IMG/VR virus record: IMGVR_UViG_3300019758_000008 | Location: 1 to 36,561 of that record | Direction: 5' to 3' (one strand) | Source of the DNA: a virus | DNA: 36,561 nucleotides | Program-made: the position numbers and the translations under genes | The notes under the pieces: model-generated | What the model saw: the letters and a program-made list of their open reading frames with translations, nothing else | Database searches by the model: none | Told to the model about the DNA's origin: nothing | In this document: in pieces, positions 1 through 36,561 of the stretch | Layout of the letters: each line of letters starts with the position of its first letter | How positions within the stretch are numbered: position 1 is the first letter of the stretch

Positions 1-123
1 GGTGCAACTTATAGTTTAGCAGAAAGAAATATTGCTAAATTGACTCATTTTATTGGCAGTATTGATACAAGTGCTTCAGGAATCAAGAACGCAGCAATTA
101 GATTTATCAATGAAGGTTATGGA
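1..123. repeat. Terminal overlap, copy 1 (identical to 36439-36561)
   Basis: The first 123 bases recur exactly as the last 123 bases of the window. The capsid reading frame continues through the join without change. This marks a closed circle of 36,438 bp read past its starting point, or a circularly permuted genome, rather than two separate biological repeats. Confidence 0.93.
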
Positions 124-687
124 ATGATGATTCAAACCAAACTTTTAAATAAAATTGCAACTAAAGTTAAAGCTGATTTAGTTACTATCTTAGAAGCGGG
201 AACAAGTGATACAGTTTATGGTGATACTGTTTATGCATCTTCAGGAACATTATTAAATCAAAATAATCTTGTTACAGGGGCTTTTGCTGATAGCTCTTTA
301 GATTCTCTTTACAATATGTTTGCAGCACAGCAAGATTATGAAGGAAATGGATTATTTCATTTAACACCTTCTTTCTTCTGCGTAGATCAAGCAAGCCTTG
401 CATCTATGACAAAAATAATTAAAAATTCTATGACTGTAAACGATGCTCATAAGAATATCTTAGATTTTCAAAATGCAAATGGCGCAGTAATTGTTCCTCT
501 TGCAGTTAGTTCTGGGGTAGCTTATGTTTTCACTGATGATAATCCTTTAGTTTTCTTATGTGAAACTACTGAACCTGTTGTAAAAATTGGATTTGATGAG
601 TTAGGAAACTTAGTAATGAGAGCTTATTTAATCTATAAATTTGGTTGGTCTGGTCGTCAGGGAACTGCTAAAGTTACTGGTGCATAA
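1..687 (+). CDS. Major capsid protein, C-terminal part (gene begins at 36142)
   Basis: This is the 3' part of the capsid gene. The reading frame is open from base 1 and ends with TAA at 685-687; its start lies at 36142, across the circular join. Joined over the 123-base overlap, the protein has 327 residues. It sits after a scaffold candidate and before small head-completion genes, which is the usual place for the major head subunit. The nearby Mu F-like and Mu G-like proteins suggest an HK97-fold subunit, possibly of the Mu gpT type; that is inference from context and size. A TTG at position 40 could be taken as a start but is internal. The stop overlaps the next start (TAATG). Confidence 0.8.
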   Translation, partial: GATYSLAERNIAKLTHFIGSIDTSASGIKNAAIRFINEGYGMMIQTKLLNKIATKVKADLVTILEAGTSDTVYGDTVYASSGTLLNQNNLVTGAFADSSLDSLYNMFAAQQDYEGNGLFHLTPSFFCVDQASLASMTKIIKNSMTVNDAHKNILDFQNANGAVIVPLAVSSGVAYVFTDDNPLVFLCETTEPVVKIGFDELGNLVMRAYLIYKFGWSGRQGTAKVTGA

Positions 688-1472
688 TGATTACTAATCA
701 AAATGGATTACTATTTTTAAATCAATTTTCTAGCATTGTGAAGCTTCCTAATTTGGAGGCTCTCACTGCTGGGGTTGATTATTCTGTTGTTACAAATACT
801 CCTGTTTCCTGTACTGTTGTTAATTCTAAGCAATTAACTCTTGCTTCTTCTTTAGATGATGCAATAAAAGGAGATGGGGTATTTATAACGATAGGTGAAT
901 TTGACTTTAAAAATATAATTGATAATATTAATTCAGATAAAGACAAGATTATATTACTAAAAGAATTAGTTGATTTAGATGGTGTATTAATTCAAAGTGG
1001 AAGTGTTGAAATAAAATATTCATGGACTAATGCTATAAAATTAATTAATGTTGAAGAAGGCCATTATTTAGTAAAGCCAACTAATCAAAAAATAGTTGTA
1101 AGAAATTCTTTTGTTCAGCCTTATGTAGATTTTTCTGAATTAACTCCAAAAATGGTTGATACTATAAATCTAAAGGAAAGCAGGATTGACTCTTTAAACA
1201 AAACAGCTTTAAAAATGATTTATTCAGACTTATCAGGACTTGATAATTATTATGATATCATAGATGAGATAGATTTATGGTCTATCTTGTTTTTAAAGAT
1301 TGAATGTATGCTTGAAAGTGATGATGAAATAAAACAGAACTTTAATAGTAAATGTACTCAATATAAAAATAAGATTGCCTCTTTTATTCCTACTGAGGGC
1401 TTTGTTGAGAATGAAGACGGCTCTGTTTCTAGTGAAATATCGGGATTTTCTGTTGGCGGGTGGTCCTTATGA
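687..1472 (+). CDS. Probable head completion / connector protein
   Basis: A 261-residue protein directly behind the capsid gene; its ATG overlaps the capsid stop. I see no catalytic motif. The N-terminal 90 residues are rich in Val, Thr and Ser with short beta-like stretches, and the rest is mostly helical and acidic. It lies between the major capsid protein and a small gene that precedes the tail tube, so a head-tail connector or head-completion role is the natural guess. The function is inferred from gene order only. Confidence 0.55.
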   Translation: MITNQNGLLFLNQFSSIVKLPNLEALTAGVDYSVVTNTPVSCTVVNSKQLTLASSLDDAIKGDGVFITIGEFDFKNIIDNINSDKDKIILLKELVDLDGVLIQSGSVEIKYSWTNAIKLINVEEGHYLVKPTNQKIVVRNSFVQPYVDFSELTPKMVDTINLKESRIDSLNKTALKMIYSDLSGLDNYYDIIDEIDLWSILFLKIECMLESDDEIKQNFNSKCTQYKNKIASFIPTEGFVENEDGSVSSEISGFSVGGWSL

Positions 1473-1792
1473 TCAATAAAGAATTATCTACTAATTTGAA
1501 GAAAGCCTTCTTGAAGATTGGATTTCATGAGAATAAGGGCGGTGATTTATCTATTAATGAATATGATGTAAAACTTAACAATGGAACTCCTGATGCTTCT
1601 TACTTAAGTCAAATAATCACAGTTGAAGCATTGTTTGAAAGAAGTACTTTAGAAGCTAAGTTTTATAATACTAATACTTTTCTAAACACATTAAAGCAAT
1701 ATTTTGTAGTATCTGAAACAAGTACTACAGAAGTTGATAATAAAAGACATAAGTTAATATTAACTCTTATGCAGGCAAGTTCAACTTGTTAA
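1469..1792 (+). CDS. Probable head-tail joining / tail terminator protein
   Basis: I place the start at 1469, where the ATG overlaps the previous stop (ATGA) behind a GGCGGGTGG stretch, giving 107 residues; an upstream TTG in frame would add three. The protein is small and mixed alpha/beta, and it lies just before the tail tube gene. Tail terminator and head-tail joining proteins occupy this slot in siphoviruses. No motif confirms it. The Val-Glu-Ala-Leu-Phe stretch near the middle could be a strand of the family's beta sheet, but that is speculative. Confidence 0.55.
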   Translation: MINKELSTNLKKAFLKIGFHENKGGDLSINEYDVKLNNGTPDASYLSQIITVEALFERSTLEAKFYNTNTFLNTLKQYFVVSETSTTEVDNKRHKLILTLMQASSTC

Positions 1793-1804
1793 ATGGAGGA
1801 ATAA

Positions 1805-2965
1805 ATGGCAACAGCAAATAGCAAGGTCTTGAGGGCATATTATACAAAAATTTCAGCTCTTGAAACTGCAACAGGTAGAACTTTCAAAGAGGGTGATATC
1901 ATATTAGATTCAGATATAACAGGAGCAAGTGGTTTATCTTGGCAGCAAATAGCTTTAAATGGTCCAATTTCAGACCTTAAATTTATGACTGAAGCTTTAG
2001 AAGCTGAACAATATGGACCTTATACAAGAGATACTATAGCAATTAAAGGAGATGAAAAGCCAGAAGGGGTTTTAAATCAGTTTCATAACTCTTTAACTTC
2101 AACAACTCATTTAAATATCTTAAAAAATGCTCTTGGTGCAGTAGTTGCAGGAAGCGGTAACACTGATACAGTTGCATCAGATGCAATCAACTCTGCAACT
2201 GTAGATGCAACAGGAACAAGTATTGCTTCTGGAGATGTTGGTAAATTTATAAATATTGGGGATAATAAAACTGTTTTACTTAATGTTTCAGGTTCTACTT
2301 TAACACTAGCAAGTAAGATTAATGCAAAAGCAGGGGATACTATTCTTGTGCCTACTCAAAATCATTTTGATTTAGATACTTTAGATGATGATCCTTTTGT
2401 TTTATTTGTAGAAACCGAAAAAGATAATCACTTAGTTTCTTGGGTTCGTTTTGGTCTAGATTTCTCAACAGCTCCAAATCAACTTTTTAAAATGACCTTC
2501 AATTTTCAAGGTGATACAGCTCCAATTTCTACTTTAACAAATGCAACAATCGGGACAGTAGTTGCAGAGCAGGCAAGCTTATCTATGAGTACTACAACTT
2601 TCAAAGGTGTTCACATTTCTACAACAGATAATTACTGTGCTAATACTTTTGATTTTAAACTTACTAGAGATATGACTAGAAAAGCATGTCAAGGAACTGA
2701 AAGTCAAAACGGCAATGGTGGAACTGATAGAAAACAATATAAAACAGAATTAACAGTTGTTGCATATGAAAGCGGTTTAAACTCTGAATATGAAGCAAAT
2801 GACTATATCACTGTTTTGGCTCAAAAATCTGGAATTGCAATATATGCAGAAGGTGCATTAATCAAGAGTGAAGACACAAATACAATTACTGATAATATGC
2901 ATACTACAACTTATGTTATAAGTGCTAATGTAGATATGTCTAAAAAATTAATGATTTCTTTATAA
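1805..2965 (+). CDS. Major tail tube protein
   Basis: A 386-residue protein with a strong TGGAGGA ribosome site. It lies just before the tail chaperone and tape measure genes, the standard place for the tail tube subunit. The composition is typical of a virion beta protein: rich in Thr, Ser, Ala and Val. Residues of about 115 to 185 form a Gly/Ser/Thr-rich segment (GDVGKFINIGD, then STLTLASKI) that looks like an inserted beta domain. Similar modules occur in other virion proteins of this phage. The length exceeds many tube proteins, which fits such an insertion. Confidence 0.72.
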   Translation: MATANSKVLRAYYTKISALETATGRTFKEGDIILDSDITGASGLSWQQIALNGPISDLKFMTEALEAEQYGPYTRDTIAIKGDEKPEGVLNQFHNSLTSTTHLNILKNALGAVVAGSGNTDTVASDAINSATVDATGTSIASGDVGKFINIGDNKTVLLNVSGSTLTLASKINAKAGDTILVPTQNHFDLDTLDDDPFVLFVETEKDNHLVSWVRFGLDFSTAPNQLFKMTFNFQGDTAPISTLTNATIGTVVAEQASLSMSTTTFKGVHISTTDNYCANTFDFKLTRDMTRKACQGTESQNGNGGTDRKQYKTELTVVAYESGLNSEYEANDYITVLAQKSGIAIYAEGALIKSEDTNTITDNMHTTTYVISANVDMSKKLMISL

Positions 2966-2986
2966 CAAATTGAAGGGGAAAGTGAA

Positions 2987-3466
2987 ATGAGCAAATTTGA
3001 TGATTTAAGCAAGCAAATTTTTAAAGATAATAAATTCTTAATGCAAACTAGTCAAGATTTCTATGATACTGTTGAAGATGAAATTACTATTGATGATGAT
3101 GGAACAGAAGTAATTACTAGAACCAAAGAAGAGCTTATTGAAGAATTTAAAAAGGGGATAGAAGGAAAAGGTTTTGCAGAGATAGACGGTCAAGTAATAA
3201 TTCATAAAATAGTTTTAAGTAAATTGTTAAATAAAACTAAGTACAATAAATTAAAGGAATTTGTTGCAACAGATCCAAGAATGTTCTTGATGAATGATTT
3301 TTTAATTGAAAGATTTGAAAAACTATTTGATTCTATCTTTGAAGAAGTTGTTTTTGATGGCAATGAAATGGATATGGTAATGCTTGATTTAAGAGATATG
3401 TTAAGAATTAGTGTTGTTTATATAACCATTTTTGAAGCAAGAATGAAAGAATTAAAAAAAAAATAA
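2987..3466 (+). CDS. Tail assembly chaperone, short form (lambda gpG-like)
   Basis: A 159-residue acidic helical protein between the tail tube and tape measure genes. It ends in Lys-Lys-Lys-stop encoded by a run of ten A residues (3454-3463). Behind it, a second open frame without any usable start runs up to the tape measure gene. This is the classic G/GT arrangement, where the short form and a frameshifted fusion together chaperone tape measure assembly. The assignment rests on gene order and the slippery run rather than on sequence similarity. Confidence 0.75.
   Translation: MSKFDDLSKQIFKDNKFLMQTSQDFYDTVEDEITIDDDGTEVITRTKEELIEEFKKGIEGKGFAEIDGQVIIHKIVLSKLLNKTKYNKLKEFVATDPRMFLMNDFLIERFEKLFDSIFEEVVFDGNEMDMVMLDLRDMLRISVVYITIFEARMKELKKK
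3454..3463 (+). promoter_or_regulatory. A10 slippery site for -1 frameshift in the tail chaperone
   Basis: Ten A residues in the phase TTA AAA AAA AAA TAA. Each A AAA AAA heptamer fits the rule for tandem slippage by one base back. After the slip, translation enters the frame beginning at 3463 and stays open to 3807. I saw no clear stimulatory stem-loop close downstream, so the long homopolymer may be enough, or the structure is one I missed. Confidence 0.72.
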
Positions 3467-3807
3467 CAATAATACGCAGAGTCTTTACAGAAAAAATACT
3501 ACAAAATAGATATTCAGATTGCATAAATAAGCAATGCTCTGAGCATAAGTTTAGGGCTTGCCCTTTCTCTAAAAATAAGAATGATGAAAACTTTTTTAAT
3601 GTTGTTGATAACATAGAAGGAACTGATATAATTATTCCTTGTGCAATCGTTACAGTTTTAGAGAATCCAGAATTATGGAATTTTTGGGTGGATTATTCTT
3701 ATAAAGAAATTAAAGAAGATTTAGACGAAATGGATATAGTACAATCTTATATTATTAGATATTTCAAGCAAGATATTGAATTAAGCAAAGAATTAAAAAA
3801 TTCTTAA
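3463..3807 (+). CDS. Tail assembly chaperone, frameshift extension (gpT-like part)
   Basis: An open frame of 114 codons with no start codon or ribosome site at its beginning, in the -1 frame relative to the chaperone gene. The fused product would have about 273 residues. The extension has four Cys in its first half (DCINKQC, then RACPF) and an aromatic stretch WNFWVDYSY near residue 75. It stops 13 bases before the tape measure start. The fusion is expected to be the minor form that contacts the tape measure and tube proteins. A minus-strand frame in this region is a shadow. Confidence 0.72.
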   Translation: MTIIRRVFTEKILQNRYSDCINKQCSEHKFRACPFSKNKNDENFFNVVDNIEGTDIIIPCAIVTVLENPELWNFWVDYSYKEIKEDLDEMDIVQSYIIRYFKQDIELSKELKNS

Positions 3808-3820
3808 TTAGGAGTTAATT

Positions 3821-5659
3821 ATGGCTACAGAAATAGAACTAGTTGTAACGGCAACATCAAACATAGACAAGAAGATGGCAGAGGCCGAAAAGTCTGTTAA
3901 AAAAGTAGAAACACAAACTGAGAAATCGACTAAAAACATGGAAAGCAAATGGAAAGGGCTTGGCAATGTAATACAAGGCGTAATGGGCTCTATGATTATA
4001 AAGCAGGGTTCAGAGCTTATTAAGAGCTCAGAAAGGCAATCTATAGCTTTAGAAATTTTAAAAGTTAAATCTAAAGATGTTTACAATCAGTTGCAAGAAA
4101 CAAGTGATGCAACTTTTGGACTTGCTAATAAATTTGACATGGTCACAGCTGCAAATAAAGCAATGGCTTTTGGGATAAATTTAAGCGGAGGAAGATTAAA
4201 AGATTTAATGAAAATATCCTCAAAGCTAGCTTTAGTAATGGGGATCGAAACAAAGCAAGCCTTTGACGACTTAATTACATCTTCAGCAAGACAGCAAAAA
4301 TTAATCGCTGATAACCTGGGTGTTATGATTGATAAGGTTGCAGTAGATGAAGCATATGCGGAACAGTTAGGCAAAACAAGGATTGAATTAACAGAGATGG
4401 AGCAATCTCAAGCTTTCCTAAATGAGATATTAAAAAAAGGTGCTGTTATTACGGGCGATATAACAGATGAGTTTGTTAAAATGAATACACAGGGAACAAA
4501 AGCTATAAAAACACTTGAAACAGCATGGAGCACAACACTAAACACTATTGCAAAAGGCTTTGTTTGGTTTGGTACTCAAATAGGTGAAGAGTTTGCAAAA
4601 AAGCAAGGCTACAGAGTAAAAGATATTAGAGAAGGTGACAAGGAATACAAAGATTACTATGACAGATTAAAGAAGTTAGAGGAGGGAAGAAGTTCTGCTT
4701 ATCAACATATTCATAAACAATATATGCAGACGACAGAAAAAACAGTTATTCAAAATTATGACACATGGGTAAAATATTATAAAGCTAAAAAGCTACTCGA
4801 AAAAAGAGGCGTTGAAGATGATAAGAAGTTGCAAAAAGAAATACAAAGAAGAAATGAAGAGTTTGCAGATGATGGCGTTTGGGTAGATGGTCGAATTGTT
4901 AGCTCTACTTATATAGATACATCAATGAAAAGGATGAAGGAAATTACATCTAAAAACTTAAAAGAAACTAAGACTAAAAAAGGTAAGAAATCTAAATCAA
5001 ATGCAGGTACTGATATCATGGGGGGGCTTGTAGGACTTTGGGAAGATACTAAAGAGTTCGCAGATGAACAATATTATAAGGCTGCCTTATGGCAGGATGA
5101 TAAAATAAACACTGAAAAAGAGAGAATGATAAGAGCTGATACTGATTTAAGGTCTAGTTTATTTAATCAACAATTGTCATGGGAACAACAAGTTGAAAAA
5201 GCTGAAAAAGATTCTTTAAAAAGAAGAGAAGCTCAGTCTAAAAAATACTTTGGAATGATGCAAGGATACGGCTCTGAATACCTAAGCGCAATTATAACAG
5301 GACAACTTGATGCTATTCCACAAATACTTGCAAATCAAGCGATGATGTTTGGACAAGAGCTTTTTTGGGATGGTCTAAAGACATTATGGATGGGAACAGC
5401 ACAAAACGCCTTGTTTCCTGGAATTGGAGCAAGTGCAATGTCTGTTGGAGTTGCTGAAATGGGTATAGGAGCTGGATTAATGGCTGCTGGCGGAGTTGCT
5501 AGTAATGCAATGGCTTCTGCTCCTCCTCCTGCTTCTTCTGGCTCTAAAGAAAGAAATAACGAGAGTGCAGGAAATGGAACTATAAATATGAATGTAACAA
5601 CATCTCTATACGGCAGTAAAACACAAGCTAAAAAAGAATTGGTTAGAACTATGAGATAA
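3821..5659 (+). CDS. Tape measure protein
   Basis: A 612-residue protein after the tail chaperone. The N-terminus is helical and Lys/Glu-rich with coiled-coil character (residues about 15-45). A Lys-rich linker (KKGKKSKS) follows near residue 390. The C-terminal part has hydrophobic Gly/Ala-rich stretches (GIGAGLMAAGGVASNAMA) that look membrane-active, as is common in tape measures. By the usual scaling of about 0.15 nm per residue, the tail would be roughly 90 nm, so this is a short siphovirus tail. No peptidase or lysozyme domain is evident. Confidence 0.8.
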   Translation: MATEIELVVTATSNIDKKMAEAEKSVKKVETQTEKSTKNMESKWKGLGNVIQGVMGSMIIKQGSELIKSSERQSIALEILKVKSKDVYNQLQETSDATFGLANKFDMVTAANKAMAFGINLSGGRLKDLMKISSKLALVMGIETKQAFDDLITSSARQQKLIADNLGVMIDKVAVDEAYAEQLGKTRIELTEMEQSQAFLNEILKKGAVITGDITDEFVKMNTQGTKAIKTLETAWSTTLNTIAKGFVWFGTQIGEEFAKKQGYRVKDIREGDKEYKDYYDRLKKLEEGRSSAYQHIHKQYMQTTEKTVIQNYDTWVKYYKAKKLLEKRGVEDDKKLQKEIQRRNEEFADDGVWVDGRIVSSTYIDTSMKRMKEITSKNLKETKTKKGKKSKSNAGTDIMGGLVGLWEDTKEFADEQYYKAALWQDDKINTEKERMIRADTDLRSSLFNQQLSWEQQVEKAEKDSLKRREAQSKKYFGMMQGYGSEYLSAIITGQLDAIPQILANQAMMFGQELFWDGLKTLWMGTAQNALFPGIGASAMSVGVAEMGIGAGLMAAGGVASNAMASAPPPASSGSKERNNESAGNGTINMNVTTSLYGSKTQAKKELVRTMR

Positions 5660-5662
5660 ACA

Positions 5663-5690
5663 TTGAAATTATTATATAATTTGCTATACT
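5663..5690 (+). promoter_or_regulatory. Promoter for the distal tail genes
   Basis: TTGAAA (5663-5668) and TATACT (5685-5690) are 16 bases apart. The -10 hexamer is preceded by TGC, an extended -10 (TGnTATACT). It lies in the 50-base gap between the tape measure gene and the next tail gene, which has an AGGAGGG ribosome site. Confidence 0.6.
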
Positions 5691-5709
5691 TAAATTAGGA
5701 GGGCAAAAA

Positions 5710-6411
5710 ATGGAATTAAGAAATATAATTGCTATATCACAGAAAAAATATGCAACAACGGGCAATATTTGGAATGTTGCAGGCTCTCCAACGGCTGGGG
5801 ATGGAGTAGCAAGAACGGCTAAGGAATGGTTTGATTACCTTAACACGGATACAGGGGCAACTATTGTTGGATTATCTTCTTCTACATATGCGGAATTTAA
5901 TAGATTTTATGTAGGCGGAACAATAGAATTTTTAGATTCTACCATCGCAATGATGCTAGGTTATGAAACATCTGTTGTTTACCCTGCTAGTACTTTTAAT
6001 ACTGCTGAAAAATGGGGTTCTTCTAAATTAGTAATTCAAAATAGTTATAATGCTCCACCTCTTGCAAATTCAATCCTTACAAGTTTTGAAGAAACATCTG
6101 TAGATTTTGCAAATAATACTACTATACTAAAAGGATTTGCTCCGATATCTGATTATGAAAACGATGATGATAGGGAAGGGTATTTGTGCAAAGTTAGTTA
6201 TTTTCCTGCATCAAGAAGGAATGATTTAAAGCTGTTCTTGTATGAAAATGGGCACAATGTAGCTGAAGATTTAATAATTTACGGCTTAGAGTTTAAGATA
6301 GATAACACATTACTTTTAAATTTAGACTTGAGTAAATATTCAGGTGTTTCAGAAAACATTTCAAACAAGAATTTAAAGAAGTTTGAAATTGGTTTCATAG
6401 TGAGTGTGTAA
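5710..6411 (+). CDS. Distal tail protein candidate
   Basis: A 233-residue protein starting behind AGGAGGG and directly after a promoter. It follows the tape measure gene, where siphoviruses place the distal tail (Dit) protein. I see no diagnostic motif; the sequence alternates short strands and aromatic residues, consistent with a beta-sandwich. Its stop overlaps the next start (TAATG), so the two are probably translationally coupled. The Dit assignment comes from position and size only. Confidence 0.55.
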   Translation: MELRNIIAISQKKYATTGNIWNVAGSPTAGDGVARTAKEWFDYLNTDTGATIVGLSSSTYAEFNRFYVGGTIEFLDSTIAMMLGYETSVVYPASTFNTAEKWGSSKLVIQNSYNAPPLANSILTSFEETSVDFANNTTILKGFAPISDYENDDDREGYLCKVSYFPASRRNDLKLFLYENGHNVAEDLIIYGLEFKIDNTLLLNLDLSKYSGVSENISNKNLKKFEIGFIVSV

Positions 6412-8075
6412 TGAAATATATTCAAATTGCGGGTTTTATGCCTGCTAAGATAAAAGCACCTAAAGAATTAAAATTTGTCGCTAGTCCTTCTATAGATATT
6501 GAAAAGATGGAAGCTGAAGAAATAACAGGTTTTGATTTTACTATGTCAAACACTGTTTTTGATAAATTCTATCAAACTGATGATTATGAAGTAATGGTTA
6601 CAGATGATTTAAGCACTACCGATACCGTAATAGCAGTTGATGATTCTAGTTATTTTACTGTAAATGATTATGTTTGGCTGAAAAGTGAAGTTATCAAGAT
6701 TGTTTCTATTAATACATCTACGCAAATAACAGTTTTAAGAGGACAATATAATACTTTTGCTCAAAAATATACTGTCAATACAGATACAGAGCAATATTAT
6801 TACATAAGAAAATATCCTAAAACTTTCATAGGTCAAAGGGTTTTTCTGTATGAAAATAATAAATTGTTAAGTATTGGGTTAATTAAAGAGCAACCTGTTT
6901 TTAATAATTCCTTATTAAGTTTTAACTGTGTAAATGCAATAGAGTCTTTAGATGTAGATTGGACAATTCCAGCAAGCTCAGATTTAACAGGGTTAGCGGC
7001 TGCAAATACAGGAGATGAAAGAGCTGAAGCAATTAGTGTACTTAATTTAAATAAGGCTTTCGGAGTAAATAAAGACTCTAGTTTTGCTTACGAGATGCCT
7101 CCAATAATGGATTATATGAGGATTCCTTTATCAGAAAACTTAATGCAAGGATCTTCACTATCAACATGGATTTTTTTAAATGATTTAGGTACTTTACTAG
7201 AGTATTTAAACTTGTACGGAAAGGTTAATGCTTCAGTTTTTACATGGGATTACACAGAGGAAGTTTATACTTTTATGAATATATCAGATGTTACAACATT
7301 GGATACTGTAACGAATGTAACACTAGCATCATATAAGGATATAACAAAAAGCTATTCTTCTCAAGCTTATACTGGAATATCTCAAATATCTGTTAAGTTG
7401 TGGAATACAGTAATAAATATAAATAATACCAATACCTCTCAGTTTGCAAATAAAGATGTCTTTGAAATAGATTTAAGTAAAATATATGGTGTCAAGCCTA
7501 GCGATATAAATAGCATTATTTTTTATTATATTAGATTGTTTTCTATAATTTACAGTGAATTAACGATTCCAACTCATGCAATTAAATTTCAAGATTTCAC
7601 AGAAGGTTTCTTTTATAACATACTGGATATAGACAAGTTTTATACTTTTCAAGATGTATCTTCAAGAGCCTTTTGTTTGTCTAAAGATGAAAATAATATA
7701 AAATTTCTTATTACTAGAGAAGTTGAAAAAAACATGATTTCCCCCGCTTTAACTGGCAGTATAGTAGCTACAAATCAATTTGAGCATGACAATACTATTC
7801 AAGATTTTCTTGAAACTACTGAAGATAATGTTGAAGATGCTGAAATCGCAAGATATAATTATAAATATTTTGAAGTTGGCGACAAGGTAATGTTTGTCAA
7901 AGATAATGGGACGAAAACAGCAGGATTGACAATTACAAGTATAGCATCAAACACGATAACCGTTTCGCCTTCTTCGCTTACTATAAGTGATACAGGCTAT
8001 TTCACTTTTGATAATTATAGTGTTTGTAATGCTAGACAAAAATTATATTTCTTCTTAAATGTTAATAATTGGTAG
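6411..8075 (+). CDS. Tail hub / baseplate protein candidate
   Basis: A 554-residue protein coupled to the previous gene. Residues about 65-120 (YFTVNDYVWLKSEVIKI) and about 480-540 (YFEVGDKVMFVKDNG) look like two copies of a small beta module found in several virion proteins here. The middle is rich in aromatics and Asn. Position after the Dit candidate suggests the tail hub or tail-associated protein (gp27/Tal-like). No catalytic motif is visible, so a hydrolase role is not supported. Confidence 0.5.
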   Translation: MKYIQIAGFMPAKIKAPKELKFVASPSIDIEKMEAEEITGFDFTMSNTVFDKFYQTDDYEVMVTDDLSTTDTVIAVDDSSYFTVNDYVWLKSEVIKIVSINTSTQITVLRGQYNTFAQKYTVNTDTEQYYYIRKYPKTFIGQRVFLYENNKLLSIGLIKEQPVFNNSLLSFNCVNAIESLDVDWTIPASSDLTGLAAANTGDERAEAISVLNLNKAFGVNKDSSFAYEMPPIMDYMRIPLSENLMQGSSLSTWIFLNDLGTLLEYLNLYGKVNASVFTWDYTEEVYTFMNISDVTTLDTVTNVTLASYKDITKSYSSQAYTGISQISVKLWNTVININNTNTSQFANKDVFEIDLSKIYGVKPSDINSIIFYYIRLFSIIYSELTIPTHAIKFQDFTEGFFYNILDIDKFYTFQDVSSRAFCLSKDENNIKFLITREVEKNMISPALTGSIVATNQFEHDNTIQDFLETTEDNVEDAEIARYNYKYFEVGDKVMFVKDNGTKTAGLTITSIASNTITVSPSSLTISDTGYFTFDNYSVCNARQKLYFFLNVNNW

Positions 8076-8081
8076 GTAAAA

Positions 8082-9239
8082 ATGTTAAGAACTGGATTAA
8101 AAAGTGGCAACTTAGCTGATTTTAGATATTTAAACATGATTGCTAAAACAGCGGAACAAATATCTAATGTGAATATATGCTCTAAAATATTAGGTCTGTC
8201 TGATGCAGGGGGAACAGATACTGCAAATTATATTTATCATACCCAAATTAGAGATAGAATAACTTTAGTTTCTGTTTATGTTTCATCTTCAAGCCTATCA
8301 AGCCCCTCTTATCCTTCTATAAGCACAGCAGTTGACGAAAACGGAACTTCTTTAATTGGTAGTTATAATTTCATAAGTGCTGTATTAGAAGAGTTTGATC
8401 ATGTTGTAGATGGTATAACCTATAAAGTTACTTTTCTTAAAAAAACTTATGCGGTTGCAATTGCTGCATTGAACAAAAGAGTTAGATTAAAAATATATCC
8501 TTTAAGTTCTAGTGCTAAGGATTTTGATGCAACTTACTTAAATTCTATGTTTATAATGCAGATTGATAGCAGTTTAACAGGCATTACTTTAGCAGAAGAT
8601 GAGGTTGTTGCAAGTTATGAGTACATAAACAAAATGAAAGAGGCGTTTAGGTTAAACATGAGCTATAATCTTGCTGTTATTGATACTTTGGGAAACAAAC
8701 AGTTAAATTATAGTATTTTAAATTATCTTAATGTCTATAATGATTTATATGAAGTATTATCTTTAACAGGAGAAAGGGCATATATTGGATATGAGGGTGC
8801 TACTAGCTTCGAGACAGGCACTGCAATAATTTGGGATTTATTCTTGCAGTCAACTATCACAGCAGGAACTTTATTGGATTATACGATTTTTACACAAACC
8901 CAAACTAATATTAATAAACTTCTAGATAGATATTATCTTGATACAAGAATTGCAAATGGATTATCTTTAACTACTACAGATACTTTAAACAAATCCATCA
9001 ATTCTATATATCAAGACGCTTTAAACTCTTATGATTTAGTTATGCTGAATAGAGATTTTGCAAATAGGTTACAAGGAAAATTGTATTATCCAACTATTGG
9101 TAGGGCATTAGTCACAGAAGGAAACCCCGAAACGCCTATTGACTTAGATATAATTATGAACAACAATATAGATAATATGAACTTTAGTCATGAATTAACT
9201 TTAATAAATGGCTATAAGTTAAAGTTTTCTATTTCCTAG
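8082..9239 (+). CDS. Tail protein of unknown role
   Basis: A 385-residue protein six bases behind the hub candidate, with a weak GGTAGGT site. The N-terminal half has beta-like Ser/Thr/Val segments; the second half is helical and Tyr/Leu/Asn-rich. I do not recognise a family. Because it is locked into the tail operon and precedes the fibre region, it is probably a baseplate or tail-tip component. Confidence 0.5.
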   Translation: MLRTGLKSGNLADFRYLNMIAKTAEQISNVNICSKILGLSDAGGTDTANYIYHTQIRDRITLVSVYVSSSSLSSPSYPSISTAVDENGTSLIGSYNFISAVLEEFDHVVDGITYKVTFLKKTYAVAIAALNKRVRLKIYPLSSSAKDFDATYLNSMFIMQIDSSLTGITLAEDEVVASYEYINKMKEAFRLNMSYNLAVIDTLGNKQLNYSILNYLNVYNDLYEVLSLTGERAYIGYEGATSFETGTAIIWDLFLQSTITAGTLLDYTIFTQTQTNINKLLDRYYLDTRIANGLSLTTTDTLNKSINSIYQDALNSYDLVMLNRDFANRLQGKLYYPTIGRALVTEGNPETPIDLDIIMNNNIDNMNFSHELTLINGYKLKFSIS

Positions 9240-9250
9240 AAGGAGTAATT

Positions 9251-9550
9251 ATGAAATATTTACTAATCTTGATAAGTGTATTTTTAATGTTTGGGTGCTA
9301 TGAAGAAGAGCAGGTGACCACAAACCAATTGCTCGTTAATCAGTGCGATGATAATAGTGATTGTATTGATAATGATTTTCCCTTATGTGTTTTGACAAAT
9401 GATTTAGATAATAAAACGGAAAGATATGAATGTGTTCCTTATAACTGTTTTGGATGGGGAGGCGGTGCAACAGGGGATGGAAATCCGATTGTATCATATT
9501 CAAGAGATTTACAAGGTAATTGCTCAAAACATATAATTGATGAAAACTAA
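9251..9550 (+). CDS. Small Cys-rich lipoprotein
   Basis: A 99-residue protein behind AAGGAG. The N-terminus MKYLLILISVFLMFGCYEE is a type II signal sequence: a Lys, a hydrophobic core, then a lipobox-like MFGC with Cys16 as the lipidated residue. The mature part has six more Cys (including DDNSDC, FPLC, YECVPYNC), enough for three disulfides, so it should act outside the cytoplasm. Phage lipoproteins made from tail regions often block superinfection or DNA injection; that role is inference. It could also assist lysis. The minus-strand frame here is a shadow. Confidence 0.7.
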   Translation: MKYLLILISVFLMFGCYEEEQVTTNQLLVNQCDDNSDCIDNDFPLCVLTNDLDNKTERYECVPYNCFGWGGGATGDGNPIVSYSRDLQGNCSKHIIDEN

Positions 9551-9564
9551 TAAATCCAATAATC

Positions 9565-9593
9565 TTGACAAATTTAATTAATAAAGTTATAAA
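9565..9593 (+). promoter_or_regulatory. Strong promoter for the 175-residue virion protein
   Basis: TTGACA (9565-9570) and TATAAA (9588-9593) with a 17-base spacer. It lies in the 76-base gap behind the lipoprotein gene. The following gene has a TTAGGAGG site, so high expression is expected. Confidence 0.75.
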
Positions 9594-9626
9594 TAATCAG
9601 TCTTTAATTATTTCTTAGGAGGAAAT

Positions 9627-10154
9627 ATGTCAATTATAAAAACTACAGGCTCAAAACAAGTTGAGTTTTTACAAGCAAATTATAACGGAAGAATGCTGTC
9701 TTTAAAATCAGTTGGAGGATCATGTCATTATGTTCCTGTTTCAGATTCTAGTTTATTAGCTGGAATTACAGCAATTAGAACAGCAGAAGCAACAGTTACA
9801 GTTTCAGATATGGTAGAAGCTGCAAGTGGTGTTATTACTTATACTGTAGCAGATTCAAGTTTATTCAGAGTTGGCGAGTCTATCCCCGTTTTACAATCTT
9901 CCGTTCAAGTTGGAGCAATTACAGTTAAGTCTTTAGCAAGTGCAACAACTATAACAGCTAATCAGTCAAATGGTTCAAGTTATACACCTGCTGATGATGA
10001 TGACTTATTATTAAGAGAAGATGAATTTATTGCAGAAGATGATAGTAATAAATTTGCAAGTAATCAATATAAATACCTAGTTCTTCAGTCAGAATCTTCA
10101 TCTGTTAAGTTAGTAGTAGAATTATTAGGTACGGGTCTAGTAAAAAAGTATTAA
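9627..10154 (+). CDS. Abundant virion protein, short form of a frameshifted fibre
   Basis: A 175-residue protein with its own strong promoter and an AGGAGG site. It is beta-rich in Val, Ser, Thr and Ala. Residues about 70-125 (LFRVGESIPVLQ, then TTITANQSNG) resemble a module found in the tail tube and hub proteins. It ends Val-Lys-Lys-Tyr-stop, where the two Lys codons form part of A AAA AAG. The frame that follows is open but lacks a good start. I infer that most ribosomes stop here to give the abundant short form, while some shift to make a long fibre. It could be a decoration or fibre-base protein. Confidence 0.65.
   Translation: MSIIKTTGSKQVEFLQANYNGRMLSLKSVGGSCHYVPVSDSSLLAGITAIRTAEATVTVSDMVEAASGVITYTVADSSLFRVGESIPVLQSSVQVGAITVKSLASATTITANQSNGSSYTPADDDDLLLREDEFIAEDDSNKFASNQYKYLVLQSESSSVKLVVELLGTGLVKKY
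10142..10148 (+). promoter_or_regulatory. A AAA AAG slippery heptamer
   Basis: In the zero frame the codons read GTA AAA AAG TAT TAA, so the heptamer is in the exact phase needed for -1 slippage of two Lys tRNAs, as in E. coli dnaX. Six bases later a large stem-loop begins. The zero-frame stop lies two codons beyond the slip site. Confidence 0.78.
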
Positions 10155-11650
10155 GCCGAGCAAAGATTTTTCCTAAATGCTTACCTTCTCAAGAAGACCT
10201 TGAGGCTGTGTATTTAGGAAAAGTTGCCCCTTCCTCGGCGGGGGTGGTCTATGATGAAAGTGGAAATAGTAATGATGCACAGCTGGTTAATTCTTATGCT
10301 ATGCAAGGAGATGGGGTTGTATATGCTGAAGCAGGTAACGCAGCAGTTCATGATGGCTTAAATTTTACAGGTGCTATAATTTGGTATAACAATGATACAA
10401 TAGGCTCTCTAGGTGGTAAATTTTTAGCTTCAGTAGGAAATAAAGAGTTGACTTGGTATCAAAGTACTATTACTAATTTAAAATTATTCTATAGTGGGGA
10501 TGGCATAACAGAATCTGTTGCTAATTTTGCTATTATTTCCGGGTGGAATACACTTGAATATGAGTTTAATAATGGTGTTTTTAGTTACATATTAAACGGA
10601 GTTTCTAGTTCTCTAACTTTAGCATATACTAGCATAAATACAGGGGCGGCTAATCTTAGTTTATTCGCTCAAACGGGTGGTATTGCAAAGTTTAGTGGCA
10701 AAATAGCTTATTTTAAATATGGAAATGCAGAGTTTAATCTTTGCAATGGTGGCTTAATAGAAGCTATCCCCAACACTGGAACTGCTGGAGGCGACGCAAC
10801 ATTATTTAACGCAACTTATCCAACTTTATGGGCTTTACAAGATGTTTTCCATTACAATTTCCTAAACGGTTTTGACCTCTACGAAAATGGAAATGTAGCT
10901 GAAGAAATCAGAGTTCCTATCGGTCATACATTTTCTCAAGTAGGTTATACTTTAACTTCTAGCAATCTAGCAGGGATTTGGCATAATGGAGCAGAAACAG
11001 AGATAGAATTTCCTGCTACCCTTTCTTCTGTACAAGATGTTACTCCTATAAGTAGTTTAACAAATAATAAATATTTGGAATTCATAAATGGAAGTGTTAA
11101 GGAAGCTACTAATCAGGTAAATGTATTTGAGGTGGTCAATGGAGCTAGATTTTTCGCAGCAGCTGGATCAACATCTTATTTATGGTTTAATAATGCAGAA
11201 GCTATAGCTGGAAGAACTTATAACTACTATTTAGAGGTTATCGGGACAACTAGTTCTATATATTTAACACTAGGAAATATTAATTTTGGTTCTTTTTCTA
11301 ATGGAATATATACTGGTTCTTTAACTCCAACCGTAGATGGCAATATAAGACTAGCTAGAAATACTTCTCCAGTTGATTTAATAGTTTCTAAACTCTATGT
11401 TTGGGAAGCAGACACAGTTCCACCTCTAAGCTACGAGGAAATGGAGTCTAATTATAATGGTGCTGATATAGTATTTAGCAACACAGAAGAGAATAAGAAG
11501 AAGAAGATAGTTGCTTATGACAGTGCAAGAACAACAGACGAAATGATAACAATTCAAAAATGCATAGATGCAAAAACAGGAATTGATGTATTAAATGATG
11601 AAAATGGCCCTGTTTATAGTGTAGAGGGGTTACTAGTCTTAATTCCATAA
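10148..11650 (+). CDS. Frameshift extension: LamG-like tail fibre / adhesin part
   Basis: An open frame of 500 codons in the -1 frame. Fused to the first 174 residues of the upstream gene it would make about 674 residues. The first possible start is GTG at 10208, with GAGG only a few bases away, so independent initiation looks poor; codons before it already read as ordinary protein. Early residues include YDESGNSNDAQLVNS, typical of LamG/concanavalin-like jelly-roll domains, followed by repeated Gly/Asn/Ser/Tyr-rich strands. A sugar-binding fibre or adhesin is likely. The C-terminal 60 residues (EENKKKKIVAYDS) are more charged, perhaps a cap domain. Confidence 0.65.
   Translation, partial: VLSRAKIFPKCLPSQEDLEAVYLGKVAPSSAGVVYDESGNSNDAQLVNSYAMQGDGVVYAEAGNAAVHDGLNFTGAIIWYNNDTIGSLGGKFLASVGNKELTWYQSTITNLKLFYSGDGITESVANFAIISGWNTLEYEFNNGVFSYILNGVSSSLTLAYTSINTGAANLSLFAQTGGIAKFSGKIAYFKYGNAEFNLCNGGLIEAIPNTGTAGGDATLFNATYPTLWALQDVFHYNFLNGFDLYENGNVAEEIRVPIGHTFSQVGYTLTSSNLAGIWHNGAETEIEFPATLSSVQDVTPISSLTNNKYLEFINGSVKEATNQVNVFEVVNGARFFAAAGSTSYLWFNNAEAIAGRTYNYYLEVIGTTSSIYLTLGNINFGSFSNGIYTGSLTPTVDGNIRLARNTSPVDLIVSKLYVWEADTVPPLSYEEMESNYNGADIVFSNTEENKKKKIVAYDSARTTDEMITIQKCIDAKTGIDVLNDENGPVYSVEGLLVLIP
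10155..10239 (+). promoter_or_regulatory. Nested stem-loop, probable frameshift stimulator
   Basis: Three nested helices are visible. The outer one pairs GCCGAG (10155-10160) with CTCGGC (10234-10239). The middle one pairs TTTTCCTAAAT (10168-10178) with ATTTAGGAAAA (10212-10222) and extends by an A-T and two G-U pairs. The inner one pairs CTCAAG (10188-10193) with CTTGAG (10199-10204) around a five-base loop. The outer helix starts six bases after the slippery heptamer, the usual spacing for a stimulator. Confidence 0.75.
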
Positions 11651-11661
11651 AGGGGGATAAA

Positions 11662-12900
11662 ATGACTCAAAAATTAAGTAAAACAGTGGATGCTGTTAAT
11701 GCTATTATAAATGAAATAACTGCAACAACAGGAGATGATGTTGGTCTATCTATCACAACTGGTCAACTAAGTATAGGCTCCCCAGGAAGCCCTCAAGAGG
11801 CTGTTTTTGGAGGTGGGGATTCTTATCCTGTCGGGAATAATAATTCTATTGCTTTTCATGCAGATATGGCAAATTTAACTGATTTGGTTCTAACAGGTGC
11901 AACAGATGTTACAATTATCTTGGGCTCTGATAATTCAAGTAATACTGGATTATTTGGAGGAACTGCAGCAGGCAAAATGCTACTTGTAGGCTCCGATTAT
12001 CCGTTTGGTGGAGCTAAAGCAAAGATTATAACTAAAGCTGTTATGGATGCAACTCTTGTAACTGCTGAATATATGGCGAGCTCTAATGTGTGGATTCCTG
12101 CAACTGTTATGGCTACGACATCAAGCGACCCAAAAAGGCAAATGAATATTGAAATAGGAACAACTCAAGATGGCATTAGTGAGCATTGGAGATTTGGATT
12201 CAACCCTTTATCACTTCCTGTTTCTTGGGATAAAGTAACAATGACAATTGATGAAGTAGAGTATAATAAGTATTGGGCTAGAATAAGACTTACTGATGCA
12301 ATAACAACAGATATGGTATTAGAACAAATAAAACTCCACACTAATAGAGTTGAAATTGACGAAACTGGAAATGAGTATTTTGGAAGGGCAAGAACTCCTA
12401 GGCAACTATCTTTTGGTTGGGGCGATACACTACAGCTTGAAGGTTATTCTCCTGCAAATGAAACGATAGATATTGGTGTTGGGATTAGTCTAGTTTACAC
12501 AGACAATGAGTTTTCAGCAAGTGCGATAGATGGAAGAGGTGGTATATTAAATATCCCAGCAGGTATTGATACAAGTATTCCTTTGATTATGGTTTTTGTA
12601 TGGCAACCTCTTGTAAATACGGCGGGGGATGTAGTTTATAGGATTGAAAGTGTACAGAAAAAAGAAGGGGACACAATGGATAATTTAACAGCTCCCGAAA
12701 CAACAGAAGGAACTGTTAGTGTGGAGGCTGGAAGTGATAATAAATTATTTATAACTAAGATACTTATAAATATAGAAAGATTGAATCCTGGCGAGCTTTT
12801 AGGTTTTGCATTCAAGAGAATTGGTAATGATGCAGCCGATACTTTAGCAGGTAGCATTGCAATCTCTAAAATAGGGATTGTTGGTCATTATTGGAGATAA
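11662..12900 (+). CDS. Second tail fibre / receptor-binding protein candidate
   Basis: A 412-residue protein behind AGGGGG. A Gly/Ser/Thr/Asp-rich beta protein with a short helical N-terminus (residues 1-20), which may attach to the tail. Motifs such as FGWGDTLQLEGYSPANETI and the C-terminal GIVGHYWR suggest a compact terminal domain. It follows the frameshifted fibre and precedes the lysis region, a normal place for receptor-binding proteins. No enzyme motif is seen. The ATG-shifted frame on the minus strand is a shadow. Confidence 0.6.
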   Translation: MTQKLSKTVDAVNAIINEITATTGDDVGLSITTGQLSIGSPGSPQEAVFGGGDSYPVGNNNSIAFHADMANLTDLVLTGATDVTIILGSDNSSNTGLFGGTAAGKMLLVGSDYPFGGAKAKIITKAVMDATLVTAEYMASSNVWIPATVMATTSSDPKRQMNIEIGTTQDGISEHWRFGFNPLSLPVSWDKVTMTIDEVEYNKYWARIRLTDAITTDMVLEQIKLHTNRVEIDETGNEYFGRARTPRQLSFGWGDTLQLEGYSPANETIDIGVGISLVYTDNEFSASAIDGRGGILNIPAGIDTSIPLIMVFVWQPLVNTAGDVVYRIESVQKKEGDTMDNLTAPETTEGTVSVEAGSDNKLFITKILINIERLNPGELLGFAFKRIGNDAADTLAGSIAISKIGIVGHYWR

Positions 12901-12902
12901 AA

Positions 12903-13205
12903 ATGTATATTAAAATATTAATTCAAGATGTTTTAGATGGTAATATTTCCCCTTTTGTGGGCATAGAACTAGCAGAAATTTTACAGAAACATGGGTTGAA
13001 AGTCTATGCAAGCGATGATTTAGGGGATATCTTAGAGTACACAGATATAGAAGATTATAGATACCTTCTTGTTCGTGCTTCAGATATGAAAAATAGGTGT
13101 AGAAACATAATTGAAACAGAAGAGGAAAGGCAAGATATCCTTGCGTATATAGAAAAAATGGGATTTGAAACGGTGGAGGAATTACCTTTACAAAATATTA
13201 TCTAA
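12903..13205 (+). CDS. Small hypothetical protein after the fibre gene
   Basis: I place the start at ATG 12903 behind TTGGAGAT, giving 100 residues; an upstream in-frame TTG at 12891 lacks a site. It is acidic and mixed alpha/beta, with strands near the N-terminus (YIKILIQDVL) and helices after residue 65. I do not recognise a family. A fibre-assembly chaperone is possible from the position, but nothing in the sequence shows it. Confidence 0.6.
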   Translation: MYIKILIQDVLDGNISPFVGIELAEILQKHGLKVYASDDLGDILEYTDIEDYRYLLVRASDMKNRCRNIIETEEERQDILAYIEKMGFETVEELPLQNII

Positions 13206-13206
13206 C

Positions 13207-13234
13207 TTGACAAATCATAATAAAATAGTAGAAT
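13207..13234 (+). promoter_or_regulatory. Promoter for the lysis cassette
   Basis: TTGACA (13207-13212) and TAGAAT (13229-13234), 16 bases apart, directly behind the stop of the previous gene. The next gene, a small membrane protein, starts with GTG behind GGAGG. The TAGAAT box is shared with the capsid promoter at 36064. Confidence 0.68.
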
Positions 13235-13259
13235 ATAAAAGAAGTGTGGAGGCGAACAA

Positions 13260-13490
13260 GTGAAAATATACAATTTCTTTTTTAATAGTAAATTATCCAC
13301 AATACTAACTTTTTTAATGATATTAAGTGCATTAAACACTATAAATAATTTTAATCTAAAATATGAAAACTATAATCTAAAAAAAGAACTTAAAAAATGT
13401 GAACAAATAAAATTAATCCCTCATTGCTCAGAGAGGGAAATTATTTTATTTAAAGATGTGATTGATAAATGTTTTATAGAGAGAGATTAG
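13260..13490 (+). CDS. Small membrane protein, holin or spanin candidate
   Basis: A 76-residue protein starting with GTG behind GGAGGCG. Residues about 12-30 (LSTILTFLMILSALNTI) form one membrane segment. The rest is a charged helix with Lys/Glu and three Cys. One N-terminal membrane segment plus a helical tail fits a small class III-like holin or an inner-membrane spanin. It is the first gene of a cassette that contains the M15 peptidase, which favours a lysis role. It could instead be an unrelated anchored protein. Confidence 0.55.
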   Translation: MKIYNFFFNSKLSTILTFLMILSALNTINNFNLKYENYNLKKELKKCEQIKLIPHCSEREIILFKDVIDKCFIERD

Positions 13491-13498
13491 GAGGGAAA

Positions 13499-13681
13499 GT
13501 GAAAAAAAGACAGGCAAAAAAATTCTTTAAAGATAGCTCGGTATATTTAACCTTGTATCCGCATCATACTTATTTCGACGAAAGGGCTTATATTTATAGT
13601 CAAGGATGGTTCGATAAAGGCTTTTGGAGAGATTACAGAAAGGCATTGACAAGATTAATAAAAAAGGATAGTCATGCTTAA
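13499..13681 (+). CDS. Small basic hypothetical protein
   Basis: I choose GTG 13499, eight bases behind TAGGAGGG, which gives 60 residues; an in-frame upstream ATG at 13469 lies inside the previous gene. The protein is basic and rich in aromatics (YLTLYPHHTYFDERAYIY). No family is recognised. It overlaps the next zinc-ribbon gene by eight bases, so expression is coupled within the lysis cassette. Confidence 0.55.
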   Translation: MKKRQAKKFFKDSSVYLTLYPHHTYFDERAYIYSQGWFDKGFWRDYRKALTRLIKKDSHA

Positions 13682-13805
13682 ATATGTAACTTGTCCAAAT
13701 TGCGAAACTGATAACTATTCTGAAGATTGGCAAATGATGGAAAAACCTATAATGATTGAGTGTGAAAAATGTGGTCACTATCTAATAATAAAGGAGGGTG
13801 AGTGA
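13674..13805 (+). CDS. 43-residue zinc-ribbon protein
   Basis: A short gene with CPNC near residue 7 and CEKCG near residue 31, a four-Cys zinc ribbon. It overlaps both neighbours: its ATG lies in the end of the previous gene, and its TGA overlaps the next GTG. Small zinc ribbons of this type are common in phage genomes; they may bind nucleic acid or a host protein. Function unknown. Confidence 0.62.
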   Translation: MLKYVTCPNCETDNYSEDWQMMEKPIMIECEKCGHYLIIKEGE

Positions 13806-14473
13806 AATACCTAGAAGCACCAAAACAGCCCGTAACAGCTTATAAAAAGAAAAAGATAGTTATACTAACCTTATTACAGTTTAGCTTGTTAGGCTTAGCA
13901 AATGCCTATGATAGACTTGTTATTTGCAATGGCTGTAGACCTAAATGGTTAACCGATATCTTACCCAAAAAACTTGATGCTATCCTTGCACCTTTTTTTG
14001 ATTTAATCTTTAAAAAAGCATGTGGAAATCATGACATAGTTTATTTTGTGGGTGGAACTGAAAGTGATAGAAAGAGAGGCGATAAGTACTTTAGATATGA
14101 GATGAATCAAGCTCTTAAATTAGTTACATGGGACGCTATACCTTATAAGAAATTAGAAAAAACTAAATGGTATCAAATTAAGTTAAAAAATATAGGTAGA
14201 GGGTTATATAATATTTTGCCCGCAATCGGTAATGGAGGAAAAGCAACAGGTAATTTCTTTAAAAGGCAGTATTATAAAATTAAAGTTTTTGAATACTATT
14301 TATTAGTTAGAAAAGCAGGGAAAGATAGCTTTAATTTCAAAGCTCCTATTACAAGTATTAAAGAATTTCCTTCTTATTTACCTTTAAATGATGTAATAGG
14401 GAATAACAATAAAACTTTTGTGTATGATGATCGTATACACTTAGAGAGTGAGCACTCAAAGAGGATGTTATGA
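13802..14473 (+). CDS. Phospholipase A2-like protein with export signal, lysis region
   Basis: A 223-residue protein starting with GTG behind AAGGAGGG. KKKKIVILTLLQFSLLGLA at about residues 16-34 looks like a signal peptide or anchor, with a possible cleavage after ANA. Then come CNGC (about 43-46) and ACGNHDIVYFVGGTESDRKR (about 73-92), followed by GDKYF. The C-x-x-HD-x-x-Y pattern with a later Asp resembles the His-Asp dyad of phospholipase A2 folds. The basic C-terminal half has no known domain. Next to the endolysin it may attack the membrane during lysis, or during entry. Enzyme activity is inference; the calcium loop is not clear. Confidence 0.5.
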   Translation: MKYLEAPKQPVTAYKKKKIVILTLLQFSLLGLANAYDRLVICNGCRPKWLTDILPKKLDAILAPFFDLIFKKACGNHDIVYFVGGTESDRKRGDKYFRYEMNQALKLVTWDAIPYKKLEKTKWYQIKLKNIGRGLYNILPAIGNGGKATGNFFKRQYYKIKVFEYYLLVRKAGKDSFNFKAPITSIKEFPSYLPLNDVIGNNNKTFVYDDRIHLESEHSKRML

Positions 14474-14544
14474 GTATTGCAGAAGAAGCACTAAAAGAAA
14501 ATATGAAAAGATTAATTGATTCAGAGAAGGGGAAAGATGATTAA
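14470..14544 (+). CDS. 24-residue coupling ORF before the endolysin
   Basis: Starts at an ATGA overlap with the previous gene and ends eight bases inside the endolysin gene. It encodes a charged helix (MSIAEEALKENMKRLIDSEK). The AAGGGG site of the endolysin lies inside it. It may serve mainly to couple translation across the gap. Whether the peptide has a function is unknown. Confidence 0.4.
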   Translation: MSIAEEALKENMKRLIDSEKGKDD

Positions 14545-15025
14545 AATTATCGGTTTTGATTTCAACAATCAAATTTACAAGATATTTAACGAAGAACAAA
14601 TAAACGCTAAATTTTCAAGAATTCTTGTTTCAAGCCACAGCGACACGATTTTAATGTCTGACAAGGATTATATCAAAGCTAGCCGTTTGCTTGGAAAATT
14701 GGAGCATATAGAGGCTTTAATATATAAAAGATTTGGTTATTATATTAATGTTGGCTCTGGGTATCGTACTCCTAAAATAAATAAAAAAATAGGTGGTGCT
14801 TTCTTTAGCCAGCATCCGTTTTGGGAAGCTTTAGACCTTCATTTTTACTCAGATAAAAATCTAACATCTAGAATTTTAGATAAAAAAAGATTAAGAGAAA
14901 TTTATGATTTTTTATGTAAATATTTAGATGATGAACTAAGACAGATTATTCTTTATAAGACTTTTATTCATGTTAGCTTGAATACTAATAGAAGGATTGT
15001 AAGAAAATTAAGAAAGGTTAAATAG
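14537..15025 (+). CDS. Endolysin, M15-type peptidase
   Basis: I start at ATG 14537 behind AAGGGG (162 residues), not at an upstream ATG inside the short ORF. Residues about 72-106 carry the hallmark GSGYRTPKIN, then GGAFFSQHPFWEALDLHF, where SxH and the later Asp are zinc ligands of the M15 peptidase family; IHVSLN near residue 149 supplies the third ligand. Such enzymes cut peptide bonds in the cell-wall peptidoglycan (L,D- or D,D-type). There is no wall-binding domain and no signal peptide, so export needs the holin. It closes the plus-strand late operon. Confidence 0.75.
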   Translation: MIKIIGFDFNNQIYKIFNEEQINAKFSRILVSSHSDTILMSDKDYIKASRLLGKLEHIEALIYKRFGYYINVGSGYRTPKINKKIGGAFFSQHPFWEALDLHFYSDKNLTSRILDKKRLREIYDFLCKYLDDELRQIILYKTFIHVSLNTNRRIVRKLRKVK

Positions 15026-15062
15026 TGGTTGTTTCCATTTTGGAAAATACTAATCTAGATTA

Positions 15063-15085
15063 AAAAATGACTTTACTTCATTTTT
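15063..15085. terminator. Possible bidirectional terminator between converging operons
   Basis: AAAAATGA (15063-15070) pairs with TCATTTTT (15078-15085) around a seven-base loop, giving a T-run in both directions. A second short stem, TTTCC (15032-15036) with GGAAA (15042-15046), lies just upstream. The stems are AT-rich and weak, but the place between two converging operons is right. Confidence 0.42.
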
Positions 15086-15242
15086 AATTCTCCTCTGGGA
15101 TTTCTTTGTCCCCACCTGCAACGACAAGCATGTTGCCGACTCTTTTTACCTTGTTTACAGCAATCCACGAACCGCCAAACCAAATATACAAATTATCATT
15201 CTTTATAATTTCTTTAATTATCTTTTCGTTATCTTCTTTCAT
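15084..15242 (-). CDS. 52-residue hypothetical protein, last gene of the minus operon
   Basis: Starts at ATG 15242 behind GAGGTTAG and overlaps the end of the previous gene by 14 bases. The first 20 residues are a charged helix; the remainder is beta-like (WFGGSWIAVNKVKRVGNMLV). No family recognised. Its stop falls in the terminator region. Confidence 0.55.
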   Translation of the reverse strand: MKEDNEKIIKEIIKNDNLYIWFGGSWIAVNKVKRVGNMLVVAGGDKEIPEEN

Positions 15243-15426
15243 GTGCTAACCTCGCTTCTATTTCCTTCCTTATCTCTTCAGCCTCTTTTACTGCACAGCT
15301 TGCACAGCATAAAATGTTATCTTCTCCGAGCTCGATAAAGTCTTGTAACTCCTCTTCCCCATTTAATTGTACTTCCCCCATTCCCCCACAATATGCACAT
15401 TTAGCAGCCATTTTATATATTTTCAT
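15229..15426 (-). CDS. 65-residue zinc-ribbon protein
   Basis: CAYCGG at about residues 10-15 and CCASC near 41-45 make a four-Cys zinc site, followed by a charged helix (AVKEAEEIRKEIEARL). Its ATG overlaps the stop of the 26-residue ORF before it and follows GAGGAGG. Possibly a small regulator that binds nucleic acid or RNA polymerase; no function is shown. Plus-strand frames here are shadows. Confidence 0.58.
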   Translation of the reverse strand: MKIYKMAAKCAYCGGMGEVQLNGEEELQDFIELGEDNILCCASCAVKEAEEIRKEIEARLAHERR

Positions 15427-15503
15427 TTTTCCTCCTCAAAATCCTTCCCTTTTTTCTTTAATTTCAACCATTCCTCTAGTCTTTCCATCACTTCAGATTC
15501 CAT
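15423..15503 (-). CDS. 26-residue ORF
   Basis: A very short gene joined by TAATG to the previous stop and by ATGA to the next start, with AAGGAG before it. It codes a charged helix (MESEVMERLEEWLKLKKKG). Tight overlap at both ends suggests that it is translated; a function is unknown. Confidence 0.42.
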   Translation of the reverse strand: MESEVMERLEEWLKLKKKGKDFEEEK

Positions 15504-15907
15504 TACTTCTCCTTTTCATCAGAAGGATATCTACCATCATATAAATCATTTTTAACATAAACAGTATGACTCTCGCTTCCTTCTCCAGAGCCTTTACCAT
15601 GACCTATAATACTTGCTACTCCTGCTAATCCATATCCTAAAGCCATTTCAGCCATATGCCTAGCCATTTGAGCAGCTACAAGAGGTGCATATTTTTTCTT
15701 TTCAAGCTCTGAAAGCTCACTTCTTAAATTAATATTAACATGTAAAAGCTTTCTTTTATATTCCTTTAATTTCTCATTTTCCTTTCTATATTTTTCAAGA
15801 AGCTCCTCTCTAATTTTATCAGCCTCTAACAAGATTTTTATCTTAGCCTTCAACTTTTTATTTTCAATAACTAATTCACTATAATCGTTTAATTCATTAT
15901 AACTCAT
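15503..15907 (-). CDS. Coiled-coil protein with hydrophobic Gly/Ala segment
   Basis: A 134-residue protein. Residues about 10-70 form a Lys/Glu/Leu coiled coil. Residues about 75-105 (APLVAAQMARHMAEMALGYG) are hydrophobic and end in a Gly/Ser-rich stretch. The start overlaps the previous stop (ATGA). I do not recognise it; a membrane-associating or self-assembling accessory protein is possible. Confidence 0.55.
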   Translation of the reverse strand: MSYNELNDYSELVIENKKLKAKIKILLEADKIREELLEKYRKENEKLKEYKRKLLHVNINLRSELSELEKKKYAPLVAAQMARHMAEMALGYGLAGVASIIGHGKGSGEGSESHTVYVKNDLYDGRYPSDEKEK

Positions 15908-16161
15908 TTTCCCTCCACAGACGGCAAACTTTTTTTAATAAGTTCCCATTCTTTTTTGCTGCAATTTTCAAGGTCATAACTAGAATTATTATTTTCTAAT
16001 GAATAATGCTTTCCATTAATTATAATTCTATGCCCGTCAACCCCTTTTATATAAAAATCACAATCTCCATATAAATCTATTAATTCAGATATCCTTTTAA
16101 AAGATTTAGTTCTTTTGTCATAATCTAATAATTCACTCAGCTTAATAGTTCTATTTCTCAT
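15904..16161 (-). CDS. 85-residue hypothetical protein
   Basis: Overlaps both neighbours by four bases (ATGA). The N-terminus (MRNRTIKLSELLDYDKRT) is basic and may be a helix; a beta hairpin seems likely near residues 35-55 (FYIKGVDGHRIIINGKHY). No recognised family. Part of the minus-strand small-gene operon behind the KilA-N gene. Confidence 0.55.
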   Translation of the reverse strand: MRNRTIKLSELLDYDKRTKSFKRISELIDLYGDCDFYIKGVDGHRIIINGKHYSLENNNSSYDLENCSKKEWELIKKSLPSVEGK

Positions 16162-16496
16162 TTTTTTGCTCCTAATTTTAACCTATCTTCATTCAATCTC
16201 TTAATATTCTTAACAGTTATCGCGTCCTGCTCTTCTTTAGTTCGATTAAATACTGCAAAAGCTTCATTTTTGTAGATACTAATAACAAGATCATAATCAA
16301 TCAAAAAAATATCACTTTTAGATAATTCAATTTTATCTTTATCATCAATTTTATAAACTTCTTGAGCTATTTCAAACTCATATTTATTTAAAAAACTAAC
16401 ATAATGTAAACTCTTTTTTAATAATCTATTCAACTCTTCTAGTATTTCGATACCTTCAAATTCTCTCTTTTTTGGTTCATAATATAAGTCACTCAT
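16158..16496 (-). CDS. 112-residue hypothetical protein
   Basis: I start at ATG 16496 behind AGGAGAT; the longer frame from 16535 overlaps a small membrane gene and lacks a site. The protein is mostly helical and acidic. No family is recognised. It ends with an ATGA overlap to the next gene, so it is in one transcription unit with the KilA-N gene upstream. Confidence 0.55.
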   Translation of the reverse strand: MSDLYYEPKKREFEGIEILEELNRLLKKSLHYVSFLNKYEFEIAQEVYKIDDKDKIELSKSDIFLIDYDLVISIYKNEAFAVFNRTKEEQDAITVKNIKRLNEDRLKLGAKK

Positions 16497-16497
16497 T

Positions 16498-16587
16498 TTA
16501 TCTCCTACTTTCAACAATAAATCCAATAGCTTCAATCAACAACATCGTTGCACCCCAAAAAATAAACCATGTCCAGTCATTATTCAT
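16498..16587 (-). CDS. 29-residue single-span membrane peptide
   Basis: Starts with ATGA overlapping the previous stop, behind AAAGGGG. Nearly all of it is one hydrophobic segment (WTWFIFWGATMLLIEAIGFI) with Asp near the N-terminus and two Arg at the end. Small phage membrane peptides like this often inhibit host functions or act in exclusion; the role here is unknown. The next gene's AGGAGA site is at its 3' end. Confidence 0.5.
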   Translation of the reverse strand: MNNDWTWFIFWGATMLLIEAIGFIVESRR

Positions 16588-16856
16588 ATCATCCCCTTTA
16601 ATAGCTCATATTTCTTTCTATAGCTATTTAATTTCTTATTTGTAAATTCAAAATCAGAAGAAGAAAACAATTCAACAGTCTTTCCATTTCTAAAACTTGC
16701 AATTATACAAAAGCTGTCAAGGTTATCTGTAGTTAAAGAGATAGATACTATCCTTTCTATCATTACCCTTTCCCCGTCCATCGTGTGCAGATAATGCCCC
16801 TTGACACCGTTTTTCATTCTTAAACCTTCATGATGTTTTTTTATTTTATAGCTCAT
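16584..16856 (-). CDS. 90-residue hypothetical protein
   Basis: Follows the KilA-N gene by nine bases with an AGGAGAT site. It is basic at the N-terminus (MSYKIKKHHEGLRMKNGVKG) and beta-rich in the middle, with a helical Lys/Tyr-rich end. No family recognised. Its stop overlaps the membrane peptide's start. Confidence 0.55.
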   Translation of the reverse strand: MSYKIKKHHEGLRMKNGVKGHYLHTMDGERVMIERIVSISLTTDNLDSFCIIASFRNGKTVELFSSSDFEFTNKKLNSYRKKYELLKGMI

Positions 16857-16865
16857 AAGTATCTC

Positions 16866-17564
16866 CTAAAGCTTTATCTTAGAAACTAAATTAATCAATG
16901 AATTATGAGATTTAACAATATTATTTTCAATCATGATAATTAATGAGCTAAACAGTTTTATTATTCTCTGATATTCAGCTTCATCACTTAAATCCCTAAT
17001 GCCCTTAAATGATTTTCCATAAACTCTAACATTTATTTCATGATTTAGAGTTTGATAAAAATCTTGATTACTTGTTTTGCCTAAATATTCAGTTGATGCA
17101 CTCAATAGTTTTTTATGCATTTCTGAAATAACTATTCTTGTTTTAAATAATTCTCTTGTTGCGATATCATATATTTCAAAATCCAATTCTGGATTTAGCC
17201 AACCTATTAATTTTATCGCTAAAGTTGGATGAGCCCACATTTTTTCACCAGTTTTATTTTTAATAGAGCGATATTTATATAAATCAACCTTTTTTAAAAG
17301 CCTTATATCTATTTTATCACCTTTTTTATAAAAAGGATTATAATCCTTTTCTTGATTTCCATACTTTTCTATAAATTTTTCTAGCCAAATTTGATTTTCT
17401 GCTGTTTGGAAAAAATCCTTTAATAATTTACCTTTCATGCCTTTAGATATTCTTCTTCCATTTTCAAAATGAAAAATATTAACTATATCAAGAAATCCAT
17501 CTTTCGTTCTTTGATAAAGTTTTGTTTTCATGAAATCGATTGTAATGATTTTGTTTGTAGCCAT
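16866..17564 (-). CDS. KilA-N domain protein, probable regulator or antirepressor
   Basis: A 232-residue protein with a KilA-N domain over residues about 15-145: KTKLYQRTKDGFLDIVNI at the start and MWAHPTLAIKLIGWLNPEL near 108-126, the family's W-HP-LA-x-x-x-W-L-P pattern. KilA-N is a DNA-binding domain found in phage antirepressors and regulators. The C-terminal 90 residues are helical and of unknown family. It starts behind GGGGG and has its own promoter at 17652-17680, a repeat-bearing operator region, and a structured 5' leader, so its dose appears tightly controlled. Confidence 0.75.
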   Translation of the reverse strand: MATNKIITIDFMKTKLYQRTKDGFLDIVNIFHFENGRRISKGMKGKLLKDFFQTAENQIWLEKFIEKYGNQEKDYNPFYKKGDKIDIRLLKKVDLYKYRSIKNKTGEKMWAHPTLAIKLIGWLNPELDFEIYDIATRELFKTRIVISEMHKKLLSASTEYLGKTSNQDFYQTLNHEINVRVYGKSFKGIRDLSDEAEYQRIIKLFSSLIIMIENNIVKSHNSLINLVSKIKL

Positions 17565-17587
17565 TTTAGACCCCCTTAAATATTATT

Positions 17588-17640
17588 CGTTTGCCCTTGA
17601 GATATTTATTTGCAAAAGCAAACGGGACGCTCAAGGAACG
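17588..17640 (-). promoter_or_regulatory. Structured leader of the KilA-N mRNA, pseudoknot-capable
   Basis: Two pairs of 7-base complements interleave: CGTTTGC (17588-17594) with GCAAACG (17618-17624), and CCTTGAG (17595-17601) with CTCAAGG (17630-17636). This order gives an H-type pseudoknot on the minus-strand RNA. A competing hairpin TTTGC/GCAAA around AAAA uses part of one arm. The segment lies between the promoter and the KilA-N start. Confidence 0.55.
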
Positions 17641-17651
17641 CCCCTATAAAT

Positions 17652-17671
17652 ATACTAGCAAAATACTAGCA
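17652..17671. repeat. Two 9-bp direct repeats, operator candidate
   Basis: ATACTAGCA occurs at 17652-17660 and again at 17663-17671, 11 bases apart, one helical turn. On the minus strand one copy covers the -10 box of the KilA-N promoter and the other fills the spacer, a good place for a repressor. Confidence 0.55.
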
Positions 17672-17680
17672 GTTTGTCAA
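17652..17680 (-). promoter_or_regulatory. Promoter for the KilA-N operon
   Basis: Minus-strand TTGACA (17680-17675), 17-base spacer, TAGTAT (17657-17652), with TGC before the -10 as an extended element. The -35 abuts the stop codon of the SSB gene. Confidence 0.72.
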
Positions 17681-17681
17681 A

Positions 17682-18083
17682 TTAAAAAGGTGAATCTCCA
17701 AAATCCTCAAAATTATCTTGGTAAGGTTGATTGTTATATCTCTGTTGCTCTTCCTGTTCTACCTTCTCAAACTTCTCCAAATTCTTAAACAGACTTACAT
17801 TAACCTGTGTAAAGCTTTTCTTTTCACCTGCTCCATTTGTATACTGATTTATATCGAGTTTACCCTCTACAAATACAAGAGAGCCTTTTTTAGCTATCTT
17901 ATGTATATTAATAGCAGTCTTTCCAAATGCAACACAGTTGACCCATAAAGGTTTCTTTACCCATTCGCCTTTTACTTTTTTATTATCATCTACAGCAACA
18001 CTAAATTTACAAACCTCAGTTTTTCCATAATTTATTTCTGGGTCTTTACCTAACCTTCCTATAAACATACATTTATTTAACAT
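17682..18083 (-). CDS. ssb: Single-stranded DNA-binding protein
   Basis: A 133-residue OB-fold protein. MLNKCMFIGRLGKDPEINY at the start, FSVAVDD near residue 27, WVNCVAFGKTA near 48 and VFVEGKLDINQYTN near 70 are the normal SSB blocks. The end, NFEDFGDSPF, is the acidic tip with a terminal Pro-Phe that recruits replication and repair partners. It overlaps the previous gene by seven bases. It sits with the annealing protein, which suggests joint use in recombination and replication. Confidence 0.9.
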   Translation of the reverse strand: MLNKCMFIGRLGKDPEINYGKTEVCKFSVAVDDNKKVKGEWVKKPLWVNCVAFGKTAINIHKIAKKGSLVFVEGKLDINQYTNGAGEKKSFTQVNVSLFKNLEKFEKVEQEEQQRYNNQPYQDNFEDFGDSPF

Positions 18084-18262
18084 AACACCCTCCTTAATTT
18101 CTCAGTTGCAATCTTCATTGCTTTCCCTGTATCAGTTTTTTTATCTGCAAAACTGATATTGAAATATACCATTTTACCATCTTTGGACACCTCCATATCC
18201 CAAGATCCAGTATCTCTAAATATTTTTATTTTATGACCTTCTTCCTTCCAGCTTATCTTCAT
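18077..18262 (-). CDS. 61-residue hypothetical protein
   Basis: Lies between the annealing protein and SSB genes, behind TTGGAGG. The protein has a beta-rich first half (IKIFRDTGSWDMEVSKDGK) and a Lys-rich helix at the end. Its stop overlaps the SSB start. No family recognised; the position suggests a link to replication or recombination. Confidence 0.55.
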   Translation of the reverse strand: MKISWKEEGHKIKIFRDTGSWDMEVSKDGKMVYFNISFADKKTDTGKAMKIATEKLRRVLC

Positions 18263-18272
18263 ATTTCCTCCA

Positions 18273-18294
18273 AAGAGGGCTTTTACACCCTCTT
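18273..18294 (-). promoter_or_regulatory. Hairpin between the annealing protein and SSB-region genes
   Basis: AAGAGGG (18273-18279) and CCCTCTT (18288-18294) pair perfectly over seven bases with an eight-base loop. No T-run follows on either strand, so it is not a standard terminator. It lies just before the GGAGG site of the next gene and might stabilise or separate the mRNA parts. Confidence 0.42.
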
Positions 18295-18299
18295 AAAAA

Positions 18300-18881
18300 T
18301 TATAATTTACTTAGTTTACTTTCTAGCGTAGAGATAAAAGCCCTTCTTTCTCTTACTTCTTCCAATTTATTCATATTCAAGAACCCTAGCAACTCAACAA
18401 CTACTTTTTGTTTATCCTTGCTATCAGCAATAAAAGTAACTTGTTTTCTAAAATTTTCATCATTTGGCTCAGTTTGAGAAATCTTTTCTTCCTTCTCAAT
18501 CTTCTCACTTCTTTTTTCAGTCCCCTGACTTTGTTGTTTAATTGCATTTTGCACCTCATCAGCACTTGCTACAGATGTATCAATTCCTATTCCAAAATTA
18601 CCTAAACATCGACCCCATGCAGATGTTTCACAATTTTCGATATAAGATGTCTTATTAATAAAAGTGCTTCCCTCCTTCTCATACGCCAAGCCATTAGCAA
18701 CTTCAACGCCTTCAGCATTAATCAGTCTAGCTTTAATGATACATACGCCATCATCAAGCCTTACTATCTCACTTAAAAGTTGATACCCCTTGAAGTTTTC
18801 TCTTAAGTACTTTATGCGAGCGTTAACCTCAACATATTCCTTGCCTTTGATGTTTGTTGTTTTCATTTTCTTATCGTTCAT
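18300..18881 (-). CDS. Putative single-strand annealing protein (ERF/Rad52-like)
   Basis: I start at ATG 18881 behind AAAGGAGAG (193 residues); an upstream extension to 19019 would read through the promoter. The first 110 residues include VEVNARIKYLRENFKGY and then YIENCETSAWGRCLGNFGIG near 82-101. The ETSA-x-GR-x-LG pattern is shared by many phage recombination proteins next to SSB genes. The C-terminal half has a Lys/Glu linker and a short helical domain. Role inferred: pairing single strands for recombination and genome concatemer formation. The family name is my best guess. Confidence 0.6.
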   Translation of the reverse strand: MNDKKMKTTNIKGKEYVEVNARIKYLRENFKGYQLLSEIVRLDDGVCIIKARLINAEGVEVANGLAYEKEGSTFINKTSYIENCETSAWGRCLGNFGIGIDTSVASADEVQNAIKQQSQGTEKRSEKIEKEEKISQTEPNDENFRKQVTFIADSKDKQKVVVELLGFLNMNKLEEVRERRAFISTLESKLSKL

Positions 18882-18925
18882 TTTCTCTCCTTTTAAGATC
18901 AAGCCCATCTCAATCATATATCCAT

Positions 18926-18953
18926 AGTATAATGAATTAATTTTAAAAGTCAA
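18926..18953 (-). promoter_or_regulatory. Divergent promoter, minus side (annealing protein and SSB)
   Basis: Minus-strand TTGACT (18953-18948), 16-base spacer, TATACT (18931-18926). The -35 lies in one arm of a 14-bp inverted repeat whose other arm carries the plus-strand -35. Confidence 0.68.
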
Positions 18954-19010
18954 GTAAAAAATAAATAAAAAATAAATAAAAAATAAATAGAAAGTAACTT
19001 GACTTTTAAA
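18942..19010. repeat. 14-bp inverted repeat framing both divergent promoters
   Basis: TTTAAAAGTCAAGT (18942-18955) and ACTTGACTTTTAAA (18997-19010) are perfect reverse complements, 41 bases apart. Each arm holds the -35 of one promoter. A regulator bound to both arms could control both directions. Confidence 0.72.
18956..18988. repeat. Three perfect 11-bp A-tract repeats between the divergent promoters
   Basis: The unit AAAAAATAAAT occurs three times in tandem. The A6 tracts recur every 11 bases, close to the helical pitch, so the DNA is probably curved; the region may also act as an upstream promoter element. Confidence 0.75.
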
Positions 19011-19027
19011 TCTTTCCATGTTATAAA
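18999..19027 (+). promoter_or_regulatory. Divergent promoter, plus side (replication operon)
   Basis: TTGACT (18999-19004), 17-base spacer, TATAAA (19022-19027). It drives the ribbon-helix-helix regulator and replication genes from 19059. Confidence 0.72.
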
Positions 19028-19058
19028 GTTGTAAGTTATTTTTTTATTGGAGGTTAAA

Positions 19059-19217
19059 ATGGCTGTAGACAGAACTAAAACGGTAGTATTACAAGTATCA
19101 TTCCCAAGACTTAAGCATGATGATCTAAAAGCTCATGCAAGAAATGAGGGTTATAGTGTATCTAGTTATATAAAAAAGATTATACTAGATTTATTAAAAG
19201 AGGCTCAAAATGACTAA
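19059..19217 (+). CDS. Ribbon-helix-helix regulator (Arc/CopG-like)
   Basis: A 52-residue protein behind TTGGAGG, first gene of the plus-strand replication operon. TKTVVLQVSFPRLKHDDLKA gives the beta strand and first helix, and GYSVSSYIKKIILDLL the second helix, the pattern of small Arc/CopG-type repressors. It lies 32 bases after the divergent promoter with the long inverted repeat, so it may repress its own promoter and the opposite one. The binding target is inferred. Confidence 0.65.
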   Translation: MAVDRTKTVVLQVSFPRLKHDDLKAHARNEGYSVSSYIKKIILDLLKEAQND

Positions 19218-19365
19218 ATTAACAATACTTAAACAATGCCCTAAGTGTGGAGCTTATTACTTAGATGACGACCTAAACAGTCATAAAAGAGAAATAGCTA
19301 ATACTTCTTATATTATTAAGAGTTGTAACTCTTGCAAGACGATGATTAAAATTAGGAGGGGATAA
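19210..19365 (+). CDS. 51-residue zinc-ribbon protein
   Basis: CPKCG (residues about 10-14) and CNSC (about 40-43) form a four-Cys zinc ribbon. The ATG overlaps the regulator gene by eight bases and the stop overlaps the initiator start (TAATG). Small zinc ribbons recur four times in this genome. The role is unknown. Confidence 0.6.
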   Translation: MTKLTILKQCPKCGAYYLDDDLNSHKREIANTSYIIKSCNSCKTMIKIRRG

Positions 19366-20348
19366 TGGCTGATAAAAAATATTATTACCTTCAACTAGAG
19401 TCATCTCTTTTTTCTAATATGAAAATGATGATGCTAGATAGACAAAAAGACAAGAAGGAATTATTATATTTTTTAATTCAATTATCTGTGATGTCTATCG
19501 AAAATGAAGGTAAAATAATGCTAGATGATGAGCCTGCAAGTATAGAAACTTTGAGCTTACTAACAGGTGAAGATGAAAAAGATATTGAAAAATGGATAAT
19601 AATATTAATGAAATTAAAGCTTGTTTCAAATATAAACGGAACTTATCTAGTTGATTTTGCTAGCGAAAGAATAGGCTCAATTACTGATAGAGCACTAAGG
19701 AAGCAAAAGGAAAAGTTAAGGAACAGTGAAGGAACTATTAAGGAACTAGGCGGAACTAAAGCGGAACAAGTTCCTCATAGTTCCGAAGAATTACCGCAAT
19801 ATAAGAGTAAGAGTAAGAGTAAGAGTAAGAGTTATAATAAAGAGTTAGATAAAGAATCAGATAAAGAGTTAGAGTTAAAGAAAGATAAAAAGATAAAGAA
19901 AGATATAAAAATAGATAAAGAAGAAAAAGCACTTTTAGAAAAAGATGCAGTTGAAGTATATTCTTTTTATGTTAAGCATATTAAATCTGGTCGTAGAGGT
20001 GAAGCAATAAAATTAATACAAGATATATTAAAAGATAACTCTAAAGAAGATTTAATAATCTGTATACAAAATTATATTATTAAGCAAAAAGAAACTGGAG
20101 TTGAAATTAAATATTATAATCAGCCTCAGTTTTTCTTCAGCAAGGCAAATGAGAAATATAAAGATTTTTTAGGGTATGATCTTAATGGTAGAAAAATGTT
20201 TATTGAAGAAGCAAAAGCAATTGATAAATATAAAGGTGAATTATTTGTTAGAAGTGAACTAACAAGATTAAGAGATAAATATATTAACGTAATAACTGAA
20301 GAAGATGTAAAAGAAGTTTATAATATATTTAATGATGAAGTCATTTAA
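19365..20348 (+). CDS. Replication initiator (phage replisome organiser)
   Basis: A 327-residue protein. The N-terminal 110 residues (YYYLQLESSLFSNMKMMML onward, with NEGKIML and ETLSLLTGED) match the N-terminal winged-helix domain of phage replisome organisers. A Lys/Ser/Glu-rich linker follows, with five KS units encoded by AAGAGT hexamers. The C-terminal part (about 195-327) includes EIKYYNQPQFFFSKANEKYK, a common feature of such initiators. The linker's DNA holds a GGAAC repeat array, so the initiator probably binds an origin inside its own gene, as lambda O does. It should recruit host helicase. Confidence 0.75.
   Translation: MADKKYYYLQLESSLFSNMKMMMLDRQKDKKELLYFLIQLSVMSIENEGKIMLDDEPASIETLSLLTGEDEKDIEKWIIILMKLKLVSNINGTYLVDFASERIGSITDRALRKQKEKLRNSEGTIKELGGTKAEQVPHSSEELPQYKSKSKSKSKSYNKELDKESDKELELKKDKKIKKDIKIDKEEKALLEKDAVEVYSFYVKHIKSGRRGEAIKLIQDILKDNSKEDLIICIQNYIIKQKETGVEIKYYNQPQFFFSKANEKYKDFLGYDLNGRKMFIEEAKAIDKYKGELFVRSELTRLRDKYINVITEEDVKEVYNIFNDEVI
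19720..19784 (+). repeat. GGAAC iterons, probable replication origin
   Basis: GGAAC starts at 19720, 19731, 19742, 19752 and 19763 (steps 11, 11, 10, 11), and the reverse GTTCC at 19770 and 19780. The direct copies fall in all three codon phases, so the amino acid sequence does not explain them. An AT-rich stretch follows up to about 19935. This fits initiator-binding iterons next to an unwinding region. Confidence 0.68.
19803..19832 (+). repeat. AAGAGT hexamer, five tandem copies
   Basis: Five perfect copies encode alternating Lys and Ser in the initiator linker. They lie between the GGAAC array and a long AT-rich run. They may be slippage-prone, or part of the origin. Confidence 0.8.
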
Positions 20349-20357
20349 GGAGATGAT

Positions 20358-21002
20358 ATGAATGATAGATTGAATAAGATAGCAATATTAGTAAATAAGA
20401 CTTTTATGCTTTTGGGAAAAAAGCCAAATGACTTGATGGCTGAAGCATATGCAGAAGAAATAGCCGAGTATAATATACCTATTGTTCCAAAAGATGTTAG
20501 AAAGTATGTTATTTCTAATCACAAAGGCTTTGATTATCCCTCTGTTACATTGTTTTTGGATTCACTAGGAATTATATCCGAATCAGAAAAACTCGCAACA
20601 GCGTGCGATTTTGCTTGGAAAAATTTAGAACCAAGATTGCCTCGTTTGGTTAGAAGTTATAATTATTGGTCTAAAGACAAATATCTCCTTTATGCTCTTA
20701 ATAGAATTGGCATAGAAAGAATTGCAGGAGCTCAAGAAGTAGTAGATATGTACACTAATAAAATAAATAATTGGGAGCTTAAAGCAATCAAAGAAGATTT
20801 TTATAAATATTATGCTGAAGCTTTAAAGAAAAATCTGACCTTGGAGCTTGTAAAGGGTACAGGTACTTTAAAAAATGAAATAGAAGCACCTAAACCAAAT
20901 CAAGCTCTTTTAGGGTCGAATTCGACCCCTTTAAAAGCTTTAGATGAGGACGTGAAGAGAATAGGGGAAAATGTAATGGAAATAATTGAAGGGAGAAAAT
21001 AA
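20358..21002 (+). CDS. Possible helicase loader
   Basis: A 214-residue protein behind AAGGAG, just after the initiator. The first 70 residues (LNKIAILVNKTFMLLGKKPN, then DVRKYVISN and FDYPSVTLFLDSLG) have the helical plan of the G39P / lambda P-type loaders' N-terminal domains. There is no Walker A motif, so it is not a DnaC/DnaI-like ATPase. The remainder is helical (KYLLYALNRIGIERI). The loader role is inferred from this general layout and position, and is not certain. The stop overlaps the next start. Confidence 0.45.
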   Translation: MNDRLNKIAILVNKTFMLLGKKPNDLMAEAYAEEIAEYNIPIVPKDVRKYVISNHKGFDYPSVTLFLDSLGIISESEKLATACDFAWKNLEPRLPRLVRSYNYWSKDKYLLYALNRIGIERIAGAQEVVDMYTNKINNWELKAIKEDFYKYYAEALKKNLTLELVKGTGTLKNEIEAPKPNQALLGSNSTPLKALDEDVKRIGENVMEIIEGRK

Positions 21003-21502
21003 TGAAAAGTTACAAGTATGAAAATTTAAGTTTAGTGTTAGAGGGAAAAGGTTTAGAAGGTGTTCAAAAACTAAAAGTTTTGCAAAAAATGGCAAATGTT
21101 GCATTGTTAGATTTTGAGAAAAACACAAGGAAAACTATAACATTAGAGGGCGTGCAGAGCGTTAAAAGTGCATCTGATTACTGGGAGTCAATATCTGTTA
21201 TGGAAGCAAACGAAGTTTATATGTGTATGCTTGCTATAGCTAGATTAGGGGTAGATATAGGCAAAAAGAATACCTCTTATAAGTTAAAACATGATGTTGA
21301 AAAGATGATTGACGCAATGGGAGAAGGACATATTTATATATCAAATGGAGCTCTTATAATGGCATTAATTTTGAGCGGTAAAAAAATATCTATTATGGCA
21401 GGAAGCAGTAATATAATGACTAAAACTAAATTTAGGATAATGAAAGATTTAGAGGCTTTTGGCAAATCATACAGAATAAAAAAAATGTGGGGGAAAATAT
21501 GA
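21002..21502 (+). CDS. 166-residue hypothetical protein of the replication operon
   Basis: Joined to its neighbours by TAATG and ATGA overlaps. It begins with basic and aromatic residues, has a helical middle (EANEVYMCMLAIARLGVDIG) and a basic end (FRIMKDLEAFGKSYRIKKMW) that may bind nucleic acid. I do not recognise a family. The place in the operon suggests a role in replication or host takeover. Confidence 0.55.
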   Translation: MKSYKYENLSLVLEGKGLEGVQKLKVLQKMANVALLDFEKNTRKTITLEGVQSVKSASDYWESISVMEANEVYMCMLAIARLGVDIGKKNTSYKLKHDVEKMIDAMGEGHIYISNGALIMALILSGKKISIMAGSSNIMTKTKFRIMKDLEAFGKSYRIKKMWGKI

Positions 21503-21885
21503 GACATATAGATGATTTCAGCAAAGGTAATGTATATATTACAGTATATAAAAATGAAAAAACTAGCGACTCTTATCATGTTACAGCAATGAATACTTTA
21601 GATAAAAAGGGAAGAACTGCATCACAAGATGTTGTTCTGAATAAAAGTGATAGCTGTGAGACATGTTTCAAATTGTTGTATGATGCAATCAGTGAATGTC
21701 TTTCTTTTGGTGATGGTGCAGAGTTTACGGAACAAGACCTACAAGCATCGCTGTTAAGTCTATATGTTAGAGCAAACTTAGGCATGTGGTGGCATGTCCA
21801 CCATTCTCTTGATTTAACTAGGGCAACTATTAATGCTAAGGTTAGAAGACAAGCGGTTAAAGAATTTAAAAAGAGAGTATTATGA
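21499..21885 (+). CDS. 128-residue hypothetical protein
   Basis: I choose ATG 21499, which overlaps the previous stop (ATGA) and follows GGGGGA; an in-frame GTG at 21487 sits inside that site. The protein has a beta-like N-terminal part and one CETC pair, then a helical region with MWWHVHHS, a cluster of Trp and His. The basic C-terminus (KVRRQAVKEFKKRVL) is helical. No family recognised. Confidence 0.55.
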   Translation: MRHIDDFSKGNVYITVYKNEKTSDSYHVTAMNTLDKKGRTASQDVVLNKSDSCETCFKLLYDAISECLSFGDGAEFTEQDLQASLLSLYVRANLGMWWHVHHSLDLTRATINAKVRRQAVKEFKKRVL

Positions 21886-22052
21886 TTAAACTAACATCAA
21901 AAGAGCGTGATATACTCGACCTTCTCCAAGATTGCAAATTCAAACATCTTATGCTTTCTTACAAGTATAAAGGGGTGCTGGAGAATTTACTAGAGAAGGG
22001 GTATATTATTAAAAAGAAGGGAATGTATAAATTAAATTTGGAGGAAAAATGA
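21882..22052 (+). CDS. 56-residue winged-helix-like protein
   Basis: Coupled on both sides by ATGA overlaps. LTSKERDILDLLQDCKFKHL followed by VLENLLEKGYIIKKKGMYKL looks like a minimal winged helix: a first helix, a recognition helix and a basic wing. It may be a small DNA-binding regulator. The call rests on pattern only. Confidence 0.5.
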   Translation: MIKLTSKERDILDLLQDCKFKHLMLSYKYKGVLENLLEKGYIIKKKGMYKLNLEEK

Positions 22053-22387
22053 AAGTTTTACTGAAGGAAATAAAAGAGATGCAAAAGGATATTAAAACAT
22101 TTTCTAAAGTTGTAAATGGGAAAATGCAGGTATACATGGGATTTGAAAATGATGAAGATGGAGCAAAGAGGAAAAAATATAATGAGTTGGTGAATGAATA
22201 TAAAACAGCTGTTGAATTAAAAGTAGGTGATAAGGTTTTATATTTTGACACACTAAAAAAGGATATTTTTACAGGTGCAATTAAAAATGTTCTTAAAGAT
22301 AAAGTGATTATTAAAAATATTAGTGATGGCAGAAAAGAGGGGGCAATAATTTTTAAATCAAGTATTTTAAAGGTGGAGGGAAAATGA
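22049..22387 (+). CDS. 112-residue hypothetical protein with beta-barrel-like end
   Basis: Starts behind TTGGAGG, overlapping the previous stop. The N-terminal 60 residues are a charged helix. The last 50 (LKVGDKVLYFDTLKKDIFTG, then VIIKNISDGR) look like a small SH3-like or KOW-like barrel. No family recognised. A large minus-strand frame opposite it is a shadow. Confidence 0.55.
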   Translation: MKVLLKEIKEMQKDIKTFSKVVNGKMQVYMGFENDEDGAKRKKYNELVNEYKTAVELKVGDKVLYFDTLKKDIFTGAIKNVLKDKVIIKNISDGRKEGAIIFKSSILKVEGK

Positions 22388-22539
22388 GGTATAAAGGAAG
22401 TTTGACAATAGAGCAGTTTGATGCGGAATTGTATCAAAAAGAGCCTTATTGGGATACGATTATTTATAATAATTTATTATTTGTAAAAAGAACAGGTAAA
22501 AAAGCTTTTGTTATAATTTTTGAGAAGGAGAAAAGATGA
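22384..22539 (+). CDS. 51-residue hypothetical protein
   Basis: A short gene tied to both neighbours by ATGA overlaps, behind GGTGGAGG. It contains LTIEQFDAELYQKEPYWDTI, possibly two helices, and a beta-like Lys-rich end. Nothing recognised. Confidence 0.5.
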   Translation: MRYKGSLTIEQFDAELYQKEPYWDTIIYNNLLFVKRTGKKAFVIIFEKEKR

Positions 22540-22922
22540 GCAATAGGCAAGTAGAATATAAGCTAGCAGTTTCTATCTCTGAGTATTTACAATTGCAGCA
22601 TAGAGATATAATTTTTAAATTTACAAATGATGATGGCAATTTAACGATGCAACAAGCAGTTAGAGCTAAGAAATTAAATCCTTACAAAGGTTTTATGGAC
22701 TTATGGATATTCGAGCCTAATGAAAAATATTGTGGCTTGTTTATTGAACTAAAGGCTTCCAAGGATTTGATTTATAAAAAAGATGGTGGGTATAAAAAAA
22801 GTAAACATCTAGAAAGTCAAATAGCAATGAGAGATGCTTTAACAAAGAAAGGTTATTATTGCTGTTTCGGCTGGGATCTAAAGCAGGTAATTAATATAAT
22901 TAATCAATATATGGAGAATTGA
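22536..22922 (+). CDS. VRR-NUC-like nuclease
   Basis: A 128-residue protein behind AGAAGGAG. NPYKGFMDLWIFEP near residues 48-61, then GLFIELKAS near 69-77 and ESQIAMRDALTKKGYYCCFG near 92-111 give the Asp, Glu-x-Lys and Gln positions of PD-(D/E)XK nucleases of the VRR-NUC type. These cut branched or flap DNA. In a phage replication operon it may resolve recombination intermediates. A sister gene with altered residues follows. Confidence 0.7.
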   Translation: MSNRQVEYKLAVSISEYLQLQHRDIIFKFTNDDGNLTMQQAVRAKKLNPYKGFMDLWIFEPNEKYCGLFIELKASKDLIYKKDGGYKKSKHLESQIAMRDALTKKGYYCCFGWDLKQVINIINQYMEN

Positions 22923-22923
22923 T

Positions 22924-23226
22924 ATGAAAACTGAAGACATGAAAAAGCATATTGTAGAAAAAATGGAAAAACTAGGCGTAATTATTAATGAGATACAAAG
23001 CGATAAAGTTCCAAATCTTATTTTTATAATGCCTTTGGGTACTATTTATTTTGTAGAAATACTTGAAAACAAGAATACTGAAAATACTAAGAAGAAGTTT
23101 CTGCAGACGGTTGAGAAAAGCTTTACTTTAACATTTGATGAAAAAAGAGGTGTATTTTATAAAGATGATGATGAAGATTTTACATTAGAAAAGTTGATTT
23201 GGGCAATAAAATGGTCACAATATTAA
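22924..23226 (+). CDS. Degenerate VRR-NUC-like paralogue
   Basis: A 100-residue protein, directly behind the nuclease. VPNLIFIMPLGTIYFVEILE lines up with the VRR-NUC pattern (PD-L-x-x-P-x-G-x-x-x-FVELK), but the catalytic Asp is Asn and the Lys of ExK is Leu. The following KKKFLQTVEK would replace the Q-x-x-FL helix. It is probably inactive as a nuclease and might act as a partner or decoy. This alignment is by eye. Confidence 0.45.
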   Translation: MKTEDMKKHIVEKMEKLGVIINEIQSDKVPNLIFIMPLGTIYFVEILENKNTENTKKKFLQTVEKSFTLTFDEKRGVFYKDDDEDFTLEKLIWAIKWSQY

Positions 23227-23242
23227 AAAAAAGGAGAATAAA

Positions 23243-23704
23243 ATGAAAAAAGCAACTAGAGAATTAATCGAAAGTAAGCCCAGATTTGGCAAATTGGTTT
23301 TAACAGGAAAGATAATGTTAATGGGAGAAAACAAGGGAAGAAATGAATATAAAGTAGAGGCTATATGTGATTGTGGCTCTATCAAATTTTATTTCTTGGA
23401 TAATCTTAAATCTAATAGTCATAGGCGAAATTGTGGATGCATGAGAGCGAAACAAGGCGGCTCTAGCATCGCAAAAACAGCAATAAAAGATTTAATTGTA
23501 TTCTGCAAGAAGGCAGGCTATGAGTTTTATCAACACACCTTAAGAGTAAATAAAAGAAAAATATTCTTTAATGAGGGTCGTTTTTTTTATGTAGATAATG
23601 GAAAAGATGTTATAAAAAGTTATTATGATGATGGTGGCTATATCTCTACGAGTTACAGGGGAGAAGGTGGAGTTAATCATTTATCTAATTTTAGGGGGAG
23701 ATAA
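23243..23704 (+). CDS. Zinc-module protein, first of a tandem pair
   Basis: A 153-residue protein behind AAGGAG. Residues about 9-68 (ESKPRFGKLVLTGK, then AICDCGS and NCGC) match the N-terminal zinc module found in phage HNH and AP2-type proteins. The next gene carries the same module. The C-terminal part (about 75-153) is different, with CKKAGYEFYQHTLRVNKRKI and a Gly/Tyr-rich end; I see no HNH or GIY-YIG motif. It probably binds DNA. Confidence 0.6.
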   Translation: MKKATRELIESKPRFGKLVLTGKIMLMGENKGRNEYKVEAICDCGSIKFYFLDNLKSNSHRRNCGCMRAKQGGSSIAKTAIKDLIVFCKKAGYEFYQHTLRVNKRKIFFNEGRFFYVDNGKDVIKSYYDDGGYISTSYRGEGGVNHLSNFRGR

Positions 23705-24165
23705 TGAGTAGAAAAGTTAGGAACTGGACACTAGAATATATTGAAAGCAAGCCTAAGGAGGGAATGCTACAGTTGACTGGCAAATATGAAGTAATGACTA
23801 ATAGTAGTAATGACAAATCATATGCAAAAGTAGATGCTCTTTGTGATTGTGGGAAGTTAATCAAGATTAGGCTTTCTCATTTTCAATCAGGCAATTATCT
23901 ATCATGCGGATGCGAGAAAAAACATAAGAGTACCTATTTGTTATATAATCCCATCACTGGATTAACAAAGATAGGTAATACAATTAACATTATTACTAGA
24001 AAAAAACAAATTGAGGCACAAGCAGGCATGGAGTTTATTCTTGAGTATCTTGTTAAAGAAGATTTGGAAACCATGCTGCATAGGCGTTTTAAGGATTTAA
24101 GGATTATAGGGGAGTGGTTTAATCTATCAGAAGATGATATTAAATTTATAAAAGGCATAAAATAA
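23704..24165 (+). CDS. Zinc module plus T5orf172/GIY-YIG-like domain
   Basis: A 153-residue protein, start overlapping the previous stop (TAATG). The N-terminal module (ESKPKEGMLQLTGKYEVM, ALCDCG, SCGC) is a paralogue of the first gene's. The C-terminal part, YLLYNPITGLTKIGNTINII then MLHRRFKDLRIIGEWFNL, matches the T5orf172/MUG113 branch of the GIY-YIG superfamily: KIG, a conserved Glu/His helix, and GEWF. A DNA nicking or binding role is likely. It is the last gene of the plus-strand replication operon. Confidence 0.68.
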   Translation: MSRKVRNWTLEYIESKPKEGMLQLTGKYEVMTNSSNDKSYAKVDALCDCGKLIKIRLSHFQSGNYLSCGCEKKHKSTYLLYNPITGLTKIGNTINIITRKKQIEAQAGMEFILEYLVKEDLETMLHRRFKDLRIIGEWFNLSEDDIKFIKGIK

Positions 24166-24169
24166 AAGA

Positions 24170-24191
24170 TGCCTCTCAAGGAGGCACCTTT
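24170..24191 (+). terminator. Hairpin at the end of the replication operon
   Basis: TGCCTC (24170-24175) pairs with GAGGCA (24181-24186) around TCAAG, five bases after the stop, followed by CCTTT. The T-run is short, so termination may be partial. The arm's GAGGCA is repeated at 24196-24201, within the site of the next short ORF. Confidence 0.45.
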
Positions 24192-24207
24192 GAAGGAGGC
24201 AAGTGAA

Positions 24208-24246
24208 ATGACCTCATATCTATTTTGCACATCTATAAAAAAATAG
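24208..24246 (+). CDS. Possible 12-residue leader peptide
   Basis: ATG eight bases behind GGAGG encodes MTSYLFCTSIKK and then stops, just before the next promoter. The site lies in the second copy of AAGGAGGCA, which could pair with the upstream GCCTC. It may be a leader peptide or chance. Confidence 0.25.
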   Translation: MTSYLFCTSIKK

Positions 24247-24253
24247 CAAGTAT

Positions 24254-24282
24254 TTGACAAACAAGAGAAAACAAAGTATTAT
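24254..24282 (+). promoter_or_regulatory. Strong promoter for the 85-residue protein
   Basis: TTGACA (24254-24259), 17-base spacer, TATTAT (24277-24282). The downstream gene has TAGGAGG and a short leader. Confidence 0.75.
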
Positions 24283-24312
24283 TAATATATTTATTTTCTG
24301 TAGGAGGAAAAA

Positions 24313-24570
24313 ATGGCAACAATTGATGTATCTTGTATAAAAGATTTAACAGGCATAGTTCAAGCAATGCAAGCAGGAGGAACAGGTGTATTAAGTTTTG
24401 TGGGAACTCAAGCAGTTTTAACAACTGTGGCTGATGATGAAACAGTTGTAGTAGTTTTCAAAGATGGGGTAGCTACCCCTGTAACACCTTTAGAGGGAAC
24501 TACAGAAGTTTTAGCAACATCAGCAATGACTTTCATAGATGGAATCTTAACAGCAGTAACACCAGCATAA
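24313..24570 (+). CDS. 85-residue Val/Thr-rich protein, probably abundant
   Basis: An unusual composition for this genome: two Lys, no Arg, and many Val, Thr, Ala and Gly, with runs such as TVVVVFKDGVATPVTPLEGT. It looks like a beta-sheet protein. It has its own strong promoter, TAGGAGG and no coupled neighbour. The only other genes with such set-ups are the capsid gene and the 175-residue virion protein, so I infer an abundant product, perhaps a virion decoration protein, though it lies far from the structural genes. No family recognised. Confidence 0.6.
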   Translation: MATIDVSCIKDLTGIVQAMQAGGTGVLSFVGTQAVLTTVADDETVVVVFKDGVATPVTPLEGTTEVLATSAMTFIDGILTAVTPA

Positions 24571-24595
24571 TTTTAAAAACAAATCAGATATTTTC

Positions 24596-24624
24596 TTGAC
24601 AATTTAAACACTTAAAGCTAAACT
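24596..24624 (+). promoter_or_regulatory. Promoter candidate before a group of three small genes
   Basis: TTGACA (24596-24601), 17-base spacer, TAAACT (24619-24624), a weak -10 with four of six matches. GATAAT further on (24625) is too far away for standard spacing. Confidence 0.5.
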
Positions 24625-24644
24625 GATAATAGTTTGGGGGTAAA

Positions 24645-24815
24645 GTGAAAGATATAAACCTAATTGTAGATAGAAAAGATAAAAAAAATCCCAAAATTGA
24701 GTTAAGTTTTTCCCAAAAAAGATGGAATAAGATAGTTAATTTTATCGAGGAATTGACAGAAGAAGAGCTAGAAGAAGCAATGGAAACAATAAATAACTAT
24801 GAAAGGAGAAAGTGA
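24645..24815 (+). CDS. 56-residue hypothetical protein
   Basis: Starts with GTG behind GGGGG and overlaps the next ATG by one base. The first half is Lys/Asp-rich; the second half is an acidic helix (LTEEELEEAMETINNYERRK). No family recognised. First of three tightly linked genes. Confidence 0.5.
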   Translation: MKDINLIVDRKDKKNPKIELSFSQKRWNKIVNFIEELTEEELEEAMETINNYERRK

Positions 24816-25132
24816 TGGCTGATATCGAATTGATTAAAAAAGATGGAACAAGTATTTTTGAAAAAATGGATATGTCCGGGGGTATGTTTTACGCTAGAAA
24901 ATGGGGATTGACTGAAAAAAACACAATTTTTTCTTGTCGTGCATCTTATCCTGTGGATGATTTAGACGAGCAAGGAAAGCCTAGAAAAAATGAACTTGGG
25001 AAAACTAAAAGAAAGATGAAAACAGAAGATCTAATCTATGACATAAAAAAAGAACTACTTTTATTAACTGTAAACGGAATTACTATATTCCCCAAATTTG
25101 AACAGCAGGAGGAAGATTATGATATTGAATAA
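24815..25132 (+). CDS. 105-residue hypothetical protein
   Basis: I use ATG 24815 behind AAAGGAG; an in-frame GTG at 24812 is less likely. The protein is mixed alpha/beta with a Lys-rich region near residues 55-70 and a helical end. No motif recognised. The next gene's ribosome site AGGAGG lies in its last codons. Confidence 0.55.
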   Translation: MADIELIKKDGTSIFEKMDMSGGMFYARKWGLTEKNTIFSCRASYPVDDLDEQGKPRKNELGKTKRKMKTEDLIYDIKKELLLLTVNGITIFPKFEQQEEDYDIE

Positions 25133-25508
25133 TCAAGCATTAGAAGCAAAAAAAAGAGAGTTGGAAGAAAGGGAAAGGCTTTATCAAGCAAGCTTAAGGG
25201 CTTTTAAAGAGGAAGAAGAGGCGGTTGAAAAATATTATAATGATGGAGAGCAAGCACTTGCGAAATCTGTAGAATTAATGTTTAAAGACCAGCCTTTTAA
25301 ATTTCTTGCAAGGTTGACAGAAGATAAGCAACATGTAGAAATTTGGAGTTCAAGAAGCAATATTCTTGTTGGGAAATATACAAAATCACCTAATAATTTA
25401 TTTCAGAATGTGGGTGGAACACTTGCAGGGCTTTTGAGAGATGAGGAAATATTATTGTCTAAGATGAAAGAGGCAATTTTCAAGACAATGGAGAATTGTT
25501 TTAAGTAG
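25119..25508 (+). CDS. 129-residue protein with N-terminal coiled coil
   Basis: I choose ATG 25119, seven bases behind AGGAGG, over an earlier in-frame start at 25098. Residues about 5-55 are a Glu/Lys-rich coiled coil (EAKKRELEERERLYQASLRA). The remainder includes PFKFLARLTED and VGGTLAGLLRDEE. It ends two bases from the stop of the converging membrane gene. Function unknown. Confidence 0.55.
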   Translation: MILNNQALEAKKRELEERERLYQASLRAFKEEEEAVEKYYNDGEQALAKSVELMFKDQPFKFLARLTEDKQHVEIWSSRSNILVGKYTKSPNNLFQNVGGTLAGLLRDEEILLSKMKEAIFKTMENCFK

Positions 25509-25510
25509 TT

Positions 25511-25990
25511 CTATTTTCTTCTCATCTTATAAACCCTTTCATTTAGAGTCTTAATTTGGTCTTTATTGGCCTTTATATCAGTTTTAATTTCACCTATTGC
25601 AACTTTAGCAGTGACTTGGTCCTTAACCACATCTTTAGTGATTAAAATTAATTGCTTAAGGTCCTCTTTATTACTAGAAAATCCTAATTCCATCTTCTGC
25701 AATGTTTTAGCAGTGTTAACCTCTTGTGAAATTTGGCCCTTATACCATGTCCCAACTACTGCAAGACCCGTTAAAACCGCAACAACTAAATTAATTATGT
25801 TTGTTTTCTTCATCACTTCCTCCTCATTGTTATTTAGATATTTGTTTAATTGCTTTTGATGCTCGCTTAGATATTTCGTGATTGTTTTGGATACTTTTTT
25901 AGATGCTTTTCTGTCTGGCTTTAAAAGTGCACTTTTCATCTTATTACTCATTTTTGGTATATCCCTTTTTGGCATTTGTAGTTTCTTCAT
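25511..25990 (-). CDS. Membrane protein with coiled coil and strong internal start
   Basis: I start at ATG 25990 behind AAGGGGGT (159 residues). Residues 1-60 are basic. One membrane segment lies near residues 64-82 (NIINLVVAVLTGLAVVGTW), then a coiled coil ends in Arg-Arg-Lys. At 25813 an in-frame ATG follows GAGGAGG with good spacing and would give a 100-residue protein beginning just before the membrane span. Two products from one gene are possible, as for some holins. Own minus-strand promoter. Function unknown; lysis or exclusion are options. Confidence 0.55.
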   Translation of the reverse strand: MKKLQMPKRDIPKMSNKMKSALLKPDRKASKKVSKTITKYLSEHQKQLNKYLNNNEEEVMKKTNIINLVVAVLTGLAVVGTWYKGQISQEVNTAKTLQKMELGFSSNKEDLKQLILITKDVVKDQVTAKVAIGEIKTDIKANKDQIKTLNERVYKMRRK

Positions 25991-26006
25991 ATGCACCCCC
26001 TTATTA

Positions 26007-26035
26007 ATATTAGCTTTTATAATTTTAGATATCAA
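26007..26035 (-). promoter_or_regulatory. Promoter for the minus-strand membrane protein
   Basis: Minus-strand TTGATA (26035-26030), 17-base spacer, TAATAT (26012-26007). The leader would be only about ten bases. Confidence 0.68.
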
Positions 26036-26087
26036 GAAAATAATTTTAAAAAAAATAAAAAAAAGTGATAAATATATAAAAAAACAC

Positions 26088-26116
26088 TTGACAAATGTTA
26101 AATAGTATGTTATACT
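26088..26116 (+). promoter_or_regulatory. Strong promoter for the 96-residue protein
   Basis: TTGACA (26088-26093), 17-base spacer, TATACT (26111-26116). The RNA should begin near 26123, just before a hairpin AGTGAG (26128-26133) with CTCACT (26143-26148). Confidence 0.78.
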
Positions 26117-26168
26117 TAAGTATAGAAAGTGAGGGAGTGGCTCTCACTAGAAAAGGAAAGGAGACGAT

Positions 26169-26459
26169 ATGAGTAGAATAGATATGATAAACAAAATGAT
26201 GGAAACAGCTGAGGGGATAGAAGTGCTAGTGTTTTCGTTCTGGCCAAAAAATTATAACGGGTCTTTTTATTTAGAAAATATAAAAATACAAAGCCCTCAT
26301 CAAAATGTGTTTGATAAAGCACAGGAATTAAAAAAAGAGGGGTATGAAATAATTATCGATACTGATAATTTTAAAATAGAAATAGAAAACGATGACATGG
26401 ATACTATTCTAAGCACTTATGATGCTAGAGAGGCTAGTATTTTTTTAAATAACTTATAG
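26169..26459 (+). CDS. 96-residue hypothetical protein
   Basis: Alone between a strong promoter and a strong terminator, with AAAGGAGAC. The protein is mixed alpha/beta: an N-terminal helix, strands (IEVLVFSFWPKNYNG), a helix (FDKAQELKKEG) and an acidic end. No family recognised. Its separate expression suggests an early host-directed or regulatory role; that is inference. Confidence 0.6.
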   Translation: MSRIDMINKMMETAEGIEVLVFSFWPKNYNGSFYLENIKIQSPHQNVFDKAQELKKEGYEIIIDTDNFKIEIENDDMDTILSTYDAREASIFLNNL

Positions 26460-26503
26460 AAAATAATTATTAAATGGCAAGATTGAAGCAAAATAAACAC
26501 CTC

Positions 26504-26523
26504 GCCCCTTCGGGGGCTTTTTT
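26504..26523 (+). terminator. Rho-independent terminator with TTCG loop
   Basis: GCCCC (26504-26508), TTCG, GGGGC (26513-26517), then six T. A textbook structure with a very stable UUCG tetraloop. Confidence 0.93.
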
Positions 26524-26534
26524 AATGGAGGAAA

Positions 26535-26732
26535 ATGATTGAGTATATTATAGAAACTTCATCTCCTAAAGAGAAGGTGAGAATCCATACTTTTGTGATG
26601 AAAAATAAGATTCATCATGAAATAAAGGGATCTTACTTTCTTATTCTGGAAAATGGAGAGAAGGTGAAGAAAATAATAGAAAGGTGGATAAAGAAATATT
26701 CCACCAAAGTTTATAAATTGAGAAAGATATGA
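26535..26732 (+). CDS. 65-residue hypothetical protein
   Basis: Begins 12 bases after the terminator behind TGGAGG, and no promoter is visible between them. So transcription would need read-through, antitermination or an unseen promoter. The protein is basic with a Lys-rich helix at the end (KVKKIIERWIKKYSTKVYKL). No family recognised. Confidence 0.5.
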   Translation: MIEYIIETSSPKEKVRIHTFVMKNKIHHEIKGSYFLILENGEKVKKIIERWIKKYSTKVYKLRKI

Positions 26733-26746
26733 AAGGGAGGGAAAAC

Positions 26747-26959
26747 ATGGATAAGTTAATTACTTTTTTAAATGATTTACTAGATAATTTTGCAGAGAGA
26801 GGTGAAATTATTGATTATATGGTTGTAGAACTAGCAGAAGCAGAGCTTAATAATTATTTACATGAGCTTAACTTAAGGTTTGAAGCAAAAGGGCCAAAGC
26901 CACTAATAAAGATAACTAAAGAGATACTAAGGGTTGAAAAGTTATTGAAAAGGTTATAA
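26747..26959 (+). CDS. 70-residue helical protein
   Basis: I choose ATG 26747 behind AGGGAGG; an in-frame ATG at 26729 overlaps the previous gene without a site. The protein is all helical: LITFLNDLLDNFAERGEI, then AEAELNNYLHEL, then a basic end. Function unknown. Confidence 0.5.
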   Translation: MDKLITFLNDLLDNFAERGEIIDYMVVELAEAELNNYLHELNLRFEAKGPKPLIKITKEILRVEKLLKRL

Positions 26960-26971
26960 ACAGGAGGGGGA

Positions 26972-27343
26972 ATGAGTAATTATTATTATGTGCCAACAAA
27001 AGATACAAAGATTATTACAACTGATAGAGGGTTTTGTGAAGGTAGAAATTGCCCTAACAAAGCTGAATTTTTAATATATCCAAAAGGTATGAAGCCAAGA
27101 ATAAGCGAGTTTTTTACAGGCGGGGCTTTGGAAAATGTAAGTTTCTGTAGGGAGTGTGCAGAAAAAAGAGGGTTTGATTTACCACTTGGCAATCCTAATT
27201 GTGCGTGTTTAAATAAAGATTGTAGGCATAGTTTTTATCAAAATAAGGAATATTGGAAAGTTCCGCAATTGCAAAAATTAATATGTCCTAAATGTGGCTC
27301 TGATTTAATAGCTACTTCATTCAATAAGCATATCAGAAATTAA
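26972..27343 (+). CDS. 123-residue multi-Cys zinc protein
   Basis: Starts behind AGGAGGGG. Cys pairs: CEGRNC near 22, CREC near 58, CACLNKDC near 77, and CPKCG near 106. At least two zinc sites are likely, the last a classic zinc ribbon. It is probably a nucleic-acid-binding protein or a partner of a host factor. No family recognised. A minus-strand frame opposite is a shadow. Confidence 0.6.
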   Translation: MSNYYYVPTKDTKIITTDRGFCEGRNCPNKAEFLIYPKGMKPRISEFFTGGALENVSFCRECAEKRGFDLPLGNPNCACLNKDCRHSFYQNKEYWKVPQLQKLICPKCGSDLIATSFNKHIRN

Positions 27344-27355
27344 ACAGGAGGGAAA

Positions 27356-27634
27356 ATGAGAAAAAGAATAAAAAAAAGACACTATAAGGGATATATGTCA
27401 ATGCTGAAAAAAATACCATATTATGGCCCAGGAAATGACCCATTTTTTGATGAGGAGAAAAGTGAACAAAATCTAGAGGATAGGGAAAATTATATAAATA
27501 TAAATAAGATTAATAAAAAAGTAGCTCTAGAATATTTTGAAAGGCAAACTAAGCTAAATTTTAAGAAAAAATACGGACATATAATTAATAGTATAAGAAA
27601 GAGAAAACTTGACAATTCAACTCTAGATAAATAA
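27356..27634 (+). CDS. 92-residue basic hypothetical protein
   Basis: Starts behind AGGAGGG. The N-terminus is very basic (MRKRIKKRHYKGYM), followed by YYGPGNDPFFDEE and a long Lys/Asn-rich helical part. It may bind nucleic acid. Its last codons contain the -35 of the next promoter. Confidence 0.5.
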   Translation: MRKRIKKRHYKGYMSMLKKIPYYGPGNDPFFDEEKSEQNLEDRENYININKINKKVALEYFERQTKLNFKKKYGHIINSIRKRKLDNSTLDK

Positions 27635-27637
27635 TAT
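27609..27637 (+). promoter_or_regulatory. Promoter P1 of the small RNA
   Basis: TTGACA (27609-27614), 17-base spacer, TAATAT (27632-27637). The predicted start near 27644 coincides with the base of an 11-bp hairpin. Confidence 0.65.
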
Positions 27638-27702
27638 ATCCTTGCTACTCGTTATTTTTTATTAATAAACATAAAATTATCGCAACGGGTAGCACAATTT
27701 TC

Positions 27703-27731
27703 TTGACAAATTAAAATATATAGATAATAAT
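27703..27731 (+). promoter_or_regulatory. Promoter P2 inside the small-RNA region
   Basis: TTGACA (27703-27708) with a weak AATAAT -10 at 27726-27731 (17-base spacer). Its transcript would begin almost at the terminator hairpin, so it would stop within about 40 bases or read through into the next gene. Confidence 0.5.
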
Positions 27732-27739
27732 AAAGGTAT

Positions 27740-27780
27740 GGCACTTGTTTTTCCTTTTCATTTTCTCGAGTGCCTTTTTT
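27740..27780 (+). terminator. Terminator before the second ribbon-helix-helix gene
   Basis: GGCACTTG (27740-27747) pairs with CGAGTGCC (27767-27774), including one G-U pair, then six T (27775-27780). The loop is 19 bases. The next gene's GAGG follows the T-run at once, which suggests attenuation. Confidence 0.72.
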
Positions 27781-27788
27781 GAGGTATA

Positions 27789-27950
27789 ATGCAGAAAGCT
27801 AAGCTTTATTTAGAGGGTATACTTGTTAAGATAACTACAAGAGTAACTATCGAAAATAGAGATAGATTAAAGTTAGAGAGTAGGAAAACAGGGTTGAGTA
27901 TGGCTCGTATTGTTGATTTGGCTTTGAATAGATATTGGGGGAAGAAGTGA
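27789..27950 (+). CDS. Ribbon-helix-helix protein (CopG-like)
   Basis: A 53-residue protein whose GAGG site touches the terminator's T-run. Residues about 17-50 (TTRVTIENRDRLKLESRKTG, then MARIVDLALNRYW) give a strand, helix, turn and second helix, typical of small CopG/Arc repressors. Expression seems to depend on read-through of the terminator. It may regulate late or accessory promoters; the target is unknown. Confidence 0.58.
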   Translation: MQKAKLYLEGILVKITTRVTIENRDRLKLESRKTGLSMARIVDLALNRYWGKK

Positions 27951-28144
27951 AAGAATATAATATAGGTGAAAAATTTACACTACAGATTAAAGAAGTTAAA
28001 AAAGAAGATGAAAACTATAATAATTGCAAGGGGTGTTTTTTTGAGTCTTTAGTTGGAGAAAGTGAAATGTGTTTAGATGGATTGACTTGTTCTAACAGAA
28101 AAGATGGGAAAAATATTATTTTTGTTTTAGAGGGGAAGAAGTGA
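27947..28144 (+). CDS. 65-residue Cys-containing hypothetical protein
   Basis: I choose GTG 27947 (GTGA overlap with the previous stop, behind GGGGGAAG) rather than the in-frame TTG at 27935. It has four Cys (NCKGC, EMCLDG, TCSNR), perhaps one zinc site. The context is a chain of small genes leading to the methyltransferase. No family recognised. Confidence 0.5.
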   Translation: MKEYNIGEKFTLQIKEVKKEDENYNNCKGCFFESLVGESEMCLDGLTCSNRKDGKNIIFVLEGKK

Positions 28145-28509
28145 AGAGAGTAGATGAGAGAGCTTATAATTATATAATGGAAAATGAACTTGATAGTTCT
28201 CATGCAAAGGCTTTTAAGGCTGGATATGTTGATTATGAAGAGCAAAGAATATTAAAAGAAGCTGAAGATAAAAAAGAGTTGAATGATAGTTTACTGGATT
28301 ATGACTATATGATAAATTATTATGAATCATGGGAAAAAAGAATAAAAGATAAGCTTCAAATGTTTAGCCGTAGCGGAGAAAGAGAACCTAACACATTAAC
28401 AAACCTCGTTTTTTCAGTTACTAAAATTATTGAAGAGTTAAAAAAAATGAAGGAAGTTTCGGAGCTAGTTAGTAGGGGCGTAGTTTATATGAATGAAAAT
28501 TATGAATGA
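28141..28509 (+). CDS. 122-residue helical hypothetical protein
   Basis: Starts with GTG (GTGA overlap) behind AGGGGAAG. Mostly helical and charged, with YMINYYESWEKRIKDKLQMF near the middle. No family recognised. Last small gene before the ParB/methyltransferase gene; the 54 bases between them hold no clear promoter. Confidence 0.55.
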   Translation: MKRVDERAYNYIMENELDSSHAKAFKAGYVDYEEQRILKEAEDKKELNDSLLDYDYMINYYESWEKRIKDKLQMFSRSGEREPNTLTNLVFSVTKIIEELKKMKEVSELVSRGVVYMNENYE

Positions 28510-28563
28510 TTTCTTCTTTTTATATGTGTATTCTGGGATTAGAGCTTGTTTGGTGAGGGGAAT

Positions 28564-29811
28564 ATGAAAATAGAGAATATAAATATAAGTGAATTGATTC
28601 CATATGCAAATAATGCAAAAGAGCATCCACAAGAGCAAATAGGACAAATAGCAAGTTCCATTAGTGAGTTTGGTTTCAATGATCCAATTGCTATAGATGA
28701 TAAAAATGTAATTATAGAAGGGCATGGAAGACTTTTGGCTGCTCAAAAATTAGGATTAAAAGAAGTTCCTATAATTAGGTTATCTCATTTAAATGATTAT
28801 CAAAAGAAGGCTTATATTATTGCACATAATAAATTAACAATGAATACTGGATTTGATGAAGAGCTATTGCAGATTGAAATGGATTTCTTAAAAGAAGCAA
28901 GCTTTGATTTAGAGATGATGGGATTTGATGAAGATGAAATGCTTGATTTTATGAATTATGTAGAAAGTAAAGGCAATATTTATGATGATGAAGTTCCTGA
29001 GATAGATGAAAATGAAGAGCCTAGAATTAAATTAGGGGATTTAATAGAGTTGGGAGAGCATAGGGTTCTATGTGGCGATAGTACTAAGAAAGAAGATGTT
29101 AAGAAGTTAATGGATGGTAAAAAGGCAAGTATGGTTTTTACTAGTCCCCCATACAATGCTAATGCAAAAACTGGTGATGGTGATATATTTAATGGCAAGA
29201 AAGCTAAAGAAATGTATAAAGGCTCATATGTTGACAATCAAGAATCATCTGAATATATAGAATTTGCAAAAAATGTTTTAGAAGCTTGCTTTAGTTTTAC
29301 AAATGGATATATTTATTGGAATGTATCATATAATGCAAAATCAAAATTTGAATATGTTGCACAAATACAAGATAGGGTTGAATACTTGATAGAACAAGTT
29401 TGCTGGAAAAAATCCTCTACTATTCCATTTAAGGGAATGCTAATGAGAGACTGGGAACCAATCTATGTTTTTTCAACAAATAGGGAGAATTTAAAAACAA
29501 AAAATGTTACTTCTAATTTTTGGGAAATTAGCAATACTGGCTCGCAACAAGAAAATCATAAGGCTTGCTTCCCTGTTGCTTTAGTGGAAAAGGCTATAAA
29601 TATAACTCCTATTGGCAACAATATACTTTTAGAGCCTTTTCTAGGCTCTGGCTCAACTCTTATAGCTTGTGAAAAGACTAAAAGAAAATGCTATGGAATA
29701 GAGCTAGACGAACACTATTGCGATGTTATTATTCAAAGATATTGCGAGTTTACAGACAATTATAATATAAAAATAAATGGCAAAAATATAGATTGGAGAA
29801 ATTATAATTAA
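28564..29811 (+). CDS. ParB-domain DNA methyltransferase
   Basis: I start at ATG 28564 behind GAGGGG (415 residues). Residues about 1-110 form a ParB/sulfiredoxin-like domain: ISELIPYANNAKEHP and then IIEGHGRLLAAQKLG. Residues about 160-415 form an amino-methyltransferase: VFTSPPYN (motif IV, near 192) and EPFLGSGSTLIACEKT (motif I, near 360). Such enzymes methylate adenine N6 or cytosine N4; SPPY leaves either possible. It lies just before the small terminase, a common place, and may protect phage DNA or mark it for packaging. No cognate restriction enzyme is seen. Confidence 0.85.
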   Translation: MKIENINISELIPYANNAKEHPQEQIGQIASSISEFGFNDPIAIDDKNVIIEGHGRLLAAQKLGLKEVPIIRLSHLNDYQKKAYIIAHNKLTMNTGFDEELLQIEMDFLKEASFDLEMMGFDEDEMLDFMNYVESKGNIYDDEVPEIDENEEPRIKLGDLIELGEHRVLCGDSTKKEDVKKLMDGKKASMVFTSPPYNANAKTGDGDIFNGKKAKEMYKGSYVDNQESSEYIEFAKNVLEACFSFTNGYIYWNVSYNAKSKFEYVAQIQDRVEYLIEQVCWKKSSTIPFKGMLMRDWEPIYVFSTNRENLKTKNVTSNFWEISNTGSQQENHKACFPVALVEKAINITPIGNNILLEPFLGSGSTLIACEKTKRKCYGIELDEHYCDVIIQRYCEFTDNYNIKINGKNIDWRNYN

Positions 29812-30281
29812 TGGCTAAATCTAAATATATTGATATAGACTTAAAAAAGATATCTTACTTGATAGAAGTTAAAGGATATAATCATAAGCAATTAATTGAA
29901 TATTTAGGAATTTCTAGAGAAACTTTTTATAATTGGATTAAAAAACATACTGACTTTTCTGACACTATAAAAAAGAGTAGGACACATTTAATAGAAGAAG
30001 TGAAAAACAAGCTTATAGAGCGAGCTAGGGGCATTGAGTATGAAGAGGTAACACAAGAGATAAAAATAATTGATGGTAAAGAGTATAAAACAGTTAAGAA
30101 AGTAAAGAAGTATATCCCTCCTTCTGATACAGCAATCATCTTCGCTCTTGCTAATTTAGACCCTAACAATTGGAAAAGAGCAGATAAGGTAGTTGAAGAG
30201 GATAATAAAACTAAAGTAAACATTAAGCACTCAGTATCTAAAGAAGAAATTGCAAAGAGGATAGATAATGAAGATTTCTAA
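29811..30281 (+). CDS. terS: Terminase small subunit
   Basis: A 156-residue protein coupled to the methyltransferase (TAATG). The N-terminus holds a helix-turn-helix (YNHKQLIEYLGISRETFYNW near residues 20-39) for binding the packaging site. A helical oligomerisation part follows, with a beta hairpin (TQEIKIIDGKEYKTV), and PPSDTAIIFALANLDPNNWK near 100-120 is typical of small terminases. The large terminase gene overlaps its end by 14 bases. Confidence 0.82.
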   Translation: MAKSKYIDIDLKKISYLIEVKGYNHKQLIEYLGISRETFYNWIKKHTDFSDTIKKSRTHLIEEVKNKLIERARGIEYEEVTQEIKIIDGKEYKTVKKVKKYIPPSDTAIIFALANLDPNNWKRADKVVEEDNKTKVNIKHSVSKEEIAKRIDNEDF

Positions 30282-31980
30282 AACTCTAAGATTTTATATA
30301 GACATGAGTCATAAATTAACTTTTGAAATAGAGGATAAATTCAAAGATATTTACTCTTATGAAGAAAGATTAATAAAATTTATGTCTAAATATCAAGATA
30401 ATGTTAGAGATTTAAGAAGGTCTTTTTTAGTAGATTATTCAACAAATGATGAGTTTAGAAAAGAATATCATGATTATATGAATACTAATTTTGACTATAT
30501 TGTATTTGTAAATTTAAATATATCAGCAATGGATCAAAGAAAATTTAATAAACAATGGTATTCTAAAAATGTTAGAAATTTAAAAGGAAATCAAAAACCT
30601 ATCGTTCGTTTTACTGCTTATTGGTATCAAGTTATTTTATGGGAGATATATAAAAGATATAGTGTTGCTTATTGGAAATCAAGGGATATTGGACTTTCAT
30701 TTTCTATTATCGCAGGTGAAGCAATGTCTTTATTGCATAATGAGGGAAGTGAAGTTATCTTCATGTCTAGAACTGAGAAAGATGTAGATATAACAGGCGA
30801 TAGAACTCAGACTAATATGGGTCGTTTAAGAAGATTGATAGAGGATACTGTTATCTATAATCTTGACTCTATGTTTAAAGATAAACATTTAATGCTCTAT
30901 GCAGATGATACGGCAGGAGTAAAAGGTGCAAATATTAATGGTGCAGGTCGTCAAGGTCGTTTTCAAAGGGGATTTGACGATGAAGCAGGAGCACAACAAA
31001 AGGTCGGTGATGTAGTTGAAGCGATAACAATGGCAACAACAACTACTTGTTTCGCAGGAACATTAAAGCCCGCTACAGATGCAGGATTCAGAAAGATAAT
31101 AAAAGCAGGGCATAGGGTTGAAAATGATGTATTGAGGAAATTATTTGATGATTTTAAAGCTAATATAAAAGATGGATTAGAGTATAAAGAAGCATTTGAT
31201 AAAGTGTTTACAGAGTTTGATAAAACGATACCTTCTGGAATGAGCTTGTCTTTTACTAATACTTTTAAGGACCATCCTCTAAAAGCTGGAGAATGTGATT
31301 ATTTCAAGATAGAAAGTAATAGATTGTTGAATGATGAAGTTGTTATTTCTCAAGAATTATTAGCAGATTTAAACGCAGGTACTCCAGATAGGTCCTTTTA
31401 CTCTTTAACTAAAGAACATCATGTTAAGTTTGATGAAACTAATTATAAAGATTTTGAAATACTAATGGGTTTTGATCCTGGCTCTCATGGAACTGCTGCA
31501 ATGATTCCGATTATTGTTGATGATATTGGTCGTTACAATGTTCTAAAAGCTGAAATATTTAAACAAGGGAGTATGGGAACATGGCTTGATTATCTTATTG
31601 AAAAATATGGCAAGTTTATTTTATATGCTGAACAATCAGTAAAGAGTTATGAAAAATCGGGTTCTGGATGGATGAGTGCTATTAGAAGAAGGGGAATTAA
31701 AACGATTATAGTGTCAAATCGACATCCTGATGACCAATTATTAGTTGTTAATGAAGTAGGAAGACGAAAAATACTTGACGAAAACGGCAATTCGGTTTAT
31801 GCTTTAAGGGTAGACGAACGCAACGAATGGTTCACTATGTATTATATAAGTGGTGAGAAATATGGAGGGGATAGACTTAAAAAAGAAATGAGTCATCCTG
31901 CTGAAGCAATGATAGCTCCACTATTTCAGTTAAATAAATATGTTTTAGAAGATATGAGAAACGAGGTTCACTATGGATAA
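30268..31980 (+). CDS. terL: Terminase large subunit
   Basis: A 570-residue packaging motor. KSRDIGLSFSII near residues 136-147 is the P-loop region in the variant form with Leu where Lys is usual and an upstream Arg. FDDEAG near 236-241 is Walker B with the catalytic Glu. GFDPGSHGTAA near 408-418 opens the RNase H-like nuclease, with LYAEQSVKSYEKSG further on. The circular permutation of the genome suggests headful packaging, but the type cannot be proved. It overlaps the portal start by eight bases. Confidence 0.85.
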   Translation: MKISKTLRFYIDMSHKLTFEIEDKFKDIYSYEERLIKFMSKYQDNVRDLRRSFLVDYSTNDEFRKEYHDYMNTNFDYIVFVNLNISAMDQRKFNKQWYSKNVRNLKGNQKPIVRFTAYWYQVILWEIYKRYSVAYWKSRDIGLSFSIIAGEAMSLLHNEGSEVIFMSRTEKDVDITGDRTQTNMGRLRRLIEDTVIYNLDSMFKDKHLMLYADDTAGVKGANINGAGRQGRFQRGFDDEAGAQQKVGDVVEAITMATTTTCFAGTLKPATDAGFRKIIKAGHRVENDVLRKLFDDFKANIKDGLEYKEAFDKVFTEFDKTIPSGMSLSFTNTFKDHPLKAGECDYFKIESNRLLNDEVVISQELLADLNAGTPDRSFYSLTKEHHVKFDETNYKDFEILMGFDPGSHGTAAMIPIIVDDIGRYNVLKAEIFKQGSMGTWLDYLIEKYGKFILYAEQSVKSYEKSGSGWMSAIRRRGIKTIIVSNRHPDDQLLVVNEVGRRKILDENGNSVYALRVDERNEWFTMYYISGEKYGGDRLKKEMSHPAEAMIAPLFQLNKYVLEDMRNEVHYG

Positions 31981-33325
31981 CTTTTACGCAATACCTTACG
32001 ACCCTACGCAATTTGAGATTGATTTACGATACTTTAAAGGTAGACAAACAGCAGATTTAAAAAATTTTATTAGCGTTAGATATCAAAGAAATAAAGCTCA
32101 TGTTCAAGCTATTAACACTAATTTAACTAAGACTTTTATTAGAAATAGTTCAAATATCTATAAAAATGAAGTTTCCTATCCTAATTGGAAAGATGACAAA
32201 ATGATTGAAAAGAGAAGAAATTCACTTGCAGTTTTAGAAAACTATTTCAACCTTCAACAACAAGCTCTTTTGTGGATGTTTAAGATAGATAAAAAATGGA
32301 ACTTCAAGGCTATTCATGCATCTGATTATATCGCAAGCTTTGATATAATGGGGACTCTTGAAAAGGTTATTATCAGAACAGGCACAAGGTTACAGCAATT
32401 AACGGACAAAAGTTCTGAAACATGGTATTCGTTTAAATTATGGTATGAAGGGAAAATATATAATTGTGTTGCTAAAGATTGGCAATCACTACCTTCCATA
32501 ATTTCGAATGAAGAAACAGTCGATTTCAATACGCCTTGGATTCAAGATAGTATTCAACCTACTTTTGATATTTTCCCTTTTACAGTTATCGGAATTGATA
32601 TTGCAACTCCAATTTCTTCAAATTTAATAACCATGGAAAATATAGTTTCTGGTGCTTTTGGCTGGGGGGAGATTGCAGGGCAAAGGAACTTTCTTAAGCA
32701 ATTAGTGGGGAAAACAAGATTAACGCAAGGGGAATGGACAAAATTAAATAAGCAAATAGGATTAATGTCTAGTATAGATTTAAAATTAAGTGAAAGTGCA
32801 AACGATCAACCTACTTTAGATGTTCTTGATTTGGGAGATGCAAAAGCTCAGCTTGACTATTACTCTTTTATTTCAGAAGCATTAAAGCAAATTGCATATT
32901 CAAACGGCGTTGATATAAACGGTTTATTTTCTGATACTAAAGTTGAAAGTGGTAAGGCTAGATTACTAGCTATGCAAAATATTATAAGTGTAAGAAATGA
33001 TAATATAAGAATTTGGTCTGAATTTGAAGAAAGGAATCAAGAATTAATGGTGAAGCTAGGCATTGTACCTAATGAATCTGAAGTTATCTATCATCCTTTA
33101 CCAATTGGCGAAACTGAACTTGAAAGGGAAGAGTTAGAAGAAAAAAGACAACTAAACATTACTAATAGATTTAAAAATGGAACAATAACAAGATTACAGA
33201 TGATTAAAGAGCTTGAGGATTTAACAGATGCTGAAGCTCTTGCAAGAATGAATGAAATTGATAAACAAAGAGGTAATGATATCAACATGCCTATTAATAA
33301 TTTAAATGATGAAGGGGTTGAATAA
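31973..33325 (+). CDS. Portal protein
   Basis: A 450-residue protein directly behind the large terminase, the standard place for the portal. Features: an N-terminal helical part with NTNLTKTFIRNSSNIYKNEV, a central alpha/beta region and a C-terminal helical, Glu-rich end (ELEREELEEKRQLN). SALKQIAYSNGV-like text near residue 305 (EALKQIAYSNGVDINGLFSD) resembles the portal region before the crown. It forms the dodecamer through which DNA enters. Confidence 0.78.
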   Translation: MDNFYAIPYDPTQFEIDLRYFKGRQTADLKNFISVRYQRNKAHVQAINTNLTKTFIRNSSNIYKNEVSYPNWKDDKMIEKRRNSLAVLENYFNLQQQALLWMFKIDKKWNFKAIHASDYIASFDIMGTLEKVIIRTGTRLQQLTDKSSETWYSFKLWYEGKIYNCVAKDWQSLPSIISNEETVDFNTPWIQDSIQPTFDIFPFTVIGIDIATPISSNLITMENIVSGAFGWGEIAGQRNFLKQLVGKTRLTQGEWTKLNKQIGLMSSIDLKLSESANDQPTLDVLDLGDAKAQLDYYSFISEALKQIAYSNGVDINGLFSDTKVESGKARLLAMQNIISVRNDNIRIWSEFEERNQELMVKLGIVPNESEVIYHPLPIGETELEREELEEKRQLNITNRFKNGTITRLQMIKELEDLTDAEALARMNEIDKQRGNDINMPINNLNDEGVE

Positions 33326-33601
33326 ATGGGTGAAATAGTGAAAATGGAAAAGAAAAATCCAATTAATAATATTACTGTATACAAAATATTGAAAATAATT
33401 AATATAAATGTTGATGGATTTCTTAAAGATAATATTGTTGTTACTGTTGATATGAAAGATAATAAAGGCAATAAGGTAAGAAAAGATTTACCTTATACCA
33501 ATTTATTGACAGCCCAAGAATTAAAAAAAGGTGATGAAATAGAATTAATGGAAGTTAATAATATTAAAGAGGCTCAAGACTTTGTTAAGGGATTGAAATA
33601 A
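33326..33601 (+). CDS. 91-residue hypothetical head-region protein
   Basis: Starts one base behind the portal stop; AAGGGG lies in the portal's last codons. The N-terminal part is Lys/Ile/Asn-rich and the rest beta-like (IVVTVDMKDNKGNKVRKDLP), ending in an acidic helix. No family recognised. It abuts the Mu F-like gene and may be a small head component. Confidence 0.5.
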   Translation: MGEIVKMEKKNPINNITVYKILKIININVDGFLKDNIVVTVDMKDNKGNKVRKDLPYTNLLTAQELKKGDEIELMEVNNIKEAQDFVKGLK

Positions 33602-34414
33602 ATGAATAAAGCAACTGCATTAATTAAGTATAATAAAAATAGCTTAGCTACTCAAGATACTCTTGACAATATGCTAAAAGCTATTGTTAAAAATATGGAA
33701 GGGTTAATTTTGCAGGATGTAGCGACAACTATTAAAAATGGCGGAACAAAGATAGAGGTTATTGATAAATTATATCGTGCTGAATTTTGGAAGGATAATC
33801 AAGAAAGGCTTTATAATTCTAAAGATAAGATGCTGGATAAATTCTTTAATATTTATAAAAAAGATATTGATACTTTAAAGGCAATATATCCTGAAGCTCA
33901 ATTTGATATGACTACTTTAGATTATCAGATAAGACAATTTGATACTTTTTTAACTAAAGAGCTAGATATAATCAAGTTAATGAAAGTTACAGAAATGGAA
34001 GCGGTTGGGCTTGTTAGAATGGCACAGTTCGGGAATATAACAGACAATGAAGGTCTAATAAAGATAATAGAAGGCGGATTGAAAAGACCTATCGCACACT
34101 TAGAAACTAGATTGAAAACTACTCAATCAGTTATTTATAGGGGTAATAGAAATAAGTTTTACAAAACAATTAAAGAGGCTGATAAAGAGTATGTTTATGC
34201 AGGTCCTTCCGATGCTGTTACTCGTGATTTTTGCAGAAGAAATTTAGGCAAGATAAAAACTGAGAAAGTTTGGAGGTCTACACCTAATTATCAAATTGGG
34301 GATGCGTGGACTTTTGGAGGCGGTTATAATTGTAGACACGCTACTTACTTAGTTACTAAGAATTGGACAGAGGAAGAAAAGCAACTATTGCAAGATGATT
34401 TTAAGGTTAAGTAA
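33602..34414 (+). CDS. Minor head protein (Mu gpF-like)
   Basis: A 270-residue protein that starts directly at the previous stop. The C-terminal hallmark is clear: YAGPSDAVTRDFCRRNLGKI near residues 200-219 and FGGGYNCRHATYLV near 240-253, the Cys/His-bearing end of the Mu F / SPP1 gp7 family. The N-terminal 190 residues are helical. These proteins sit in the procapsid in few copies and help assembly or DNA entry. The stop overlaps the next start (TAATG). Confidence 0.8.
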   Translation: MNKATALIKYNKNSLATQDTLDNMLKAIVKNMEGLILQDVATTIKNGGTKIEVIDKLYRAEFWKDNQERLYNSKDKMLDKFFNIYKKDIDTLKAIYPEAQFDMTTLDYQIRQFDTFLTKELDIIKLMKVTEMEAVGLVRMAQFGNITDNEGLIKIIEGGLKRPIAHLETRLKTTQSVIYRGNRNKFYKTIKEADKEYVYAGPSDAVTRDFCRRNLGKIKTEKVWRSTPNYQIGDAWTFGGGYNCRHATYLVTKNWTEEEKQLLQDDFKVK

Positions 34415-34881
34415 TGGCAAAAGTAGAAGTTAAAGGCTTATCTGTATTAAGGAAAATGGTTGATGTTCAACAATTGTTATTACAACAGATGATAGCTGAA
34501 TTAATGGCAGATGTTTTATTGGAAATAATAAGATTAACAAATAAAGGCTTGAACGCTTATGCACAACCTTTTATACCTTATTCAAAAGCAACTGTAAGTC
34601 ATAAAGTTAAAACGGGTAGGTCTACTACTCCAAATATGCAACAAACTTCTAGTATGTTAAGTTCTTTAAATGTTAAACCTGTTACAGTTACTAAGATTAT
34701 TAAATATAAAATAAGTGCATCAGGAAGCTTTAAAGGTGTATCAAATAAGGCAAAGTTAGTGCATTTAGCAAATCATAAGAATTATATTATTTTAGAATGG
34801 ACACCACATTACATGAAATTGGTTGATAAACATTCTAAGATATTTCAAAGAAGGGCAGCTCAAAAATTGAGCAATTTATAA
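34414..34881 (+). CDS. Virion morphogenesis protein (Mu gpG-like)
   Basis: A 155-residue basic protein coupled to the Mu F-like gene. QPFIPYSKATVSHKVKTGRS near residues 50-69 and QQTSSMLSSL near 75-84 resemble the FxxYS...K...tGxMLxSL pattern of Mu G-type morphogenesis proteins. The remainder is beta-like with a basic end. Role: head or tail completion. The family call is by pattern and position. Confidence 0.6.
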   Translation: MAKVEVKGLSVLRKMVDVQQLLLQQMIAELMADVLLEIIRLTNKGLNAYAQPFIPYSKATVSHKVKTGRSTTPNMQQTSSMLSSLNVKPVTVTKIIKYKISASGSFKGVSNKAKLVHLANHKNYIILEWTPHYMKLVDKHSKIFQRRAAQKLSNL

Positions 34882-34905
34882 ATATTGTTTTTTTATGGAG
34901 GAGAT

Positions 34906-35406
34906 ATGAAAAACAAAATGTTTAATGTAGATGATCCAACAAATCAATCAACAGCTGAAGAGCCAAAAGTTGCTGAATCAAAGGTTGTTGAGCCAAAAAA
35001 AGAGGAAACTGTAAAAGATGCAGGATTATTCAAGGGTTTTACTCCTGAACAGGTTCTAAGGATGAAAGAAGAATTAAAGGCTGAGCATCAAAAAGAACTT
35101 GAAAATGCAAGAGTTGAAGCAAGAGAGAATTATAAAAAAGAGTTAGAGCAAGAGAAAGAAAAAAAGGAAATGCAACTTGTATTTGATAAAATTGAAGGTG
35201 ATGAAAAATTAAAGCAATCTTTTGAAGAATATGGAGCAGATTATAAAACTATGGATAAAGCAAGTTTAAATGTTGTTTTAAGTATATTTGAAGGCAAGAA
35301 AAAAGAAACAACTGCAAATCCTGCTGGTGAAGGGATAATTAATCCTGATTCAAATGTGGATTTTGATAAAATAATTGCTGAAGAATTTAATAAAATGGGA
35401 GTTTAA
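34906..35406 (+). CDS. Scaffold protein candidate
   Basis: I start at ATG 34906 behind TGGAGGAG (166 residues). It is highly charged, with a disordered N-terminus rich in Glu/Lys/Val repeats (EEPKVAESKVVEPKKEE). A coiled coil follows over about 50-100 (LRMKEELKAEHQKELENARV), then a short helical end that may bind the capsid protein. Position before the capsid gene is typical for a scaffold. Confidence 0.7.
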   Translation: MKNKMFNVDDPTNQSTAEEPKVAESKVVEPKKEETVKDAGLFKGFTPEQVLRMKEELKAEHQKELENARVEARENYKKELEQEKEKKEMQLVFDKIEGDEKLKQSFEEYGADYKTMDKASLNVVLSIFEGKKKETTANPAGEGIINPDSNVDFDKIIAEEFNKMGV

Positions 35407-35408
35407 AA

Positions 35409-36035
35409 ATGGTACAATTAAATAAAAAAAGAGTAGGGAACATAAAAGAATTAAAAGAAGTTGAAGTTGATGATAAGTTTAAGAGCTGGAATTTAAAAAC
35501 ACATGATAAAGAATTAAGCTACAAGGAAGCAATAAATTTTAATAGTGCTGAAAGTAGAGAGTTGCAAATGAAGAATTTAAGAGATAAGGCGACAAGAGAA
35601 GGATATATTGAAATAAAAAATCTAGATATTATACAAAAGCTATTTCCATATACTCCTTTAGATAAATTTTATCAAGATGCTGCAGCTTTTTTTATTTGGG
35701 AATATTCAGGTTTAACAACTTTATTGGATAATAAAGAGGAAAGGGAAAAGGTATTTAATGCATTAACTGAAGCTGAAGCCGCTGCAGTAATTGGGCATTT
35801 GCACAGTGTAGGATTAACACAAAAACATCTTTTTATAAATGATGAAGGTCAAGTTGAAGAATCAAGGAAAAGGGAATTGAAGTTAATGGACAGTAAAGGC
35901 GGCTTCATTATGATTAAAAAAGAAGGTGAAAAAGGCAATCCTTACCCTAAAAGACGCCCTATGTATATTGATGATTTCTCCTTGAATCAGATAAAAAAAG
36001 CAATGAGTGAATTAAAAATAAAAATACCAAAATAA
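35409..36035 (+). CDS. 208-residue head-region protein of unknown role
   Basis: Between the scaffold candidate and the capsid promoter. The N-terminal half is helical and charged; residues about 90-135 (AAAFFIWEYSGLTTLLDNKE, TEAEAAAVIGHLH) are helical, and the end is basic (NPYPKRRPMYIDDF). I do not recognise it. It could be an accessory scaffold or a capsid-associated protein. Confidence 0.5.
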   Translation: MVQLNKKRVGNIKELKEVEVDDKFKSWNLKTHDKELSYKEAINFNSAESRELQMKNLRDKATREGYIEIKNLDIIQKLFPYTPLDKFYQDAAAFFIWEYSGLTTLLDNKEEREKVFNALTEAEAAAVIGHLHSVGLTQKHLFINDEGQVEESRKRELKLMDSKGGFIMIKKEGEKGNPYPKRRPMYIDDFSLNQIKKAMSELKIKIPK

Positions 36036-36040
36036 AAAAC

Positions 36041-36069
36041 TTGACAAATTGTCAAAATGACAATAGAAT
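36041..36069 (+). promoter_or_regulatory. Capsid promoter with -35 inside a palindrome
   Basis: TTGACA (36041-36046), 17-base spacer, TAGAAT (36064-36069). The -35 is the left arm of TTGACA-AAT-TGTCAA (36041-36055), and TGACAA follows at 36058-36063, so an operator may overlap the promoter. Confidence 0.75.
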
Positions 36070-36075
36070 GAAGAT

Positions 36076-36113
36076 GTAATAGATTCTTTTAAGAAACGGG
36101 CTACCCACATTAC
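36076..36113 (+). promoter_or_regulatory. 5' leader hairpin of the capsid mRNA
   Basis: GTAAT (36076-36080) at the predicted RNA start can pair with ATTAC (36109-36113); a small GGG-CTA-CCC stem lies inside. A T-run follows before the GGAGG of the capsid gene. The stem is short, so it could be stabilising or incidental. Confidence 0.38.
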
Positions 36114-36141
36114 GATTTTTTAATTTTAATGGAGGTATGCT

Positions 36142-36561
36142 ATGTCAGCTGCTACAGGCTTTACACAAGAACAACTTACACATTTTCAAAAATTCGTGCA
36201 ACATTTAGTTTTAAAATTTGGTATTACTGGTAATTTGCCTTTAAATGCTTTCTTAAATAAAATCAGAATGATTCATGGTTCACCTGCTGTTAACAGTGAT
36301 GAAACAAGAACACAAAGATTTTTTGTTGAAGTATCTACGGGAACAGTTGCAGCAGTTAGTGCAGCTGGAGCATATACAGGAACTGACTTTTCAGCATCTG
36401 TAACACAATATGAAAACCTTGTAACAATCGCTCAACAGGGTGCAACTTATAGTTTAGCAGAAAGAAATATTGCTAAATTGACTCATTTTATTGGCAGTAT
36501 TGATACAAGTGCTTCAGGAATCAAGAACGCAGCAATTAGATTTATCAATGAAGGTTATGGA
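36142..36561 (+). CDS. Major capsid protein, N-terminal part (continues at 1-687)
   Basis: ATG 36142 behind TGGAGG opens a frame that runs off the window end and continues exactly at base 1. This part codes residues 1-140; the last 41 of these are the same as the first 41 codons of the window. The N-terminus (MSAATGFTQEQLTHFQKFV) is helical, and the following segment has Thr/Ala/Val strands, as in HK97-fold subunits. It has its own promoter and a strong ribosome site, fitting the most abundant virion protein. Confidence 0.8.
   Translation, partial: MSAATGFTQEQLTHFQKFVQHLVLKFGITGNLPLNAFLNKIRMIHGSPAVNSDETRTQRFFVEVSTGTVAAVSAAGAYTGTDFSASVTQYENLVTIAQQGATYSLAERNIAKLTHFIGSIDTSASGIKNAAIRFINEGYG
36439..36561. 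repeat. Terminal overlap, copy 2 (identical to 1-123)
   Basis: Exact repeat of the window start, inside the capsid gene. It shows that the molecule closes on itself. Confidence 0.93.

Follow-up and report, generated by a model that had tools for sequence, protein, structure and literature searches.

The heptamer A AAA AAG followed by a downstream stem-loop is the −1 frameshift signal of E. coli dnaX (PMC5009743), and related devices are found in phages, which use −1 or +1 frameshifting to add Ig-like/FN3 domains to some copies of their capsid or tail-tube proteins, as in Lactobacillus A2, T3, Listeria A118/A500/PSA and SPP1, where gp17.1* is made at 3:1 (PMC5009743, PMC9022992, PMC8718954). 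A further example comes from Orsay virus, an RNA virus of nematodes, whose CP-delta, presumably made by frameshifting at a stem-loop, is carried as a head fibre (PMC7565637), with free delta made too. Phages such as lambda also have the G/GT arrangement, in which ribosomes shift into the −1 frame close to the 3′ end of a late gene (Xu et al. 2004, as cited in PMC5506516 and PMC7230728); the G/GT products are absent from the virion.

The locus that we describe here lies in a window of 36,561 bases that takes in all of the viral record IMGVR_UViG_3300019758_000008 (31% GC), and very probably represents a known kind of trick, used on an unusually large extension. It shares heptamer and stem-loop with dnaX; however, the frameshift in dnaX makes the short product and here would make the long one, and where dnaX has a clear 5′ Shine-Dalgarno stimulator, we find a weak 5′ AGG and a three-tier fold of 85 nt. 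Frameshifting towards the long product has been described in a few other bacteria. As in the Ig/FN3 systems, we propose that some copies of a putative structural protein bear an extension at the C-terminus, but those systems place an Ig-fold domain on a known capsid or tail-tube protein, whilst here 500 residues would follow a 175-residue protein, and no Ig-like profile in Pfam matches the extension at E≤10. The pairing of a capsid protein with a large fibre in Orsay virus is similar to what we propose here, although the two show no homology. The G/GT pair likewise involves a −1 slip in the last part of a phage late gene, but its genomic position and product are unlike those of our locus. In a limited search of the open-access literature, we found no described frameshift that fuses so large a fibre to a small phage protein.

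A slippery heptamer between two reading frames

We consider it very probable that a dnaX-type −1 programmed ribosomal frameshift joins the ORF starting at 9627 to the −1 frame that overlaps its end. Most ribosomes translating this ORF would stop at the TAA at 10152, yielding a 175-aa protein, whilst a fraction would be delayed on meeting the 85-nt nested stem-loop, which begins six bases past the heptamer. In these, the tRNA-Lys on A AAA AAG would re-pair one base back and the ribosome would read a further 500 codons in the −1 frame. The result would be a 674-aa protein with Leu-Val-Lys-Lys-Val-Leu-Ser-Arg at the fusion junction. The extension could then be a fibre or adhesin, present on a minority of the subunits of a multi-copy virion protein. 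Slippage itself, its efficiency and the presence of both forms in the virion are what we infer from the elements below, all of which lie on the plus strand:

9565–9593, +, promoter-like sequence TTGACA-17-TATAAA, matching 11/12 consensus positions, upstream of the short ORF
9617–9622 (approximate), +, Shine-Dalgarno sequence AGGAGG for the ATG at 9627
9627–10154, +, zero-frame ORF of 175 aa, with coding signal in the zero frame up to the slip
10127–10129, +, weak Shine-Dalgarno-like AGG, 12 nt upstream of the slip
10142–10148, +, slippery heptamer A AAA AAG, in phase, as in E. coli dnaX (PMC5009743)
10148–11650, +, −1 frame of 500 codons beginning VLSRAKIFPK, the extension of the putative 674-aa fusion
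10152–10154, +, zero-frame stop TAA
10155–10239, +, predicted nested stem-loop of 85 nt with three helices, starting 6 nt past the heptamer
10155–10160/10234–10239, +, outer helix, 6 GC-rich pairs (GCCGAG/CUCGGC)
10165–10180/10210–10225, +, middle helix, 16 uninterrupted pairs
10187–10193/10199–10205, +, inner helix, 7 pairs
10208–10210, +, GTG, the sole early in-frame start of the −1 frame, with no usable Shine-Dalgarno sequence, within the fold at the foot of the 3′ arm of the 16-bp helix
11662–12900, +, next gene after the −1 frame, 412 aa, with its own strong Shine-Dalgarno sequence

The heptamer, its phase, the stop, the overlap, the structure, the coding frame and the absence of a start can all be read from the sequence. 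The zero frame ends GTA AAA AAG TAT TAA, and the original prediction was right in each of its claims here: read in the frame of the short ORF, the heptamer splits exactly as X XXY YYZ, the stop stands two codons past it, and 500 codons of the −1 frame are free of stops. The −1 frame has its nearest upstream stop at 10106–10108 and is open from 10109 to 11650; it shares just 46 nt with the zero frame, and it is within this overlap that the slip falls. Among the 143 in-phase XXXYYYZ heptamers in the ORFs used, the 10142 site ranks first both for downstream stability (−35.1 over the following 90 nt, against −28.9 for the runner-up) and for the length of the −1 frame that it opens (500 codons, the next being 134 and 133, at ordinary gene overlaps). 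In E. coli, A_AAA_AAG is far more shift-prone than the heptamers tested alongside it (PMC5009743), with the proviso that the tRNA-Lys of the host of this phage may differ in shiftiness. One could speculate that the AGG at 10127–10129 acts as a 5′ stimulator. Such a Shine-Dalgarno element is not obligatory for dnaX-type −1 frameshifting.

A predicted downstream RNA structure beyond coding needs

The minimum free energy structure of 10149–10245 is precisely the nested three-helix fold that had been foreseen, at −35.1 kcal/mol. Its nesting, its 6-nt spacer and the six pairs of its outer helix are as first described, but the middle helix has 16 pairs rather than 11–14, and the inner one 7 rather than 6. 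The spacer is inside the 5–9 nt usual for such structures (PMC5009743). When the −1 frame was recoded synonymously with its own codon pool, the recodings gave −20.5 ± 3.8 and only 5 of 2000 were predicted to fold as stably (z −3.8), and dinucleotide shuffles gave z −3.1 to −3.3. The structure thus exceeds both what the peptide requires and what chance would provide. At the sampling used, no other perfect helix in the genome reaches the 16 bp of this one. When both strands were scanned in 91-nt windows (14,588 in all), equal stability was attained at the slip site and one other place only. That other place lies at 20931–20841 on the minus strand (near 20821–20836 on the plus strand), inside the ORF 20358–21002. 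The outer helix is the part most sensitive to context: with the segment extended to 10260, its probability is ~0.22, as a GCCCC/GGGGG pairing between the C run at 10227–10230 and the G run at 10240 competes with it, whereas the 16-bp and 7-bp helices keep probabilities of at least 0.96 in their cores. A search of Rfam returned no match.

Where the reading frame changes, and alternative explanations

The 20 codons between the slip and the GTG (10148–10207) score +5.8 nats in the −1 frame under a codon-usage model trained on the other long genes of the phage, against −12.2 when read in the former zero frame and −13.2 for the remaining frame, a score not wholly independent of the fold, as the same bases make the RNA structure. 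Real 20-codon windows average 8.0 ± 3.4 nats, which places +5.8 at the 25th percentile, and this value is attained by 0.09% of out-of-frame windows and 1% of stop-free ones. On account of this codon usage, we place the switch of coding frame at the slip rather than at GTG 10208. Were the downstream ORF instead a separate gene, with GTG 10208 or some other weak site as its start and perhaps translated by ribosomes that re-initiate past the TAA ending at 10154, it could point to an in-frame GTG with a GAGG just upstream, and to several genes of this phage that have a weak Shine-Dalgarno sequence and overlap their neighbour. However, this GAGG (10202–10205) sits 2 nt from the GTG, bearing out the poor spacing already remarked upon, and the anti-Shine-Dalgarno energy there is −1.6 kcal/mol, against a genome median of −7.35; the GTG is moreover buried in the stable stem-loop, behind bases that are already coding in the −1 frame. 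None of the other early −1-frame starts has a Shine-Dalgarno sequence or is much better than this GTG, and the 53 nt that separate it from the stop are far for re-initiation. A separate gene would also leave both the heptamer and the 16-bp helix unexplained; we regard it as very unlikely.

Two further explanations concern the A-run itself. With seven A, whether in a real strain variant or as the true sequence behind a sequencing or assembly error, the locus would be a single gene of 675 codons; the frame break does sit at a homopolymer, and the peptide encoded with seven A would be no different from the frameshift product. Yet the genes contain 124 A/T runs of at least 6, with no other unexplained broken gene besides the one of tail-chaperone type, and an exceptional stem-loop at the correct spacing would have no explanation, which makes this reading very unlikely in our estimation. 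Alternatively, RNA polymerase could add an A and produce a fusion mRNA, as the A-run and the AT-rich genome might allow, and as the A10 run of the tail-chaperone gene could also do. Such transcriptional slippage has no need of a downstream RNA structure, and six A are short for efficient polymerase slippage; we find it extremely unlikely. A programmed −1 ribosomal frameshift remains the reading that we favour, because of the switch of frame, the lack of an internal ribosome site, the excess of structure and the presence of a slippery site that outranks all others in the genome, and it is further supported by a second, classical −1 site in the same phage.

This second site is found where ORF 2987–3466 ends in an A10 run (3454–3463). 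From there, a −1 frame runs to 3806 with a coding signal of +32.6 nats and no listed start, directly before the tape measure gene at 3821, and on its sequence 3454–3806 reads as a classical G/GT tail-chaperone −1 frameshift. Since the phage has its own G/GT site, the slip at 10142 is additional, rather than a misplaced standard phage frameshift.

Genomic context and expression of the short ORF

The first 123 bases of the record are identical to the last (1–123 and 36439–36561), and it is because of these identical ends that we take the genome to be complete, and circularly closed or permuted; the capsid gene is split by the record ends. Gene order identifies a tailed phage:

29811, small terminase (PHROG match)
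30268, large terminase (TerL, 570 aa), assigned by gene order, without a profile match
31973, portal, assigned by gene order, without a profile match
36142–687, across the record junction, capsid protein, inferred from gene order
1805–2965, tail tube, inferred from gene order
2987, tail chaperone
3821, tape measure
5710–9239, tail proteins, followed by the slip gene pair and then by 11662

Other recognised genes encode a Phage_rep_org_N replisome organiser, an SSB, an M15 peptidase and a ParB-methyltransferase, and there is a marginal KilA-N match. A small ORF (9251–9550), which follows the tail genes and precedes the slip gene, has a lipoprotein-like signal (LMFGC), and its product is possibly a superinfection-exclusion lipoprotein.

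Promoter-like sites of the class found before the short ORF, with 11/12 matches, number 8 on the plus strand, against 1.9 expected, and others of the class precede the capsid gene (36041) and the small ORF 24313 (24254). Further plus-strand sites stand at 26088 and 13207. The anti-Shine-Dalgarno duplex of the short ORF reaches −9.6 kcal/mol, again above the strength of the −7.35 median. From this promoter and ribosome site, strong expression of the 175-aa form is plausible. The original prediction had made a promoter-driven 175-residue protein the major product; the promoter and Shine-Dalgarno sequence are indeed present, and abundance is a plausible reading of just two features, the capsid-like promoter and the strong ribosome site. 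The long form would presumably be the minor product; dnaX-like signals can attain about 50% frameshifting.

Possible roles of the two products

The location after the tail genes, the strong promoter and the long extension together suggest that the 175-aa product is a multi-copy virion protein, a fraction of which carries a receptor- or surface-binding fibre. The base protein does not appear to be the major capsid or tail-tube protein, its ORF being distinct from both of these inferred genes. We posit, tentatively and with somewhat less than even confidence, that frameshifting sets the number of fibres per virion, a purpose-built 85-nt three-tier stimulator placing a 500-residue adhesin on a minority of the copies of a small, abundant virion protein, as a phage counterpart of the Orsay CP-delta. 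Internal tests thus uphold the −1 frameshift of the original prediction, whilst the virion role, the fibre nature and the LamG domain that it proposed found no sequence match in Pfam, PHROG or PDB. By eye only, we noticed a YDESGNSNDA motif in the extension. A match to ENFP1 begins precisely where the slip is, but at E=7 against the full database we took it for chance, and AlphaFold, run without an alignment, gave unusable models (pLDDT 30–32).

Neither the 175-aa protein, nor the −1 frame protein, nor the fused query has a significant relative in 50,697 phage records, in which TerL, the portal, the tail protein at 6411 and DnaD were also without a significant match. A peptide-pattern search of IMG/VR with both frames, the 570-aa TerL and pieces of its motifs, the capsid protein and the junction peptide found no relatives; nor did the tape measure find any in plasmids, or TerL in GTDB contigs or ~1,100 sampled genomes.

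Gene callers would split this locus into two genes and give the second a false start, thereby missing the tether of a fibre-like protein to a strongly expressed small one. If our reading is true, frameshift-made virion decoration would extend beyond single Ig domains to an entire fibre, almost threefold longer than its carrier, and this phage lineage, which has no known relatives, would provide a naturally occurring means of display at a fixed ratio.

Neighbouring genes with relatives elsewhere

The 11662 product has five relatives in IMG/VR, 35–42% identical, on contigs (L093–L097) that have no other protein in common with the phage over the stretches compared. In L094, the relative makes up the C-terminal half of a fibre-like protein of 816 aa, and in L096 and L097 it adjoins, on the downstream side, a probable capsid gene. 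The 11662 protein thus reads, from these sequences, as a mobile module, and its context fits an adsorption or surface-decoration locus without proving one. Upstream of the relatives, nothing convincingly resembles either frame, the one weak match (L095, E ~0.001) being repetitive.

The recombination-type protein encoded on the minus strand at 18300–18938 (PHROG 11717) has many relatives, but their records are without the structural genes of this phage. This protein is common to Lactobacillus delbrueckii and Pelagibacter phages and to hundreds of environmental viral contigs.
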